Source of the DNA: Pyrococcus sp. NA2
Lineage (GTDB): Archaea; Methanobacteriota_B; Thermococci; Thermococcales; Thermococcaceae
Direction of reading: 5' to 3'
Assembly (NCBI RefSeq): GCF_000211475.1
Contig: NC_015474.1
Coordinates: 620,001 to 684,000, forward strand
DNA length: 64,000 nucleotides
How positions within the stretch are numbered: position 1 is the stretch's first letter; the number at the start of each line of letters is the position of its first letter. The translations under genes and the position numbers were made by a program. The notes beneath the pieces were generated by a model. The model worked only from the letters and a program-made list of their open reading frames with translations. It ran no database searches and was not told the DNA's origin. Below, in pieces: positions 1 through 64,000 of this stretch.

Positions 1-140
1 GGGCCGTTCTTGGGATAGGAATAAACGTTAGGAACCCAATCCCGGAAGGTTCTGCCAGGCTCGAAGGGGCAAGTCTGAGGGAGGTTGCTGGCATAGTTAT
101 CAGAGTTCTCCAACGATACATTCAACGGGAACGTGCTTAA
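1..140 (+). CDS. C-terminal end of a biotin-protein ligase-like protein (partial)
   Basis: An open frame (codons start at base 3) enters from the left edge and stops at a TAA at 138-140. It begins [16 protein letters not shown] and ends in a helix-like stretch ([20 protein letters not shown]). The GIGINV segment followed by a short loop and helix is typical of the catalytic domain of biotin-protein ligase (BirA), which attaches biotin to carboxylase carrier proteins. The frame stops soon after that helix, so the small SH3-like C-terminal domain found in many ligases is absent or was lost. Its last 41 bases overlap the 3' end of the convergent kptA. The family call rests on a short stretch. 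Confidence 0.5.
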
Positions 141-675
141 CTATTCTAACTTTCTTTCCAGCCTTTAAGATCTTCAATCCCTTTTTCCTCAGGCACTCCG
201 CATCTATAAGGAGAACGACGACATTGCTTCCATGCCTCCTTCCTGTGTTGTACGCGTCTTCGTAGTTCAGGCTTAGGTGAACGAACTGTCTCTTCATCGG
301 CTTTATCCCCTCTTTCATTATTCCTTCTAAGTTTTCCCTGATTGTTCCATGGTAGAGAATCTTGCTCTCAAGGTCTTCTTCATGCTTTAGGTTCACTGGA
401 TAGCTGTGTCCGTATCTGGCCCTAATTTTATTTCCCCTGATCTCGTACCTTTCCTTTTCGTCCCTCTCCACGATATCCCTGATGAACTCCTCAGTAACCC
501 AGGGATAGACCTTCCTAACCGCGTTAACAAGCTCATCTATCTCCACGAATCCCTCTTCATCTGGGCTTAATCCAAAGCTCCAGGGATCGTGCCTTAAGAT
601 GTAGGCCATTAACTTGCTGACCTTGAACCTCACGTCCGAAGTTCTAACCTTCCAAGTTAAATCCGTTTCGTCCAA
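100..675 (-). CDS. kptA: RNA 2'-phosphotransferase KptA/Tpt1
   Basis: KptA/Tpt1 enzymes move an internal RNA 2'-phosphate to NAD+, giving ADP-ribose 1'',2''-cyclic phosphate; in eukaryotes this finishes tRNA splicing, and the archaeal role is unclear. The 191-residue product has the N-terminal winged-helix part ([16 protein letters not shown], with the conserved R-H) and the C-terminal NAD-binding part (LYHGT, then [18 protein letters not shown]). Length fits the family (about 180). A GTG at Val14 is an alternative start giving VRFKVSKLM at the N terminus, close to where relatives begin. It is convergent with the partial ligase gene, overlapping it by 41 bp. Confidence 0.9.
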
Positions 676-793
676 ACAGGAAACTATGCTCCCAAAGAGC
701 CAGGTAATTGTTCTGGTGAAATCTAAGCAGAATTCTGCCCTTAGAACCAGAGATTGAATTCAATTGAAAAGAAGGAGAGAAAAAAATTGTGTT

Positions 794-2275
794 CTAAGAA
801 TGAGAGTAAATTCTAAACACATCTCCTAGGTCTATTATGCCGTTCTTGTCCATATCTATAAGTTCCTCGATCCTTGTATCGACTTTCTCACCTAGGAATA
901 GGGTTAGAGCCACGTACGCATCTTCTGGAGTTACCTTGTAATCTCCTGTGATATCACCCTTAACGGAGCTTGGTCTGGACGAGATCTCTGCATGGAGCAT
1001 TTTGTTCCCAAATAACATTAACTTTGCTATGGTCTTTGCTACATCGATGTGATGCATGAATCCTCTAAAATTCTCTGCTCCGGGTCCATAGGCTAATAGA
1101 GGAACCGGTTCTCCGGTGTGCTTATGAGAGGCAAACCCTACTCCAAGCTTCTTTGAAATTATCTCCCCAAGGATGTTTGCTATTTTGTATGGATCCCTAA
1201 TTTCCTTTATAGCATTTATCTCTTCTTCTGTAAATGTAAGACCTGTATACCTTCTTAGAACTCCCTCTATGTCCCCCTTTTCAATGATTTCCCTTGCTAT
1301 CTTCTCAACGCTGGCGTTGATGTTCTTGATCTCGTTAATCTTAATCGACCTTCCATAATTCAAACCAACGGCGAGTCCTCCTGTTTCATGATCAGCTAGA
1401 ACTATCACCAACGTGTCTCCCCTCTTTTTTGCATACTCTAAGATGTATCCAACTACATCGTCGAATTCCTTGGTCTCTGCAACTGTTGAGGCAACATCAT
1501 TTAAGTGGCATGCATGATCTATTCTACCTCCTTCAATCATTAAGAAGAAACCATTTGGATTCTTCTCTAGAATCTCTATCGCTTTCTTGGTCATCTCTAA
1601 TAGGCCTACATCGCTCTCCTTCCTATCTAGGACAAAAGGAATGTGGCTGTCTGCAAATAGCCCAAGGAGTTTTCTCACTTCACTTACATTCATGAGTTCG
1701 TCTCTCGTATATACTATTGTATAGCCAAGTTTTTTTGCAAATTCAAGAGTTTCTCTGCTGAATTTCTTCCTCCCACCACCCATTAGGACTGTCACGTTGT
1801 GGAGTATCAATTGCTTGGCTATCTCCTTCTCCATATCTCTCTCCGGAACATGGGATGCGAATACGGCAGGTGTTGCATGGGTTATCCTTGTAGTTGTCAC
1901 TAACCCAGTTGACTTTCCAAGCATTTGAGCAATTTCGAGTAGGGTAGTTAGGTTCACATAGTATCCTTTGGATATGTTCAACATGGATATCATCCTATTG
2001 TATGTTTTCACTCCAGTGGCTATTGCCGTTCCTGCGGCGGCTGAGTCTGTGACCTCTCCACTTAGAGAATCGGTAAGTAAAAAACCAGTGTACGGAAATT
2101 CCTCCATGTTGAGGTGTCCATATACCAGCCTTGTTAGTTGAACTTGGGCGAATCCCATGCCATCTCCAATTAGCAGTATAATGTTCTTTGGGGCACTGTG
2201 CTCATAAGCTAGAGAGGGCTGAAACGGGAACACAAATATTATTCCTAGGAGTAAGAAGGTTTTTAGGGTTTTCAT
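794..2275 (-). CDS. Secreted alkaline phosphatase with C-terminal dockerin-like domain
   Basis: A phosphomonoesterase of the alkaline phosphatase superfamily, 493 residues. Residues 1-23 form a signal peptide (KTFLLLGIIFVFPF, then SLA), so it acts outside the cell. Metal and catalytic motifs are in the expected order: GDGMG with Asp38, TDSAAAGTA with nucleophile Ser78, MIEGGRIDHACH, LADHETGG and SHKHTGEP. The last about 55 residues hold two EF-hand-like calcium loops (GDITGDYKVTPEDA and DMDKNGIIDLGD), the layout of a dockerin domain, unusual on a phosphatase. A secreted thermostable alkaline phosphatase is known from P. abyssi. It has its own promoter; whether phosphate controls it cannot be seen. 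Confidence 0.93.
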   Translation of the reverse strand: MKTLKTFLLLGIIFVFPFQPSLAYEHSAPKNIILLIGDGMGFAQVQLTRLVYGHLNMEEFPYTGFLLTDSLSGEVTDSAAAGTAIATGVKTYNRMISMLNISKGYYVNLTTLLEIAQMLGKSTGLVTTTRITHATPAVFASHVPERDMEKEIAKQLILHNVTVLMGGGRKKFSRETLEFAKKLGYTIVYTRDELMNVSEVRKLLGLFADSHIPFVLDRKESDVGLLEMTKKAIEILEKNPNGFFLMIEGGRIDHACHLNDVASTVAETKEFDDVVGYILEYAKKRGDTLVIVLADHETGGLAVGLNYGRSIKINEIKNINASVEKIAREIIEKGDIEGVLRRYTGLTFTEEEINAIKEIRDPYKIANILGEIISKKLGVGFASHKHTGEPVPLLAYGPGAENFRGFMHHIDVAKTIAKLMLFGNKMLHAEISSRPSSVKGDITGDYKVTPEDAYVALTLFLGEKVDTRIEELIDMDKNGIIDLGDVFRIYSHS

Positions 2276-2310
2276 TTCCCTTCACCATTACTCTAAAGTC
2301 ATGGAAGAAG

Positions 2311-2319
2311 ATATAAAGA
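2311..2319 (-). promoter_or_regulatory. TATA box of the alkaline phosphatase gene
   Basis: On the minus strand the bases read CTTTATAT, about 36-44 bases upstream of the phosphatase ATG, with a GGTGA SD site just before the start. The spacing gives a leader of about 10-15 bases. Confidence 0.55.
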
Positions 2320-2399
2320 TTTCCGCAATAGAATATAGTATCATAGATAGTGTACATACATCTATATAGACAACTTTGAAAAAATAATAAGGGAAGACT

Positions 2400-3080
2400 C
2401 TAGCTAAGTGCTGCAAGTAGCTTCTCAAGGAACATCTTCTCTGGGTAAGCTCCCTCGAACTGAACCTTATCCTCACCGTTCACCTGAATAACTATCTTCG
2501 GCACGGCCATGACGTTGTACTGATCTGCCCACTCTGGATACTCAATGGCCTCAACCATGTCCCCAAGTATCTTGCCCTTTCCCGCCTTCGTGTTCTCTAT
2601 TGCAAACTTGTGGGCCATCCTAACTGCCAATGGACAGTAGGGGCACGTTGGAGTAACGAAGACGAGTATTCTAACGTCCTTGTCTATCTTAGCCACTTCT
2701 TCCTTGCTATCGGGCATTAGATCAGTATCGGCCCTGCTCACATCGACTATATCCTCAAGGAAGGCAGCAAACTCGTGTCCAGCTGGAATTCCAAAGTATC
2801 TAACTCCAAAGTCCTTTCCATCCTGAGTTATCGTTGTCGCTGGGGCCCTATCTATCCTGTACTTCTTCGCCAACTCCTTCCCCTCTGGAGTGTCGAAGTC
2901 AATTATCTCATAGCTGAGCTTATCCGTTAACTCTGAGAGCTCCTGAACGAGTTGCTTTAGCTGGTCACAGTACTGGCAGTGCTCCTTACCGATAAACACG
3001 ATGAGCTTGACTGGATTAACCATTTTTGAGAAGAATTCTTCCTTGATTATCCTCTTGTCCTCCTCACTTATCAATCCCAT
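2400..3080 (-). CDS. pdo: Protein disulfide oxidoreductase (glutaredoxin-like, two thioredoxin folds)
   Basis: Pdo shuffles and forms disulfide bonds in cytosolic proteins, which are common in hyperthermophiles, and can be reduced by thioredoxin reductase. The 226-residue protein has two thioredoxin folds: CQYC at residues 35-38 in the first and CPYC at 146-149 in the second. It is nearly identical to the P. furiosus protein of solved structure as I recall it. The start ATG at 3080 has a GGAGGTGG SD site and a TATA box at 3101-3110. It is divergent from surR, the known arrangement in Pyrococcus, and shares the SurR operator region, which fits redox/sulfur control. Confidence 0.96.
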   Translation of the reverse strand: MGLISEEDKRIIKEEFFSKMVNPVKLIVFIGKEHCQYCDQLKQLVQELSELTDKLSYEIIDFDTPEGKELAKKYRIDRAPATTITQDGKDFGVRYFGIPAGHEFAAFLEDIVDVSRADTDLMPDSKEEVAKIDKDVRILVFVTPTCPYCPLAVRMAHKFAIENTKAGKGKILGDMVEAIEYPEWADQYNVMAVPKIVIQVNGEDKVQFEGAYPEKMFLEKLLAALS

Positions 3081-3100
3081 TCAAACCACCTCCACTAAAT

Positions 3101-3110
3101 GTTTATAATG
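3101..3110 (-). promoter_or_regulatory. TATA box of pdo
   Basis: The minus strand reads CATTATAAAC here, about 21-30 bases upstream of the pdo ATG. The SurR site lies just upstream of it. Confidence 0.55.
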
Positions 3111-3144
3111 TTAATTGACAAACCTGAAGTTGACTCAAATTCAG

Positions 3145-3161
3145 GTTGTCAACCGAAGGTT
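3145..3161. promoter_or_regulatory. SurR operator, extended consensus GTTn3AACn5GTT
   Basis: The bases GTTGTCAAC at 3145-3153, then five bases and GTT at 3159-3161, match the published extended SurR binding consensus exactly. The site lies between the divergent pdo and surR genes, upstream of both TATA boxes. SurR binds such sites when reduced and lets go when elemental sulfur oxidises its CxxC, so this site probably couples pdo and surR expression to sulfur. Confidence 0.88.
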
Positions 3162-3171
3162 GAATGCACAA

Positions 3172-3179
3172 TATATAAG
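3172..3179 (+). promoter_or_regulatory. TATA box of surR
   Basis: The bases TATATAAG lie about 33-40 bases before the ATG at 3212. Transcription would start near 3203, giving a leader of about 9 bases that carries the GGTGGTG SD site. Confidence 0.55.
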
Positions 3180-3211
3180 CTTTGCGCCACACATCTGGGT
3201 AGGTGGTGAAG

Positions 3212-3928
3212 ATGGAACCTGATTTGTTTTACATCCTCGGGAACAAGGTTAGAAGGGATTTACTGTCTCATTTAACATGTACCGAGTGTTACTTTAGCCT
3301 TCTAAGTAGTAGGGTAACCGTATCATCAACGGCCGTTGCAAAGCATCTCAGGATAATGGAGAGGGAGGGCATACTGAAGTCTTACGAAAAGGAGGAGAGG
3401 TTCATAGGGCCTACTAAGAAGTACTATAAGATATCGGTTGCGAAGTCCTATGTGGTCACCTTAACTCCAGACATGTTTTGGTTCAAAGGGTTCGACATAG
3501 ATAACCCAGTCCTCACGGATTTCAAGATAGAACTGTCCAAGCTCAATGAAAATCCCGAGGGTTTAAGGAGCCTCCTCACTGAGTTCTTAAAGGCTAGTAA
3601 AGAGTTGGATAAGGTTTTAAAGGCCTTTGTTTCAATAGAGGCTTACAGAAATAGCTTAATTAAGAAGATTAAGGATGAATACTTAAGAACCATTGGTGAT
3701 ATGACTCAACTTGCGATCCTCCATTACCTCCTTCTAAATGGTGAGGCCACAATTGAAGAACTTAGCGACAGGCTGAACTTGAAGGAAAGAGAGATTAGAG
3801 AGAGAATAGCCGAAATGAGTAAGTTCGTCCCGATAAAGTTAATAAATAACGAGAAGGTCTTACTGGACGAGGAGAAAATAATGAAGGGTGATTGGAATGG
3901 CGAAGAGGATAAGGGTTCTGGTGAATGA
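3212..3928 (+). CDS. surR: Sulfur-responsive transcriptional regulator SurR
   Basis: SurR is the redox-switch regulator that turns hydrogenase genes on and sulfur-reduction genes off or on according to elemental sulfur in Pyrococcus and Thermococcus. The product starts MEPDLFYILGNKVRR, an ArsR-like winged helix, and carries the CxxC redox switch CTEC at residues 23-26. A second helix-turn-helix-like segment (TIEELSDRLNLKEREIRERI) lies near the C terminus. GTG codons at 3203 and 3206 are in frame, but GGTGGTG there is better read as the SD for ATG 3212. The gene faces pdo, as in P. furiosus, and overlaps the ferredoxin gene by 32 bp. Confidence 0.95.
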   Translation: MEPDLFYILGNKVRRDLLSHLTCTECYFSLLSSRVTVSSTAVAKHLRIMEREGILKSYEKEERFIGPTKKYYKISVAKSYVVTLTPDMFWFKGFDIDNPVLTDFKIELSKLNENPEGLRSLLTEFLKASKELDKVLKAFVSIEAYRNSLIKKIKDEYLRTIGDMTQLAILHYLLLNGEATIEELSDRLNLKEREIRERIAEMSKFVPIKLINNEKVLLDEEKIMKGDWNGEEDKGSGE

Positions 3929-4091
3929 GGACAAATGCTATCTCTGTGGTGGCTGTGCTGGAGTTTGTCCAACCCTTGCAATTCACGTTTCTTCTTCTTG
4001 GGAGTTCTTCGAGGACAAGTGCATTTCTTGCATGATATGCATAAAGGCCTGTCCAGTTGGAGCCTTAAGCTATGAGGAGGTGTCTCAATGA
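3897..4091 (+). CDS. Small 2[4Fe-4S] ferredoxin
   Basis: A 64-residue bacterial-type ferredoxin with two cluster motifs, [12 protein letters not shown] and [12 protein letters not shown], each giving four cysteines for a [4Fe-4S] cluster. The start ATG lies inside the end of surR, and a GTG at 3888 is in frame but lacks a better SD. The stop overlaps the start of the downstream flavoprotein reductase (ATGAGG with TGA), so the two are translationally coupled. Archaeal geranylgeranyl reductases can take electrons from ferredoxin, so this protein is probably its electron donor; that is inference from position. Confidence 0.88.
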
Positions 4092-5269
4092 GGTACGATG
4101 TCGTTGTCGTTGGTTCTGGAGTTGCTGGGCCTATAGTCGCTAGGAACGTCGCTAAGGCCGGTTTCTCTGTATTGTTAGTTGACAAAAAGCCTGCAATAGG
4201 TGCCCCAAAGCAGTGCGCTGAAGGCCTAACCATGAACGCCTTCAAGGAGTTCGACATACCCTATGACAAGCGCTTCATAAACAGGGAAATTTATGGTGCA
4301 AAGATATACTCCCCGAGTGGATACACAGCTGAACTTAGGTATAAGGAGGTTAGTGGAGTAATCCTGGAGAGGAAGGTGTTCGATAAGATGCTCGCGTATT
4401 ATGCAGCGAAGGCCGGTGCCGATGTGTGGGCCAGGACTGAAGTCGTGGATGTAATAAGGAAAGATGGGAGGATAGTTGGGGTTAAGGCCAAGCATGAGGG
4501 AGAGCCCGTTGAGATAGAGGCAAAGGTTATAGTTGCGGCTGATGGAGTTGAGAGTACAATAGCTAGAAAGGCTGGAATAAACACCTACGCTCCTCCTCAT
4601 GAGTTCGACTCCGGCTATGAATATGAGATGCTCATAGAGGGGTTTGATCCGGACTTAATTCATCTCTGGTTTGGGACGAAGATAGCTCCCAGGGGATACA
4701 TATGGGTATTCCCAAAGGATGAGGACAGGGCCAACGTTGGCATCGGGATAAACTCGGATAACGAGCTCACGGCAAAGTACTATCTAGACAAGTGGCTAAA
4801 GGAGAACAACATACCAATGAGAAAGATCCTTGAGATAAACGTTGGTCTAATTCCAGTTGGTGGCTTTGTCAAGGAGCTCGTCAAGGAAAATGTTCTCGTC
4901 GTTGGGGATGCAGCCAGGCAGGTTAATCCCGTTCACGGTGGTGGAATGGCCGAGGCAATGAAGGCGGCAACCATAGCATCGAAGTGGATAGTTAAGGCCT
5001 TGGAAGAGGAGAACTTGGAGCTCCTGAAGAACTACAAGGAGGAATGGTGGAAGAAAGAGGGGCCAAGGATGGAGAAGTTACTTAGGCTTAGAAGGGCCAT
5101 GGAGAAGCTTACAGATGAGGATCTCGATGTCTTCGTTCAACTCGTTAGCGGTACAGACCTGGAGAAGTTGGCCAGTGGAAACTACCTCGAGGTAATCAAA
5201 GCCCTAATGAGGCATCCAAAAGTTTTGATGAGCAGGAGGAGGCTTGAGATACTTAAGGCCTTACTATGA
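4088..5269 (+). CDS. Geranylgeranyl reductase family FAD protein (archaeal lipid saturation)
   Basis: A 393-residue flavoprotein of the digeranylgeranylglycerophospholipid reductase family, which saturates the isoprenoid chains of archaeal membrane lipids. The N terminus carries the FAD-binding Rossmann motif [14 protein letters not shown] around residues 39-45 contains the family's conserved Cys, and the second FAD motif is [17 protein letters not shown]. Length fits the family. It overlaps the ferredoxin gene by 4 bp and its end overlaps convergent nadE by 17 bp. Electron delivery by the coupled ferredoxin is likely. The exact lipid substrate cannot be told from sequence. Confidence 0.88.
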
Positions 5270-6026
5270 GGTCGTCGAACTTTGGTCCCAGGGGTAATCT
5301 CCTCTTGTGTTCGCTTCCCTTTACAAGCTTTTCAACGTGTTCAACCTTGCTCATTGGAATGTTGAGTTCCTTTGCTATCTTCTCCTTTTCCATTCCAAGG
5401 TCTACAAGCCTCCAGAGTATCTCGTCAAGTAATGCATAGCTTATTCCAAGTTCATCTTCATCAGTTTGACCTTCCCAAAGTCCAGCTGAGGGCTTCTTCT
5501 TTACTATCCTCTCAGGAACCCCAATTCTCTTCGCTATCTCCCAAACCTCAGTCTTGTAGAGATTTATCAGTGGGGCATAATCACTTGCTCCATCCCCCCA
5601 CTTAGTGAAGTACCCCGTTAGAAATTCGCTCCTGTTGCTCGTTCCAAGGACTATTCTTCCCAGGGAATTGGCGTGAGCATAGAGAATTATCATCCTCGTT
5701 CTGGCCATGATATTTCCAAGGGCCTTCCTATCAAGCTCTAAGTTTAGGTTTTCCCTGAATGAATCAACGATCGGCCTTATGTTAATGACCTTGTACCCTA
5801 TTCCGAGGCTTTCAGCTACAAGCTTTGCATCCTCAACGTCCTTGTTCTCAAAGTACGGCATTATCAGTCCCAAAACCCTTTCCCTACCTAGTGCCTTGGT
5901 TGCCAGGTAAGCTACGGTTGCGCTGTCAACTCCTCCACTTATTCCAACGACGACTCCGCTCTTGCCCACATCCCTTATGAAATCAACTAACCTCTCCACA
6001 ACTTTATCGTAGTTTAGCCTCCTCAT
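5253..6026 (-). CDS. nadE: NAD+ synthetase (ammonia-dependent)
   Basis: NadE makes NAD+ from nicotinic acid adenine dinucleotide, ATP and ammonia. The 257-residue protein has the PP-loop SGGVDS near residue 30, [22 protein letters not shown] in the central part, and [15 protein letters not shown], all standard for the family. There is no glutamine amidotransferase domain, so free ammonia is the nitrogen source. The start overlaps the stop of the upstream TPR gene by 4 bp, so the two form an operon. Confidence 0.95.
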
Positions 6027-6937
6027 AGCTCAGCCTCCCCCAGGAATTCTAATATTGAGACGAGCCTTTCATCCTTAATCTTCATGATCATCTCGCTAAC
6101 CTCTTCCCTTCCAATCTTCCCAGCCCTGTACAGGGCTATTCTTCTCACCCCTTCGAAGAACTCTTGGAGGTTGGGAAGTGCAGCTTTAAACATCGGCATG
6201 TTCAAGTATATCTCCTCGTACTTGTCATCTAAAATTAATTGCCAAAGCAGGTCTATCAATCCGTCGAATGCAACTTCAAATACCTCATCATCCTCGGACT
6301 CTACGAGTGAATACAAGGCTTCCTGGATTGCGGCTTCGTAGTTCTCGTCATCTTCGAATATCTCTTTGAAGACTATATGAATCTGAGCTCTAATGTTCCT
6401 GTCCTTAACTCTCGGTAGCATCCCTGCAAGTATTTCCTTGGCCTTAACCTTATCTCCGGCCTCGAAGGTTATGTAAGCATAATAAACTTCGGCCTGTTGA
6501 AGCTTTTCTTCGTTTCCACTATCTTTAAATGCTTTAACGGCTTTCTCTATGGCGTCTCTAGCCTTATCATATTCTTGGAGATCCTCGTGGACTGTTGCGA
6601 TTCCATAGTATACCTCTCCCCTTCTCTCTGGATCACTTTCCTTCTTAAGTAGCTCCCTGTATATATCGAGGGCCTTCTCTGGGTAACCTAAGAGAGAGTA
6701 GAGGTCTGCCAAGTGAAGTAGACCATCAAATCCCTTTTCTTTTGCCACATTCTCAAATTCTTTAAGCTTGTCTATGCCAAAGAATTCAGCATAATAATAA
6801 GTTACAAGCTTCAACAATTCCAAATCTCCCTTTTCCTTCCCAATCTTTTCCCCGATCTCGAGGATCTCTTGGAGTTCTTCATCACTCAGTGAGTCGATCT
6901 TCTTCTCCAGAATTTCCTTAATCTCTTCCGGACTCAT
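6023..6937 (-). CDS. TPR-like helical repeat protein, function unknown
   Basis: A 304-residue, acidic, all-helical protein. Residues about 60-200 show tetratricopeptide-type pairs of helices ([22 protein letters not shown], with [21 protein letters not shown] after it), a protein-protein binding scaffold. No signal peptide or catalytic motif is visible. It overlaps nadE by 4 bp and is transcribed first, so the pair is co-expressed, but nothing links it to NAD synthesis beyond position. Confidence 0.75.
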
Positions 6938-6984
6938 AGTATTTCCCGCTAAACTTTAAACATCAGAATCTTAAATATGTTGGG

Positions 6985-7440
6985 ATGGAGATGGGGAAGG
7001 TTAGAATTGTTAAGAAGCCTGAAGATTTCAATCTCCAAGAAGCGGTTTCGATGATTTCCTCTCCTTCAACAGGTGGAATAGTTATGTTCCTTGGCAAGGT
7101 TAGAAATGAGAATTTTGGTAGGAGGGTGAAAAAGCTAATTTACGAAGCCTACGAAGAGATGGCACTCAGGGAAATGGAGAGGATTAGAGAGGAGGCCTTG
7201 AAAAGGTTCCCAATAAATGATATCGTGATATGGCACAGGATCGGTGAGCTTGACATCGGTGAGAATACGATCTTAGTAATTGCCTCTGGAAAGCATAGGA
7301 AAGAGGCCTTTGATGCCTGTATCTGGGTGGTTGATGAAGTTAAGAAGAGAGTCCCAATATGGAAGAAGGAGATTACCGAGGAGGGTGAGTTCTGGATCGA
7401 GGGTGACAAGCCAATCCCTGCAAACAGGCCTGGTTCCTGA
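6985..7440 (+). CDS. moaE: Molybdopterin synthase large subunit MoaE
   Basis: MoaE is the catalytic subunit of molybdopterin synthase, which adds two sulfurs to precursor Z; in Pyrococcus the product serves tungsten enzymes. The 151-residue protein has GGIVMFLGKVRNEN near the N terminus, YEAYEEMALREM, IWHRIGELDIGE, the SGKHRKEAFDAC segment and the catalytic-lysine region VPIWKKEI. The first ATG (6985) and one two codons later are both possible; no SD precedes either, so the message may be leaderless. The partner moaD is not nearby. Confidence 0.93.
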   Translation: MEMGKVRIVKKPEDFNLQEAVSMISSPSTGGIVMFLGKVRNENFGRRVKKLIYEAYEEMALREMERIREEALKRFPINDIVIWHRIGELDIGENTILVIASGKHRKEAFDACIWVVDEVKKRVPIWKKEITEEGEFWIEGDKPIPANRPGS

Positions 7441-7533
7441 TAACTTTTTTATGAACTACCGCAAGTAGTATGCAAAATCCGTATAGAAAAAGTTAATATA
7501 GAGCGTGAGTAATTCCCACTTTTGGTGACCGCC

Positions 7534-8460
7534 GTGGAGGAGGCGAAGCCCCTCGTCACGACAAACCTCAACGTTAGGGAGTCGCCAAAGATAAGCACGA
7601 TCTCAAAGCCTCCATGGGTCTCCACGTTTCACAAGGGTAAGTTGGAGAGAATAATCCTCTTGATTGGCGAGGGAAAGGGAAGATTTTCCGAGAGAAGTGG
7701 CATTCCGAGGAGTATAGGGTGCCTTGGCAATCACAGGCTGACCCTCTATAGAAGGAAATTGTCCCTCAGTAGCTTTAAGAAGGTTATAAGGGAGTTTCAA
7801 AGGATAGCTCCCGGTGGTGAAGTCTACATAACCAACTATGATGACATCAAAGAGGCAGTTGAACTCGCGAGCTTTGCCTCAGAAAGGGATCTTGATGTTT
7901 ACCTAATTGCGTTACCCGAGGATGTACCACAGGTGCCCAAGGATCGGAAGTTCAAGTTGGTTGGAGAGTACTTCTATGAGGAGCTTGACGATGGGGTTAA
8001 GAACGTTGACATACTGTTACTCGTCGTTAAATTCAAGGAGTATAAAGAGCTTTTGAAGAATGGCATAGATTTCAATGGTGATATTTGGATCGACGTACTC
8101 TATCCAGGGTCTTTAAGATTCCTGGACTTCAATCCAATAGAGCTGAGAAAGATTGCAAACTCAACTGCAATCTCTTATAGTCCCTGTTTAGCTGGATTGG
8201 TTGCCATAAGTCCAGAGGGCTTCGTAACACCTTGCCCTCTCCTTAGAAAGTTTATAGTTGGAGATATAACAAGGGAAAGTCTAAAGACGATAATTAAAAA
8301 GCAGAGGCTAAAGAAGTTCTGGAAGCTCACTAAGGACAAAATAGAGTTTTGTAGTAGATGCAACCTTAGATATGCATGTCATGATTGCAGAGCTCTGGAA
8401 TACATGGCAACTGGGGAATTACTTGGCATGGAATTTTGTCCCCTTATGGAACCTATCTAA
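7534..8460 (+). CDS. SPASM-domain protein without a radical-SAM cluster motif
   Basis: The C-terminal third has the seven-cysteine SPASM pattern that binds auxiliary iron-sulfur clusters in peptide-modifying radical SAM enzymes: Cys218, Cys234, then Cys273-x2-Cys276-x5-Cys282-x2-Cys285, and Cys302 (numbering from GTG 7534). The N-terminal part has no CxxxCxxC; where it would be expected only Cys63 remains, followed by His67 and Thr70. It may be a catalytically dead relative or an electron-transfer protein. GTG 7534 is chosen because GGTGA lies five bases before it; TTG 7522 or GTG 7525 are alternatives. A TATA-like TTAATATAG is at 7493-7501. Confidence 0.7.
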   Translation: MEEAKPLVTTNLNVRESPKISTISKPPWVSTFHKGKLERIILLIGEGKGRFSERSGIPRSIGCLGNHRLTLYRRKLSLSSFKKVIREFQRIAPGGEVYITNYDDIKEAVELASFASERDLDVYLIALPEDVPQVPKDRKFKLVGEYFYEELDDGVKNVDILLLVVKFKEYKELLKNGIDFNGDIWIDVLYPGSLRFLDFNPIELRKIANSTAISYSPCLAGLVAISPEGFVTPCPLLRKFIVGDITRESLKTIIKKQRLKKFWKLTKDKIEFCSRCNLRYACHDCRALEYMATGELLGMEFCPLMEPI

Positions 8461-8493
8461 TTCCCTCCTTCTTCTATTCGTTATTTGAGCAAA

Positions 8494-8503
8494 ATCTTTA
8501 TAT
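8494..8503 (+). promoter_or_regulatory. TATA box of the KaiC-like gene pair
   Basis: CTTTATATTC lies about 50-59 bases before the ATG of the first KaiC-like gene; a GGGGTGAGG SD site precedes that ATG. Only 12 bp separate the two ATPase genes, so this promoter probably serves both. Confidence 0.45.
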
Positions 8504-8552
8504 TCAGCTTGTTCAAACTTCAGGTTGATTAAGCTAACCTGGGGTGAGGATT

Positions 8553-9299
8553 ATGGTTTACCAACCAATTAGGAGAGTTAAAAGTGGAATCCCAGGACTC
8601 GATGAGCTGATTGAGGGAGGCTTTCCAGAGGGAACCACGGTTCTAGTTACGGGGGGAACTGGAACTGGTAAAACGACATTTGCTGCTCAATTTATATATA
8701 AAGGTGCTGAAAAGTACGATGAGCCAGGAGTGTTCGTGACGCTCGAAGAGAGAGCCAGGGACTTAAGAAGGGAGATGGCATCCTTTGGTTGGGATTTCGA
8801 GAAGTATGAGAAGGAGGGTAAGATTGCAATTGTTGATGGGGTCAGCTCTGTTGTGGGCCTCCCAAGCGAGGAGAAATTCGTCCTTGAGGATAGGTTTAAT
8901 GTGGACAACTTCCTTAGGTATATTTATAGAGTTGTGAAGGCGATAAATGCGAAGAGGTTGGTTATAGATTCAATACCTTCAATTGCATTAAGATTAGAGG
9001 AGGAGAGGAGGATTAGAGAGGTTCTCTTGAAGTTGAATACAATTCTACTTGAAATGGGTGTTACAACGATATTGACCACCGAAGCTCCAGATCCTCAGCA
9101 CGGTAAGCTTAGCAGGTATGGAATCGAGGAATACATAGCTAGGGGAGTTATAGTTCTCGACCTCCAGGAGAAGAATATAGAGCTGAAGAGGTACATCCTC
9201 ATAAGGAAGATGCGTGAGACGAGGCACTCTATGAAGAAGTATCCATTTGAAATTGGTTCTGATGGTATAGTTGTGTATCCAAGTGGGGAGATCTACTAG
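8553..9299 (+). CDS. KaiC-like RecA-superfamily ATPase (first of a pair)
   Basis: A 248-residue single-domain ATPase of the KaiC/RadA-like family, common in Thermococcales and often linked to signalling. It begins with RVKSGIPGLDELIEGGFPEG, followed by Walker A GGTGTGKTT, an ETLEERA-type glutamate region (FVTLEERARDLRREM) and Walker B around RLVIDSIPSIA. The start ATG 8553 has a GGTGAGG SD; the upstream GTG 8544 is part of that SD. It is followed 12 bp later by a paralog, suggesting the two form a hetero-oligomer. The partner protein or target is unknown. Confidence 0.85.
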   Translation: MVYQPIRRVKSGIPGLDELIEGGFPEGTTVLVTGGTGTGKTTFAAQFIYKGAEKYDEPGVFVTLEERARDLRREMASFGWDFEKYEKEGKIAIVDGVSSVVGLPSEEKFVLEDRFNVDNFLRYIYRVVKAINAKRLVIDSIPSIALRLEEERRIREVLLKLNTILLEMGVTTILTTEAPDPQHGKLSRYGIEEYIARGVIVLDLQEKNIELKRYILIRKMRETRHSMKKYPFEIGSDGIVVYPSGEIY

Positions 9300-9311
9300 C
9301 AGGGTGAGATT

Positions 9312-10067
9312 ATGGAAGAATTCAGTGAGGAGAAAATTGAAAGGTCAGTTGAGAGGGTTCCAACTGGAATAATAGATGATCTAATTAGTGGTGGAATTCC
9401 AAAGGGAAGCGTTGTATTAGTTATAGGTGATCCAAAGGCTGGAAAGAGCACCTTTTTAACTCAGTTCGTCTATAATCAGCTTAGAAATGGAATTCCGGTA
9501 ATAGGAGTCCTGGTTGACATCTCAAAGTATGAGTTCATAAGCAATGCCTTGGAGTTTGGTTGGGAGTTCACTCCTTACTTGGACGAGAAGATAATCCTCC
9601 TAGACGCTTACACCCAAAGGCTTAGAAAGACCCCAAAGTTTTCCTTTGAGGAGACCATAGTCGGTGACTTGAGCAACACCCTTAATCTCCTTGATGCCAT
9701 TAAGGATACAACCCTAAAGATACTGTCAACAACGAAAACAGATGGGATCGTTGGCTTCATATCTTCAATGACGCCGATATTCTTTGAAACTCCTAAAAAG
9801 GAGATATACAAGTTTCTAGAAGATCTGAGAGAATTTGCCCACAGGAATAGACAAGTGTGGGTTCTTGAAATGAACTCTGGAATAGAGGAGCCCTATGTTG
9901 AGACGATGGTTAAGGCAATCGTCGATGGAATAATTGAGCTCAAGCTCATGGAAGAGGGGAAGACGCTAAAGAGGTATCTACGCATCTACGGAATGAGGAG
10001 AACGGCTCATAAGCTGGATTGGATCGAGTATAGGATAACTTCCGAGGGCATTAAGTTAATCCTATAA
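9312..10067 (+). CDS. KaiC-like RecA-superfamily ATPase (second of a pair)
   Basis: A 251-residue paralog of the preceding gene. It has the family opening (RVPTGIIDDLISGGIPKG), Walker A GDPKAGKST and a strand with IVGFISSMTPIFF where Walker B lies, lacking the usual acidic residue. The catalytic glutamates seen in the first protein are also not obvious (GVLVDISKYEF), so this copy may bind but not hydrolyse ATP well, acting as a regulatory partner. That reading is inference from motif quality. Confidence 0.8.
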   Translation: MEEFSEEKIERSVERVPTGIIDDLISGGIPKGSVVLVIGDPKAGKSTFLTQFVYNQLRNGIPVIGVLVDISKYEFISNALEFGWEFTPYLDEKIILLDAYTQRLRKTPKFSFEETIVGDLSNTLNLLDAIKDTTLKILSTTKTDGIVGFISSMTPIFFETPKKEIYKFLEDLREFAHRNRQVWVLEMNSGIEEPYVETMVKAIVDGIIELKLMEEGKTLKRYLRIYGMRRTAHKLDWIEYRITSEGIKLIL

Positions 10068-10109
10068 TTAGGAGTAAAATATTTAAGGTTTATATTCATT
10101 AAAAGTTAC

Positions 10110-10802
10110 ATGCAACGAGACCTAATATACATATCCCTAGCATTTGTATTTCTCTTCCTATCAAACGTCTTATCAAATGTCGAGCCAAAGGATATATTGG
10201 AGGCCAAAGAAGGAGATCTTGTAGAATTTTCTGGAGTTTGTGGATATTCATCCGGAGATTTTAGTATAATAACTAACGGCAAGATTTCAATTCCCGTGTA
10301 CACAGGTCTTGAAGTTGGAAGGATTTACAGGATAGTTGGGGTGTACAGGAATAGGGGTATAAAGCCCAGAATTGTTGAGAATGGCTCCCTGGAGCTCGAA
10401 ACCATTAGGGGTGCTTATTGGTTTGACTATGCTCCTTCCCTCTTAACACCGAAGAGAGTTTACCTGAAGTATCCCTTGGCAAATGTTTCCCCAGGGGAGA
10501 TAGTTGAGGCGAAGGGTGTATTCTTTGGTAGTAAATTCTTGGTTGTAAGTTATAGGAAACTCGGTAGGATTAGAGAGCCAAGAGATGGGTTCCCATTTGA
10601 GTTTTCAGGGAGAGTCGTGAAAGGTGGAAATCCTGCCTACGTTGAGTGGAACAAGGCTAGGATTAAGGTCTACTTAAAGGATAATCAAACCCTCAAAACA
10701 GGTGTTCTAGTAAAAATTCTTGGAATCTCAAAGGTCTATGGAAAGAAGATTATCATCTATGCCTACAACGTCACGGTGGTGAGTGATGAGGGAACTAGTT
10801 GA
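10110..10802 (+). CDS. Membrane-anchored or exported protein with OB-fold-like beta domains, unknown
   Basis: I do not recognise a named family. Residues 5-24 are hydrophobic (LIYISLAFVFLFLSNVLSNV) and form a signal anchor or signal peptide. The rest (about 205 residues) is beta-rich with two similar halves containing the pattern 'G-x-x-V-E-F/A-x-G-V' (EGDLVEFSGVCGY; GEIVEAKGVFFG; then FEFSGRVVKGG), which looks like repeated OB folds. It overlaps the following TctA-like membrane gene by 17 bp, so the two products probably work together at the membrane. Confidence 0.7.
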   Translation: MQRDLIYISLAFVFLFLSNVLSNVEPKDILEAKEGDLVEFSGVCGYSSGDFSIITNGKISIPVYTGLEVGRIYRIVGVYRNRGIKPRIVENGSLELETIRGAYWFDYAPSLLTPKRVYLKYPLANVSPGEIVEAKGVFFGSKFLVVSYRKLGRIREPRDGFPFEFSGRVVKGGNPAYVEWNKARIKVYLKDNQTLKTGVLVKILGISKVYGKKIIIYAYNVTVVSDEGTS

Positions 10803-11898
10803 GGGAGTCCTCCTTGGAACGTTGACTGGATTAACTCCTGGATTGCATGTTAATTCATTAAGTAGACTTTCCCTTCCTATTCCCGTTCTCTTCACCATGG
10901 GCCTCGTTCATACGTTTCTCGATTCAATCCCCTCAGCTCTATTCGGTGTTCCTGATTCGGACGATACCGTTCCCTCTCTTTTACCCTCCCACAGAATGGT
11001 TTTAGAGGGGAGGTTTGGTGAACTCGTTAGACTCTCGATTTCTTCGAGCTTTATCGCCCTCATACTTTCCATCCTATTTCTTCCGATTTACTCTTTCATT
11101 GCACCTCTCTACACTTTTAAGATTGGTCTAATTTTTGTGATATTCCTCTCAATTGTTCTGATAGTTCTCCAGAGAAATAGAATAAGAGCCCTACTTATCT
11201 TTCTCTTCTCAGGTTTCTTGGGATACTCGGCCTTTAATTTACCCATACGAGATCCTTTTTATCCTCTCTTCACGGGACTGTTTGCATTGCCCCTGCTCAT
11301 CGAAGCGTATAGAAATCCACCAGCGGAAATAGAGATAGCTGATTCAGAACTGAAGGTTCCAACAAAAACGATATTAAAGTTTTCGGCCCTTGGAACACTT
11401 TTCGGAGCACTGGCCTCTCTACTACCGACTTTAACGGCAGGTCAAGCTTCGCTAATTGGCTCTAGATTTACCAAAGATGATGAGGAATTTCTGACGATAG
11501 TTTACTCCACAAATACAGCAGCATACTCATTTTCTTTAGCAAACCTAGCCTTAACGGGAAAGACTAGGAATGGTGTCATGGTTGCCATTGGTGATGTCTC
11601 AATTGGAGAGCTTCCTTATCTATACCTTCTGGGGGTCTCTGCCGGGATGCTAGTTCTCGTTCTTGCTCCCAGACTTGCAATTGCAATGGGTAAGTTAGCA
11701 TTCAAAAGGTATAAGCTGTCAATAGCCTCAATATTGGTGTTTCTCTTTGTTCTAGGTTTCATTTACGATGGCCTAATAGGAATAACATTGATGCTCTCTG
11801 CGATGTTTCTAGGATTTTTGGCTCCTTCCTGGGGCGTTGCGAGGGTTACCTATATGGGAGTTTTAATGCTCCCTATAATCGTGGAAAGCATTATCTAG
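10786..11898 (+). CDS. TctA-like polytopic membrane protein (COG1784-type)
   Basis: A 370-residue membrane protein with about nine to ten hydrophobic helices. The N-terminal GTLTGLTPGLHVNSL resembles the GxxxGxxPGxH motif of the tripartite tricarboxylate transporter permease TctA, and a second similar motif, GTLFGALASLLPTLTAGQ, begins the second half, as in the duplicated TctA fold. There is no substrate-binding protein or small TctB gene beside it, so the substrate is unknown. ATG 10786 is preferred to GTG 10783; both lie inside the end of the upstream OB-like gene. Confidence 0.75.
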   Translation: MRELVEGVLLGTLTGLTPGLHVNSLSRLSLPIPVLFTMGLVHTFLDSIPSALFGVPDSDDTVPSLLPSHRMVLEGRFGELVRLSISSSFIALILSILFLPIYSFIAPLYTFKIGLIFVIFLSIVLIVLQRNRIRALLIFLFSGFLGYSAFNLPIRDPFYPLFTGLFALPLLIEAYRNPPAEIEIADSELKVPTKTILKFSALGTLFGALASLLPTLTAGQASLIGSRFTKDDEEFLTIVYSTNTAAYSFSLANLALTGKTRNGVMVAIGDVSIGELPYLYLLGVSAGMLVLVLAPRLAIAMGKLAFKRYKLSIASILVFLFVLGFIYDGLIGITLMLSAMFLGFLAPSWGVARVTYMGVLMLPIIVESII

Positions 11899-11931
11899 TG
11901 TCACAATTTTAATTCCTAGTGGTGAAAGGAA

Positions 11932-12519
11932 ATGGATGTAATGGAACCTATAATGGGTGCTTTTCCAGTAGCTAAAAGACTCTGGAAGAGGATAGTTGAG
12001 AATAAAGGATTGCCGAGTGCAGATGAGGTTTCCGGGATAATAAAAGAGATTGGCTTGGAAGAGCTGTATAAAGGAGAGGGTATTGCACTCTTCAGGAATA
12101 AGTACGTTATATCCCTCCTAATTCCCAGGGAGAATATGATAGTGGTTGACTTCATATCATCCAGTGGGGAGCTGAGTGACGCCCTTGAGATCGTTGCCTA
12201 CTATGATAAGGAAATTGAGTGCTACGTTGTGGAGATACTTCCAGCTAATGAGCTGGAATATGAAGAAAACATTGGAATCGAACCAGTTATAATCGATGGA
12301 AAGACATTCGAGCTGAAGAGTTATCCTGTTCTGGGAGAATTTGAGCATGGTAGGAGGGTTAGATTGCATGTAGATGGGGAAACTTACTCCCTTTGGAAGG
12401 AGAGTGGAAAGTTAAACGTATGTCCAGTATGTGGGGGAGAGCTTAGATGGAGAGGGAAGAAGGCAATTTGCATGGATTGTGGCATAGAGGTGATCGTCAA
12501 TGAGGAACGTCAAGCTTAA
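11932..12519 (+). CDS. Protein with C-terminal zinc ribbon, function unknown
   Basis: A 195-residue protein. The first about 150 residues are a mixed alpha/beta domain I do not recognise. The C terminus is a zinc ribbon with CPVCGGELRWRG followed by CMDCG, as in nucleic-acid-binding or RNA polymerase-associated proteins. Its stop overlaps the start of the class II aldolase gene by 20 bp, so they form an operon. A GGTG SD precedes the ATG. Confidence 0.7.
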   Translation: MDVMEPIMGAFPVAKRLWKRIVENKGLPSADEVSGIIKEIGLEELYKGEGIALFRNKYVISLLIPRENMIVVDFISSSGELSDALEIVAYYDKEIECYVVEILPANELEYEENIGIEPVIIDGKTFELKSYPVLGEFEHGRRVRLHVDGETYSLWKESGKLNVCPVCGGELRWRGKKAICMDCGIEVIVNEERQA

Positions 12520-13063
12520 ACTCATCTACTATTCAAAGTTAGCCCACAAAAAAGGCCTCACAGGGTCATTCGGGGGGAACATTAGCGTTCGTGTTGGGAA
12601 TTACATCTTCATAAAAGGAACAGGATCTGTAATGGAGGAAATTGGTGAAAGCCAGATAGCTACGATGACTCTTGAGGGTGAAATAATCTCGGCCGTAAGA
12701 CCCTCCTCAGAATTCAGACTTCACATGGGAATTTACAAAGAAAGAGATGATGTTAGGGCCGTTGTTCATCTCCATCCTCCCTATTCAATAACAGTTTCCC
12801 TCTTTGAGGGAGAGCTTCCAATGTTAACCCCTGAAGCTGAGCTTTATCTAAGGAGAGTTCCCATATTGCCCTTCAAACCAGCAGGTAGCGTTGAGTTAGC
12901 CGAACAGGTTAGGGAAGCTATGAGAGATAATGACGCCGTGATACTTCAGAGGCATGGAATAGTGACGGTTGGTAGAAGCTTGAGGGAGGCCTTTTATAGG
13001 GCTGAGTTAGTTGAGGAAGTTGCGAGATTATGGTACCAAAGGTTTATAGCTAAGAAGAGCTAA
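12500..13063 (+). CDS. Class II aldolase/adducin family protein (fuculose-phosphate-aldolase-like)
   Basis: A 187-residue zinc-dependent aldolase. Conserved features are GGNISVRVGNYIFIKGTGS near the N terminus, PSSEFRLHMGIY with the catalytic-type glutamate, the HLHPPYS zinc ligands and the third ligand in QRHG. Such proteins cleave sugar phosphates such as L-fuculose 1-phosphate to dihydroxyacetone phosphate and an aldehyde. The true substrate is uncertain, since fucose use is not expected in this organism. A salvage role in the cell's nucleoside or SAM by-product metabolism is possible but not shown. It ends 8 bp before the RNase P RNA. Confidence 0.85.
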   Translation: MRNVKLKLIYYSKLAHKKGLTGSFGGNISVRVGNYIFIKGTGSVMEEIGESQIATMTLEGEIISAVRPSSEFRLHMGIYKERDDVRAVVHLHPPYSITVSLFEGELPMLTPEAELYLRRVPILPFKPAGSVELAEQVREAMRDNDAVILQRHGIVTVGRSLREAFYRAELVEEVARLWYQRFIAKKS

Positions 13064-13071
13064 GTCTCCAT

Positions 13072-13397
13072 GGCGAGGAGGCTGGGGGCTCTCGGGGGTA
13101 CTCCCGAGGAAGTTCCGCCCACCGCACCGGGGCCGCGGTGCCGCAAGGCACCTGCCGAGAGGCAGGGCAACGGCACAGAAACGACACGTCCCTCGGGGGA
13201 TGTGGATGAAAGCGGCGAAGGCTCCCGGCGACGGGAGCCGAGTTAACCCGCAGACGATCCCGAGGGGAGCGGTGAAACGGCCGTCCCGCGGGGTGCAAGG
13301 CCGAGTTTGGGCCGATGAGTTCCCGGTGTGAGGCCCGTGGTAGGCCGCTTAGTCGAATGCCCCCGTAGTACAGAAGGCGGGCTACAGCCTCCTCGCC
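13072..13397 (+). ncRNA. rnpB: RNase P RNA
   Basis: This GC-rich 326-base non-coding stretch starts GGCGAGGAGGCTG and ends in the exact reverse complement CAGCCTCCTCGCC, forming the closing P1 helix. Inside are the conserved RNase P elements: GAGGAAGTTCCGCCCACCGCACCG (5' conserved region), ACAGAAACGACACG, GATGAAAGCGGCGAAGG, and the 3' region CGTAGTACAGAAGGCGGGCTACAG. It is the catalytic RNA that trims the 5' ends of tRNAs. It sits 8 bp after the aldolase stop and touches the stop codon of the convergent primase gene. Confidence 0.96.
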
Positions 13398-14432
13398 TCA
13401 TATTCTCTCCATAAATTTCTTGTACTCCTCTCTTACCTCCTTCTTTCTGAACTTTGGAACCGCATGCTTGAACGGATTAAACTTCATTACATCCCTCTCA
13501 TCGTTTCCCACGTACTTCGCTATCAGACCAACTTTTGAGTGTAAGGTTGAGGGCAACCTGAGTATCCTCTTCAAATCGACGGTAACCCTGCCATCGAAGT
13601 AGGCCTTCGAGAATCTAGTTGATAGGGCAAACATCTTTGCCAAACTCTCAATTCCAACTCCCTCGGGAAAGCTAGCTAGTATTCCCTTCCTGACGAACCC
13701 CTCATATATTTCCTCCTTTGAACTCACGATCTTATTTGCGATGTTCCTTCTTATTCCACCATTTATCAAGTGGGCGGGCTTTATTCTTAATATGAAGTAT
13801 CCGAATCTAAGCCTAAATGCCCTTGGATAACCATGACTTAAAACGAACCATCCCCTCTTCTCAAGGAGTAGCCTTCTAAATTCGCCTGAATCCTCAATCT
13901 CGCTAGCAGATACGAATGCTAGAATTCTTTCCCTTGACTTTGAGTCTAATTTCAATGCCCATTCATCAAGAACTCTAATGTGATAGCCTCTTCCAGAGTA
14001 AATGACGTGAATATCCTCAAATCCAAGCTCTTCCCTCAATATAATTACGGTGTCCCTCGCTATCTCCTTGGCATCGTTTAGGCATATGGGGCAGACTTTA
14101 CCTGGCTCGTGGTCACACCTTCTTAAGGGTAAGTCCTTGGCATCTATGTCAAAGACAAGTTCCGCTCCCATCCAGCCTTCCATTTCCTTGGGCTTCTCAT
14201 AGAGTGCAACACTTGAATAAACGGCATATGGATAGGTTGCCTTTATGTAATCCTCCAAATCCCTAACATCGTGATACTGATTCTTCCTATCGCTTGGTCC
14301 CTCTCCGTCGTGATCGAATCCGAACTCTCTCATATCTAAAGTGTCGAGTATAAACTTTGGAATCTGCTTTGCGCTCCACTCATTGCTGTAGAACTCCCTT
14401 CTCTCCTCCTTTGTTACCTCCCTTAGCAGCAT
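13398..14432 (-). CDS. priS: DNA primase small (catalytic) subunit PriS/p41
   Basis: The catalytic subunit of the archaeal/eukaryotic-type primase, which makes primers for DNA replication. The 344-residue protein has the catalytic aspartate pair in [15 protein letters not shown], the zinc knuckle just after it ([16 protein letters not shown]), the SGRGYHIRV motif and [11 protein letters not shown] near the C terminus, and matches Pyrococcus p41 throughout. It is downstream of priL and overlaps it by 53 bp, so the two subunits are co-translated. Its stop codon abuts the 3' end of the RNase P RNA on the other strand. Confidence 0.97.
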
Positions 14433-15570
14433 TCTTCTTCCCCTCCAAATACAACCTTCTTAAGTAGTAAGTTAGGGGGTTCCTGATGTATTTACAGTGC
14501 TTGTCAGGGGTACACAGCTGAGGGGCATTAGCCTTGATTTTCTCACAGTTCGGGGGGAAGTACCAAGTTGAGTTTCCACTGTCTTCGAGCGTTGGGTTGG
14601 CGGTGTATCCGAAGCCTAGGTGGTACCAAATGTTCTTGATTTCATTTGGCTGATCCTCGAAGAGTGGGGGTGAGCATCTATTTGCGGCCTCTATTATCAA
14701 TGGAAGTATTTCTTCCGTTATTACCCTCAGATCCTTAATGCAGTCCTTAACCTTTACGTTTCTCCTGGGTGGATTTGGGCATATTCTCGCATAGCTGAGA
14801 AAACTCGTTAAGAGAACCGTTATCGCGTAATTGCGAATTCCCTGGGGTACTCCCCTTAGGGCGTTCTTAACGCAAGGAGGGAAGAACTCTGGCCTTAGCT
14901 TTCCTTCTTTAACCTCCTTAAATCTCTTGCCAAACTCTTCCTCAGCAAACTCTTTTATTCCACCAAGAACTTCCCTATAAAAGTCTGGTAATTCTTCCCT
15001 TATCTCGTACAATGTATTCACGGCCTTTTCAATGTTCCTCTCAAAGGCCTTGGCCCATATCCTTATCAGGTCACCTTTCCTTAAGTAGACCACCCCCCTG
15101 TAGATGTAATAATCGGACAGCCTTTCATCTGGAACCAAATCCAGGAACTGAGATACACTTATTGTATACTCAAGAACTCCATAGACCCTCTCTATTTTCT
15201 TTACATCATCAGTTGGAAATTCAACGGCGGTGTTAATGTTCAAGCTAATCTCTTCGGGCCTTATATCTTTCTTACGCTTAATTCTTTCCGAGTATATTGC
15301 CAAATTTGCCTTCTTAACGATCTCTAGCTCAAGTCCATAAGGAGAAAATGCCAAAGCCCCGAGCAAGGCGTAAAATTGAGCTAGATCCTTTATATTCTCT
15401 AGCTCGAGGAATTTCTCAAGAAGGGTTTTGTCCTTGACAACCTTTACCCTATCGATAACTTCATCAACGCTAACTATCTTCGGAATAGCATCAAGGAATT
15501 CGTTCACGGATCCGAATCCTTTTAGTAGCTCCTTTGCACTCTCACTAAATGGGTCCAGCATGGTTATCAA
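14380..15570 (-). CDS. priL: DNA primase large subunit PriL/p46
   Basis: The regulatory subunit that partners PriS and contributes to primer initiation and length control. The 396-residue protein has an N-terminal helical half and a C-terminal domain with the four cysteines that bind a [4Fe-4S] cluster: [19 protein letters not shown], then [12 protein letters not shown] and [13 protein letters not shown]. It starts the priL-priS operon. Forty base pairs separate it from the divergent polynucleotide kinase gene, so the promoters overlap. Confidence 0.95.
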
Positions 15571-15610
15571 TAATATTTATGAGATAAAAATGTTGATGAG
15601 GTGACCAGAA

Positions 15611-16675
15611 ATGAGCACCAATAAGGCAACGTTTACAGAGGAGGTTCCAGAGGACAGAAAGCTCGTAGTTGAGAGGATAACATCGCTGAAAAGGCCCTCA
15701 ACAGTCATGATTATAGGGGATGTGGACACGGGAAAGACAACCTTAGCTATATACCTTGCAAACGAATTGCTATCAAGGGGTTTAAGGGTTGCGATAGTCG
15801 ATAGCGATGTAGGACAAAAGGGAATTTTACCCCCCGCCACGATAAGCATGGCCCTAGTTGACTCTCATTTCTCATCCCTAGAGGAATTAAAGGCATTCTA
15901 TCATTACTTCATAGGAAGCATAACTCCGAACCAGTTCTTTGGGGAGATGGTTGTCGGGACGATGAGATTGGTTGACATCGCAAAGAGGTTCTCCGATGTG
16001 GTTCTCATTGACACGACGGGAATGATATATGGATCCGGCGTTGAACTGAAGAGGATGAAGATAGAGGCAATAAAGCCCGACTTAATACTTGCATTGGACA
16101 GGGAAGGTGAACTGGACCCAATAATAAAGGGATTTGAAGATATAACAGTTAAGTTGGAGGTTAGCGAAAAGGCAAGGGAGTTTTCCAGAGGTGAAAGAAG
16201 AGAGTTTAGAAAAGAAAAGTGGAAGAAGTACTTTGAAAATGCGAGAACTGTGACCTTTAACATCAAGGATGTTTTAATAACGGGGACTTCCCTATTCCAA
16301 GGAAAGCCGATTGAGAACAGTGAGAAGAACCTGCTTGAAAAACTATTTAAATGGGTAATCGTCCATGGAAGAAAGCTTGGTGAGAAGTATTTTATAGTGA
16401 AAGTTGACATGGCTGAAGGGCCTAGGGTCATCGATAAGAACGTCGTTAGATACTTTGACTTCTCAAAGTTGAGTAACCTCATAATTGGCCTCATAGATAA
16501 GGAGGGCCTATGCAGGGGGTTGGGGATACTCAAGGGAGTCAACTTCAGTGAAGGTACGGTGGATGTGCTCACCCCTGTGGATGATATATCGTCAATAGCG
16601 GAGTTGAGATTTGGAAGGATAAGGGTGAGGGAAGACGGTGAAGAGCTGGGCCTACTTGACAGGGATGCAATATAA
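15611..16675 (+). CDS. Polynucleotide 5'-kinase (Clp1/GRC3 family)
   Basis: An RNA/DNA 5'-OH kinase homologous to human Clp1 and GRC3. The P. horikoshii enzyme of this family is biochemically characterised. The 354-residue protein has Walker A GDVDTGKTT at about residues 37-45, the VDSDVGQKG lid/Walker B-like segment, SHFSSLEE and LIDTTGMIYGSGVELK, then a C-terminal beta domain. A role in RNA repair or tRNA processing is likely. GAGGTGACC is the SD for ATG 15611. It is divergent from priL. Confidence 0.92.
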   Translation: MSTNKATFTEEVPEDRKLVVERITSLKRPSTVMIIGDVDTGKTTLAIYLANELLSRGLRVAIVDSDVGQKGILPPATISMALVDSHFSSLEELKAFYHYFIGSITPNQFFGEMVVGTMRLVDIAKRFSDVVLIDTTGMIYGSGVELKRMKIEAIKPDLILALDREGELDPIIKGFEDITVKLEVSEKAREFSRGERREFRKEKWKKYFENARTVTFNIKDVLITGTSLFQGKPIENSEKNLLEKLFKWVIVHGRKLGEKYFIVKVDMAEGPRVIDKNVVRYFDFSKLSNLIIGLIDKEGLCRGLGILKGVNFSEGTVDVLTPVDDISSIAELRFGRIRVREDGEELGLLDRDAI

Positions 16676-16743
16676 TTAGAGCAAAAGTTTTAATTTGGTA
16701 CATCAAATAAGAACTTTGTAAAATTCAAGTAAGGTGTGGCACT

Positions 16744-17211
16744 ATGACAAGGAACAAAGTGGAATTGACTAACAGACAGATAGAGTTGCTGAGGAAACTT
16801 TACAGAGAAGGAAAGACAATAGAGGTTCATACCGTTGAAAAGACACAGGATGAGCTTGCAGAGGAACTTGGAATAACAAGGCAAGCTCTTAGCAACCATC
16901 TCAAGGTTCTCAAGGAGCTCGGTTACATAAGGACTGGAAGAGGGTTCATAGATCTAACGGAGAAAGCCCTTGAACTACTCGGAGAGAAAAGGGGTGATGT
17001 GTTCATATTCGTAAAGATAGAGCCAACGAAGAGAAAACAGGTTTACAGCACAATAAAGAAGCTGAGAGTGAAGAAGATATACCGTGTTACGGGGGATATA
17101 GATTTGATAATAGAGGCCGATAAGAGTAAGCTTGATGAAATCCTGGAAGAAATTGCAGCTTTAGATGGAGTAAAAGAGACTGTTACGCACGTTGTTCTTG
17201 GCGTTCTCTAA
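16744..17211 (+). CDS. Transcription regulator, HTH plus Lrp/AsnC-type ligand domain
   Basis: A 155-residue regulator. The N-terminal helix-turn-helix is clear (TQDELAEELGITRQALSNHLKVL), and the C-terminal about 80 residues form the RAM/AsnC ligand-binding domain (VFIFVKIEPTKRKQVYSTI, then VTGDIDLIIEA). A linker of about 20 residues joins them, longer than in plain Lrp proteins. Such proteins form octamers that sense amino acids or other small molecules; the target and ligand cannot be told here. The end overlaps convergent engB by 29 bp. Confidence 0.85.
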   Translation: MTRNKVELTNRQIELLRKLYREGKTIEVHTVEKTQDELAEELGITRQALSNHLKVLKELGYIRTGRGFIDLTEKALELLGEKRGDVFIFVKIEPTKRKQVYSTIKKLRVKKIYRVTGDIDLIIEADKSKLDEILEEIAALDGVKETVTHVVLGVL

Positions 17212-17755
17212 TCACCTCATAAATTCTATTTTTTAGTCTCTCAATGTTATCTCCAAACTTTGCCGAAACTGGAATGAAAACCTTATCAATCTCGCTCCAG
17301 GGAACTCCGAACTTCTCCGCTAAAAAGTGGATGACCCTTTGAACGTTCTTCACCTTATCTATCTTGTTCACGGCAACTATGGTTGGTATGTTGAGCTCCC
17401 TTAAGAACTGATAAAATTCAACGTCTATTGGAATTTCCCCTCGCTTCTCCCATCGCTCAATTATCTCCGGAGCCGCTTTTCCATCCACGACTAATACGGC
17501 AACATCTATCTTGTCAGCGTTGTCCTCTATGAAGTGTACTATCTCGTCCTTTATCCTCTCCTGTACTTCCCTTGGCAGTCCAAGCATGAAACCAAAGCCA
17601 GGCATGTCTATTACCTTGTGGTTCTTCCACTCGAGCTCGATTATCTTTCTAGTTACCCCTGGCCTTTTCCCTCTTCTAACTCTTTTACCCGTTAGTCTGT
17701 ATATGAGTGTGCTCTTTCCAACGTTTGACCTTCCAACGAAGATTATCGTCGCCAT
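17183..17755 (-). CDS. engB: GTP-binding protein EngB (YihA family)
   Basis: A 190-residue TRAFAC-class GTPase. Motifs are in order: G1 GRSNVGKST, G2/G3 region with DMPGFG, G4 NKID and G5 VSAKFGD. Bacterial EngB is needed for large ribosomal subunit assembly, and the archaeal protein is presumed to act similarly. A TATA-like CTTATAAACC lies just upstream on the minus strand (about 17778-17787). The 3' end overlaps the Lrp-like gene. Confidence 0.9.
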   Translation of the reverse strand: MATIIFVGRSNVGKSTLIYRLTGKRVRRGKRPGVTRKIIELEWKNHKVIDMPGFGFMLGLPREVQERIKDEIVHFIEDNADKIDVAVLVVDGKAAPEIIERWEKRGEIPIDVEFYQFLRELNIPTIVAVNKIDKVKNVQRVIHFLAEKFGVPWSEIDKVFIPVSAKFGDNIERLKNRIYEVIRERQEQRA

Positions 17756-17879
17756 CGGTTCTTCACTAATTTTAGTGGTTTATAAGATCTTTTTCAAAGA
17801 CATTGGAGATCATGAGCGTGACCGGTAGCTGAAACGGTTGGTCTTAAGCACCCCCACTATTCTTAATTTTAGGGGTAAA

Positions 17880-17949
17880 TTAAGCAGGAGGTGCCTAAAG
17901 ATATTGTATTACATTAATCGAAAGTTTTTTAAGCAGGAGGTGCCTAAAG
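17880..17949 (+). repeat. 21-bp direct repeat carrying an SD sequence
   Basis: The 21 bases TTAAGCAGGAGGTGCCTAAAG occur at 17880-17900 and again, without mismatch, at 17929-17949. The second copy is the ribosome-binding site of the PH-domain gene and runs into its GTG start; the first copy has an equally good SD but leads into no conserved frame. The copies are 49 bp apart, start to start, so a local duplication is the simplest cause. Confidence 0.85.
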
Positions 17950-18303
17950 TGGCCCTTTCAGACTATCTGTTGCCTGGAGAAGATATAAGGTTTCAGAGTA
18001 AGAGCTTTGTAGAGTACGGTGGAAATAGATATCAAGTAATCGTGACCAATAAGAGGATAATACTCTACGCTCAGAGGGGATGGATATTCAAAAGTGATGA
18101 CGTCGTGACTTTTAAACTTGAAGACATCCAGGGAATCAAGTACAAGGAAGAGGGAATAATTGGAAAGAAAGGTATCATTGAGATACACGCAAAGACCATT
18201 GCAAAGCTTTCTGGACCAGCCTCTGAGATGAAAGCTCTCTATCAGCAACTTCTTGGATTCTTGTGATGTCACTAAGCTGGAAGGGCCACTTTGGGCACCT
18301 CCT
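17935..18303. repeat. 27-bp inverted repeat enclosing the PH-domain gene
   Basis: The left arm is 17935-17961, which covers the SD, the GTG start and the first codons of the PH-domain gene. The right arm is 18277-18303, starting 10 bases after its stop codon. The arms match in 25 of 27 positions, and both differences leave a G-U pair in the plus-strand RNA, so all 27 positions could pair. The message could therefore fold back and hide its own ribosome-binding site. Confidence 0.85.
17949..18266 (+). CDS. Small PH-like domain protein (bacterial/archaeal PH fold)
   Basis: A 105-residue protein whose whole length looks like the bacterial-type PH domain: LLPGEDIRFQSKS, then YQVIVTNKRIILYAQ and FKLEDIQGIKYKEEG, with a final helix. 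The 'TNKRIILY' strand followed by an 'I-x-D-I/V-x-G-I' strand is the mark of this fold. It has no transmembrane segment, so it may bind a membrane or protein partner. GTG 17949 is chosen because GGAGGTG lies five bases ahead. The frame is open upstream to 17838, but that part is the non-coding repeat region. The gene is followed by a small zinc-ribbon gene. Confidence 0.72.
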   Translation: MALSDYLLPGEDIRFQSKSFVEYGGNRYQVIVTNKRIILYAQRGWIFKSDDVVTFKLEDIQGIKYKEEGIIGKKGIIEIHAKTIAKLSGPASEMKALYQQLLGFL

Positions 18304-18328
18304 AACAATATGTAAGGAGGGTTAATAA

Positions 18329-18523
18329 ATGGCCCTCGTATGTGCCATGTGTGGACGAAAGAAGAAACGTTTTGGAGGGCCAGCCTTTTATCAGTGCAAG
18401 AACTGTGGTGCGGTATATTGTGCCGATTGCAGGAGAAAGTTTGGGAGAAAGGGAGGTTTTCTAGGATTCGGAGCGAAGCCAGCATGTCCTAGATGTGGAA
18501 GTACAGAGTGGAGGAAAGTTTAA
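18329..18523 (+). CDS. Small zinc-ribbon protein, function unknown
   Basis: A 64-residue basic protein with four CxxC pairs: CAMC, CKNC, CADC and CPRC. These would make two zinc ribbons or a treble-clef-like fold. The SD GGAGGG lies eight bases before the ATG. It is 62 bp downstream of the PH-domain gene on the same strand and may be co-transcribed with it, past the right arm of the inverted repeat. Small proteins of this sort occur widely in Thermococcales, without a known role. Confidence 0.75.
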   Translation: MALVCAMCGRKKKRFGGPAFYQCKNCGAVYCADCRRKFGRKGGFLGFGAKPACPRCGSTEWRKV

Positions 18524-18560
18524 ACCCTTTTTACTTTTTTATTTTTCATTTTTGCAATTC
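18524..18560 (+). terminator. T-rich transcription stop region
   Basis: After the stop codon of the zinc-ribbon gene come runs of five to six T (CCCTTTTTACTTTTTTATTTTTCATTTT region). Archaeal RNA polymerase stops at such U tracts without needing a hairpin. Confidence 0.55.
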
Positions 18561-18605
18561 CTCGTATCCACCATGGATTGTGTCTTGTAAGGTAAAAGAA
18601 AAGAA

Positions 18606-19805
18606 TCATCCGTAAATGACTTCATGTGACATTATGCTCTGCAACAGCTTCTTCTCATTGCCGAGCACTTTATCTACTGCCTTAAGGAAGTCTTCCTGGG
18701 TTACGTATGTTCTTCTCTCCCTTATCGCGAACATACCAGCTTCTGTTGCTATAGCCTTCAAATCGGCTCCACTCGCACCTTCAGTCATCTCCGCTATCAC
18801 CCTCAGATCAACGTTCTTGAGTTTCATCCTCCTCGTGTGAACCTTGAGTATCTCAAGTCTTCCCTCAAAGTCCGGCAATGGAACTTCGATAAGCCTATCA
18901 AATCTACCCGGTCTGAGCAAGGCTGGGTCAAGAATGTCGGGTCTATTTGTAGCGGCTATGACCTTTACATTCCCTCTCGGGTCAAAGCCATCCATCTCGG
19001 CTAGGAGTTGCATCAGGGTTCTGTTTACTTCTCTTTCTCCTCCCGTTGTTTCGTCCATTCTCTTTGCACCAATGGCATCTATCTCGTCAATGAATATTAT
19101 ACTTGGAGCTTTCTCCTTTGCTAACTCAAAGAGCTCATGAACTAATCTAGCTCCCTCTCCTATGTACTTTCTAACGAGCTCGCTTCCAACGACCCTAATG
19201 AACGTTGCGTTTACCTCATGGGCTAAAGCTTTGGCCATTAGCGTTTTTCCACATCCTGGGGGTCCATATAGGAGAACTCCCTTTGGTGGATCTATTCCTA
19301 CCTCTTCAAAGAGTTCTGGATGCTTCAAAGGCAGTTCAATTGCCTCTCTCAGCTCTTGCAACTGCTTCTTCAATCCACCTATGTCGTTGTAAGTGACATT
19401 GGGCCTCTCTATGACCTCAAATCCAAGAACTGCTGGATCCTTTGAGGATGGTAATATCTCTATCACGGCCATTGTCCTCTGGTCAAGTGCAACCCTCGTT
19501 CCTGGCCTGAGCTTCTTTCTGTCTATCCATGGCGCTATCCTAACGACGAACCTAGGCCCATTATAGTTCTGAACTATGGCTCTATCATCATCGAGAACCT
19601 CGATGACAGTTCCGGCAAAGGCGGGTGGTTGCCTCAATCTTGCCATCTCGCTCCTAAGTCTAGAGAGCTCTCTCTCAAGCCTCTCCTTATCAGCTTCAAG
19701 CATTCTCACTTGAAGTTCAAGTTGCCTGATTCTCCTTTTTAAATAAGTGATGTAATCATCATAATTCCCCTCGAATTGAACTTCGTCTCCGCTCATTATA
19801 CTCAC
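18606..19805 (-). CDS. pan: Proteasome-activating nucleotidase PAN
   Basis: The hexameric AAA+ ATPase that unfolds substrates and feeds them to the 20S proteasome. The 399-residue protein has an N-terminal coiled coil (residues about 15-60, [20 protein letters not shown]), an OB ring domain, then the AAA module with Walker A GPPGCGKT, Walker [12 protein letters not shown] and the second region of homology ([18 protein letters not shown]). The last residues, VIYG, fit the HbYX motif that opens the proteasome gate. The start has a GAGGTGAG SD. It is transcribed alone. Confidence 0.96.
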
Positions 19806-19870
19806 CTCTTACCAAGATGAAGTTACAACTTTCCTGCCTTATAAAGGTTTGTTTGAAAACGGAGAAATGG

Positions 19871-20965
19871 TCAAGTTTGTTCCCCCAAGAATTCAAGAGC
19901 CTTCTCGCTTTTCTTATCAAAAAGGACGAGGAGATCTTCTTTAACTCTAATGGTGACCTTTTCCCCGAATGTGAAATGCTCCCCTTCAGGTGCAAACACC
20001 TTGACTATGGAATCATTGACAGAAATTGTGACTATCTGTTCTCTTCCCAGTGGTTCAAATGAGTAAACCTCCCCTATGATTCCCTCCGATGTTCCCTTTA
20101 CGACCTCAGCATCGTGTGGCCTAAAGCCTATTATTACATCCTTTACACCCGTCCTCTCTACGATCTCCTTGTAGTGGGCTGGTATTGGAAGTGAGCTCTC
20201 ACCTGTTATGACGAGCCTACCGTCCTCCACCTTAGCTTCAATGAAGTTCATTGGTGGGTTACCCAAGAATCCACCTACGAATTTGTATTTTGGCTTGTAG
20301 TACACCTCATCAGGTGTCCCCACCTGAAGTATTTTGCCCTCCCTTATTACCGCTATCCTATCTGCCATTGCCAGAGCTTCGGCCTGATCATGGGTCACAT
20401 AAACTGTTGTTATCCCAAGTTCCTTCTGAAGCCTCTTCAGTTCGGCCCTAACTTCAAGCCTTAGAAGGGCATCTAAGTTGCTGAGAGGTTCGTCCAGTAG
20501 TAGGACTTCCGGTTCCTTTACCAAGGCCCTTGCTATTGCCACCCTCTGCTGTTGACCTCCACTCAGTTGCCATGGGTACCTCTCGAGGAGATTCTCTATG
20601 TGAAGCATCTTTGAAACCTCTCTAACCTTCCTATCTATCTCCTCTTTTGGAACCTTTCTTAGCTCCAATGGAAAGGCAATATTTTTGTAGACTGTCATGT
20701 GAGGGTAAAGTGCCCAGTTCTGGAAGACAAGACCAACATTCCTGTCCTTTGGTGGCAGCTCGGTTACGTCCCTTTCGTCGAAGTATATCCTCCCAGAGGT
20801 GGGCCTGTATATACCTGCGATCGTATAAAGTAAGGTGGATTTTCCGCTTCCAGATGGTCCGAGGAGTGCCATGAACTCTCCATCCTTTATCTCGAGATTT
20901 ATATTGTCTAAGGCAGTGAAGTTTCCAAACTTCTTGACTATATTCTCGAGCTTTATATTGACCAC
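19871..20965 (-). CDS. Sugar-type ABC importer ATPase (MalK/UgpC family)
   Basis: The ATPase of a carbohydrate ABC importer, 364 residues. Walker A is GPSGSGKST, the signature is LSGGQQQRVAIARAL, Walker B is VLLLDEPLSNLDA, and the H-loop is VTHDQAEA. A C-terminal regulatory OB-type domain (about residues 240-364) marks the MalK group. It is the last gene of a four-gene operon with two permeases and a binding protein. A very similar Pyrococcus ATPase structure is known. The transported sugar cannot be told from this subunit. Confidence 0.93.
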   Translation of the reverse strand: MVNIKLENIVKKFGNFTALDNINLEIKDGEFMALLGPSGSGKSTLLYTIAGIYRPTSGRIYFDERDVTELPPKDRNVGLVFQNWALYPHMTVYKNIAFPLELRKVPKEEIDRKVREVSKMLHIENLLERYPWQLSGGQQQRVAIARALVKEPEVLLLDEPLSNLDALLRLEVRAELKRLQKELGITTVYVTHDQAEALAMADRIAVIREGKILQVGTPDEVYYKPKYKFVGGFLGNPPMNFIEAKVEDGRLVITGESSLPIPAHYKEIVERTGVKDVIIGFRPHDAEVVKGTSEGIIGEVYSFEPLGREQIVTISVNDSIVKVFAPEGEHFTFGEKVTIRVKEDLLVLFDKKSEKALEFLGEQT

Positions 20966-20982
20966 TCACACCACCCCCTCTC

Positions 20983-21855
20983 TCATCCTTTAATACCACC
21001 TGAGTAACCTTTGAGGAGGATCTGTTGGGCCGTCAGGAAGAATATTATCGTTGGTAGAAGGTATAGAGTTCCTGCAGCGGCTATCATTGGCATATGCGTA
21101 TACTCTGCCTCTATATTGGCCTCTATGAATGTTGCAAGGGTTTGATCGATGAGGAATGTTCTCACATAGATTATGTCTTGCCACCCGGCTAAGAATGAAA
21201 ACAGGGCAACTGCCAAGATTCCTGGCTTTATAAGGGGTAGCATTATCTTCCTCCAGACGGTTATCCTGGACGCCCCATCTATAATTCCAGACCATTCAAA
21301 CTCCCAGGGAATCGTGTCGAAGAATCCTTTCATGAGCCATACGGACATTGGAACTTCAAGGGCAGCCCTTGCAAATATCACATATATGAAGGAGTATAAT
21401 CTAACAAGATTCTGCTCTCCAGGAAATGAAACCCTATAGAGGAGGTAAACTCCAACGATTAAAGCCACCCCAGGAAATGCGTGAAGTAACATGAGTGAAA
21501 CTATTAGCGGTTTTCTCCCTCTGAAATCCATTCTTGAGAGAGCATATCCAGACATTATGCTGACAAGCGTTACTAGACCTGAAACTCCCAGAGCCACTAT
21601 TAGCGTGTTCAGGACTATTCTTGCCATGTTGACCCTAACTCCACCCGTGATTGCAAGCTTGCCCCTAATCACGTTTATCCAGTTCTCTATAGTTAGGTGA
21701 GCCTGCCTAAAATCGAAGTTCGTAATCATAGTTGTGCTAAAACTTGAGAGTACTAGGAGAGTAAATCCAATCAGGAGGGGTAGAGTTGCTAGGAATATTG
21801 CGAGGATTATTATCAGCTCTCCTCTTCTTTCCCTTGTTTCAACGTCTTTCATCAT
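20983..21855 (-). CDS. ABC importer permease, MalG-like
   Basis: A 290-residue membrane protein with six predicted helices. It has the EAA motif that docks on the ATPase (SGIIDGASRITVWRKIMLPLIKPGI) in the third cytoplasmic loop, and the overall order of MalG-family permeases. The start overlaps the upstream permease by 4 bp. With the MalF-like partner it forms the channel of the importer. Confidence 0.9.
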   Translation of the reverse strand: MMKDVETRERRGELIIILAIFLATLPLLIGFTLLVLSSFSTTMITNFDFRQAHLTIENWINVIRGKLAITGGVRVNMARIVLNTLIVALGVSGLVTLVSIMSGYALSRMDFRGRKPLIVSLMLLHAFPGVALIVGVYLLYRVSFPGEQNLVRLYSFIYVIFARAALEVPMSVWLMKGFFDTIPWEFEWSGIIDGASRITVWRKIMLPLIKPGILAVALFSFLAGWQDIIYVRTFLIDQTLATFIEANIEAEYTHMPMIAAAGTLYLLPTIIFFLTAQQILLKGYSGGIKG

Positions 21856-22790
21856 AGATCACCCCTGGGCTTCCTTATCATCTCTTCAAATTTCAGAACC
21901 TTCAAAGTTATCAACCCGCCTATGATTCCTAAGATTGAGAGAATTACTGCTGCAGCGGCTGCAAGCCCCTGATCTTGTTCTCCCCTTCCAAATGCAGTGT
22001 TGAAGACGTAAAGTGCAAGGGTCGTTCCATAGTCCCTATCAACAAGATCCCATTCCACCAGGAGGAAGAGATGAGGATATGTTGTTAAGAGGCTTAGGAA
22101 CTGCCAAGTTAAAACGTAGAGGAAGTGCCATTTCATTAACGGAAGGAGAATCCTCTTGGAAATCTCCCAAGCTGAAGCTCCATCAACTCTTGCGGCTATC
22201 ACGAGTTCTTTTGGAATCTGATTTAAGGCAGAGGTGAAGACTATCATTCCAAAGCTAACGCCAACAAGTCCATTAACAAATATTATGATGCTCCAAGCAC
22301 CCCAGGGAATTATTTGACCCCAAGGGATTGGATCATGAATTAGCCCTAATTTAAGGAGGATAGCATTCAACGTTCCTATCTTACTCCCATGGAAGAAGTA
22401 GTACCAGACAAGACTGTAAACTGCTATGGGAGACATTCTTGGAAGTAGCCACAGCAACCTAAACACGCTTCCAGGTCTCTCGCTCATGAAGAATGTTCCA
22501 AGTGCAAGTCCTAGGCCACCGAGAACGTTAATTGTTAGTGTTATAAGCACGAAAACAATTGTGGTCAAGACAACGGCCTTGAAAGTTGGATCGTACCTAA
22601 ACATGTGAATCAGTCTTTCATAATTGTAAGCCCCAACGAAATCCCCCAAATATCTCTCAACGTTCCAGTTCCTCATCCCCGTGAAGCTGATATAAATTGT
22701 TAACACAAGGGGGATAACGTAGAATAACACCACCATAAACAGCATTGGAAAGAGGAAAAAGGAAAGAGTTCGAATCCTATCTTTACTCAT
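21852..22790 (-). CDS. ABC importer permease, MalF-like
   Basis: A 312-residue permease with six hydrophobic helices and the EAA loop VIAARVDGASAWEISKRILLPLMK. The N-terminal region lacks the extra large periplasmic loop of E. coli MalF, as is usual in archaeal importers. It abuts the binding-protein gene upstream by a single base and overlaps the next permease by 4 bp. Confidence 0.9.
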   Translation of the reverse strand: MSKDRIRTLSFFLFPMLFMVVLFYVIPLVLTIYISFTGMRNWNVERYLGDFVGAYNYERLIHMFRYDPTFKAVVLTTIVFVLITLTINVLGGLGLALGTFFMSERPGSVFRLLWLLPRMSPIAVYSLVWYYFFHGSKIGTLNAILLKLGLIHDPIPWGQIIPWGAWSIIIFVNGLVGVSFGMIVFTSALNQIPKELVIAARVDGASAWEISKRILLPLMKWHFLYVLTWQFLSLLTTYPHLFLLVEWDLVDRDYGTTLALYVFNTAFGRGEQDQGLAAAAAVILSILGIIGGLITLKVLKFEEMIRKPRGDL

Positions 22791-24425
22791 TCAATCACCC
22801 CTGGGGAACTTCCAGTCCTTTGGTATCTCACCCACTATCTCGACGTTCTTTGAGAGCTCTATGTCGGCCTTTATCTTGTCCTCTATGTACTTCACGGCTT
22901 CTTCGGGTGTCATTTCTCCCCTTAGCACCTTGTCTACTGCTTCCTTGAATATATCAGCTAACGCTGGATACTTTGGATGAGCTGGGGTTAAGTGCGTGTA
23001 TTCGAGCATGTAGCTAACATCAGCTAAGAACTGGGCATTTATCGGGTTAACGGTCTTTGCGACTATGTCCCTTATGTTGTCCTTAACCTCTGGGGCAAGA
23101 TCGAGGTCGAGGTTCTTGAGTTTGTTAAGCCAGTTCTGATCCTTAATAAGCTCTGCCGCTGCCTTTCTGACAGGTAGGTGGGCAGATATTACGCTGTGAA
23201 TTGCATTTATCTCTGGATCGCTGGCCTTGACGATCATTAGGAATGCAAGTTCGTGATAAATCTCCTTTAACTCCTCATACTTAGGATTGAGTTGGCCAGC
23301 CTTTGAGTTTATCATCCAGATGAATGGCTGACTTAGGGTCACTGGCTTGTCTCCCTTTTCTCCGGCTGGGAATAGTGTGTATGCGAACCACTCCTTAACT
23401 TCCTCTGGCTTAAGTGGCCTAGGTGTTCCCTCCTTGCTGTAATATTTCTTAGTCTGCCATTCCGTCCAGTACCATGTTCCTCCTATGTCAAATAGTGTTC
23501 TTCCCTCTACAATCGTTGGGTGTATCTGCTTTGCCCAATCCCAGCTCATTATGTCCTTTGGTAATAATCCATCTTGGGCGAACTTCCACTCCACGTAGAG
23601 CCACTTGTAAACAGCTGGAACATCAAGAACAAGCTTGCCTGTGTTCTCATCGTATAGCTTGCCTCCAAATGCGAAGATGAATTGTATCAAATCTGGATGT
23701 GCTGAGCCTTTCCTGTGTATCAGACCCCACTCTGCACAATCCTTTTCTTTGGCCTTCTTGGCCCAGTAATAAACGTCACTCCATGTGAATTCTCCTGCTT
23801 TAACTTTTTCAGGTAAAGTCGATACGTCAAGGCCTACACACTTTGCAACATCTTTCCTAATATAAAGTGGCCTGGCCTCGGTGTCTTGAGGTAGTCCGTA
23901 AAGCTTGCCTTTGTACTTGGCGGCATTTAGAAGGGATGGGTAAAAGTCATTTATCAAATCCTGATAAGCCTTTGCGTACTCAGTGATATCGAGAATATAT
24001 CCTTCCTCAGCTAAATTAGGTAAGACGACATACCCATTTGCAAAGAAGTCTCCCGCTTGGCCAAGTGGTTGTTTACTCAAGAATTCTTTATATTGGCTAT
24101 TTGGATCTTGATCATACTTTATGCTTACAGTTATCTTCACCTTAATTCCATTTTGCTCCCAGATCCTGTTTATCTTGTAAGCAGCGTCAACTATTCCATA
24201 AACTCTCATGACACTATTTGGATCTCCTGAACCCCAAGCTGAGAACTTCACTTCGTTTATTCCGTTTTTCTCAAGAACCTTTCCAATTTCGATGACATCC
24301 TTGGTGAAGTCTCCTGTAAGTTCAACCTTAGTGGGTGCTTGAGTTTCTGTTCCCCCTCCTATACAACCACTTGCAACCACAGCAAATAATAGTAGCCCCA
24401 CTAGTATTAACCCCTTCCACTTCAT
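22791..24425 (-). CDS. Extracellular solute-binding lipoprotein of the sugar ABC importer
   Basis: A 544-residue family 1 solute-binding protein. The N terminus KGLILVGLLLFAVVASGC is a lipoprotein signal with lipobox ASGC; the Cys becomes the lipid anchor and a GGGTETQ linker follows. At 544 residues it is longer than the usual 400-450, matching binding proteins for oligosaccharides. Aromatic residues (WYWTEW, MSWDW) could line a sugar site. It is the first gene of the importer operon, preceded by a GGGGTGA SD. The sugar is unknown. Confidence 0.88.
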   Translation of the reverse strand: MKWKGLILVGLLLFAVVASGCIGGGTETQAPTKVELTGDFTKDVIEIGKVLEKNGINEVKFSAWGSGDPNSVMRVYGIVDAAYKINRIWEQNGIKVKITVSIKYDQDPNSQYKEFLSKQPLGQAGDFFANGYVVLPNLAEEGYILDITEYAKAYQDLINDFYPSLLNAAKYKGKLYGLPQDTEARPLYIRKDVAKCVGLDVSTLPEKVKAGEFTWSDVYYWAKKAKEKDCAEWGLIHRKGSAHPDLIQFIFAFGGKLYDENTGKLVLDVPAVYKWLYVEWKFAQDGLLPKDIMSWDWAKQIHPTIVEGRTLFDIGGTWYWTEWQTKKYYSKEGTPRPLKPEEVKEWFAYTLFPAGEKGDKPVTLSQPFIWMINSKAGQLNPKYEELKEIYHELAFLMIVKASDPEINAIHSVISAHLPVRKAAAELIKDQNWLNKLKNLDLDLAPEVKDNIRDIVAKTVNPINAQFLADVSYMLEYTHLTPAHPKYPALADIFKEAVDKVLRGEMTPEEAVKYIEDKIKADIELSKNVEIVGEIPKDWKFPRGD

Positions 24426-24551
24426 TTTTTCACCCCCTAGAACAAGGAGTTACACAAAAACAAGATCTGATGTTAGATTGTTCAAACCATCTAAAAAGTA
24501 TTTCGGTTGAATATGTGACATCAGTTAGACAAAAAGAAATAAAATAACAGG

Positions 24552-25778
24552 CTAAAGTTCCTCCTTTATTGTCTCGGCTAATCTTCTGACTCCCTCTTTA
24601 ATCTGTTCCTCATCTACATATGTAAAGTTCAATCTCATCGTATTCTTGATGTCCCTATGGGCATAGAATGCCTCTCCTGGGACGTAGGCAACTCCCTTCT
24701 TCACTGCCTTCCTAAGCATTTCTGTTGCATTGATGCCTTCGGGTAGCGTGACCCAGACGAACATTCCCCCTTCAGGTCTTGTCCATCTGACACCTTCAGG
24801 CATGTATTCTTCCAATGCTTCCAACATGGCGTCTCTCCTGGGCTTATAGAACTCAATTATCTTTGGAATGTGCCTGTCTAAGTAGCCACCATCAACGTAT
24901 CTCCATGCGACGACTTGACCAAAGGAGTTTGTACATAGATCTGTGCTCTGCTTTGCTATCTCTAACTTTCTTATGATTCCTGGATCTCCAACCACCCATC
25001 CAAGCCTAAATCCAGGAGCAAGTATCTTTGAGAATGTTCCAAGGTAGAGAACTCTCCCCTCTCTGTCAAAACTCTTTACCTTCTTCACTTGCTTGCCTGA
25101 GTACCTCAGCTCTCCGTATGGATCATCTTCAACTACAATGAAATCGTATTCATTTGCAAGCTCCAAGAGATACTTTCTTCTATCTTCTGTCATTGTGACT
25201 CCTGCTGGATTCTGGAATGTGGGGACTGTGTAAACTATCTTTACCTTCTTTCCTTGGGATCTCAGTTCCCTAAGCTTCTCTTCAAGCACATCAACTTTCA
25301 TTCCCTCATCATCTAGTGGGATTTGAACATAAGTTGGCTCATAGAAATTGAATGCCTGAAGAGCGGCCAAGTATGTTGGGGCCTCAACAACCACAATGTC
25401 TCCGGGATTTATGAATACCCTTCCGATTAAATCAAGGGCCTGTTGGGATCCACTTGTTATCATTATATCATTATCTCGTGAGAACCCGTACCTTCTCTCA
25501 AACCACTTCATTAAGGTTTCCCTTAAGGGCGTGAAACCTTTTGTGGTGCCATATTGTAGGGCCTTATCAGCGTAGTGCGTCATGACCTCGTCAAGAATCT
25601 CCTTTATTATCTCCTTTGGAAACGTCTTGGGGTTTGGCAAACCTCCAGCGAGGCTTATAACATCACTCGTTTCAACGAGCTTGAGGAGCTCCCTAACTTC
25701 TGAAGCTTTCATTTCAAGGGCCTTCTTCGAAAAGAATCTCTCAACATTTCCGAGCATACTCTCCACGACTTCTTCCAT
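24552..25778 (-). CDS. PLP-dependent class I/II aminotransferase (2-aminoadipate/KAT II-like)
   Basis: A 408-residue aminotransferase of fold type I. The PLP lysine is in LGTFSKILAPGFRLGW, with the DDPY motif (VVEDDPYGELRY) and PTFQNPAGVTM before it. Thermococcales enzymes of this group act broadly on aromatic, branched or 2-aminoadipate substrates, and the close P. horikoshii protein was described as a kynurenine aminotransferase II homolog. Start ATG 25778 has an AGGAGGGGG SD. A perfect palindrome sits near its transcription start, so it is likely repressed by some ligand-sensing regulator. Confidence 0.92.
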   Translation of the reverse strand: MEEVVESMLGNVERFFSKKALEMKASEVRELLKLVETSDVISLAGGLPNPKTFPKEIIKEILDEVMTHYADKALQYGTTKGFTPLRETLMKWFERRYGFSRDNDIMITSGSQQALDLIGRVFINPGDIVVVEAPTYLAALQAFNFYEPTYVQIPLDDEGMKVDVLEEKLRELRSQGKKVKIVYTVPTFQNPAGVTMTEDRRKYLLELANEYDFIVVEDDPYGELRYSGKQVKKVKSFDREGRVLYLGTFSKILAPGFRLGWVVGDPGIIRKLEIAKQSTDLCTNSFGQVVAWRYVDGGYLDRHIPKIIEFYKPRRDAMLEALEEYMPEGVRWTRPEGGMFVWVTLPEGINATEMLRKAVKKGVAYVPGEAFYAHRDIKNTMRLNFTYVDEEQIKEGVRRLAETIKEEL

Positions 25779-25813
25779 ATTTTCCCCCTCCTAAATGAAC
25801 ACATACGTTCGTT

Positions 25814-25825
25814 TGAACATGTTCA
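25814..25825. promoter_or_regulatory. 12-bp palindrome, likely operator of the aminotransferase gene
   Basis: TGAACATGTTCA is a perfect palindrome. More GAAC/GTTC half-sites lie next to it toward the gene (from about 25800). A TATA-like element (TTTATATTTTAT on the minus strand, about 25847-25858) would start transcription at or near the palindrome, the usual place for an archaeal repressor site. A weaker inverted repeat TTGAC-n8-GTCAA lies between (25830-25847). Confidence 0.5.
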
Positions 25826-25960
25826 TGCATTGACTATGTTTCGTCAATAAAATATAAATGTTTCGGCATTCCATGATGTAAACCTTTACTTTTGTAAAAG
25901 CATTAGTGTAGAATGTGAACACCAAGGTAAAGAGTCATTCGATAATGATCAAGAAATGGC

Positions 25961-26018
25961 GCGGGGGTAATAACCCGCCCAGGTTCATCGACCCCGCCTT
26001 CGGCGGTACTCCCCGGGC
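25961..26018 (-). ncRNA. GC-rich structured element, candidate small RNA
   Basis: In an AT-rich intergenic stretch these 58 bases are very GC-rich and fold strongly. CCGCC (25994-25998) and GGCGG (26002-26006) close a three-base loop. An outer helix joins 25977-25983 to 26012-26018; on the minus strand all seven positions pair (one G-U), while the plus strand has an A-C mismatch, which favours minus. A further GCGGG/CCCGC pair lies at 25961-25978. No coding frame fits, and I find no clear C/D or H/ACA boxes. GC-rich islands of this kind are how small RNAs were first found in Pyrococcus. Confidence 0.5.
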
Positions 26019-26052
26019 TTCCATATAAAGTTTGTAGAATTGGGATATAAAG

Positions 26053-27423
<1,371 letters not shown>

Positions 27424-27427
<4 letters not shown>

Positions 27428-27636
27428 TTCTCCTCAGGGGCTTTTACTAAAATTATGTCCCCTACAGCAGTTACCTTCTCGTATGGAACTCCAACCCTTT
27501 CCCCTGGCAAGGCAAGTATGAGTATCCTTCCTTCTCCTTCTCGAATATCGATGATAACTTCATCAACCTTGCCTATGTACTTACCCTTCGTATTGTAGAT
27601 ATGTTTTCCATAGATCTTTGAGAGTTGCATAACCAT
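27424..27636 (-). CDS. PRC-barrel domain protein
   Basis: A 70-residue PRC-barrel protein: MQLSKIYGKHIYNTKGKYIGKVDEVIID is the typical opening with the 'G-x-x-V-x-x-G-K-V/I-x-E/D-V' pattern. Such small barrels bind RNA or protein partners. The ATG 27636 (MVMQL) is chosen for its GGAGGTG SD; a longer frame to 27672 runs through the SD. It heads the operon with UPF0146 and R15P isomerase. Confidence 0.82.
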
Positions 27637-27848
27637 TAGACCACCTCCCTTCCTTAAAACTGCTAAAATCAAATCGCTCCATACCTATTTAACAGTTACC
27701 GTTCTTGCACTTACATCACTAACTGGGGCTAAGTCCGTCAAGCATACTTTTTGGTGAGTTATAGCTACCAAAGGGAAAGTGATGCGCAAATTAGATGCAA
27801 ATTTTTATAAGTCAAGGTCTTTAAATAGCCTCTTTGTAGTGGTGAGAG

Positions 27849-29183
27849 ATGGTAGTGTTAAGGATCCCGAAGGATAGTGCAAAAGTGAAGGTTGAGAGGG
27901 CGGATCCTAAGGTGTATTTTCAAATATACAACTTACTATCATTCAGGAGAGACTTTGGAAGGTGGGATAAGGCTGAAAGTCTCTATGATCCATACACGAA
28001 CACCTTTCCAGTTGGTCTATTGCCAAGGGTGAAAAAATTTCTAAATTCTAAAGGTTACAGGGTCAGGATTAAGGATGAGAGAACTGTTAACGGTGTACCC
28101 TTGAATTCAGAGTGGAATGAAAGTTATAAGCTTAGAAAATATCAAAGGAAAGCAGTTAGATTGGCAATAAGGGAGAAGATGGGTGTTTTGGCATTGCCCG
28201 TGGGGAGTGGAAAGACAGTCGTTGGCCTCAGGATCATTCATGAGATAGGAAAGAGTGCCCTGATAATAGTTCACACAAAGGAATTGCTTTATCAGTGGGC
28301 CGAAAAAATTGAAGAAATTCTTGGGGTGAAACCGGGAATAATCGGGGATAATAAGTGGAGCGAAGGCCAAATAACGGTTGCAATGATTCAGACCCTCCTT
28401 TCCAGGGGTACTGACAAGTTGAAGAATAGGTATGCCGTAGTAATGTTTGACGAGTGTCATAGAACTTCTGCGGCTGAGAAGTTCTATAAGGTTGGTATAA
28501 GCCTCCCTCAGGTTTATAGATTTGGATTATCTGCGACTCCCTGGAGAAGGCTTAGAGGAGAAGAAATGAAGATTGAGGGAGTTGTAGGTCCTGTAATATA
28601 TGAGGTTAAGGCCGAGGACTTGATAAATGAAGGTTTCCTTGCAAGGCCAAGATTTGAGGTCATAGAATACAATTCAAAAATGCCAGCATTGGCAGATAAG
28701 TACAAGGAACTGTATGAGGAGGCGATAATGGAGAATGAGGAGAGAAATAAGGCAATAGTGGAAAAGGCCATTGAACTGGCAAAGGAGGGTCACAGGGTAC
28801 TCATAGATGTAAAGAGAATTGATCATGGAGAAATTCTAGTTAAAATGCTTAAAGAGAAGGGTATAAATGCAGAATTCTTGAGTTCTCAAAGTCCAAATAG
28901 GTGGGAAATACTTGAGAAGTTTAAGAAAGGGGAAATACAAGTTCTCGTGTCCACACTTTTGAAGGAGGGTGTTGACATTCCTGAGATCTCGGCGATAATA
29001 TTGGCTGGAGGAGGGAAGAGCGACATAATGACGATACAAACAATAGGGAGGGCCTTAAGGCCGAAAGCTGGAGGGGAGGCAGTTATAGTTGATGTTAAGG
29101 ATACGGATCCTCTACTGTTCACCCATTTCATAGAGAGACAAAAGGCCCTTAAGCAATACTATGGGAAATATTATAACCTTTGA
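27849..29183 (+). CDS. SF2 DNA helicase, XPB/Rad25-like
   Basis: A 444-residue superfamily 2 helicase. Motifs in order are I PVGSGKT, Ia [16 protein letters not shown] ([10 protein letters not shown]), [26 protein letters not shown] and [11 protein letters not shown]. The layout and the N-terminal about 90-residue damage-recognition-like part resemble archaeal XPB. There is no Bax1 nuclease gene next to it, which is the usual XPB partner in many archaea. Possible TATA boxes (TTTTTATAAG or TTTAAATAG) precede the GGTGAGAG SD. A DNA repair role is likely but not shown. Confidence 0.87.
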
Positions 29184-30013
29184 AGCATCTCTCGTATATA
29201 CCTGGGCATTTGGAATATCGTTTCGTGCATCTCTGGATCATAGTATTCGAGGTTTAGTTCTTTGCTTCTCTCTAAATTAATTTTTCTAAAGTCAATCTCC
29301 CCTTTAATACCAACAAGGAACGCCCAGGGAGAAGCATATCCTATAACGGGGAAGGAGTAGTAGTATACGTAATCGAAAACCTTCTTCATTCTCTTGTATG
29401 CCATGGTAAGTTCGTCCGTGAACAGATAAACGCTTCCGGCTTGGGTAACATATATCCCGGGGGTGTTGAGAGCCTCATACGCGTCCTTGTAGAACTCTTC
29501 ACTAAACAATTTCTCTGCAGGCCCGACTGGATCTGTTGAATCAACGATTATCACATCAAACTCCCTGTTCTCCTTTATGAATTCGACCCCATTTCCGATT
29601 ATTAACCTCGCTCTTTCACAGCTGTTTGATAACATTTTCTCAAGTATTCCTTCATCGATTCCAATGTACCTTGATGATACTTGGATTACATCCATGTCAA
29701 TTTCGACCATTATCGCTTCCTCAACGCTCCTATGCTTCAGCACTTCTCTTATGGTCCCTCCATCTCCCCCTCCAATAACTAGCACTCTCCTTGGATTGGG
29801 ATGTGCAAGCATCGCTGGATGCACAAGAACTTCGTGGTAGCTTTTTTCACCCTTTGTCACGAGTTGAACTGTTCCATCTAATGCCAATAACTTTCCGAAT
29901 CCTTCCGTTTCGTAAACTTCTATCCTCTGATACTTTGATTTTCCCTCAAAAATTTTCCTTTTGACTTTAAACGCAACACCATATCCTTTGGGATACCATT
30001 CAATGAATTCCAT
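29171..30013 (-). CDS. speE: Spermidine synthase-type aminopropyltransferase
   Basis: This enzyme transfers aminopropyl groups from decarboxylated SAM to a diamine or polyamine; Pyrococcus versions accept agmatine and longer amines. The 280-residue protein has the gate loop and SAM-binding motif [18 protein letters not shown], the catalytic aspartate in [13 protein letters not shown] and the C-terminal [10 protein letters not shown]. Its leader contains a perfect 9-bp inverted repeat that covers the SD, hinting at control. The 3' end overlaps the convergent helicase gene by 13 bp. Confidence 0.95.
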
Positions 30014-30016
30014 GCT

Positions 30017-30037
30017 TTCTCACCTACAAGGTGAGAA
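30017..30037 (-). promoter_or_regulatory. 9-bp inverted repeat over the speE SD site
   Basis: On the minus strand the bases read TTCTCACCT-TGT-AGGTGAGAA followed three bases later by the ATG. The 3' arm is the SD, so the hairpin would hide it. A TATA-like TTATAAAA (about 30046-30053) would start transcription near the middle of the repeat, so it may instead be a DNA operator over the start point. Confidence 0.6.
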
Positions 30038-30087
30038 TAATTAAAAGTTTTATAAGAATGCCGTAATATAAAGGTGGAGGGACAGCG

Positions 30088-31275
30088 ATGGAAAGGTCTC
30101 GGGTATATGCTTCTCCTTCATATGAGGTTTATGGTCTTTCGCGAAATCCCTTTACGGAACTTGCGAGCGAGGGTATTGAAGATATAGATGCCATTCACGT
30201 TTATCAAGAGGTTGATATGAAAATTTCATCCCTAATTTCGGATGTTATAGGGAATAGGAGTTCGATAACCTTCTCCATAGTTGGACCTCTTGGCATGGGT
30301 AAGACGCAGAGGTTGAAGAGCATTGCAAGGGTAATTGAGGAGAAGGGGGGAAAGGTGATATACGTAAAGGTTGACACGACAGATATACTAAAGATAACAA
30401 GGGACATATTCAGTTCTCTGAAGCCACCCAAAACTAGGACAAACATCTTTTTCGAAAATTTATCTAGGAAGCTTGGCTTTGTTACTAGATTGGAGAAAAT
30501 GCTTTCCTCTGTGAGCGAATACAAAAGCAGAGATATAGCTGAGATGTTAACAAAGGAGTTGAGCAAGTATAGGTACTCAGCTCTTCTTTTGGATGAGCTC
30601 GAAAATATGAGGGGAGCCAATGAAAAGGAGAAGATCCTATTCTTTGAGATGCTCAGACATTTCATAAGTAACATGCCTCCAGGTTGTATATTTGCATTTG
30701 CTTCAATTCCAGAGGCTTACGAAGAATATTCAAATCAATTTCCGGCATTCTTTATGAGGTTGCACTATGAGTTTAAGTTGAGACCAATGAGCTATCAGGA
30801 GGTTGTTGAGCTCGTTAAGAAAAGGCTCTCAAAGGTCAGGACTAAAGACACGGCAGATCCTCTGTATCCCTTTACTGAGGATGCAATAAGATTGATCCAC
30901 GAGCTTGGAAAGGGTAACCCAAGGCAGATACTTAGGTTATTGAACTATGTCCTCAGTGAGGCCGTGAAGCACAAGTTTGATCCAATTAACGAGTACGTGA
31001 TAACAACGATTCTAGAGGAGCCTAAGAGCTTAGAAGAGTATCTTGCAAGGATACCAAGTGAATTCAAGGATCTTGTGAGAGTTATAGTGGAAAAGTTCGA
31101 AGGGGGTCCAGTTAGTTACATCCAAATAGCTAAGGAGCTTAAGATGCCAGGAATGGAGGCTTATGAGAAGCTTGAACATTTAGTCAACCTTGGATTCCTG
31201 GTTGGAGATCCTAGGGGGAATTATAAGGTTCCTGATTACGTCAGAAAATTCCTGGAGGAGGAAGAAAAGGAATGA
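30088..31275 (+). CDS. AAA+ ATPase with C-terminal winged helix (Cdc6/ExeA-like)
   Basis: A 395-residue ATPase. It opens with YGLSRNPFTELA, the 'NPF' start seen in ExeA/Orc-like ATPases, followed by Walker A GPLGMGKT, Walker B ALLLDELENM, sensor-type FAFASIPEA, and GNPRQILRLLNYVLSEA (sensor 2). The last about 80 residues form a winged helix (SYIQIAKELKMPGMEAYEKLEHLVNLGFL). The domain order resembles Orc1/Cdc6, but this is not the usual replication initiator of Pyrococcus. It overlaps the next membrane protein by 4 bp. Confidence 0.78.
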   Translation: MERSRVYASPSYEVYGLSRNPFTELASEGIEDIDAIHVYQEVDMKISSLISDVIGNRSSITFSIVGPLGMGKTQRLKSIARVIEEKGGKVIYVKVDTTDILKITRDIFSSLKPPKTRTNIFFENLSRKLGFVTRLEKMLSSVSEYKSRDIAEMLTKELSKYRYSALLLDELENMRGANEKEKILFFEMLRHFISNMPPGCIFAFASIPEAYEEYSNQFPAFFMRLHYEFKLRPMSYQEVVELVKKRLSKVRTKDTADPLYPFTEDAIRLIHELGKGNPRQILRLLNYVLSEAVKHKFDPINEYVITTILEEPKSLEEYLARIPSEFKDLVRVIVEKFEGGPVSYIQIAKELKMPGMEAYEKLEHLVNLGFLVGDPRGNYKVPDYVRKFLEEEEKE

Positions 31276-31784
31276 ACTATGAGGAACACGTTTTAGCTGG
31301 ATTGATAACTTATCCAATATTTGTTGCACTCTTATATTTTCTTCAACAGTATATCCCGCTGGACTTAAGCTACTTGCCCCTGGTCTTGGGTTACGCCTTC
31401 TACGTCTTAGGAAGTGACCTTCCAGACATAGATCATCCTGATTCAATAATTCATAGGGGAGTAAAGCCAATATTCTCGATAATAGTGGGAAGTACTGTTG
31501 CACTCAGAACTCAACATATCTTTCCCTCTTATCAGCCAATATTTTCCTGGGCACTAGGCGGGGTTTCGGCCTTTATATCATGGTTCATCTTTTCGGCTTT
31601 GATGCCGAGGCATAGGGGAATAGTCCACTCGGTATTTTCGGCACTGGTCTATGGCTTCTTGTCTTTCATTGCGGTAAAATATGGAATTAAAATTGGGACC
31701 CAAGGAGCACTAGTCGTTGCACTTGCAGCATTCTCGGGATACATGCTTCACCTAATGCTTGATAGGAGTGTTAAGTTAATTTGA
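31272..31784 (+). CDS. Membrane-bound metal-dependent hydrolase (DUF457/YdjM-like)
   Basis: A 170-residue protein with four hydrophobic helices. Conserved metal-ligand-type residues are His6, [19 protein letters not shown] and a late LHLMLD, the pattern of the YdjM/LexA-regulated membrane hydrolase family. The real substrate is unknown. It overlaps the AAA ATPase gene by 4 bp, so the two are co-translated, and overlaps convergent marC by 9 bp. Confidence 0.82.
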
Positions 31785-32387
31785 AGCCCTCATTATATTG
31801 AGCAGTATACCCCCAGCTCCCGTGATCATCATCTGAGCACCTATGGCCATTATGAATAGTCCAATTATCCTTATTGTCACGCTTAGCACATTTTTGTTAA
31901 CGCTCTTCATGGCATAAAGTGCTATCAACATTAGAACTGCATTGACAAGTATCGCTATTGAGGTTGCAATGACAGAGATAAGTATCCCATGTTCCGCCGT
32001 CAGGGTTATTGCAGCTGTTATTGCTGCCGGGCCCGCAATTAAAGGGGTGGCCACTGGAACGGCTGCCAGTGCGAGTATGTTCTTTTCCTTTCTCAAAGTT
32101 ATCATTCCACCTCCTTCAAGGGCATCAAGGCCTATCTTAAACAACACAAAACCTCCTGCAACCCTTAAGGAGTCAAGGCTTATATGAAATATATCTTGAA
32201 GGATTATCTTGCCGGCTATTGCGAATAAGAAGAGGAGTATAAATCCAATCACATTAGACCTTACAATTAGACCCTTTACATCTTCAATGTGAAAATCCTC
32301 TCTGAGTAAACTGACCAGGAGAATCTTATCACTTGGATCTATCATTATGAGCATTAGTAATGCCGAACTAAGGAGCTCTCCGAGCAT
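31776..32387 (-). CDS. MarC family (UPF0056) membrane protein
   Basis: A 203-residue integral membrane protein with six helices. Typical MarC features are [17 protein letters not shown] near the N terminus, [16 protein letters not shown], and the conserved [18 protein letters not shown]. Family function is unknown despite the name. ATG 32387 is used because a TATA at 32409-32420 would start transcription just before it; a longer frame to 32429 runs through that TATA. Confidence 0.85.
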
Positions 32388-32408
32388 GAAATTTTCTCTG
32401 GCCCAATG

Positions 32409-32420
32409 ACTTATAAATTT
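32409..32420. promoter_or_regulatory. Shared, near-symmetric TATA element of two divergent genes
   Basis: ACTTATAAATTT reads as a TATA box on both strands. It lies 22 bases from the marC ATG on one side and 28 from the ATG of the LEA-like gene on the other. Both genes seem to use the same element, so they may compete for the same promoter complex. Confidence 0.55.
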
Positions 32421-32447
32421 CACCACCAACTATCTTGGGGTGAAAGC

Positions 32448-33338
32448 ATGGGAAAGATTGGGGCAATAGTGGGGATAATATTCTTCTCATGGTTAGTGTA
32501 CTCGGCCTACTTCATAGTTAGCTTTCATCCCAGGATTGAAGGAGAGTGGGGTGCCATTGAAGGAGACAATGTTGAAGTAATTTTCAACGTTGATCTAGGA
32601 AATCCCTCTCCAATTCCGATTAGCATAGATAGGATGGAAGTTAGACTGGCAGGCATAGAAATTGGAAAGGTTGAAAGAGGAAGTATAGGGATATTTGAAA
32701 GAAAGGCAAGAATAATATCAACCGTTAACTTGGAAAACTTGACTTCTGCAATTATCACTCATATAAAAAACGATGAGAATAGCAAAGTGAGCGTCTATGC
32801 AAAGTTAAAGTTATTTGATGTAATTCCGGTTGAGTACTCAAAAGATCTTGACTTTAAAACGAATCTTCTGTCTTACCTTACGAATATCAGGGTCGAGCCA
32901 AGACCATATACTATCGGCCCGTTGGTTGTTAAAACGCCAGGAGTTGAGGGGATGAGTGCCAAATGGGGTCAAGTTTCGAATGATCGTATTGAGATAACGG
33001 GTCTTCTAAAGCTCTATAATCCAAATGATTTTCCAATTCCAGTGACGGGTCTTACAGCGGAGTTTTACATGAATAATATAAAGATAGGAACCGGAAGGAT
33101 AACGAAAGGGACGGTACTACAGCCTGACTCTAGAGGAGAAGTTGGAGTGAAGTTAATCCTGGATGTTGATAACTTTAAGGAGGCTTTGAAGGCCCACATA
33201 AGGAATGGAGAGAGGAGCACATTAAGAGTTGACATAGATTTGGTGGTTAAGGTTGCGGGTGTTGAGTACACGATACCGATTAAGAACATAGAGACGACAT
33301 TCGAGACCGACATACTTGGTAGCTTTGAATTTGCCTAA
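32448..33338 (+). CDS. Membrane-anchored protein with two LEA14/WHy-like domains
   Basis: A 296-residue protein. Residues 4-24 are a hydrophobic anchor (IGAIVGIIFFSWLVYSAYFIV). Two similar beta domains follow, about residues 35-135 and 155-290, each with the LEA_2/WHy pattern 'V...L.LYNPN.FPIPV' (VDLGNPSPIPISIDRMEV; LKLYNPNDFPIPVTGLTAEF). WHy domains are linked to stress and desiccation in plants; the archaeal role is unknown. ATG 32448 has the SD GGGGTGAA. It is divergent from marC. Confidence 0.8.
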   Translation: MGKIGAIVGIIFFSWLVYSAYFIVSFHPRIEGEWGAIEGDNVEVIFNVDLGNPSPIPISIDRMEVRLAGIEIGKVERGSIGIFERKARIISTVNLENLTSAIITHIKNDENSKVSVYAKLKLFDVIPVEYSKDLDFKTNLLSYLTNIRVEPRPYTIGPLVVKTPGVEGMSAKWGQVSNDRIEITGLLKLYNPNDFPIPVTGLTAEFYMNNIKIGTGRITKGTVLQPDSRGEVGVKLILDVDNFKEALKAHIRNGERSTLRVDIDLVVKVAGVEYTIPIKNIETTFETDILGSFEFA

Positions 33339-33680
33339 TGGTGTTGATTTAACTTTAAAATTTTAGCATTTGCATGTTCAAATTTTCTGGTGTGCAAAAA
33401 TTTTTCATTATAGGGGTTTCGTCCTATTGGGTGGAGCCCCCGAATAAGGGGGCTCAAGCCCAGGGGTCAAGACGGCGGCGTCGGGGGGATTGGGGGCAAA
33501 GCCCCCGGCATGAACCCCGCCCTCCTCCCCTGGGCATAGTAAGATGCGCTCCCGAGGAAAACCCCCGAACTGGGGGGACCCCTCGGGAGTAAGGCAGGCC
33601 CGGCACCCCGGTCAAACCCCCGGACGGGGAATTTGGTACTCCCCCGCCGATGGGGGAGTTCCACCGGCCGTACTCCCTTA
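33339..33680 (+). other. rRNA operon leader
   Basis: No gene lies here. The first part (33339-33420) is AT-rich with TATA-like stretches (TTTAAAATTTT, 33353-33363) and probably holds the rRNA promoter. From about 33430 it becomes very GC-rich with several hairpins: CCCCCGAATAAGGGGG near 33437-33454, GGGGGCAAAGCCCCC at about 33491-33505, and a CCCGAGG/CCTCGGG pair at about 33551-33587. The 5' arm of the 16S processing stem (33591-33629) follows. Confidence 0.6.
33591..33629 (+). other. 5' arm of the 16S rRNA processing stem (bulge-helix-bulge)
   Basis: The 19 bases at 33591-33609 are the exact reverse complement of 35209-35227, and the 13 at 33617-33629 of 35190-35202. The few unpaired bases between (GGTCAAA on this side, ACTAAA on the other) form the bulge-helix-bulge target of the tRNA splicing endonuclease, which frees and circularises pre-16S rRNA in archaea. 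Confidence 0.82.
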
Positions 33681-35178
<1,498 letters not shown>

Positions 35179-35189
35179 ATCGCCGGAAA

Positions 35190-35227
35190 CCCCGTCCGGG
35201 GGACTAAAGGGGTGCCGGGCCTGCCTT
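35190..35227 (+). other. 3' arm of the 16S rRNA processing stem
   Basis: This segment pairs with 33591-33629 as described there, closing the loop around 16S rRNA. It lies between the 16S 3' end and tRNA-Ala. Confidence 0.8.
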
Positions 35228-35237
35228 TTCTTATGGT

Positions 35238-35315
<78 letters not shown>

Positions 35316-35388
35316 CGAAGAGGAGATGCACGTCCCGAGCCCAGCTCGGGACGGAAGGGCCCAAGGCCCCCTAATAGGGGGCGACGAT

Positions 35389-35434
35389 GAGGGCCGTGCA
35401 TAGGCGGGTGGCCCAAGAAGTGCCTGGCCCCTCC
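35389..35434 (+). other. 5' arm of the 23S rRNA processing stem (canonical bulge-helix-bulge)
   Basis: 35389-35413 is the exact reverse complement of 38519-38543 (25 bp). Next comes CAAG (35414-35417), pairing with CTTG at 38512-38515, then a three-base bulge AAG (35418-35420), and an inner helix from 35421. With the bulge ACA (38516-38518) on the other strand this is a textbook hBHBh motif: two 3-base bulges around a 4-bp helix. Confidence 0.9.
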
Positions 35435-35442
35435 GGTAGGGG

Positions 35443-38490
<3,048 letters not shown>

Positions 38491-38497
38491 CCCCGAA

Positions 38498-38543
38498 GGA
38501 GGGGCCAGGCACTTGACAGGCCACCCGCCTATGCACGGCCCTC
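38498..38543 (+). other. 3' arm of the 23S rRNA processing stem
   Basis: Pairs with 35389-35434 as described there. The bulge ACA is at 38516-38518. The operon seems to end soon after, since a new gene with its own TATA-like TTAAATAG (38551-38558) begins at 38594. Confidence 0.88.
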
Positions 38544-38593
38544 GAAAGCATTAAATAGAACTCTTCTGTGAAACTTCCATTTGGTGAACATTA

Positions 38594-40039
38594 ATGATTC
38601 TTGAGAAGCTAGATAGATTTCCTCCTAGATTTGGTCCAGAATGGGGAAGCGGTGGTATTTTTGGATTGAGGTACCATAACGAGACCCTATACTTTACACT
38701 GGCATTTGAAGGTGAAGCCCACTTCATAACCAATGATTCTCACGATGTTTACGATTTTCACTTGGTTGGAAGAAGACCCACATCTGGAGGAGATACTTAT
38801 AATGCCGTTGAGACCGTCGATGAGTTCATTTACTTTGGAGGTTGGATTCATGCTCCGGCAAAATTCAGAGGAAAAGAAGAAGGGAAATCAACGATAGACT
38901 TTTCAAACAAATATGCTCACGTTCACGAATATGACACTTCAAACTCAACCATTAGACTCATTTGGAAAGAGTCAATTCACAACCCAGAGAAATGGTGCGG
39001 AGAGGTTAGTGACATAATATATAACCCCTACACGGATGAGCTCTTACTTGCCAGAGAAGATGGACACGCAAATCTGGGAGTTTATTCTCTTGACAGAAGA
39101 AAGGGAGGAATAAGGAGGCTAATTAGCGACCCAAGTCCAAAGGGAACTCAAGTTCATGATGTTGCCTTCTTTGGAGTTGGAAAGAACTATGTCCAAGGAC
39201 TTCAGAAGATCTATGCCCTGGACATGATAACGGAGAAAGTGGATATCTTTGATTTGTCTTCAAGCCTTGACGGAGAGCCTTATTCTGCTCCTCACTTGGG
39301 AGCCATGGCATCGTTAAATAACAGGGCTTTTGCCTTTGTAAGGGGTGGCATTTTTGTTGGAAACCCATATAATGAGGAAGAGTTCAGATTTGTCAGGCTA
39401 TTTGATTTTCCAACATTCTATGCCCCCTTCAGGGTGAACACACTTCCATTCGGAGGAGGTATCTTAGTGGCATTCAATGCTCATCATGACGCTTACTACA
39501 AACCAAGGACTAAAGAGGAGAGAATGTATCATGTCTTCACTAATACGATAGTTGGCCCGAGTGTTCTTGTCTATATAACTCCTCCGAGCGTTAGAATAGT
39601 TGCGACCTTTGGGGCTAGGGTTACATCCATAGAGCAATTTAATGACAAGATCCTGGTTGCAACAAACACTACTCCGAATACTGGTGCCTTGGATGCAACC
39701 CCCTTCGACACTGGACATAGAGGAATAGTTGTGCTATCCCAGGAAATAATTCTCAAGAACTCCCCTCCCGTAAGGTTTTCAACGCCTGTGGCTAAAGTAT
39801 TCGGGGGTATTCCAGTGGAGGGGTACAGGGAACCCCGACTTATAATTAAGGCCAGGAGGAAGAACAAGCTGAGGGTGTATGAATACGATTTAGCTCTACC
39901 ATTGAATGATGCTGATTACGATGAATTCGAAATAAGCGAGGGGAGAAACGTTATTGATCTTTCATCTTTCTCTGGAATACTGTCCTTTAAGCTCGAGAAT
40001 GAAGATAACTCGGCTCGTGCAATTATTGAGTTGAGGTGA
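38594..40039 (+). CDS. DUF2139-type beta-propeller-like protein
   Basis: A 481-residue protein rich in beta strands, with repeating short 'hydrophobic strand, turn, hydrophobic strand' units through most of its length. I recall it as the archaeal DUF2139 family, of unknown function. Near the middle are conserved-looking His-rich spots (THDV-like VHDVAFFGVGK, APHLGAMAS, AFNAHHDAYYKPR). No signal peptide is present, so it is cytosolic. GGTGA lies before the ATG. It is followed 4 bp later by the DUF366 gene, so the two are an operon. Confidence 0.75.
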   Translation: MILEKLDRFPPRFGPEWGSGGIFGLRYHNETLYFTLAFEGEAHFITNDSHDVYDFHLVGRRPTSGGDTYNAVETVDEFIYFGGWIHAPAKFRGKEEGKSTIDFSNKYAHVHEYDTSNSTIRLIWKESIHNPEKWCGEVSDIIYNPYTDELLLAREDGHANLGVYSLDRRKGGIRRLISDPSPKGTQVHDVAFFGVGKNYVQGLQKIYALDMITEKVDIFDLSSSLDGEPYSAPHLGAMASLNNRAFAFVRGGIFVGNPYNEEEFRFVRLFDFPTFYAPFRVNTLPFGGGILVAFNAHHDAYYKPRTKEERMYHVFTNTIVGPSVLVYITPPSVRIVATFGARVTSIEQFNDKILVATNTTPNTGALDATPFDTGHRGIVVLSQEIILKNSPPVRFSTPVAKVFGGIPVEGYREPRLIIKARRKNKLRVYEYDLALPLNDADYDEFEISEGRNVIDLSSFSGILSFKLENEDNSARAIIELR

Positions 40040-40043
40040 TTTC

Positions 40044-40610
40044 ATGGAGCTTTTAGTCATAAAGGATAGGAGGATAAACTATGATGGTTCGGCAATAAGA
40101 AGCCACTGGGCCTATAGGAACTTTGGAATTCTTGGTGATTCAATAGTTGTGTTCAGGGGGAGGTGCGATGTTAAGGTTGAGGAGATGATAGATATCGAGG
40201 ACCTAAGGGAGAAGAAGGAGATAAAGAGCGATGACATGGTTCACTATATAATTGAGATATTTGAGACGCCAAACGTTCTATTAGCGTCTTCACTTCAGAA
40301 GCTCTTCATTGCAAGGCTCTGTGAAGTTTTAAGGAGTTATGGTGTCGAAACATCAAGGAGGGGAGATGATATCTACGTTAATGGAAGGAAGCTTAGCGTT
40401 TCAATAGCCACGGTATCCCCGGTTAGCATAAAGATGCACATCGGCATAAACGTTGAAGCCAAGGGAGTCCCTAGGGAAGTTAGGGCCATTGGGTTGAGGG
40501 AGCTTGGGATTGAAGAGATTGAAGAGTTCATGGAGACCTCCGGAAGGGCCTTAGTTGAGGAGTTCGAGAAGGTTAAGAGGGACAGTCTTAAGGTTAGATG
40601 GACGCAATGA
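40044..40610 (+). CDS. DUF366 family protein
   Basis: A 188-residue protein matching the DUF366 family of archaea and some thermophilic bacteria. Typical stretches are DGSAIRSHWAYRNFGILGDSIVVF near the N terminus and VSIATVSPVSIKMHIGINV in the middle. The function is unknown; SVSIATVSP-type strands suggest a nucleotide or cofactor-binding fold. It lies 4 bp after DUF2139, and its end overlaps the convergent kinase-like gene by 17 bp. Confidence 0.78.
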   Translation: MELLVIKDRRINYDGSAIRSHWAYRNFGILGDSIVVFRGRCDVKVEEMIDIEDLREKKEIKSDDMVHYIIEIFETPNVLLASSLQKLFIARLCEVLRSYGVETSRRGDDIYVNGRKLSVSIATVSPVSIKMHIGINVEAKGVPREVRAIGLRELGIEEIEEFMETSGRALVEEFEKVKRDSLKVRWTQ

Positions 40611-41193
40611 CTATAGCACCCACTAAAGGAACCGCAATGTTGTCATCCACGAACCTCTGATACTCAGCCAACGTTAGTATTGTCGCTGAGACTAGTGAAA
40701 ATCTCAGTGAAAACCCAAAAAGTGCGAATATCGTTAGTGTTGAGGCGAAGAACCCTATACTTCCGCTCCAGTGCTTCCTTAACTTTGCGTTTACTCCTTT
40801 TTTCCTGAAGTACTCGAACCTTATTATCCCTGTTATCCCATCGCTTATCGCCATTGTTAGGAGTATTGGCACAGCTTTCTCACTCTCGAGTACTAGTGGA
40901 AGGATGGCTGATGAAAACGCGAAGAATACCTCTCCATAATTTCCACTTATCTGGAACCACTTTAGTTCAGCTTTCCTTAAGTGGAGAATTAACTGCAGTA
41001 TTGCAAAGAGAAACGCAAACGCTGAGAATATTCCTGGGCTTATGTACCCTTTGTGGAGCATGAGTATTGCTGGTATTATTGAAAAGTGGATTATCTTTCT
41101 GTTAATCCAAGCAAATTCTTCTCCAATGATCCTTGTTATCAAGATGGCAAGCAATATCGAGGCCAATGCAATTGCAACATGCTCAATTGCCAT
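40594..41193 (-). CDS. Dolichol-kinase/phytol-kinase-like membrane protein
   Basis: A 199-residue protein with six or more hydrophobic helices. RKIIHFSI near the N terminus, [30 protein letters not shown], and the end [18 protein letters not shown] form the signature of the COG0170 dolichol/phytol kinase and CDP-diglyceride synthase-like group. In archaea it could phosphorylate polyprenols or recycle isoprenoid alcohols. The substrate is not known. It is divergent from lysS, 54 bp apart. Confidence 0.82.
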
Positions 41194-41247
41194 ATTTTAT
41201 ATTCCACCCCTAAACTTAAAAAATATCACATCAATTCGGAATGGGGG

Positions 41248-42825
41248 ATGAAAGTGGTTCACTGGGCTGATTACGTCGCTGAAAAAATTATTCGGGAAAG
41301 AGGGGAGAAAGATAGGTATGTTGTTGAGAGTGGAATAACACCGAGCGGTTACGTTCATGTTGGTAACTTCAGGGAACTATTCACGGCTTACATAGTTGGA
41401 CATGCCCTCCGGGATAAGGGATATGATGTTAGGCACATCCACATGTGGGATGACTACGACAGGTTTAGGAAGGTTCCAAAGAACGTTCCCCAGGAGTGGA
41501 AGGAATACCTTGGAATGCCCGTTAGTGAGGTTCCAGATCCCTGGGGTTGTCACGAGAGTTATGCGGATCATTTCATGGAGAAATTTGAAGAAGAAGTTGA
41601 AAAGCTTGATATAGAAGTTGACTTCCTTTACGCGAGCGAGCTTTACAAAAGTGGAGAGTATTCTGATGAAATCAGAAGAGCCTTTGAGAACAGGGAGAAA
41701 ATAATGGAAATACTCAATAAGTATAGGGAGATAGCGAAGCAACCTCCTCTCCCCGAAAACTGGTGGCCTGCAATGGTTTACTGTCCTGAACATAGGAAGG
41801 AATCTGAAATTATTGAGTGGGATGGGAAGTGGAAGGTGAGGTATAAGTGTCCAGAAGGGCATGAAGGATGGGTTGACATTAGAAGTGGAAACGTCAAACT
41901 GAGGTGGCGTGTCGATTGGCCCATGCGGTGGGCTCATTTTGGCGTTGACTTTGAACCTGCAGGTAAAGATCATCTTGCCGCTGGTTCAAGCTACGATACC
42001 GGAAAGGATATAATTAGGGAAGTTTACGGAAAGGAGCCACCATTGACCTTGATGTACGAATTCGTTGGAATTAAGGGACAGAAAGGAAAGATGAGTGGTA
42101 GCAAGGGAAACGTTATCTTGCTAAGTGATCTGTATGAAGTCCTTGAGCCTGGGTTAGTCAGGTTCATCTATGCAAGACACAGGCCAAATAAGGAGATCAA
42201 GATAGACCTTGGCCTAAGTCTTCTCAACCTTTACGATGAGTTTGACAGAGTTGAGAGAATATATTTTGGAGTTGAAAAGGGTAAAGGAGATGAGGAGGAG
42301 CTGAGGAGGACTTATGAACTCTCTGTGCCAAGAAGGCCCGAAAGACTAGTAGCTCAGGCTCCCTTTAGATTCTTAGCCGTTTTAGTTCAGCTACCCCACT
42401 TAACTGAAGAGGATATAATATCGGTGTTGGTTAAGCAAGGGCACATTCCGGAGAGGCTTGGCGATGAGGACCTAGATAGGATAAGGCTAAGGATAAAGCT
42501 TGCCAAGAATTGGGTTGAGAAGTACGCACCCGATGAAGTGAAGTTCACAATTTTGGATTCCCCACCTAAGATTGATGTAAAGGATGACATTAGGGAGGCA
42601 ATGCTTGAGGTTGCTGAGTGGTTGGAAAAGAGGGAGGAGGTCAGTGTCGATGAGTTAAACAACGTCCTCTTTGATGTTGCAAAGAAGAGGGGAATATCAA
42701 GTAGGGAGTGGTTCTCAACATTGTACAAGCTCTTCATAGGGAAGGAGAGGGGACCAAGGTTGGCAAGCTTCCTGGCTTCCCTGGATAGGGAATTCGTGAT
42801 AAGGAGACTTAGGCTAGAGGGATGA
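41248..42825 (+). CDS. lysS: Lysyl-tRNA synthetase, class I
   Basis: Class I LysRS, the archaeal type. The 525-residue protein has the HIGH-like PSGYVHVGN near residue 35, the CxxH/CxxxH zinc-binding region ([11 protein letters not shown], then CPEGHEGW), the KMSKS-like KMSGSKGN, and the C-terminal helix-bundle anticodon domain. ATG 41248 ([13 protein letters not shown]) matches relatives; the frame is open upstream to 41086, but that part overlaps the kinase-like gene and is not coding. Its stop overlaps the next ATPase gene by 4 bp. Confidence 0.96.
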
Positions 42826-43724
42826 ATATGTTGAGCATCGCTGGTGTTCAAGTGGAGTTCAGAGGAGAGCTTGACGATGGATTTGAGGAGGCATTCTTTT
42901 CAACTTTTTCAAGACGGTATCTCCCTGATGTCTCCAGAGATAAGGGAGAGCCTCATGTTATCATTGAGAGGTTTAGAGGAGAAAAGTTTAGGGTTTTTGG
43001 AATGCTCTATGATGATGTTGACATTTATAAAATAGAATCCCCCGTTCCAGTTCCATATAAGAGTGAATCTCCAGTGTTCTTTCTTCTTCAGGTCACAGCC
43101 AGGGCCGGAATAAAGATCGGTAGAGTGTTCATAACGGATTCAGCTTCAATCTTGCTCAAGGATAGTGCCATTTTATTCCTAGGTTATCCCCACAGTGGGA
43201 AGAGCACGATCCTAACCTTGGCAATGGCCAGGGAGATTCCAATTTTAAGTACCGAGAATACCGTCGTTGAAGTGAGGAATGGAGGCCTCTACATAGTTGG
43301 GGGGACTGATGTTCTTGTCTACGATCCGAGAGTTGAGGAGATTTACGGGATTAGGGCTCCTTACGACGATACTACTAGGAGTGGGTACAGAATTAAAAGC
43401 GTGGCATCCGAGCTAAGAAGTAGAGTATTGAAAAGGGGAGTTAGAATAGAGAGTATTATCATACTACATTCAGCATTCAACTGCAAAGGAGCAAGCTTCT
43501 CACAAATTAAAGGTAGAAAGGTTAGAAAGACGCTATGGTACTTTGCAACTTCCCTCCTGAAGGGGGTTGATTACTATGAACCAATGCCCTTGGAAGTCCC
43601 AATTACTGGTTCCATGGTCTCCAATTTACTCGGCTTTTTGGATGTTGCATCAGAGGTTAAGATTTTGGAGGCCTTTGGGAGCCATGATGAGATTCTATCT
43701 AGGATTATAAACGATGAAGTATGA
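42822..43724 (+). CDS. P-loop protein, HPr-kinase-like
   Basis: A 300-residue protein. The central part resembles the ATP-binding fold of HPr kinase/phosphorylase: an [20 protein letters not shown] segment with Walker [10 protein letters not shown] near residue 125, followed by [20 protein letters not shown] (metal-binding-type segment) and later the [11 protein letters not shown] strand. There is no PTS sugar system in this organism, so the target is not HPr; other small-molecule kinases share this fold. The gene overlaps lysS by 4 bp, and its end overlaps the convergent methyltransferase by 30 bp. Confidence 0.72.
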
Positions 43725-44381
43725 GTAGTCTCCAACCTTCTCCTCGGCCTCTTTTTTGAAGTAAAGCCTTGCGAGCAATTCAACTCCAGTTTTGCCCCAT
43801 ACATTGAATTTAACCCTGAAGGTGTCCTCGTCACTCTTGAATTCTATCGTCACAGTTTTTTCTTCTCTGTCTGTTAAGACCTTGCTTATCCAGTACTTCT
43901 GACCAACGACGATGCTCTCCCTTAATCTTGGCAATAACTCCCTGAGATCCGTGAAGTATATTATAAATTTGCCTTCCGACTTTAGAACTCTTCTAACCTC
44001 CTTAAAAACTTGGTTTAACTCGAGAGGGGTGAAGTGGATGAGGCTATCTATGAATATCACGTAATCAAAGGAGTCTGCTTCGAATGGTATTTTTTTCGCG
44101 TCTCCAACAAGAAACTCAACTTTAGATTCCCTAGCCTCAGCATATCTCTTGGCACTCTCTATCATCTCCTCGCTGATATCAATGCCCACAACCTCAAATC
44201 CATGGTCCTCCAACAAGAATGAGAATCCCCCAACACCACAGGCTAAATCCAAGACTTTCCCTCGTCTAGGCATGTATTTAATAAGCAGGGGCTCTAAGGC
44301 TTCAATCCTACTTTGATACTCCTGGGATTCTATTTTAGTGTAAGTTGGGAATGCGTTATAGTACTCTCTGAATCCCATCAT
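43695..44381 (-). CDS. SAM-dependent methyltransferase (class I)
   Basis: A 228-residue methyltransferase. Motif I is VLDLACGVGGFSFLL, the acidic loop is EVVGIDIS, motif II/III is EFLVGDAKKIPFEADSFDYVIFIDSLIHF, and the catalytic pocket region follows with VRRVLKSEGKFI. It is nearly the same as the P. horikoshii protein of solved structure, whose substrate is unknown. It is divergent from the beta-RFAP synthase-like gene, 58 bp apart. Confidence 0.88.
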   Translation of the reverse strand: MMGFREYYNAFPTYTKIESQEYQSRIEALEPLLIKYMPRRGKVLDLACGVGGFSFLLEDHGFEVVGIDISEEMIESAKRYAEARESKVEFLVGDAKKIPFEADSFDYVIFIDSLIHFTPLELNQVFKEVRRVLKSEGKFIIYFTDLRELLPRLRESIVVGQKYWISKVLTDREEKTVTIEFKSDEDTFRVKFNVWGKTGVELLARLYFKKEAEEKVGDYSYFIVYNPR

Positions 44382-44439
44382 ATATTTTTGTTCTCTTAAA
44401 CTTTTAAAGTGTTTGTAATACCTCCTATGGGTGAATCTG

Positions 44440-45387
44440 ATGAGGATAAGGGCTCCGGCTCATCTTCATGCGGGAAATCCAGATCTGAGTGGTGACATGG
44501 GAAGACTCTTTGGAACTCTCGGTTTTGCAATAGAATTCCCTTACCTAGAAGTTGAGATAAGGGAATCCGAGAGGGACAAATCGAACGACGAGGATGCTTT
44601 ATTATTTTTAAAAAGACTGAGGGAATCCTTTGAGTTTCCTCCGGTTGAGGTAGAAGTCAAGCATTACATACCGAAATGGGTTGGTGTGGGCTTCCATACC
44701 ACATTGGCCCTTAGCATAGGGATCGGAATTAGTAAACTATATAATTTAAATCTGAAACTCGATGAGATAGCGTTGGCCGTTAGAAGAGGTTTAATAACGG
44801 CCTTGGGTTTTTATGCTGTTAAGGTTGGAGGATTTATAGTCGAAGGAGGTTTTCCCATTGAAAAGAGGGAAAAAGTTGTTCCTCCCCTGATCTTCAGGGG
44901 AGATGTACCAGAAAACTGGTTCTTTGTTGTGGCAATCCCCGAAACTCCTAGGAGAAAGTTACTTGACGTGAGAAAAGTTGAGGATGAGATTCTCGAGAAT
45001 TTAAAGAGAATGCCTCCCGAACTAGCTGATAGGTTATCAAGGATAGTGCTAATGAAGATATTACCATCTTTCATTGAAAGGGACATAAGAACCTTTGGCG
45101 AGGGCCTCTATCAGTTCAACAACCTCCTAGGAAGATTTTGGAGTGATTATCAGGAGAGTGTATACTGCTGTGACTTAGTTGAGGAAGGCATTAAGATAAT
45201 GCTTGAGGATGCCTACTGTGCATGTCAGACGAGCTGGGGCCCAACTTTCTATGGTATAGTAGATGACATTTCCATTGCGGAGAGAATAAGGGATAAGGTA
45301 AAAAGGTTCCTGGAAGAAAATGGAGATGGTGGGGAAGTTTTCATAACGAAGGCCAACAATAGGGGGGCGGTGGTTCTGGATGGTTAA
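44440..45387 (+). CDS. Beta-RFAP synthase-like protein (GHMP kinase fold)
   Basis: A 315-residue protein of the beta-ribofuranosylaminobenzene 5'-phosphate synthase family, which joins PRPP and p-aminobenzoate in the first step of methanopterin-type C1 carrier synthesis. It starts MRIRAPAHLHAGN, and has the GHMP-like GVGFHTTLALSIGIGISK and GGFIVEGG. Pyrococcus makes modified pterins, so the reaction makes sense here. ATG 44440 is preferred for its GGTGA SD over GTG 44431. It overlaps the DUF1464 gene by 8 bp. Confidence 0.85.
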   Translation: MRIRAPAHLHAGNPDLSGDMGRLFGTLGFAIEFPYLEVEIRESERDKSNDEDALLFLKRLRESFEFPPVEVEVKHYIPKWVGVGFHTTLALSIGIGISKLYNLNLKLDEIALAVRRGLITALGFYAVKVGGFIVEGGFPIEKREKVVPPLIFRGDVPENWFFVVAIPETPRRKLLDVRKVEDEILENLKRMPPELADRLSRIVLMKILPSFIERDIRTFGEGLYQFNNLLGRFWSDYQESVYCCDLVEEGIKIMLEDAYCACQTSWGPTFYGIVDDISIAERIRDKVKRFLEENGDGGEVFITKANNRGAVVLDG

Positions 45388-46531
45388 GGCGATAGGGATT
45401 GACTCTGGAACTAAGAGCATGGACATATTTGGTTTTGATGATGAGAATGGTGAGGTTATAGTTGATACCGCAGTTGACAGGAATGAAGTGACAAAGAATC
45501 CAAGGATAATAATTGACATCCTTAGGAAGGTTCAAGAGGAGCATGGAAAGATAGATGTAATAGTTGGGCCTTCTGGATATGGAATCCCTCTAAAACCTGC
45601 AAGGGAAGCTACAGATGAAGAGATAGCACTTGCAACCTTCATAACAAGGGCCGACGTTGAGAGAAGACTCAAGATAGTTGGACTAAGGGAATTAATGGTT
45701 CTCATGAGGGAAGCCAAAGATCTGAACATCTATTTCACCCCAGGAGTTATACATCTGCCAACTGTACCAGAGTGGAGGAAGGCGAACAGAGTAGACCTTG
45801 GAACATCAGACAAGATATTTACCGTGGCACTCTCCCTAGTTAGACACTCCGAGATCGAAGGTGTTCCTTATGAGAAGGTGAATTTAATAGCCGTTGAGAT
45901 AGGATTCGCGTACACCTCCGCGATGGCAGTTAGGAATGGTGAGATAGTAGATGGCATGGCTGGAACTGCTGGATTCACTGGCTACCTTGGTATGGGCTTC
46001 ATGGATTCAGAGTTGGCCTATGCATTGGCTAACGTTCTCGATGACTTTAGTAAGCTCAAGCTCTTTGAAGGTGGAGCTGCTTATATTGCGGGAATAGATC
46101 CCTTCAAGATATCACCTGAGGAGTTTGTGAAGATTGCAAAGGAAGATGAAAAGGTTGCTAAAGGATATAATGCAATGATAGAAGGAATAGTAAAGGATGT
46201 CTTTGCTTTGCTACCCTCGGTAAAGCCAGATGCAATTTACCTTAGTGGAAGGTTCTCTAGGATACCTGAATTCTTTAAGGATACAAAGGATGCAATTGAG
46301 GATTCACTTTCTCGCTTTGGAGTCGATATTGAGGTTAGAAAGCTTGAGAGTAGAGCAAAAGCTAAGGAAGCTGCTGAAGGTGGTGCAATAATAGCCAATG
46401 GGATAGCTGGAGGAGTATATAAGGAGGTTGTTGAGGTTCTAAAGCTCAGAGAGAGTTCTGGAAAGATATTTGACTGGGTTCAGTTGAAGGAGAGGGAGAA
46501 GCTTAAGGCTTTTGAAAGGCTCGAACTATAG
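45380..46531 (+). CDS. DUF1464 family protein (ASKHA kinase-like fold)
   Basis: A 383-residue protein. The N terminus KAIGIDSGTKSMDIFGFD is the phosphate-1 motif of the actin/sugar-kinase/Hsp70 fold, and later glycine-rich strands (GEIVDGMAGTAGFTGYLG; DAIYLSGRFSR) fit phosphate-2 and adenosine motifs. The family is related to butyrate/acetate kinases, but the substrate is unknown. It overlaps the gene before it by 8 bp; the next gene, iorB, starts 19 bp after its stop. Confidence 0.82.
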   Translation: MVKAIGIDSGTKSMDIFGFDDENGEVIVDTAVDRNEVTKNPRIIIDILRKVQEEHGKIDVIVGPSGYGIPLKPAREATDEEIALATFITRADVERRLKIVGLRELMVLMREAKDLNIYFTPGVIHLPTVPEWRKANRVDLGTSDKIFTVALSLVRHSEIEGVPYEKVNLIAVEIGFAYTSAMAVRNGEIVDGMAGTAGFTGYLGMGFMDSELAYALANVLDDFSKLKLFEGGAAYIAGIDPFKISPEEFVKIAKEDEKVAKGYNAMIEGIVKDVFALLPSVKPDAIYLSGRFSRIPEFFKDTKDAIEDSLSRFGVDIEVRKLESRAKAKEAAEGGAIIANGIAGGVYKEVVEVLKLRESSGKIFDWVQLKEREKLKAFERLEL

Positions 46532-46550
46532 AATCTTGGGGGTGTATGAA

Positions 46551-47138
46551 GTGGAGTTCAACTTAATAATAGCCGGAGTAGGGGGTCAAGGTGGTCTAAC
46601 ACTGTCGAGGATAATTGGAAACGCCGCCATGGTTGAAGGGTACAGGGTCAGGATAGGAGAAACCCTCGGAATGAGTCAGCGTTATGGAAGCGTTCTAAGC
46701 TATCTCCGCTTCGGTGATAACGTTTATTCTCCCCTAATCGAGGAAGGGAAGGCGAACCTGATGTTGGCACTGGAACCAGTTGAAGCATTGAGAAATGCGA
46801 GGTTCCTTGGCAAGGATAGCTATGCCCTGATAAATGCATATCCAATCCATACTGCAACTACCTTGGTTGGAAAGGAGAGATATCCTGATTTAGAGGAAAT
46901 AAAGGAAGCGATAGGGAGGATATGTAGGGTTGAAATGCATGACTTTCAGAGGGAGGCAGATAAGATAAATCCAAGAACCTTAGGAGTCCTAATGACCGGC
47001 TATGCATACGGTAAGGGTTTGCTTCCACTGAAGAAGGAAAGCATAATTGAAGGCATAAAGTTAACCTTAAGGGAGAAACTATGGGACATCAATTTTAAGG
47101 CCCTTGAAAGGGGAATCGAACTTGCTAAGTCCCTTTAA
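46551..47138 (+). CDS. iorB: Indolepyruvate:ferredoxin oxidoreductase beta subunit-like (orphan)
   Basis: A 195-residue member of the IorB/2-oxoacid ferredoxin oxidoreductase gamma family. LIIAGVGGQGGLTLSRIIGNAA is the standard nucleotide-binding start, followed by ETLGMSQRYGSVLSYLRFGD. In Thermococcales IorAB oxidises indolepyruvate and other arylpyruvates. The large IorA subunit, with thiamine site and clusters, is not next to it; this copy is alone at the end of the beta-RFAP/DUF1464 run. GTG 46551 has a GGGGGTG SD six bases before it. It may work with an IorA encoded elsewhere. Confidence 0.85.
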   Translation: MEFNLIIAGVGGQGGLTLSRIIGNAAMVEGYRVRIGETLGMSQRYGSVLSYLRFGDNVYSPLIEEGKANLMLALEPVEALRNARFLGKDSYALINAYPIHTATTLVGKERYPDLEEIKEAIGRICRVEMHDFQREADKINPRTLGVLMTGYAYGKGLLPLKKESIIEGIKLTLREKLWDINFKALERGIELAKSL

Positions 47139-48289
47139 TTATGTTTTATGAAGAATGCATAGAACATCGTCGTTGCTACTATATACAGGATCGCAGTTGC
47201 ATAGAAGGGATACGCCAAGGAGAACGCGAAGAGCATTCCCCCTATATAATTTCCTAATCCCCTCATGAAAGTTGAGAAGGCCCTTCTTATACCTGCGGCC
47301 GTTGCTTTTTCTTCAGTTGAGAAAAAGCCCATCATGAATGAATCGTTAACGGGCCAGACTATATTCATTAAAATTGACCTTATGACGTAAATTATTGAGG
47401 CCAAAAGAAACGTCGGTATTGATGGGAAGATCATAAATAGAAGGGCGGCAGCTCCCTGGAAGTATGTTATCACCCTTACAGGTCCAAGTTTTCTCACGAG
47501 CTCTGGAAGGATGAAAGATCCGAGTCCCATCACTAGTTGCTGGCCAAAGAATATCCAGCTTATTTCTTTTATATCCCTCCCGAATCTGAGATTAAAGTAT
47601 ATGCTCATGTATGGGATCGTTATTCCGGCCCCAAGTCCTATTAGGGCGCTTGGAAGTGAGAATTTCAATATCCTAATGACAAGTTCCTTTCTCCACTTAA
47701 TTCTCTGCTCTTTTACAGGCACATCCCTTATGATTAGCAGGGCTGGAAAGACTATGAGGAATTGAAGGAGGGCAAGCCCTATGACGAATCTATATGCAAT
47801 CTCCTTAGGGTATCCCAATTTAATCAAGTACCCGGGGAGATAACCTGCAACCAAAACCCCGAGGGCGTTCATTAGGGTTCCTAGGCCAAAGGAGTAAGAA
47901 AATATCCTATGTCTTTCTTCCTCACTCTTGACCTTCTCGCTTAGGAGGGCGGAATAATTTGGATCTCTGAGTCCCATATTTATTCCAACGAGGAAGAAAC
48001 CCAAGATCAGAATCACGAAGTTATATGCAAGAACCTGGAATATTCTCCCAACTAGGCCAAGGGTTGCAGCTAGAATTAATGTCTTCTTATAACCAAGTTT
48101 TAATGAAAGCTGACCAGCTAGGAGGAATGAGATCCCGCCTATTAAAGTTTGAATTGAAAATAAGATTCCCATTTTATCCATTCCATAACCAAGAACTTTC
48201 AAATAGAATGGCATTATGAACCAGGAAAACTGGAGGAACAACTGACCGACGGCCGTTGCAATTACCAATACCTTTGCGTCTCTTTCCAT
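47135..48289 (-). CDS. MFS transporter
   Basis: A 384-residue major facilitator with about twelve hydrophobic helices. It opens with KVLVIATAVGQLFLQFSWFIMPFYLKVLG, and carries the loop 2/3 motif (LSLKLGYKKTLIL) between helices 2 and 3. The substrate is unknown; closest in style to drug-efflux or sugar MFS proteins of Thermococcales. Its end overlaps iorB by 4 bp (convergent), and it is divergent from the PhoU-like gene. Confidence 0.85.
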   Translation of the reverse strand: MERDAKVLVIATAVGQLFLQFSWFIMPFYLKVLGYGMDKMGILFSIQTLIGGISFLLAGQLSLKLGYKKTLILAATLGLVGRIFQVLAYNFVILILGFFLVGINMGLRDPNYSALLSEKVKSEEERHRIFSYSFGLGTLMNALGVLVAGYLPGYLIKLGYPKEIAYRFVIGLALLQFLIVFPALLIIRDVPVKEQRIKWRKELVIRILKFSLPSALIGLGAGITIPYMSIYFNLRFGRDIKEISWIFFGQQLVMGLGSFILPELVRKLGPVRVITYFQGAAALLFMIFPSIPTFLLASIIYVIRSILMNIVWPVNDSFMMGFFSTEEKATAAGIRRAFSTFMRGLGNYIGGMLFAFSLAYPFYATAILYIVATTMFYAFFIKHN

Positions 48290-48382
48290 GTGCGTTTATG
48301 AGTGTCATAGCGCTTATAAGTTTATCTAACTGGGCAGAAACTATTTATTTTAAGGGCTCAACTATATATTTGGTGAATATCT

Positions 48383-49294
48383 ATGGAGTATAGGAAGATT
48401 CAATTTACAGGGAGAAGTTCGTATATAGTTTCTCTTCCGAAGTTGTGGGTCAAGGAGCATGGACTTAAGCAGGGAGATATAGTTTCCATGGTGATAAATC
48501 CTGACGGTAGCATCACGATATTTCCAGGAAAACATAAGGAAATACCCATGAAGAAAGTTCTAGAGATCCAGAAGAAGTATTCTCCAGATATGGCAATAAG
48601 GTTGGTGATATCAGCTTACATACAAGGATATGACATTATAGAGATCAAGCTGGAGGAGGAGATGCCTCTTTACAAGATAGCAATCAGGAAGATTCTACAA
48701 AGCCTCCCAGGAGTTGAAATAATATTGGATGAGCAATACAGGATAATCGCTAAGAGTCTGCTGGATGAAGAGGAAGTAAACCTGTCGGAGTTGCTGAAGA
48801 GGATGAAGGCGATAATATTGTCAATGTTTGGCGATCTTGAGCTTATAGTCAAGGGTTCCAATGGAGAAGTTTTCAAGGATATAAATGACCTTGAGAACGA
48901 GCTCGATAGGTTTTATTTCTTAATCATGAGAACCGTGAACAGACTACTCTCAAAGAGTGGAGTTACAGAGGAAAGTGGTCTCGTTAGAAGGCCTTTCGAT
49001 TTAATTGGCATACTCCTTATAGCAAGGAACATGGAAAGGATAGGAGATCACATAATAAGAATTGCGGAGAATGTTGATGATGTAAACGTTTCATATCTAA
49101 AGGAAAAGTTCTCGGAGATGTTGGCTCAAGTCGAAAGTAAGGATCTCGATAAGGTAGACGAACTTATGGAGGAGCTGAACGAGAGGGTAAGAGGAATTGA
49201 TTACAGGAAATCAATTGCAATGGATAGCTATAGGAGAATTCTAGAGTACTTGGAGAACATAGGAGAAGTGATAATAAACATGGCCGTTGGATAA
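48383..49294 (+). CDS. AbrB-PhoU fusion protein, phosphate-uptake-regulator type
   Basis: A 303-residue protein. The first about 45 residues are an AbrB/SpoVT-type DNA-binding swapped hairpin (YRKIQFTGRSSYIVSLPKLWVKEHGLKQGDIV). The rest is two PhoU-like three-helix bundles, with the conserved ARNMERIGDHIIRIAEN in the second. Such archaeal PhoU proteins probably act both as DNA binders and as phosphate sensors. TATA-like elements lie at 48310-48322. No phosphate transporter gene is close by. Confidence 0.87.
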   Translation: MEYRKIQFTGRSSYIVSLPKLWVKEHGLKQGDIVSMVINPDGSITIFPGKHKEIPMKKVLEIQKKYSPDMAIRLVISAYIQGYDIIEIKLEEEMPLYKIAIRKILQSLPGVEIILDEQYRIIAKSLLDEEEVNLSELLKRMKAIILSMFGDLELIVKGSNGEVFKDINDLENELDRFYFLIMRTVNRLLSKSGVTEESGLVRRPFDLIGILLIARNMERIGDHIIRIAENVDDVNVSYLKEKFSEMLAQVESKDLDKVDELMEELNERVRGIDYRKSIAMDSYRRILEYLENIGEVIINMAVG

Positions 49295-49346
49295 CGTTTC
49301 CATAATTCTTTTAACCTTTCGATAGTCTTTAACCTTGGGATGTGAC

Positions 49347-50264
49347 ATGGTTGCCATTATAGTCCATGGCGGTGCGGGAACCATAAGAGATGAAGCAAGG
49401 ATACCAAAGGTTCTTGAAGGCGTTAGAGAGGCCGTCATGGCTGGATGGAGAGAGCTGAAAAGGGGATCCGCGTTGGATGCTGTTGAGGAGGCCATAAAGG
49501 TTCTCGAGGATAACCCAATCTTCAATGCTGGAACGGGTAGTGTTCTTACAATAGATGGAAGAATTGAGATGGATGCCGCGATAATGCGGGGAAAAACGCT
49601 CGAGGCTGGAGCTGTTGCTGGAATATGGGGAGTCAAGAATCCAATAAGCGTTGCAAGAAAAGTCATGGAGGAGACGGATCACGTTTTGTTGGTTGGTGAA
49701 GGGGCTGTTAAGTTTGCTAGATTGATGGGATTTCCAGAGTATGATCCGACAACAGAGGAAAGAAGAAAGCAATGGAAGGAATTAAAGGAGAATCTTAGGA
49801 GGGGAGAAGTTAAGCATTGGAAAAAGCTTCAAAAATTGATAGAAAAGTATCCAGAGGTTCTTAGGAGTACAGTTGGTGCAGTTGCCTTTGATGGAGAAGA
49901 AGTTGTTGCTGGAACATCGACTGGCGGAGTATTCCTAAAGATGTTTGGGAGGGTTGGTGACACCCCAATAATAGGGGCTGGGACTTATGCAAATGAAGTT
50001 GCAGGTGCATCTTGCACGGGGCTTGGAGAGGTTGCAATAAGGTTAAGCTTGGCAAAGACTGCAACTGATTTTGTTCGCCTCGGCATGGATGCTCAAGCAG
50101 CAAGTAACGCTGCAATAAGTCTTGCAACAAGATACTTTGGTAATGACACGATGGGGATAATAATGGTTGATATAAGGGGGAATGTGGGCTTTGCTAAAAA
50201 TACCAAACATATGAGCTACGCATATCTAAAGGAAGGTATGGATAAGCCGGAGGTTGGGATTTAA
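49347..50264 (+). CDS. Plant-type L-asparaginase / isoaspartyl peptidase (Ntn hydrolase)
   Basis: A 305-residue member of the asparaginase 2 family. The protein is made as a precursor that cuts itself before the threonine in STVGAVAFD, which becomes the nucleophile. Other motifs are IIVHGGAGTI at the N terminus, NPIFNAGTGSVLT, and ATRYFGNDTMGIIMVD. It may remove isoaspartyl damage, which is fast at high temperature, or use asparagine. ATG 49347 fits relatives; an in-frame codon at 49335 is less likely. Its TAA shares bases with the ATG of the next gene. Confidence 0.9.
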   Translation: MVAIIVHGGAGTIRDEARIPKVLEGVREAVMAGWRELKRGSALDAVEEAIKVLEDNPIFNAGTGSVLTIDGRIEMDAAIMRGKTLEAGAVAGIWGVKNPISVARKVMEETDHVLLVGEGAVKFARLMGFPEYDPTTEERRKQWKELKENLRRGEVKHWKKLQKLIEKYPEVLRSTVGAVAFDGEEVVAGTSTGGVFLKMFGRVGDTPIIGAGTYANEVAGASCTGLGEVAIRLSLAKTATDFVRLGMDAQAASNAAISLATRYFGNDTMGIIMVDIRGNVGFAKNTKHMSYAYLKEGMDKPEVGI

Positions 50265-51427
50265 TGCTTAAAAGCTTATGGTTCCTAAACTTTTCAACGT
50301 TCTTCTTCTTCCTAGGGATAAGCATCCTAAATCCCCTTATATCTCCATACGCTATAACCTTAGGGGCCGAACCGTTTCTTGTAGGTCTAATTGCAGGTGT
50401 TACAAGTGCTGTTTCTTTAGTTTCAAAGCTTTTTGGAGGATACATTGGAGACAAGGGGTATAGATTTCATGCAATGTTCATAGGGAACATACTTGGGGCT
50501 CTAGCTGGAATCTTCTACGTTTTCTCATCACTTCTAGGTAATATATGGATATTTGCAATTGGAAGGGCAATCCATGGTTTTGCCATGGGAATATTCTTTC
50601 CTTCTTCCCTCTCCTCAGCCGTAGATCTTGCTCCAAAGGGTAGAGTTGGAGAGGCCCTAGGTTGGAGAGGCATGATGTTTTCCCTGGGGAACATAATTGG
50701 GCCGGCAATAGGTGGTTTCATCTCCGATAAACTTGGCTTCATCTCCGCATTTCTCTCTTCGATTGTATTCTCGATTATCGGATCGATGTTTGTCTTAATA
50801 ATCTGGAGGGAGATTGGAGAGATTAAGGTTAGTGGGCACAGAAAACATGGTAGGTATTTAGATCTCGTGAGACCCTTCTTCATTGCAGCATGTCTAAGCC
50901 TATTCTTCATATCAATGGCCTATTCTGGAGTTGTCACATTTTTACCGGCTCTTTATAAAGTCTCGGGGTTGGGTCAAAGCGTCTTCGGTCTGTACATGAT
51001 GATCATGGGGGTAGCAAGCTTCTTCACAAGGGTAATTGGTGGGAGGAGTGCCGATAAGTTGGGTCCAATACCTGTGATTAGGGTTGGAGTGGGAGTGATA
51101 TTTTCAGGGTATCTTGCCCTTCTCTTCTATAAATTCCCACCCCAATCTTATTTAGTTGCAGTTCTATCTGGAGCTGGATTTGGTTTGGCATTGCCGGCAT
51201 TGCAATACATGGCTCTAGCTAAGCTTCCAGGGAATATTAGGACGATGGGGTCAAGTATTTATACCATGTTCTTTGATTTGGGAATGTTGAGTGGTCAGGT
51301 AATCCTTGGTTATGTTGCCCAGCTTTCAGGTTACGAGGGGGTATTCCCGATAGTGGCTGTGCTACCAATACTCTCGATATTCCTGGTTCACATTCCCTTA
51401 ATCTGGAGGGAGAAAAATGAAAGTTAG
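50264..51427 (+). CDS. MFS transporter
   Basis: A 387-residue major facilitator with about twelve helices. It starts SLWFLNFSTFFFFLGISILNP, with the loop 2/3 motif (FGGYIGDKGYRFHAM) and RAIHGFAMGIFFPSSLSSAVDLAPKGR. The start overlaps the asparaginase stop by one base and the end overlaps the radical SAM gene by 11 bp, so all three are one operon. The substrate is unknown. Confidence 0.85.
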   Translation: MLKSLWFLNFSTFFFFLGISILNPLISPYAITLGAEPFLVGLIAGVTSAVSLVSKLFGGYIGDKGYRFHAMFIGNILGALAGIFYVFSSLLGNIWIFAIGRAIHGFAMGIFFPSSLSSAVDLAPKGRVGEALGWRGMMFSLGNIIGPAIGGFISDKLGFISAFLSSIVFSIIGSMFVLIIWREIGEIKVSGHRKHGRYLDLVRPFFIAACLSLFFISMAYSGVVTFLPALYKVSGLGQSVFGLYMMIMGVASFFTRVIGGRSADKLGPIPVIRVGVGVIFSGYLALLFYKFPPQSYLVAVLSGAGFGLALPALQYMALAKLPGNIRTMGSSIYTMFFDLGMLSGQVILGYVAQLSGYEGVFPIVAVLPILSIFLVHIPLIWREKNES

Positions 51428-52349
51428 AGTATCTTACGGAACGGCCGTGAGTATGGGACTCATAAAGGCCAAACTCCTTGCCAAGCCCACCACGGCGTAT
51501 CTCATGACGTACTATGACGGAAAGTGTGTGAATGACTGCAAGTTCTGTGCTCAGGCTAGATCGAGCAGTAGTGACATGAGCATGCTTTCAAGAGTAGTAT
51601 GGCCCGTTTTCGAAGTTGAAGATGTCGTTAAGAACTTTAATAACGGTGGATTCAAAAGGATATGCCTGCAGACGATCGACTATCCTGGATTAATTGAAGA
51701 TACACTTGAGTTGTTGGACAAGTTAAATCCCCTGAACGTTCCAATCTCTCTCTCCATAACTCCAGTGCCAAAAGATGTAATTAGGGAGTTCAAGAATCTA
51801 GGAGTGGATTATATTGGAATTGGCCTGGATGCTGCTAGCGAGGATGTGTACAAGGAGGTAAAGGTATCAAGGTACTCCTGGGATGACATGTGGAGATTTC
51901 TTGATGATGTAATCGAGGTGCTGGGAAGGGGGAGAGGTGTCGTTCACATAATAGTGGGCCTTGGAGAGAGCGATAGGGACGTTGTTAATGCAATTTGGGA
52001 GGTCTACAGAAGGGGAGGAATAGTATCACTATTCGCGTTCACTCCGTTAAAGGGAACTAAAATGGAAAACCATCCCCCACCCTCTATTAAAAGATACAGG
52101 AGGATACAGGCCGCTCATTATTTGATAAAAACCGGGAAGGCCAAGCTTAGGGACTTTGAGTTTGATGAGGAAGGTAACTTGGTGACCCTCCCAGTTCTAG
52201 ACATTCCCTCCTCAGCTTTCGTAACCCAGGGATGTCCATGGTGCAATAGGCCTTACTACAATGAGAGACCCAGTAAAGAGCCTTACAATTATCCATCAGT
52301 TGAAATGGTAAACAAGAGGCTTGATGTCATCAAGAAGGAACTAGGCTAG
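51417..52349 (+). CDS. Radical SAM protein, biotin-synthase-related (COG2516-type)
   Basis: A 310-residue radical SAM enzyme. The cluster motif is CVNDCKFC near residue 37-44, followed by the GGFKRICLQTIDYPG strand, GIGLDAAS, and a C-terminal second cysteine set CPWCNRPYYNERP that may bind another cluster. Family members are annotated as biotin-synthase related; recent work assigns two-part lipoyl synthases (LipS1/LipS2) in Thermococcus to this kind of protein, so this could be one of the two. That assignment is from memory and not certain. It is in an operon with an MFS gene. Confidence 0.82.
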   Translation: MKVRVSYGTAVSMGLIKAKLLAKPTTAYLMTYYDGKCVNDCKFCAQARSSSSDMSMLSRVVWPVFEVEDVVKNFNNGGFKRICLQTIDYPGLIEDTLELLDKLNPLNVPISLSITPVPKDVIREFKNLGVDYIGIGLDAASEDVYKEVKVSRYSWDDMWRFLDDVIEVLGRGRGVVHIIVGLGESDRDVVNAIWEVYRRGGIVSLFAFTPLKGTKMENHPPPSIKRYRRIQAAHYLIKTGKAKLRDFEFDEEGNLVTLPVLDIPSSAFVTQGCPWCNRPYYNERPSKEPYNYPSVEMVNKRLDVIKKELG

Positions 52350-52927
52350 TCTTCGCTTTCGCTACCAGAGGCTATCTCTCTCAATTTGTCCATGCCTGCT
52401 CCAACCGCTATCAATGTGTCTCCTTCTTTTATCACCTCATTGCCGGGTGGATTGTATATATATTTAGGCCCCCTCTTGATTGCTATTATCCTAACACCAA
52501 TTTTTGAAGGTAATTTAAGCTCTCTAAGACTTTTTCCGACGAGTATTGAATCTTTTTTCACGGTAACCCTACCGATTTCTTCCTCAACATCGTGCATTAT
52601 CTTCCTTATTATTGGGTGGGGTTTAACATCCCTTAATATTAGATCTGCTATTTCATAAGCAGAATCACTTATTTGCTCATTTATTGATGCCATTTCAATA
52701 ACGCTAAGCATGCTCTCAGGATCTTCGATCTTTTTTGCGGCTTCAAGGGCCAGCTTCTTCACCTTTAATGTGAGTTCATCCATTTTCTCCTCTAGAAGGT
52801 ATACCTCCTCCGCTATCTCTTCGCTATTGTACATTACGGAAGAGAGTGCCAAGTCTATCATTAGAGAGGAGATGTTTTTCATCTCAATAAGACAATTCTT
52901 TATCTCTTCAAGCTCTTTCATTTCCAA
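52346..52927 (-). CDS. PhoU-like plus TrkA-C (RCK_C) domain protein, second copy
   Basis: A 193-residue protein: a PhoU-type helical half (residues about 1-105) and a TrkA-C/RCK_C half (VKKDSILVGKSLRELKLPSKIGVRIIAIKRG, then EVIKEGDTLIAVGAG). The closely related P. horikoshii protein has a solved structure. It probably binds a small ligand and gates an ion transporter elsewhere. It overlaps the paralog upstream by 20 bp and overlaps the radical SAM gene by 4 bp at its end. Confidence 0.87.
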   Translation of the reverse strand: MEMKELEEIKNCLIEMKNISSLMIDLALSSVMYNSEEIAEEVYLLEEKMDELTLKVKKLALEAAKKIEDPESMLSVIEMASINEQISDSAYEIADLILRDVKPHPIIRKIMHDVEEEIGRVTVKKDSILVGKSLRELKLPSKIGVRIIAIKRGPKYIYNPPGNEVIKEGDTLIAVGAGMDKLREIASGSESED

Positions 52928-53525
52928 TCACCCTAATCGCTCCCCTCGCTATCTCCTTTAGATATTCTATAGAGGTTCTTGTCCCCCTCCCAATTAGAAT
53001 GTCCCCACTTCTGATCTTGAATTCTCTACCAGGTCCGATTATCCATCTCTTTCCCCTTCTAACTGCTATTATCCAGACGCCAGTATTTGTTGCTAAGTCG
53101 ACCTCTCCAAGGGTCTTCCCTACCAACACGGACTCAGGTGAAACTATGATTCTTCCAATTATCTCTTCCCCTTCTAATATCGTTTCCTTTATTATGGGAT
53201 GGAGTTCTATCCCTTCTAGAACCATCTTTGCTAAGTCTCCAGCTGCATTTGATATATCCTCTATTGAATTTGCTATCTGCAATATGGTAACTACTTGCTC
53301 AGCCTCCTTAACGTTCCTTGCCGCTAAGATGCTATGAACCATAAGTTGATAATTCAGCAGATCTATCCTCTCCTCCAGCTCGAGTACTTCTTCTGCTATC
53401 TCCTTATCCCCAAAGAGAAGTGAAGCATACGCAAGATCGACCATTAATTCTACGGTATTTTTCATCTCGATGAATATTTCTTTAACGCTTTTGGGCTCAT
53501 ACCGAAATTCCTCAACTTCTTCCAT
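52908..53525 (-). CDS. PhoU-like plus TrkA-C (RCK_C) domain protein, first copy
   Basis: A 205-residue paralog of the gene after it, with the same domain order: helical PhoU-like residues about 15-115, then TrkA-C (VSPESVLVGKTLGEVDLATNTGVWIIAVRRG and IRSGDILIGRGT). The overlap of the two genes suggests that they form a heteromer. No channel or transporter gene is close by, so the target is not known. Confidence 0.87.
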   Translation of the reverse strand: MEEVEEFRYEPKSVKEIFIEMKNTVELMVDLAYASLLFGDKEIAEEVLELEERIDLLNYQLMVHSILAARNVKEAEQVVTILQIANSIEDISNAAGDLAKMVLEGIELHPIIKETILEGEEIIGRIIVSPESVLVGKTLGEVDLATNTGVWIIAVRRGKRWIIGPGREFKIRSGDILIGRGTRTSIEYLKEIARGAIRVIGNERA

Positions 53526-53637
53526 TTTTCCTAGCTCCCTCCTGAAATTCTAGGTTAGTCATTAGATTTTGAGATAATGTCTGCTTTTAAGTCTTAGCTA
53601 AATCGTTAATGTTATTAAATTGGATGGGCAATAGAGG

Positions 53638-54267
53638 ATGATGCTTGAGGATGTGATAAAGGACATCGAGATTGAGATAAAGAAGTTCCAAGAGAGAGTC
53701 GCCGTTCTCGAGGAAGTTTCTCTCCTCGGTGAATCTTCAATTTCTTCCAAGTACAAAGATCTCCTGAAGAAAAGGAATTATGGATTCTACTATCTAATAT
53801 TTCTTGTTGTCATATTAATAGTTGAGTTGGCGGTTCTGATGTTTCTAAAGAGTAGGTATGGCTTTAGATTATCAGGTTTAACTTATGTTCTCTTGGCCAT
53901 CTTAGCATCCCTGAGTTTAGTTATCCTTGCCTCAATGTTTAGGCCTAGAGAGGAAGATTCCCTGGAAGATAAGATATTGATGTACAAGAGCATTGTTAGG
54001 TTTTACGGGAAGTTGAAGGAGAGCCTTGAAAGGAACGATAAAGAGACAATTCAAAGGTTAGCTGATGAAATTCTTGAAGAGCCGATATTGGCAAAGGCCC
54101 TTGAATTCATTAACGTTGGTGAACCAAAGGTTATAGCGTATGCTTTATACCTCTACGCTAATGAGGACAAAGTTGAAAAGTCTGAAATCCAAGAGGTAAT
54201 CCCCCTGGTTAGGGGTCCCATTAGAAGATTACTGGAAAGTTCGGTTGGTGGTGGGCATGAGGATTGA
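53638..54267 (+). CDS. Two-helix membrane protein, function unknown
   Basis: A 209-residue protein. Residues 1-40 are a charged helix or coiled coil, and residues about 43-65 and 75-97 are two membrane helices (YGFYYLIFLVVILIVELAVL; LTYVLLAILASLSLVILASM). The soluble C terminus is helical and acidic. The gene overlaps the following gene by 11 bp, so the products are probably partners. I do not recognise a family. An unpaired SD AGAGG lies just before the ATG. Confidence 0.7.
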   Translation: MMLEDVIKDIEIEIKKFQERVAVLEEVSLLGESSISSKYKDLLKKRNYGFYYLIFLVVILIVELAVLMFLKSRYGFRLSGLTYVLLAILASLSLVILASMFRPREEDSLEDKILMYKSIVRFYGKLKESLERNDKETIQRLADEILEEPILAKALEFINVGEPKVIAYALYLYANEDKVEKSEIQEVIPLVRGPIRRLLESSVGGGHED

Positions 54268-55054
54268 AGTTCCCTCAAAGAATTATATGAATGAACTTTC
54301 AAAAATACTTAGCAAGGCTGGAATCATGAATAGGCCGAAAGAGGAATTAGATTGGGAGATAAAAAATTTCATTAGTTTAAAAAATAAATTCAAAGAGCTC
54401 AGGAATTTAAAGATCGATGCTGTCTCCGAAGCTTTGGATGAATTCGAGAATGCATATAAGGAACTTGTGAAGAAGCTAAGAGAAAAAGGGCTGTCCTTTA
54501 AAGAACTAAATGATGACCCAATGACGATCCACGTTCTCGAAACTCTTGAAGAAAATGATTGTCTTGAACTTTCTGAGGATAAGCTGAAGTTGAAGAATGA
54601 GATACCTCTCGATGAACTGGTCGTCGAGATAGAGATTCCTGTTGAAGATGTAATCGAGGAGATAGAAGCAATTGAAAGGGCTGGAGGAAAACTTGTGACT
54701 GAGGTAAAGCTACTGAAGAGGTATTACATTGAGGTCATGGAAGTTGACATCGAGGCAATAGGTAAGGCCCTTGAGATGGCTGAGGAATATACCGATGAAG
54801 ACGTAATTTTAGAGGCCTCAATTGCAGGAATTGCGAAAAGCGCTTTATCAGAGGTAATACTCAGTTTGATAAAAGACATAAGGAGAAAAGATGAGCTGGT
54901 CGAAATCCTCCTTTCCCTGGAGCCTGTGGAGATTGAAGGTGAAAAAGGTTCGCTAAGGATATACTTTGAAGAGGATGCAATTGAAGATCTCTTAAAGGAG
55001 CTCCAAACCTTAGGATACCTAAAGGTTAAAGGGAACAGGATATGGTTCTACTAA
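54257..55054 (+). CDS. Helical protein with winged-helix-like segments, function unknown
   Basis: A 265-residue acidic protein starting MRIEVPSKNYMNELSKI, with long helices (ELRNLKIDAVSEALDEFENAY; VEIEIPVEDVIEEIEAIER) and a C-terminal segment (DLLKELQTLGYLKVKGNRIW) like the end of a winged helix. ATG 54257 has a GGTGGTG SD inside the previous gene. I do not recognise a family. It is the last intact gene before the island that begins with a broken LeuRS gene 25 bp later. Confidence 0.7.
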   Translation: MRIEVPSKNYMNELSKILSKAGIMNRPKEELDWEIKNFISLKNKFKELRNLKIDAVSEALDEFENAYKELVKKLREKGLSFKELNDDPMTIHVLETLEENDCLELSEDKLKLKNEIPLDELVVEIEIPVEDVIEEIEAIERAGGKLVTEVKLLKRYYIEVMEVDIEAIGKALEMAEEYTDEDVILEASIAGIAKSALSEVILSLIKDIRRKDELVEILLSLEPVEIEGEKGSLRIYFEEDAIEDLLKELQTLGYLKVKGNRIWFY

Positions 55055-55078
55055 GATTTTGGCAAGTGAGGTAAGACC

Positions 55079-57159
55079 TTCCAGGACAGGGAGATTGAAG
55101 TTTTGGAAGAGTTCAAGGGCGAGAGGCTCATCGGAAAGTACGTCAAGAACCCGGTAACGGGTGACGAAATCATTATTCTCCCAGCCGAGTTCGTCGACCC
55201 GGACAACGCTACTGGAGTTGTCATGAGCGTTTCGGCCCACGCGCCCTTTGACCACGTTGCGCTTGAAGACCTGAAGAAGGAGACTGAGATACTCCTCAAG
55301 TACGACATTGACCCGCGTGTCCTTGAGGAGATAAGCTACGTCTCGCTGATAGAGCTTGAGGGCTACGGCGACTTCCCGGCGGTGGAGGAAGTTGAAAGGC
55401 TGGGAATAAAGAGCCAGAAAGACAGGGAAAAGCTGGAGGAAGCGACAAAGAACATCTACAAGGCCGAGTACCACAAGGGGCGCTTTAAGATAGAGCCCTA
55501 CGCCGGAAAGCCAGTCCAAGAGGTCAAGGACGCCATAGCAAAGGAGCTAATCGAGAAGGGAATAGCGGAGATAATGTACGAGTTCGCGGAGAAGCCGGTC
55601 ATTTCGCGCTTCGGCAACCAGGCGGTCATCAAGATAATCCACGACCAGTGGTTTATCGACTATGGAAACCCCGAGTGGAAGGAAAAAGCCAAGAAGGCAT
55701 TGTCAAGAATGAAGATATATCCAGAAACAAGGAGGGCCCAGTTCGAGGCGGTAATAAACTGGCTCGACAAGAAGGCCTGTGCAAGGAAAGTAGGACTTGG
55801 AACTCCATTGCCCTGGGACCCGGACTGGGTCATCGAAAGCCTGAGCGACTCGACCATCTACATGGCCTACTACACCATAAGCAGACACATCAATCAGCTG
55901 AGGAAAGAGGGCAAGCTCGACCCCGAGAAGCTAAGCAGGGAGTTCTTCGACTGCATCTTCCGTGAGGACTTCAGCGAAGAAAGGGAAAGGGAGCTGGCGG
56001 AGAAGACCGGAATTCCTGCCCAGACAATCCGCGAGATGAAGGAGGAGTTCGAGTACTGGTACCCGCTCGACTGGCGCTGTTCCGCCAAAGACTTAATCCC
56101 GAACCACCTAACGTTCTTCATATTCAACCACACAGCCATCTTCAGGAAAGAGTACTGGCCGAGAGGAATAGCGGTAAACGGCTTCAGAACGCTGGAAGGC
56201 CAGAAGATGAGCAAGAGCAAGGGCAACGCGCTGAACTTCATCGACGCCATCGAGGAGAACGGTGCCGATGTGGTGAGGCTCTACATAATGGGATTGGCGG
56301 AGCACGACAGCGACTTCGACTGGCGCAGGAAGGAGGTCGGCAAGCTCCGCAGGCAGGTCGAGCGCTTCTATGAACTGATAAGCGAGTTCGCCACCTACGA
56401 GGTCAAGGAAGGCGTCAAGCTTAAGGACATCGACCACTGGATGTTCCACCGCCTGAACAAGGCCATCGAAGGCACCACTGAGCCCCTTGAGGAGCTCAGG
56501 ACGAGAACCGCTGTCCAATGGGCGTTCTACACGGTGCTAAACGACCTGCGCTGGATCTCAGGAGAACCGAGGGCAGGGACGATGATGCGAAGCGTCATGT
56601 CCTGAGAAAGCTCGCCGATGTGTGGGTCAGGCTCATGGCGCCGTTCACGCCACACATAGCGGAAGAGCTCTGGGAGAAGCTCGGCGGGGAGGGCTTTGTA
56701 AGCCTGGCAGAGTGGCCTGAGCCTGTTCCGGAGTGGTGGGACGAGACGGTTGAGGCGGAGGAGGAGTTCATAAAGGCCCTCATCGAGGACATCAGGGAGA
56801 TAATCGAGGTCGCGAAGATAGAGAAGGCGGAGAGGGCATACATATACACCGCCCCCGAGTGGAAGTGGCGCGTCGTTGAAGTCGTCGCAGAGAAGAGGGA
56901 CTTCAAGAGCGCGATGAGTGAACTGATGAAAGACCAGGAGATGAGGAAGCACGGCAAGGAGGTAAGCAAGCTCATCCAGAGGCTCATCAAGGAGAGGGCC
57001 TTCGAGGTCAAGCGCATAGACGAGGAGAAAACCCTGAGAGAGGCAAAGGACTTCATGGAGAAGGAACTCGGCTTGGAGATAATCATCAATCCAGAGGAGG
57101 ACAAAGGCGGAAAGAAGAAACAGGCGATGCCGCTGAAGCCGGCGGTGTTCGTGGAGTGA
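55079..57159 (+). pseudogene. leuS: Leucyl-tRNA synthetase remnant: N terminus missing, one frameshift
   Basis: Clear archaeal LeuRS sequence begins abruptly at FQDREIEVLEEFKGERL, with an in-frame stop 12 bases upstream (55067-55069). By comparison with the about 967-residue Pyrococcus enzyme, about 280 N-terminal residues are gone, including the HIGH motif. KMSKSKGN is kept. The frame breaks at 56554/56555: one T is missing from the codons for R-W-Y-L, moving the C-terminal 200 residues to another frame (which ends with KKQAMPLKP). GC content is higher than in nearby genes. It is a dead copy; the working leuS must be elsewhere. Confidence 0.92.
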
Positions 57160-57193
57160 TTTTTAACTTTTTTGTTGTGTCGTTTTTATTATT
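57160..57193 (+). terminator. T-rich tract after the LeuRS remnant
   Basis: Runs of five to six T (TTTTTAACTTTTTTG, then CGTTTTTATTATT) follow the stop codon of the LeuRS remnant and look like an archaeal U-tract terminator. On the minus strand the same DNA gives A runs, so it would not stop the RiPP operon. Confidence 0.45.
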
Positions 57194-57225
57194 GCTCCCA
57201 AAATTTAGAAAATCAAAAGGGCATG

Positions 57226-57942
57226 TTAGAAGGGTTTCTCAAGCATATATGTTGTATGGACAGTTTTAATACTCAGCCCAAGGAACAGCAAAGATAAGAC
57301 CACTGATACCCCCCATGAAATGAAGCAGTGGGCCTGAAGCCCAAGACTGCATCTTACGCATGCAAGTAAGTGAGTAACGGGGTTAAGCAGAAAACCAATG
57401 AAGTTAGAGTGATAATAAGCAGGGGAGAATACTACCAAGACCCAAGGAAGAATGCTTGTAACAGCGAGGATCTTGTAGGGATTTGCGATTTTTGCACCAA
57501 TGAAAACTCCCAGAGACCCCAGTTCAATGAATGTTAATAGTAGTGCAAGGAAGAGTAGGGGATAGTTAATTGAATGAATCCCCAAGTAATGCACAATGAG
57601 AGCTATTCCACCCAATACTTGGGGCAGAACGAAAAGAGAATACGTAATGAACTGAGCGAGTACTACATGGCTTATTCTAGGAGGAAGGGTTGCGTAAAGT
57701 TCCAGAACACTTGGTTCAAAGATATTGCTCACCCGGTTTGTGAGAGTTCCGATTAATGAGCTAACGGTAGATACAATGATAAATCCACTGACGAGGTATG
57801 ATATCTCCAGAGGATCAGTTGTCTTTGAGTTCATGACCATCATGAAGAGTAGGGAAAATGGCATCACGAAGAGGTTGACCAGCAGGAATGTTTTATAGAG
57901 CCTCATCCCCTTGAGCTCCATTGATACAAGTGCTCTCAACAT
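57226..57942 (-). CDS. ABC-2-type permease of the RiPP cluster
   Basis: A 238-residue membrane protein with six predicted helices (for example YKTFLLVNLFVMPFSLLFMM; YLVSGFIIVSTVSSLIG; VLAQFITYSLFVLPQVLGG), in the ABC-2 exporter layout with an N-terminal cytoplasmic helix. It abuts the ATPase gene (shared base) and is the last gene of the operon precursor-maturase-ATPase-permease. It most likely exports the modified peptide or gives self-protection against it. No peptidase domain is present. Confidence 0.83.
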   Translation of the reverse strand: MLRALVSMELKGMRLYKTFLLVNLFVMPFSLLFMMVMNSKTTDPLEISYLVSGFIIVSTVSSLIGTLTNRVSNIFEPSVLELYATLPPRISHVVLAQFITYSLFVLPQVLGGIALIVHYLGIHSINYPLLFLALLLTFIELGSLGVFIGAKIANPYKILAVTSILPWVLVVFSPAYYHSNFIGFLLNPVTHLLACVRCSLGLQAHCFISWGVSVVLSLLFLGLSIKTVHTTYMLEKPF

Positions 57943-58850
57943 CAGCCATCCCTCCTAAGTAAGTTCACAATGAGCTTTTCGAATGAAGGGGAATTCAACT
58001 CAAGATATGATATACCAACCGTATTATTCACTTTCTCAATGGTCTTAATAGCATCTTCAAGGGTTTCAAACGATATCTCATAGAGTTTACCTTTTTGTGT
58101 ATAGTTATAGTTTTTGGGTAAAATTCCGGCTATATTACCTTCCCGGGGGATTATCTTAACCTCAGTTGGCATCTTCATCAATGAAACTATATCTGCTGGA
58201 GTTCCCGAGGTTATGATTCTTCCTTCAACAAGGATATAAATCCTATTGCAGAGTTCTTTAACCTCAGTCATATCATGGCTGGCTATGAGAACACCATCAT
58301 GGTGATGCTCACGTATCACCTCCCAAAGTCTGTACTTTGTAACAACATCAACCATGCTAGTTGGTTCATCCAGCACAAGGATTGGTAGTTCTTGAATTAG
58401 AGCCATTGCAAGGAGAAGTGTTTTTCTCATTCCTCCAGAAAGTTGATATCCAAAAAACTCTCTGGCGTTCTCTAAGTTCAAAACGTGAAGGACGTTCGAT
58501 ATTTTTTCTTCCCGTATCTTAGCTGAGGAAACACCTCTCATTCTAAGGACATAATCAAGGATCTCTCTGACTGTTAGTGAAGGAAAAGTTAGTGGGTATT
58601 GTGGCACGTAGCCAATGAATTCTTTCGGAATAGTCGGGTTTTTTGTCACATCTTTTCCCATAACCTTTATAACTCCTTCTGTTGGTTTAAGCAGACCAAG
58701 TAACTGACGTATCAATGTTGTTTTTCCTGCACCATTGGGACCAACTATTCCCACAATTTCTCCACGTTTTACCTTAATAGAGATATTATCATTGGCCTTT
58801 GTCCCATCAGGGTATATTTTTGTTAAATTTTTGATCTCGATAACATTCAT
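57942..58850 (-). CDS. ABC transporter ATPase of the RiPP cluster
   Basis: A 302-residue ABC-2-type ATPase. Walker A is GPNGAGKTT, the Q-loop is YVPQYPLTF, the signature is YQLSGGM, Walker B is LPILVLDEPTSM, and the H-loop is ASHDM. A C-terminal extension of about 80 residues follows, as in many drug/peptide exporters of the CcmA/YhaQ type. Its start overlaps the maturase stop by 4 bp, so its level is tied to the maturase. Confidence 0.9.
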   Translation of the reverse strand: MNVIEIKNLTKIYPDGTKANDNISIKVKRGEIVGIVGPNGAGKTTLIRQLLGLLKPTEGVIKVMGKDVTKNPTIPKEFIGYVPQYPLTFPSLTVREILDYVLRMRGVSSAKIREEKISNVLHVLNLENAREFFGYQLSGGMRKTLLLAMALIQELPILVLDEPTSMVDVVTKYRLWEVIREHHHDGVLIASHDMTEVKELCNRIYILVEGRIITSGTPADIVSLMKMPTEVKIIPREGNIAGILPKNYNYTQKGKLYEISFETLEDAIKTIEKVNNTVGISYLELNSPSFEKLIVNLLRRDG

Positions 58851-60166
58851 TGTATCTCCCCCAATACCCCCTTATATTTTGATTGAACATATAACTTTAT
58901 CAAAGTTTCATAGTTCTTAAGATATGCTAAATTACACGAAATTCTTGACTTCGTGGCGTTACCCATCCATTTACATCCCCCATAACATATTGGTTCAAAT
59001 TTGCATTTTGTCATGCATGGAGGTTCAAAGTTTATTAACGAGTACCACCTAGAGCTGGTTATAATTAGCTTACCCTTTTTACTAATATACCCATCTGGTT
59101 TTGAATAAAGAAATCCTGGACATTTATAAACATTTAAATTCTCATCTACAGCAAAGCTATAGGCATGTGACGCCATACATGGGCCAAAGACCATGGGGTT
59201 TCCAATTTTATATCCCAAATCAACTGCAAAATGATATAGCTCAACCAAAACCTCTGACTTTGCTTTGTCTAATATATGAGCACTACCCACTTTAATTGCC
59301 GTTTGAGTTGGAAAGATATACTCGAATCCTACTGAGCCTAACGTCTCGTGAAGTCCGTACTCATCATGGAGATACATCAAAAGAGACCTAACGCTTTCTT
59401 TATTGGCCTTGTTTACATTCATCCTTAGCACAATTCTCCCTCTGAATTCATCAATATTATCAAGCAGATTTTTTAGGATGATATCAAAGGATCCTTCCCC
59501 ATTGGGGAAGGGACGCATTACATCATGGGTTTCTTTCATCCCATCTAGTGTAATCTGCACAGTGGTAGAGTACTGCGAAAGTTCCTGTCCGATCTCTTTA
59601 GAGAATAAAGTCCCGTTAGTTATAATAGATGCATCATAGCTGACTCCCGAATCTCTCAAAGTTTCTAAGTCCCTAAGGGCCAATGTTAAGGTTTCAATAT
59701 TTAGGAGGGGTTCACCGCCAAAAAAGGCAATGCTAATTCCCTTTAAGGCATCTTTACTATTAATAAACATCATTATTCTTTTCCAGTTCTCTGGAGCCAA
59801 ATCTTGCTGGGATGAGAATTTCTTTCTTAAGTCTTGGTAGCAATAGGGACAAGCCAGGTTGCATCTGGATGTTAAATTCACAAATATTCCCATATGTGTA
59901 GGGTTATATTTTTGCAGATTAATCAAAGTTCTCATAACTTCAGTTTCATCGATGTCCTCAGATACCAAAAACCCAAGTTCAATTAATTGATCTAGAACCT
60001 CTTTGGGCACATTTTCAAAGTTTTGACTATTAATTGTTTCCCATATCTTAGGAGATATCGCAATTAAAGACTTATATAACACATGGTATAATATATAATA
60101 TCTTGTGTTTCCAATAGTATAGGGTACCTCAAGTATATACTTGGAAACTTTTCTTGAGGTTTCCAT
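58847..60166 (-). CDS. Radical SAM/SPASM peptide maturase
   Basis: A 439-residue enzyme likely to modify the peptide encoded just upstream. Residues about 1-75 look like a peptide-binding winged-helix (RRE-like) segment. The radical SAM cluster motif is CNLACPYC (Cys102, 106, 109), followed by FFGGEPLL and ITNGTLF. The C terminus has a full SPASM set: Cys330, Cys349, Cys384-x3-Cys388-x5-Cys394-x3-Cys398 and Cys411. This layout is typical of enzymes that make thioether or related links in Cys-containing peptides. ATG 60166 has the SD GGAGGTGA; a TTG 15 bases upstream is in frame. It lies 63 bp after the precursor gene. Confidence 0.9.
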   Translation of the reverse strand: METSRKVSKYILEVPYTIGNTRYYILYHVLYKSLIAISPKIWETINSQNFENVPKEVLDQLIELGFLVSEDIDETEVMRTLINLQKYNPTHMGIFVNLTSRCNLACPYCYQDLRKKFSSQQDLAPENWKRIMMFINSKDALKGISIAFFGGEPLLNIETLTLALRDLETLRDSGVSYDASIITNGTLFSKEIGQELSQYSTTVQITLDGMKETHDVMRPFPNGEGSFDIILKNLLDNIDEFRGRIVLRMNVNKANKESVRSLLMYLHDEYGLHETLGSVGFEYIFPTQTAIKVGSAHILDKAKSEVLVELYHFAVDLGYKIGNPMVFGPCMASHAYSFAVDENLNVYKCPGFLYSKPDGYISKKGKLIITSSRWYSLINFEPPCMTKCKFEPICYGGCKWMGNATKSRISCNLAYLKNYETLIKLYVQSKYKGVLGEIQ

Positions 60167-60189
60167 CGGCATCACCTCCAAGGGTTATC

Positions 60190-60226
60190 TCTAATTGCTT
60201 TTCCTAAAAAACAAAAGGAAAAAGAA
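60190..60226 (-). terminator. T-rich tract between precursor and maturase genes
   Basis: On the minus strand the bases after the precursor stop run TTTCTTTTTCCTTTTGTTTTTT. This could end most transcripts after the small gene and let some read through, giving more precursor than enzyme, as is common in RiPP operons. Confidence 0.4.
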
Positions 60227-60229
60227 ACA

Positions 60230-60328
60230 TTAATCCTTCACCGGGTTGCAAAACACACCACAGAAGTTGGGTTCGTCAAATCCAGACGAACCCCTATCAA
60301 GTACAACAATCTCCTTAACTTCCTCCAT
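60230..60328 (-). CDS. RiPP precursor peptide, 32 residues
   Basis: A short frame with a strong SD (GGAGGTGAT, four bases before ATG 60328). It encodes MEEVKEIVVLDRGSSGF, then DEP, then NFCGVFCNPVKD. The N-terminal acidic/hydrophobic half would be the leader, and the C-terminal half with two cysteines (Cys23 and Cys27, C-x3-C, next to aromatic and Asn residues) the core. There is no GG cleavage site. It is followed by the radical SAM/SPASM maturase and an ABC exporter, the typical setting of a modified peptide. It is too short for usual gene finders. The call as precursor is inference from SD, size, cysteines and context. Confidence 0.78.
   Translation of the reverse strand: MEEVKEIVVLDRGSSGFDEPNFCGVFCNPVKD
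60269..60293 (-). repeat. Perfect 9-bp hairpin inside the precursor gene
   Basis: GGGTTCGTC (60269-60277) and GACGAACCC (60285-60293) are exact reverse complements around a 7-base loop. In the RNA this makes a stable stem over the codons for GSSGFDEP, between leader and core. It could stabilise or slow the message, or simply reflect codon choice. Confidence 0.7.
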
Positions 60329-60373
60329 GCTATCACCTCCTCTATGTTTTTGCACTCAAGTTTAGGCTACACT

Positions 60374-60384
60374 CCTTTATAAGT
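60374..60384 (-). promoter_or_regulatory. TATA box of the RiPP operon
   Basis: The minus strand reads ACTTATAAAGG here, preceded by the A-rich CAGTAAA where a BRE would sit. It lies about 46-56 bases upstream of the precursor ATG, giving a leader of about 20-25 bases that contains the SD. Confidence 0.6.
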
Positions 60385-60420
60385 TTTACTGTTACAAGAA
60401 GTATTTAAGAAAACGGCTAT

Positions 60421-60466
60421 AGTAATTCAATTAATACCACTTAAGTAATTTAATTAATACCACTTA
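60421..60466. repeat. Two tandem 23-bp repeats upstream of the RiPP promoter
   Basis: AGTAATTCAATTAATACCAC plus TTA at 60421-60443 is repeated at 60444-60466 with one change (C to T). The repeats lie about 40-85 bases upstream of the TATA box, a place used by archaeal activators, and contain the palindrome-like TTAATTAA in one copy. No other copy was noticed in the window. Confidence 0.75.
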
Positions 60467-60602
60467 ACTTCGAACCACCTAAAAGAAACAGAGCCAGAGT
60501 AAAGGAGTTGCATGACCATGCAATGGGAATAAACATGATCCCCAGGAATTCCAGAACAGAAAGAATCAAAAATTCGTACCAGTAATTACTTCGACCCCAC
60601 CC

Positions 60603-60610
60603 TATAAAAC
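60603..60610 (+). promoter_or_regulatory. TATA-like element before the methyltransferase remnant
   Basis: TATAAAAC lies about 56-63 bases before ATG 60666, preceded by the CACCC stretch. It is the only convincing TATA on the plus strand here, so the broken gene may still be transcribed. Confidence 0.4.
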
Positions 60611-60665
60611 CTTTTTCCCGAAAACGCCTTAAAAAGAAGCCCGTTAGAGGTTTTCGGTGTTTTTC

Positions 60666-61277
60666 ATGCATTTTGGCGAGGAAACGTTTAAGAAAGAAGT
60701 CCTTTCAAAAATCCCACCTCGGAACGAGCCACCTTTGCCCCCTAATTGGCTCCACATCGAGATGCTCGAACGCTTCCGAGTCCTCCAGTTCGTACCCATC
60801 AGGGAAGGTATGAACGTCCTTGAGATAGGATGTGGAGCGCACGCCCTAACGACCGTTCCGCTCGCCTACCTCCTCGGAGAGACCGGCCGCGTTGTTGCAG
60901 TTGATAAATCGAGATGGCGCTTCTTCGAGGAGGTAACTTCAGTCACTGGCGTCAAGCACTGGATAATACCCCTAAAGCTCGACGCAAGGGAGCTTCCCTT
61001 CCCGTTCAAGGCCTTTGATTTGGCCGTCCTCGTTCACGGAATTAGGAGCCTAAAGAGCGAGGAAACGATGGTTAAGGTCATCTCCGAGATGCTCCGCGTG
61101 GCCGAGAATGTCTTCATCGCGGAGAGTCTGCCTATAGCAAACAACGAGAGGCAAAGGGCACATCTTGAGCTCTTCCTTGTCAAACTCCATCAACACCACC
61201 GGGAGTCTCTATACTTACAGTCGGATCCATGTACACCATTGCTCCAGCTTCAGCCTGAACGGCTTCTCCCCCTTTGA
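60666..61277 (+). pseudogene. SAM-dependent methyltransferase, C-terminally truncated
   Basis: From ATG 60666 the frame reads as a good methyltransferase: MNVLEIGCGAHALTTVPLAYL is motif I, VVAVDKSRWRFFEE the acidic loop, and LDARELPFPFKAFDLAVLVHG motif II/III. Up to HLELF (about 61170) it looks native and GC-rich, Thermococcus-like. After that the frame reads antisense to another broken gene (AIM24-like) and gives a meaningless tail (KLHQHHRESLYLQSD and on) to 61277. The true C-terminal part is lost by a deletion or recombination. It belongs to the right edge of the island. Confidence 0.78.
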
Positions 61278-61329
61278 GATCTACCTCCAAGAGAGAAAAG
61301 CTTGGCCTATGCTCAATCCTGTACTCCAT
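61180..61329 (-). pseudogene. N-terminal 49 codons of an AIM24/TIGR00266-like gene
   Basis: On the minus strand a frame starts at ATG 61329 and reads MEYRIEHRPSFSLLEVDL, then GGEAVQAEAGAMVYMDP and TVSIETPGGVDGV before a TGA at 61180-61182. The 'Y-x-I-x-x-R-P-S-x-S-L-L-x-V' opening and 'EAGAMVYM' are the typical start of AIM24-family proteins (about 220-260 residues). Only the N terminus remains; the cut point (about 61175-61190) is the same as that of the methyltransferase on the other strand, so one event joined the two broken ends. Confidence 0.72.
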
Positions 61330-61374
61330 AACAAAACACCAAGAAAATAAAAGGTGAAGGTGTTAAAAACATTA

Positions 61375-62091
61375 TTATTTCTCTGGTTCTTCCCCTGTTA
61401 TCCTCCTATAGAGCTCTTCATAAGCCTCAATTAAATCTCCCTTGTCAAACCTGAATACGTCCTTATCTAGGCTTCTCTTAGTTTTCGCATCCCAAAATCT
61501 GCACGTGTCTGGACTGATTTCGTCGGCCAAAACTATCTCTCCTTTCTTGTTCTTTCCGAATTCCAACTTGAAGTCAACTAATATTATGTCCCTTTTCGCG
61601 AGGAAGTCCTTCAGTATTTCGTTGACCTTTAGCGCAATCTCTTCCATCTTCTTGATCTCTTCAAGGCTTATTCCAAGGATCTTTGCATGGTAATAGTTGA
61701 TCATTGGGTCGTGAAGTTCATCGCTCTTATAGTACAGCTCGACTATCGGTTCTGGTAGCTCATAACCTTCAGGAAGAGGTAGCCTCTTCTTAAGACTTCC
61801 AGCGACAACGTTTCTCACGACAATCTCCAGGGGATACATCTCGAGCCTCTCAACTATGAGCTTGTTATCGCCAGCAACTCCTATGAAATGTGTCCTTATT
61901 CCGTGCTCCTCAAGTAACTTGAAGAACCTTGCGGATATTTGAGCATTTAACCAACCTTTGCCCTTAAATTTCGCCTTCTTTACTCCGTCAAATGCAGTCG
62001 CATCATCCTTAAACTCCATTATGAACTTGTCCTCGTCCATTGGTATCATCTTCTTTGCCTTTCCCTCATAGACTTCCATGAATTTCACCAT
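61375..62091 (-). CDS. purC: SAICAR synthase PurC
   Basis: Phosphoribosylaminoimidazole-succinocarboxamide synthase, purine synthesis step 7 (joins CAIR and aspartate). The 238-residue protein has YEGKAKKM near the N terminus, [38 protein letters not shown] and [17 protein letters not shown] 62091 ([10 protein letters not shown]) gives the length of the P. horikoshii enzyme; ATG 62079, with a GGTGA SD, is a good alternative and ATG 62097 is less likely. It is divergent from purF with about 72 bp between, so the purine genes share a promoter region. Confidence 0.96.
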
Positions 62092-62163
62092 CTTCATGTA
62101 AAAATCACAATACTTTTAAGATTTTTTAGACATATTTCTGGCAAAGATTGGAGAGGTGAAATC

Positions 62164-63501
62164 ATGAGGGAAAAATGCGGCATATTCGGCACAACTTCAT
62201 CCGATGCCGCTAGAAAGGTCTATTATGGCTTAATTGCCCTCCAGCATAGGGGACAGGAGGGTGCTGGAATCAGCGTCTGGAATGATGGAATAAAGACAAT
62301 TAAAGGTCATGGCCTCGTCTCGGAAGTCTTTAGGGAGGGCATGTTGAATGATCTTAAGGGTAGGCCTGCAATTGGTCACGTTAGATATTCAACTTCCGGT
62401 TCATTGAGTGAAGTCCAACCCCTTGAGGTTGAGTGTTGTGGATACAAAGTTGCCATAGCTCACAATGGCACGCTCACAAATTTTGTACCCCTTAGAAGGC
62501 TTTATGAAAGCAAGGGATTCAAGTTTCGTTCATCAGTTGACACGGAACTAATTGCGATATCATTCCTCAGGCACTATGCAGAGTTGAAGGATGAATTTGA
62601 CGCAATGAAGAATGTTTTCAATGAGGTAAAAGGAGCCTATTCAATCTTAATGCTATTTGATGGCAAATTAATAGCAGCTAGAGATCCAGTTGGTTTTAGG
62701 CCTCTGAGTTTTGGCGTTGGTGATGGTTATTACTTTTCTTCCGAGGATTCTGCACTCAGGATGTTTGAGGTAAAGGCCAGGGATGTTTCTCCTGGAGAGG
62801 TTATAGTTGTGGAAGAGGATTGTGTGGAGAGAAAGGTTGTGGCTAAAGCTAAACATGCTTATTGCGTCTTTGAGTACATATACTTTGCGAGGCCAGATAG
62901 TGTGATAAACGGGATAAGCGTTTATTGTGCTCGCTATAGGATGGGGGTCGAGCTAGCTAGGGAAAGTCCTGCAGAGGGAGATGTGGTAATAGCGGTTCCC
63001 GACTCAGGTAGAACTGCGGCTTTGGGCTTCGCCCATGAGAGCGGGATTCCCTACATGGAGGGGCTAATAAAGAATAGGTACATCGGTAGGACATTCATAA
63101 TGCCGAGCGGTAGGGGATTGAAGGTAAAGCTGAAGTTATCTCCCGTTAAAAAAGTTGTTGAGGGTAAGAGAGTTGTCCTCGTTGACGACTCAATAGTTAG
63201 GGGGACCACCATGAGGAGAATCGTTAGAATGCTGAGGGATGCTGGAGCCAGGGAGGTTCATGTAAGGATAGCATCTCCCCCGATCAAGTATCCGTGTTAC
63301 ATGGGAATAGACATTCCAACAAGGCATGAACTTATTGCGGCTTGGAAGAGCATTGAGGACATAAGGAAGGAAATCGGTGCAGATTCTTTAGCTTATTTGA
63401 GCATCGAAGGTTTGAAGAGGGCGATCGGAATTAAGAATCTATGCATGGCATGCCTAACTGGAGAGTATCCTGAATGGGCGTTTGATTTCTCCATCGAGTG
63501 A
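62164..63501 (+). CDS. purF: Amidophosphoribosyltransferase PurF
   Basis: First committed enzyme of purine synthesis: PRPP plus glutamine to phosphoribosylamine. The 445-residue protein has an N-terminal glutamine hydrolase domain with the nucleophile Cys5 (MREKCGIFG; the first residues would be removed), HRGQEGAG, and AHNGTLTN. The C-terminal PRPP-binding domain has [17 protein letters not shown] late cysteine set ([18 protein letters not shown]) suggests a [4Fe-4S] cluster as in the B. subtilis type. The SD GAGAGGTGAA lies before the ATG. It faces purC. Confidence 0.96.
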
Positions 63502-63515
63502 AAAGTGATGAGAAG

Positions 63516-64000
63516 ATGAAGAGGGGTATAGTCGTTGTACTGGCACTCCTCATGGTAGCTTTATTAATCTCGCAATCGGGGCATGGAAAGATTGACGTTG
63601 ATAAGCTTAGAGCTTTCCTTGAACATCAATACGTTCCAGAGATCGGTCTTCTGAGGGCTGCCGTTGTTGCATATCCTGACAATGAGACCATTTACATAGT
63701 CAATGATAACGTTTTGGCTGAGAAGGCCCTTAGAATTCTTGACTCTCCATTGGCCGAGAATCTCAACGAATCGCTTACAAAGTTTAATTATTCCCTGGGA
63801 AAAATTGCCCCTCTCTTTGGAAAACCTGTGGAGGTTTTTCACTGTCAGAGAGTGAAGAGAGTTGGGGAGATTTATTCAAGGAAGTTTAAGGCCAAGTTTA
63901 CGCTGATGACTGAGGTTCAAGATGAATGCATAATGAGGGACTGGGTGGAGTACTCCGATTTAGTTGTCTATGCGGCTCTAAGCGATGTCCTAACTGGAAA
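63516..64000 (+). CDS. Exported protein of unknown function (N-terminal part)
   Basis: A frame starts at ATG 63516, 14 bp after purF, and runs off the right edge. Residues 1-20 are a signal peptide or anchor (RGIVVVLALLMVALLISQS). The visible rest (KIDVDKLRAFLEHQYVPEIGLLRAAVVAYPDNETIYIVNDN, abbreviated here at KIDVDKLRAFLEHQ) begins a domain I do not recognise; it repeats 'N-E-T' and 'N-Y-S' type sites and has two Cys in the part visible. It may be a conserved Thermococcales surface protein. Confidence 0.7.
   Translation, partial: MKRGIVVVLALLMVALLISQSGHGKIDVDKLRAFLEHQYVPEIGLLRAAVVAYPDNETIYIVNDNVLAEKALRILDSPLAENLNESLTKFNYSLGKIAPLFGKPVEVFHCQRVKRVGEIYSRKFKAKFTLMTEVQDECIMRDWVEYSDLVVYAALSDVLTG

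Follow-up and report, generated by a model that had tools for sequence, protein, structure and literature searches.

The window analyzed, 64,000 nucleotides of Pyrococcus sp. NA2 (NC_015474.1), contains a compact operon of four genes, all on the minus strand. A gene encoding a 32-aa precursor peptide (MEEVKEIVVLDRGSSGFDEPNFCGVFCNPVKD; 60230..60328, ATG start) is followed by those for a radical SAM/SPASM maturase (58847..60166; 439 aa), an ABC ATPase of the DrrA/CcmA type (57942..58850; 302 aa), and an ABC-2 permease (57226..57942; 238 aa). The maturase gene begins 63 nt downstream of the peptide stop, the ATPase and maturase genes overlap by 4 nt, and the permease gene abuts the ATPase gene (TGATG). 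Strand, gene order, and spacing agree with a first-pass annotation of this DNA, which had also placed a strong Shine-Dalgarno sequence (SD) and a TATA box of its own ahead of the peptide gene. The SD (GGAGGTGAT; 60332..60340, minus strand) lies just 5' of the start codon and is conserved among orthologous loci. A putative TATA-like promoter element, recognized by consensus (AAAACTTATAAAG; 60375..60387, minus strand), is located ~47 nt 5' of the start codon, and the position of its TTATAAA is conserved in the four nearest relatives and only loosely in G093. An upstream GTG start (60355), giving a 41-aa ORF, was rejected in favor of the ATG at 60328, which agrees with both the SD and the orthologs. 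Following the peptide stop, a T-rich tract (60185..60229, minus strand) was present at all loci, with a T content of 49% here and 36 to 64% in relatives, the best 10 nt holding 7 to 9 T; 45-mers with at least 50% T account for only 0.26% of the window. This tract is a candidate leaky archaeal terminator, which would favor the precursor over the enzyme and so supply it in excess.

To determine the distribution of the precursor, we searched 94 Thermococcaceae genomes with a peptide profile. Matches with E ≤ 2e-12 occurred in exactly six genomes, those encoding an orthologous maturase (this genome and five other species), with E values of 7e-18 to 4e-23, and 2e-12 for G093, a complete relative that has diverged in core and promoter. 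The next-best match across the 94 genomes was 0.003. The peptide gene was directly 5' of the maturase gene in six of six loci, including that of G063, which a contig end cuts within the permease gene. The lack of a conserved peptide beside homologous maturases was what the first-pass annotation had named as grounds against its reading of the operon, and that reading survives this check. The 32-residue gene is real, matched only beside orthologous maturases and under purifying selection (dN/dS 0.08 to 0.20, where estimable). The aligned peptides share a leader with the consensus EE-x-[IV]VL[ED]-x-G...F-x-EPNF, here MEEVKEIVVLDRGSSGFDEPN, ahead of a core that here would be FCGVFCNPVKD (both within 60230..60328, minus strand; leader/core boundary putative). 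Cores differ in length and Cys number (2 to 3 Cys). The C-x3-C core noted at the outset is present, its best conserved element across the otherwise varying cores being C-G-x-F-C, and N21 is invariant in the aligned peptides, together with F17, F22, and F26.

The maturase matched PF04055 (2.5e-14) and carries the full set of cluster cysteines previously ascribed to it, namely the CX3CX2C radical SAM motif (C102/C106/C109) and seven SPASM Cys (C330, C349, C384, C388, C394, C398, and C411), all invariant in five orthologs. SPASM spacing in all five is C-x3-C-x5-C-x3-C rather than the usual C-x2-C-x5-C-x3-C. The orthologs form their own clade in the maturase phylogeny (support 100/100), and the protein falls far below the cut-off of every named NCBIfam family; PADLOC matches to viperin and mad3 were at superfamily level only and were set aside. 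The nearest folds to its AF2 model (pLDDT 83.6) were CteB (5why/5wgg), matched over its full length with 17% identity over the fold, and TigE (8vpo). CteB is a thioether-forming enzyme with an RRE (PMC8326336). A Pfam search of the maturase returned no RRE sequence-profile match; its N-terminus (residues ~1-70) is predicted to be RRE-like, with three strands then helices at 11-63. RiPP biosynthesis is therefore a well-supported prediction from the fold, the cluster Cys, the RRE-like N-terminus, and the conserved leader with a variable core, and the product of the operon is very likely a short peptide carrying a chemical modification.

Several known systems resemble this operon in part. Geopeptide systems (TIGR04280; Geobacter and relatives) gave the best NCBIfam match to the maturase and likewise have a SPASM maturase by a ~33-aa ORF, whose leader ([IV]VL[DE]-x-G) and short C-terminal Cys core resemble the precursor here. 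However, the match (177.9 bits, 3.2e-52) is below the cut-off of 400, the maturase lies outside the Geobacter clade, and the geopeptide core is CC, whereas the present systems have C-G-x-F-C, the ABC-2 pair, and the SPASM C-x3-C. Cys-rich precursors of Thermococcus (~50 to 75 aa), also encoded in this genome at 503 kb (L062), have a leader, MEF-x-[IL][IL]E-x-GS...GN, resembling EE-x-IVLE-x-GS...PN here, and maturases with ~30% identity, but they contain many more core Cys and their maturases form a separate 100/100 clade. The Cys-every-fifth systems (CefA/CefB, NF038108/NF038107) of other Thermococcaceae also use a SPASM maturase, yet the maturase here reached only 173 bits against the CefB cut-off of 600 (NF038107), and none of these peptides matched CefA or had the Cys-every-fifth repeat. 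The ranthipeptide/SCIFF maturases CteB and PapB have the radical SAM and SPASM architecture in common with this one, together with an RRE that its N-terminus is predicted to resemble, but their six-Cys or CX3D/E core is absent here. PapA-type ranthipeptides are cross-linked at CX3D or CX3E motifs (PMC9413430); all five distinct peptides lack both motifs, and none of the SCIFF, nested hairpin, and CX3D/E motifs fits the very short core.

A thioether is our leading guess for the product chemistry. The maturase might otherwise form a C-C (cyclophane) or other non-Cys link, for instance at F22/F26, leaving the Cys free or in a disulfide. Such a link would suit the invariance of F17, F22, and F26, and several SPASM relatives in NCBIfam form cyclophanes. 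We consider it unlikely, however: the aromatic-x-x-acceptor motif is inconsistent (F-C-N, F-C-S, F-C-G), C-G-x-F-C is the core element best conserved, and the nearest solved fold belongs to a thioether-forming enzyme. Given the invariance of N21, NxxC-type Asn-Cys bridging (as in NxxcA) was also considered and rejected. The Cys-rich precursors likewise have an N where their leader ends, at varying distances from the first Cys, and N21 is thus better explained as a site of cleavage or recognition. The operon had been described as having no peptidase gene, and this holds for the operons of all relatives. Three TldD/E pairs are encoded elsewhere in the genome and are candidates for the trimming enzymes.

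The ATPase matched PF00005 (1.9e-32), with TIGR01188 under its cut-off. No Pfam match was obtained for the permease itself, and PF12698 was found in 8 of 11 relatives; the protein is all-helical with an invariant C-terminal YMLEKPF, and its AF2 model (pLDDT 80.5) has a KpsM/Wzm/PmtCD-like fold (best E 2e-3, probability 1.00). ABC-2 peptide exporters of the SkfE-SkfF/PmtCD type have an immunity role. They likewise consist of an ATPase and an ABC-2 permease beside a peptide gene, and PmtCD was among the fold matches, but their identity to this pair is only 11 to 13%, and substrate and immunity here are putative. Intact ABC pairs occur without peptide and maturase in four genomes (G048, G051, G059, and G072; G048 and G051 are ~82% complete, and the G048 contig starts at the ATPase), and these orphan pairs are under purifying selection (dN/dS 0.09 to 0.20 among the four). 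G072 keeps a 23-aa maturase remnant; the biosynthetic genes were therefore lost there. Because the ATPase tree places G051 with G063/G017 (90/95) and G048, G059, and G072 in a separate clade (99/98), peptide and maturase were lost, with the pair kept, in at least two independent events. Gaps in draft assemblies could conceal missing genes near the orphan pairs, which may also have adopted another substrate.

One mark of bacteriocin-type immunity is a functional pair kept without biosynthetic genes, which is the pattern in these four genomes, one with the maturase remnant. Of the peptide modification and export system first proposed, the RiPP part stands, while the role of the ABC pair is amended: because it is intact where peptide and maturase are absent, it probably gives immunity, perhaps with export. 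Were the pair solely an exporter in the same RiPP biosynthesis, with the peptide a signal or a metal- or redox-active compound and no toxin, its overlap or abutment with the maturase gene wherever the locus is complete and its predicted ABC-2 exporter-type fold would be expected, but its maintenance by purifying selection in genomes devoid of peptide and maturase would be unexplained. The patchy, transferred distribution also fits conflict better than a core signal, and a pure exporter is improbable in our judgment.

The operon is a horizontal import from a relative and is not native to Pyrococcus. It lies in an acquired Thermococcus-like segment of ~6.1 kb (55077..61205, strand unspecified) that also contains a second leuS, truncated and frameshifted (55077-57159), and a truncated methyltransferase gene (about 60657-61173). 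The imported leuS shares 85% nucleotide identity with Thermococcus leuS vs. 79% with the intact leuS of this genome, and the segment flanks match G001 on either side of a 506-bp replaced native stretch. The idea of a mobile element was dropped because no integrase or transposase gene was recognized by eye in the ORF list of the segment. Distribution among Thermococcaceae is patchy, and no intact operon was found in the 8 other Pyrococcus genomes examined. Since similar loci have decayed in G017, G021, G002, G004, and G007, and the operon came in alongside a defective leuS and a truncated methyltransferase gene, it could be a recently captured passenger whose function is already lost. This is quite unlikely: the four frames, promoter, SD, and overlaps are intact whereas the co-imported leuS is frameshifted, and the maturase Cys set is complete.

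The operon is flanked at three Thermococcus loci by an AOR-like oxidoreductase and an FAD oxidoreductase (both named by eye). We regard them as site markers with no linked partnership because they are absent beside the operon here and in G093 and remain at a site where only the ABC pair survives. They would otherwise favor a peptide that matures into a cofactor or redox carrier within the cell, like those of the PQQ or mycofactocin systems, in keeping with its short length and lack of a secretion signal; SPASM maturases also produce cofactors or electron carriers, according to one report (PMC3023750). Besides the placement of the oxidoreductases, the dedicated ABC pair, the diversifying core, and the lack of an intact operon in other Pyrococcus genomes make this very unlikely.

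We consider it probable that the operon makes a RiPP and belongs to a Thermococcales family not named before, with a leader-bound precursor, a cross-linked core, ABC-mediated protection, and a role in antagonism. The RRE-like N-terminus would bind the precursor through the leader strand EE-x-IVVLD-x-G, and the maturase would produce a 5'-deoxyadenosyl radical and cross-link the C-G-x-F-C core at one or more points, with Cys thioethers the likeliest bonds and the thiolate held by an auxiliary cluster. The leader would be trimmed near the conserved P-N-F junction by a protease from elsewhere in the genome, possibly TldD/E. The ABC ATPase and permease would then expel the product and protect the cell, non-producers could retain the pair alone as resistance, and the product probably acts in antagonism among close Thermococcales. 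More tentatively, and at somewhat below even chances, the product is a hyperthermophile RiPP that acts in antagonism and represents a new structural class (perhaps 10 to 15 residues, with a cross-linked C-G-x-F-C core). It would be made by a SPASM enzyme whose cluster Cys are displaced, and would have spread between Thermococcales by DNA capture, alongside resistance-only strains that keep just the ABC pair. If true, this would imply a producer/resistant ecology among Thermococcales of hydrothermal vents.

Few archaeal peptide weapons are known; halocins and sulfolobicins were named in a 2015 review (PMC4609331), and lanthipeptides joined them in 2023 (PMC10105419). Full-text searches of an open-access collection turned up no article dealing with radical SAM RiPPs in Thermococcales. 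The system is minimal, complete, and expressible, the Fe-S enzymes of its host should be heat-stable, and natural variants exist for both precursor and maturase, as do transporter-only natural non-producers and relatives in genetically tractable Thermococcus. The bond type formed by the maturase, leader removal without a dedicated peptidase, and competition of hyperthermophilic archaea by modified peptides are now testable.

Beyond the Thermococcaceae set, a single-sequence scan of genome contigs from 84,980 species found no relative, and plasmids, phages, and viral contigs yielded only distant radical SAM proteins. An alignment scan with few patterns gave, among the matches listed, a single close ortholog, L160, which appears to be the G063 contig, and otherwise relatives at 24 to 30% identity.

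Direct reading of the sequence confirmed the minus-strand gene order claimed in the first-pass annotation, in which a 32-codon precursor peptide gene (60230-60328) is followed after 63 nt by a 439-codon radical SAM/SPASM maturase gene (58847-60166), an ABC ATPase gene overlapping the latter by 4 nt (57942-58850), and an abutting ABC-2 permease gene (57226-57942). The peptide had no match in Pfam or NCBIfam, and neither did two orthologous peptides in NCBIfam. Using the maturase as a query against 94 Thermococcaceae genomes, orthologs with 50-63% identity were found in G021, G063, G054, and G093, as well as one further ortholog, in G017, carrying an internal in-frame deletion. A similar small ORF was located directly upstream of the maturase in every orthologous locus. 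When a profile built from the five different peptide sequences was run on six-frame translations of the 94 genomes, the six maturase loci were recovered at E <= 2e-12, the next best match having an E value of 0.003. The high scores of these loci arise by construction, since the profile derives from them; the search is informative because the peptides were first found by position beside the maturase and no other locus scores. The conserved peptide expected beside homologous maturases was present at 6/6 loci and nowhere else in the 94 genomes. Peptide dN/dS was 0.08-0.20, based on the few pairs with unsaturated dS, and a TATA-like box, a Shine-Dalgarno sequence, and a post-stop T-rich tract were common to the peptide loci, being weakest in G093. 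The 32-codon ORF is a real gene.

Among the five distinct peptides (consensus EE-x-IVLE-x-G-x3-F-x-E-P-N-F-(0-4)-C-G-x-F-C), the leader was nearly constant and the core variable, the latter reading CGVFCNPVKD in the window and CGVFCNPVKGGDNPN, CGSFCNPVKDNPN, CGCFCSPIKGGDNPN, or VCGLCGFCGAFPLPT elsewhere. Short Cys-bearing ORFs upstream of geopeptide-type maturases of Geobacter, e.g. MATEEKGLEVLDEGIENCEEVAKCCTTVNQART, have a like leader box, [IV]VL[DE]-x-G, and Cys-rich precursors of Thermococcales, including one at 503 kb in the source genome, have a comparable leader, EF-x-[IL][IL]E-x-GS...GN. This likeness was judged by eye and without background scoring, and is hence a lead.

The best NCBIfam match of the maturase was the geopeptide maturase TIGR04280 (177.9 bits versus a cut-off of 400), followed by CefB, TIGR04463, Clo7bot, and PapB, all far under cut-off. 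In a tree of 30 proteins, the five maturase orthologs grouped together with 100/100 support, on a long stem and apart from the clades of the geopeptide, Cys-rich, and CefB maturases. Ten Cys were invariant across orthologs, C102/C106/C109 plus seven in the SPASM region, where spacing was CX3CX5CX3C in this family versus CX2CX5CX3C in most paralogs. The AF2 model (pLDDT 83.6) aligned along its length with CteB and TigE, and its first 70 residues formed RRE-like strands then helices, a layout described for RRE domains (PMC8326336). SPASM/RRE enzymes bind the leader via the RRE and modify core residues, and in CteB a Cys of the peptide can be bound by the auxiliary cluster (PMC8326336). The operon maturase would form thioether bonds within the C-G-x-F-C core, and the leader would be trimmed near P-N-F. 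As claimed, the operon contains no dedicated gene for leader removal. TldD/E trims other RiPPs, and the source genome encodes three TldD/TldE-like pairs, one of them ~12 kb from the operon (G000:C1:692509-694070); these are common genes and hence only a candidate for trimming the operon peptide.

The window permease had no match in Pfam, while 8/11 relatives matched ABC2_membrane_3. Its AF2 model (pLDDT 80.5) matched KpsM, Wzm, and PmtCD, with a best E value of only 2e-3, so that just the fold class is assigned. The permease search found 13 genomes. In four of these (G048, G051, G059, and G072), ATPase and permease occur as an intact pair sharing 64-67% identity with that of the window, and both peptide and maturase are absent; G088, with an ATPase only, at a contig end, was excluded from this count. 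G048 and G051 are draft genomes, and the G048 contig begins at the ATPase, so upstream genes are possibly missing from that assembly; G059 and G072 are better assembled. Neighbors of the orphan pairs, named by eye, were the same FAD oxidoreductase and/or AOR-like genes as those on either side of the complete operon in G021, G054, and G017. In G072, a 23-aa maturase C-terminus is fused to the ATPase start, indicating that the maturase was lost there. In the ATPase tree, the G051 orphan clustered with G063 and G017 at 90/95 support, and the remaining orphans formed a group of three (99/98), which implies at least two separate losses. dN/dS among orphan pairs (0.09-0.20) resembled that among complete loci. 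Being kept where the peptide is absent, the pair seems to behave as an immunity gene; alternatively, the orphan transporter may now serve another substrate. As an immunity system, the ABC pair would protect the producer, and the product would act in antagonism among close relatives. Beside another ABC transporter, G021 also has a further, degenerate version of the system (L055:3115-5000), with a frameshifted ATPase, an intact permease, and a maturase C-terminus that shares 86% identity with the G093 one.

Adjacent to the operon lies a second leuS (~55077-57159), truncated at the 5' end and split by a frameshift into frames 55103-56605 and 56518-57159, that is 85% identical to Thermococcus leuS versus 79% to the intact leuS of the source genome (G000:C1:1538927-1541013). 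A methyltransferase gene (from 60657 onward), not found in the eight other Pyrococcus genomes, is a neighbor of leuS in many genomes of Thermococcus, where the two are often separated by variable cargo. Native sequence ends at 55076 and restarts at 61205, points that are 506 bp apart in the genome G001. The insertion site falls inside a gene of which the source genome retains only the start (61180-61329), the full G001 gene encoding 218 aa (L148:3804-4460). The Thermococcus-like leuS, the methyltransferase, and the native junctions indicate that the operon came within a captured 6.1-kb fragment from an unsampled, Thermococcus-like donor. Degraded remnants of related systems lie near leuS in G002, G004, and G007 and show that other Pyrococcus lineages formerly had something similar. 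The operon very likely represents a genuine, conserved RiPP family of hyperthermophilic archaea that moves laterally. In three Thermococcus loci (L145, L146, and L147), the leuS-methyltransferase cargo comprises proteins predicted to be secreted, whose signal-like N-termini resemble one another (M-[KR]-W-K-x-L-x-A-V-L-L-G-L-L).

Searches of an open-access library yielded no study of radical SAM RiPPs in Thermococcales, an earlier mention being possible in Makarova 2019 (mBio), probably the most relevant survey on archaeal peptide weapons. Other RiPP-like loci were also observed. At ~503 kb in the source genome, a 73-aa Cys-rich precursor (MEFEIIERGSGEGIAGNLSCTCY...; L062:5030-5251) lies directly upstream of a SPASM maturase, and at least five further Thermococcaceae genomes contain relatives. 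Tandem precursors of a Cys-every-fifth type precede CefB-type maturases in Thermococcaceae (L063:4294-4635 and L065:2389-2782), one of them matching NF038108 (CefA) at 4e-16. Upstream of another SPASM maturase, a 39-aa peptide, MKIETLYTTKEEITSGCQVPPNFYGCPNLCITIDDEESE, is nearly identical between two Thermococcaceae genomes (L066:5097-5216 and L067:4167-4286).
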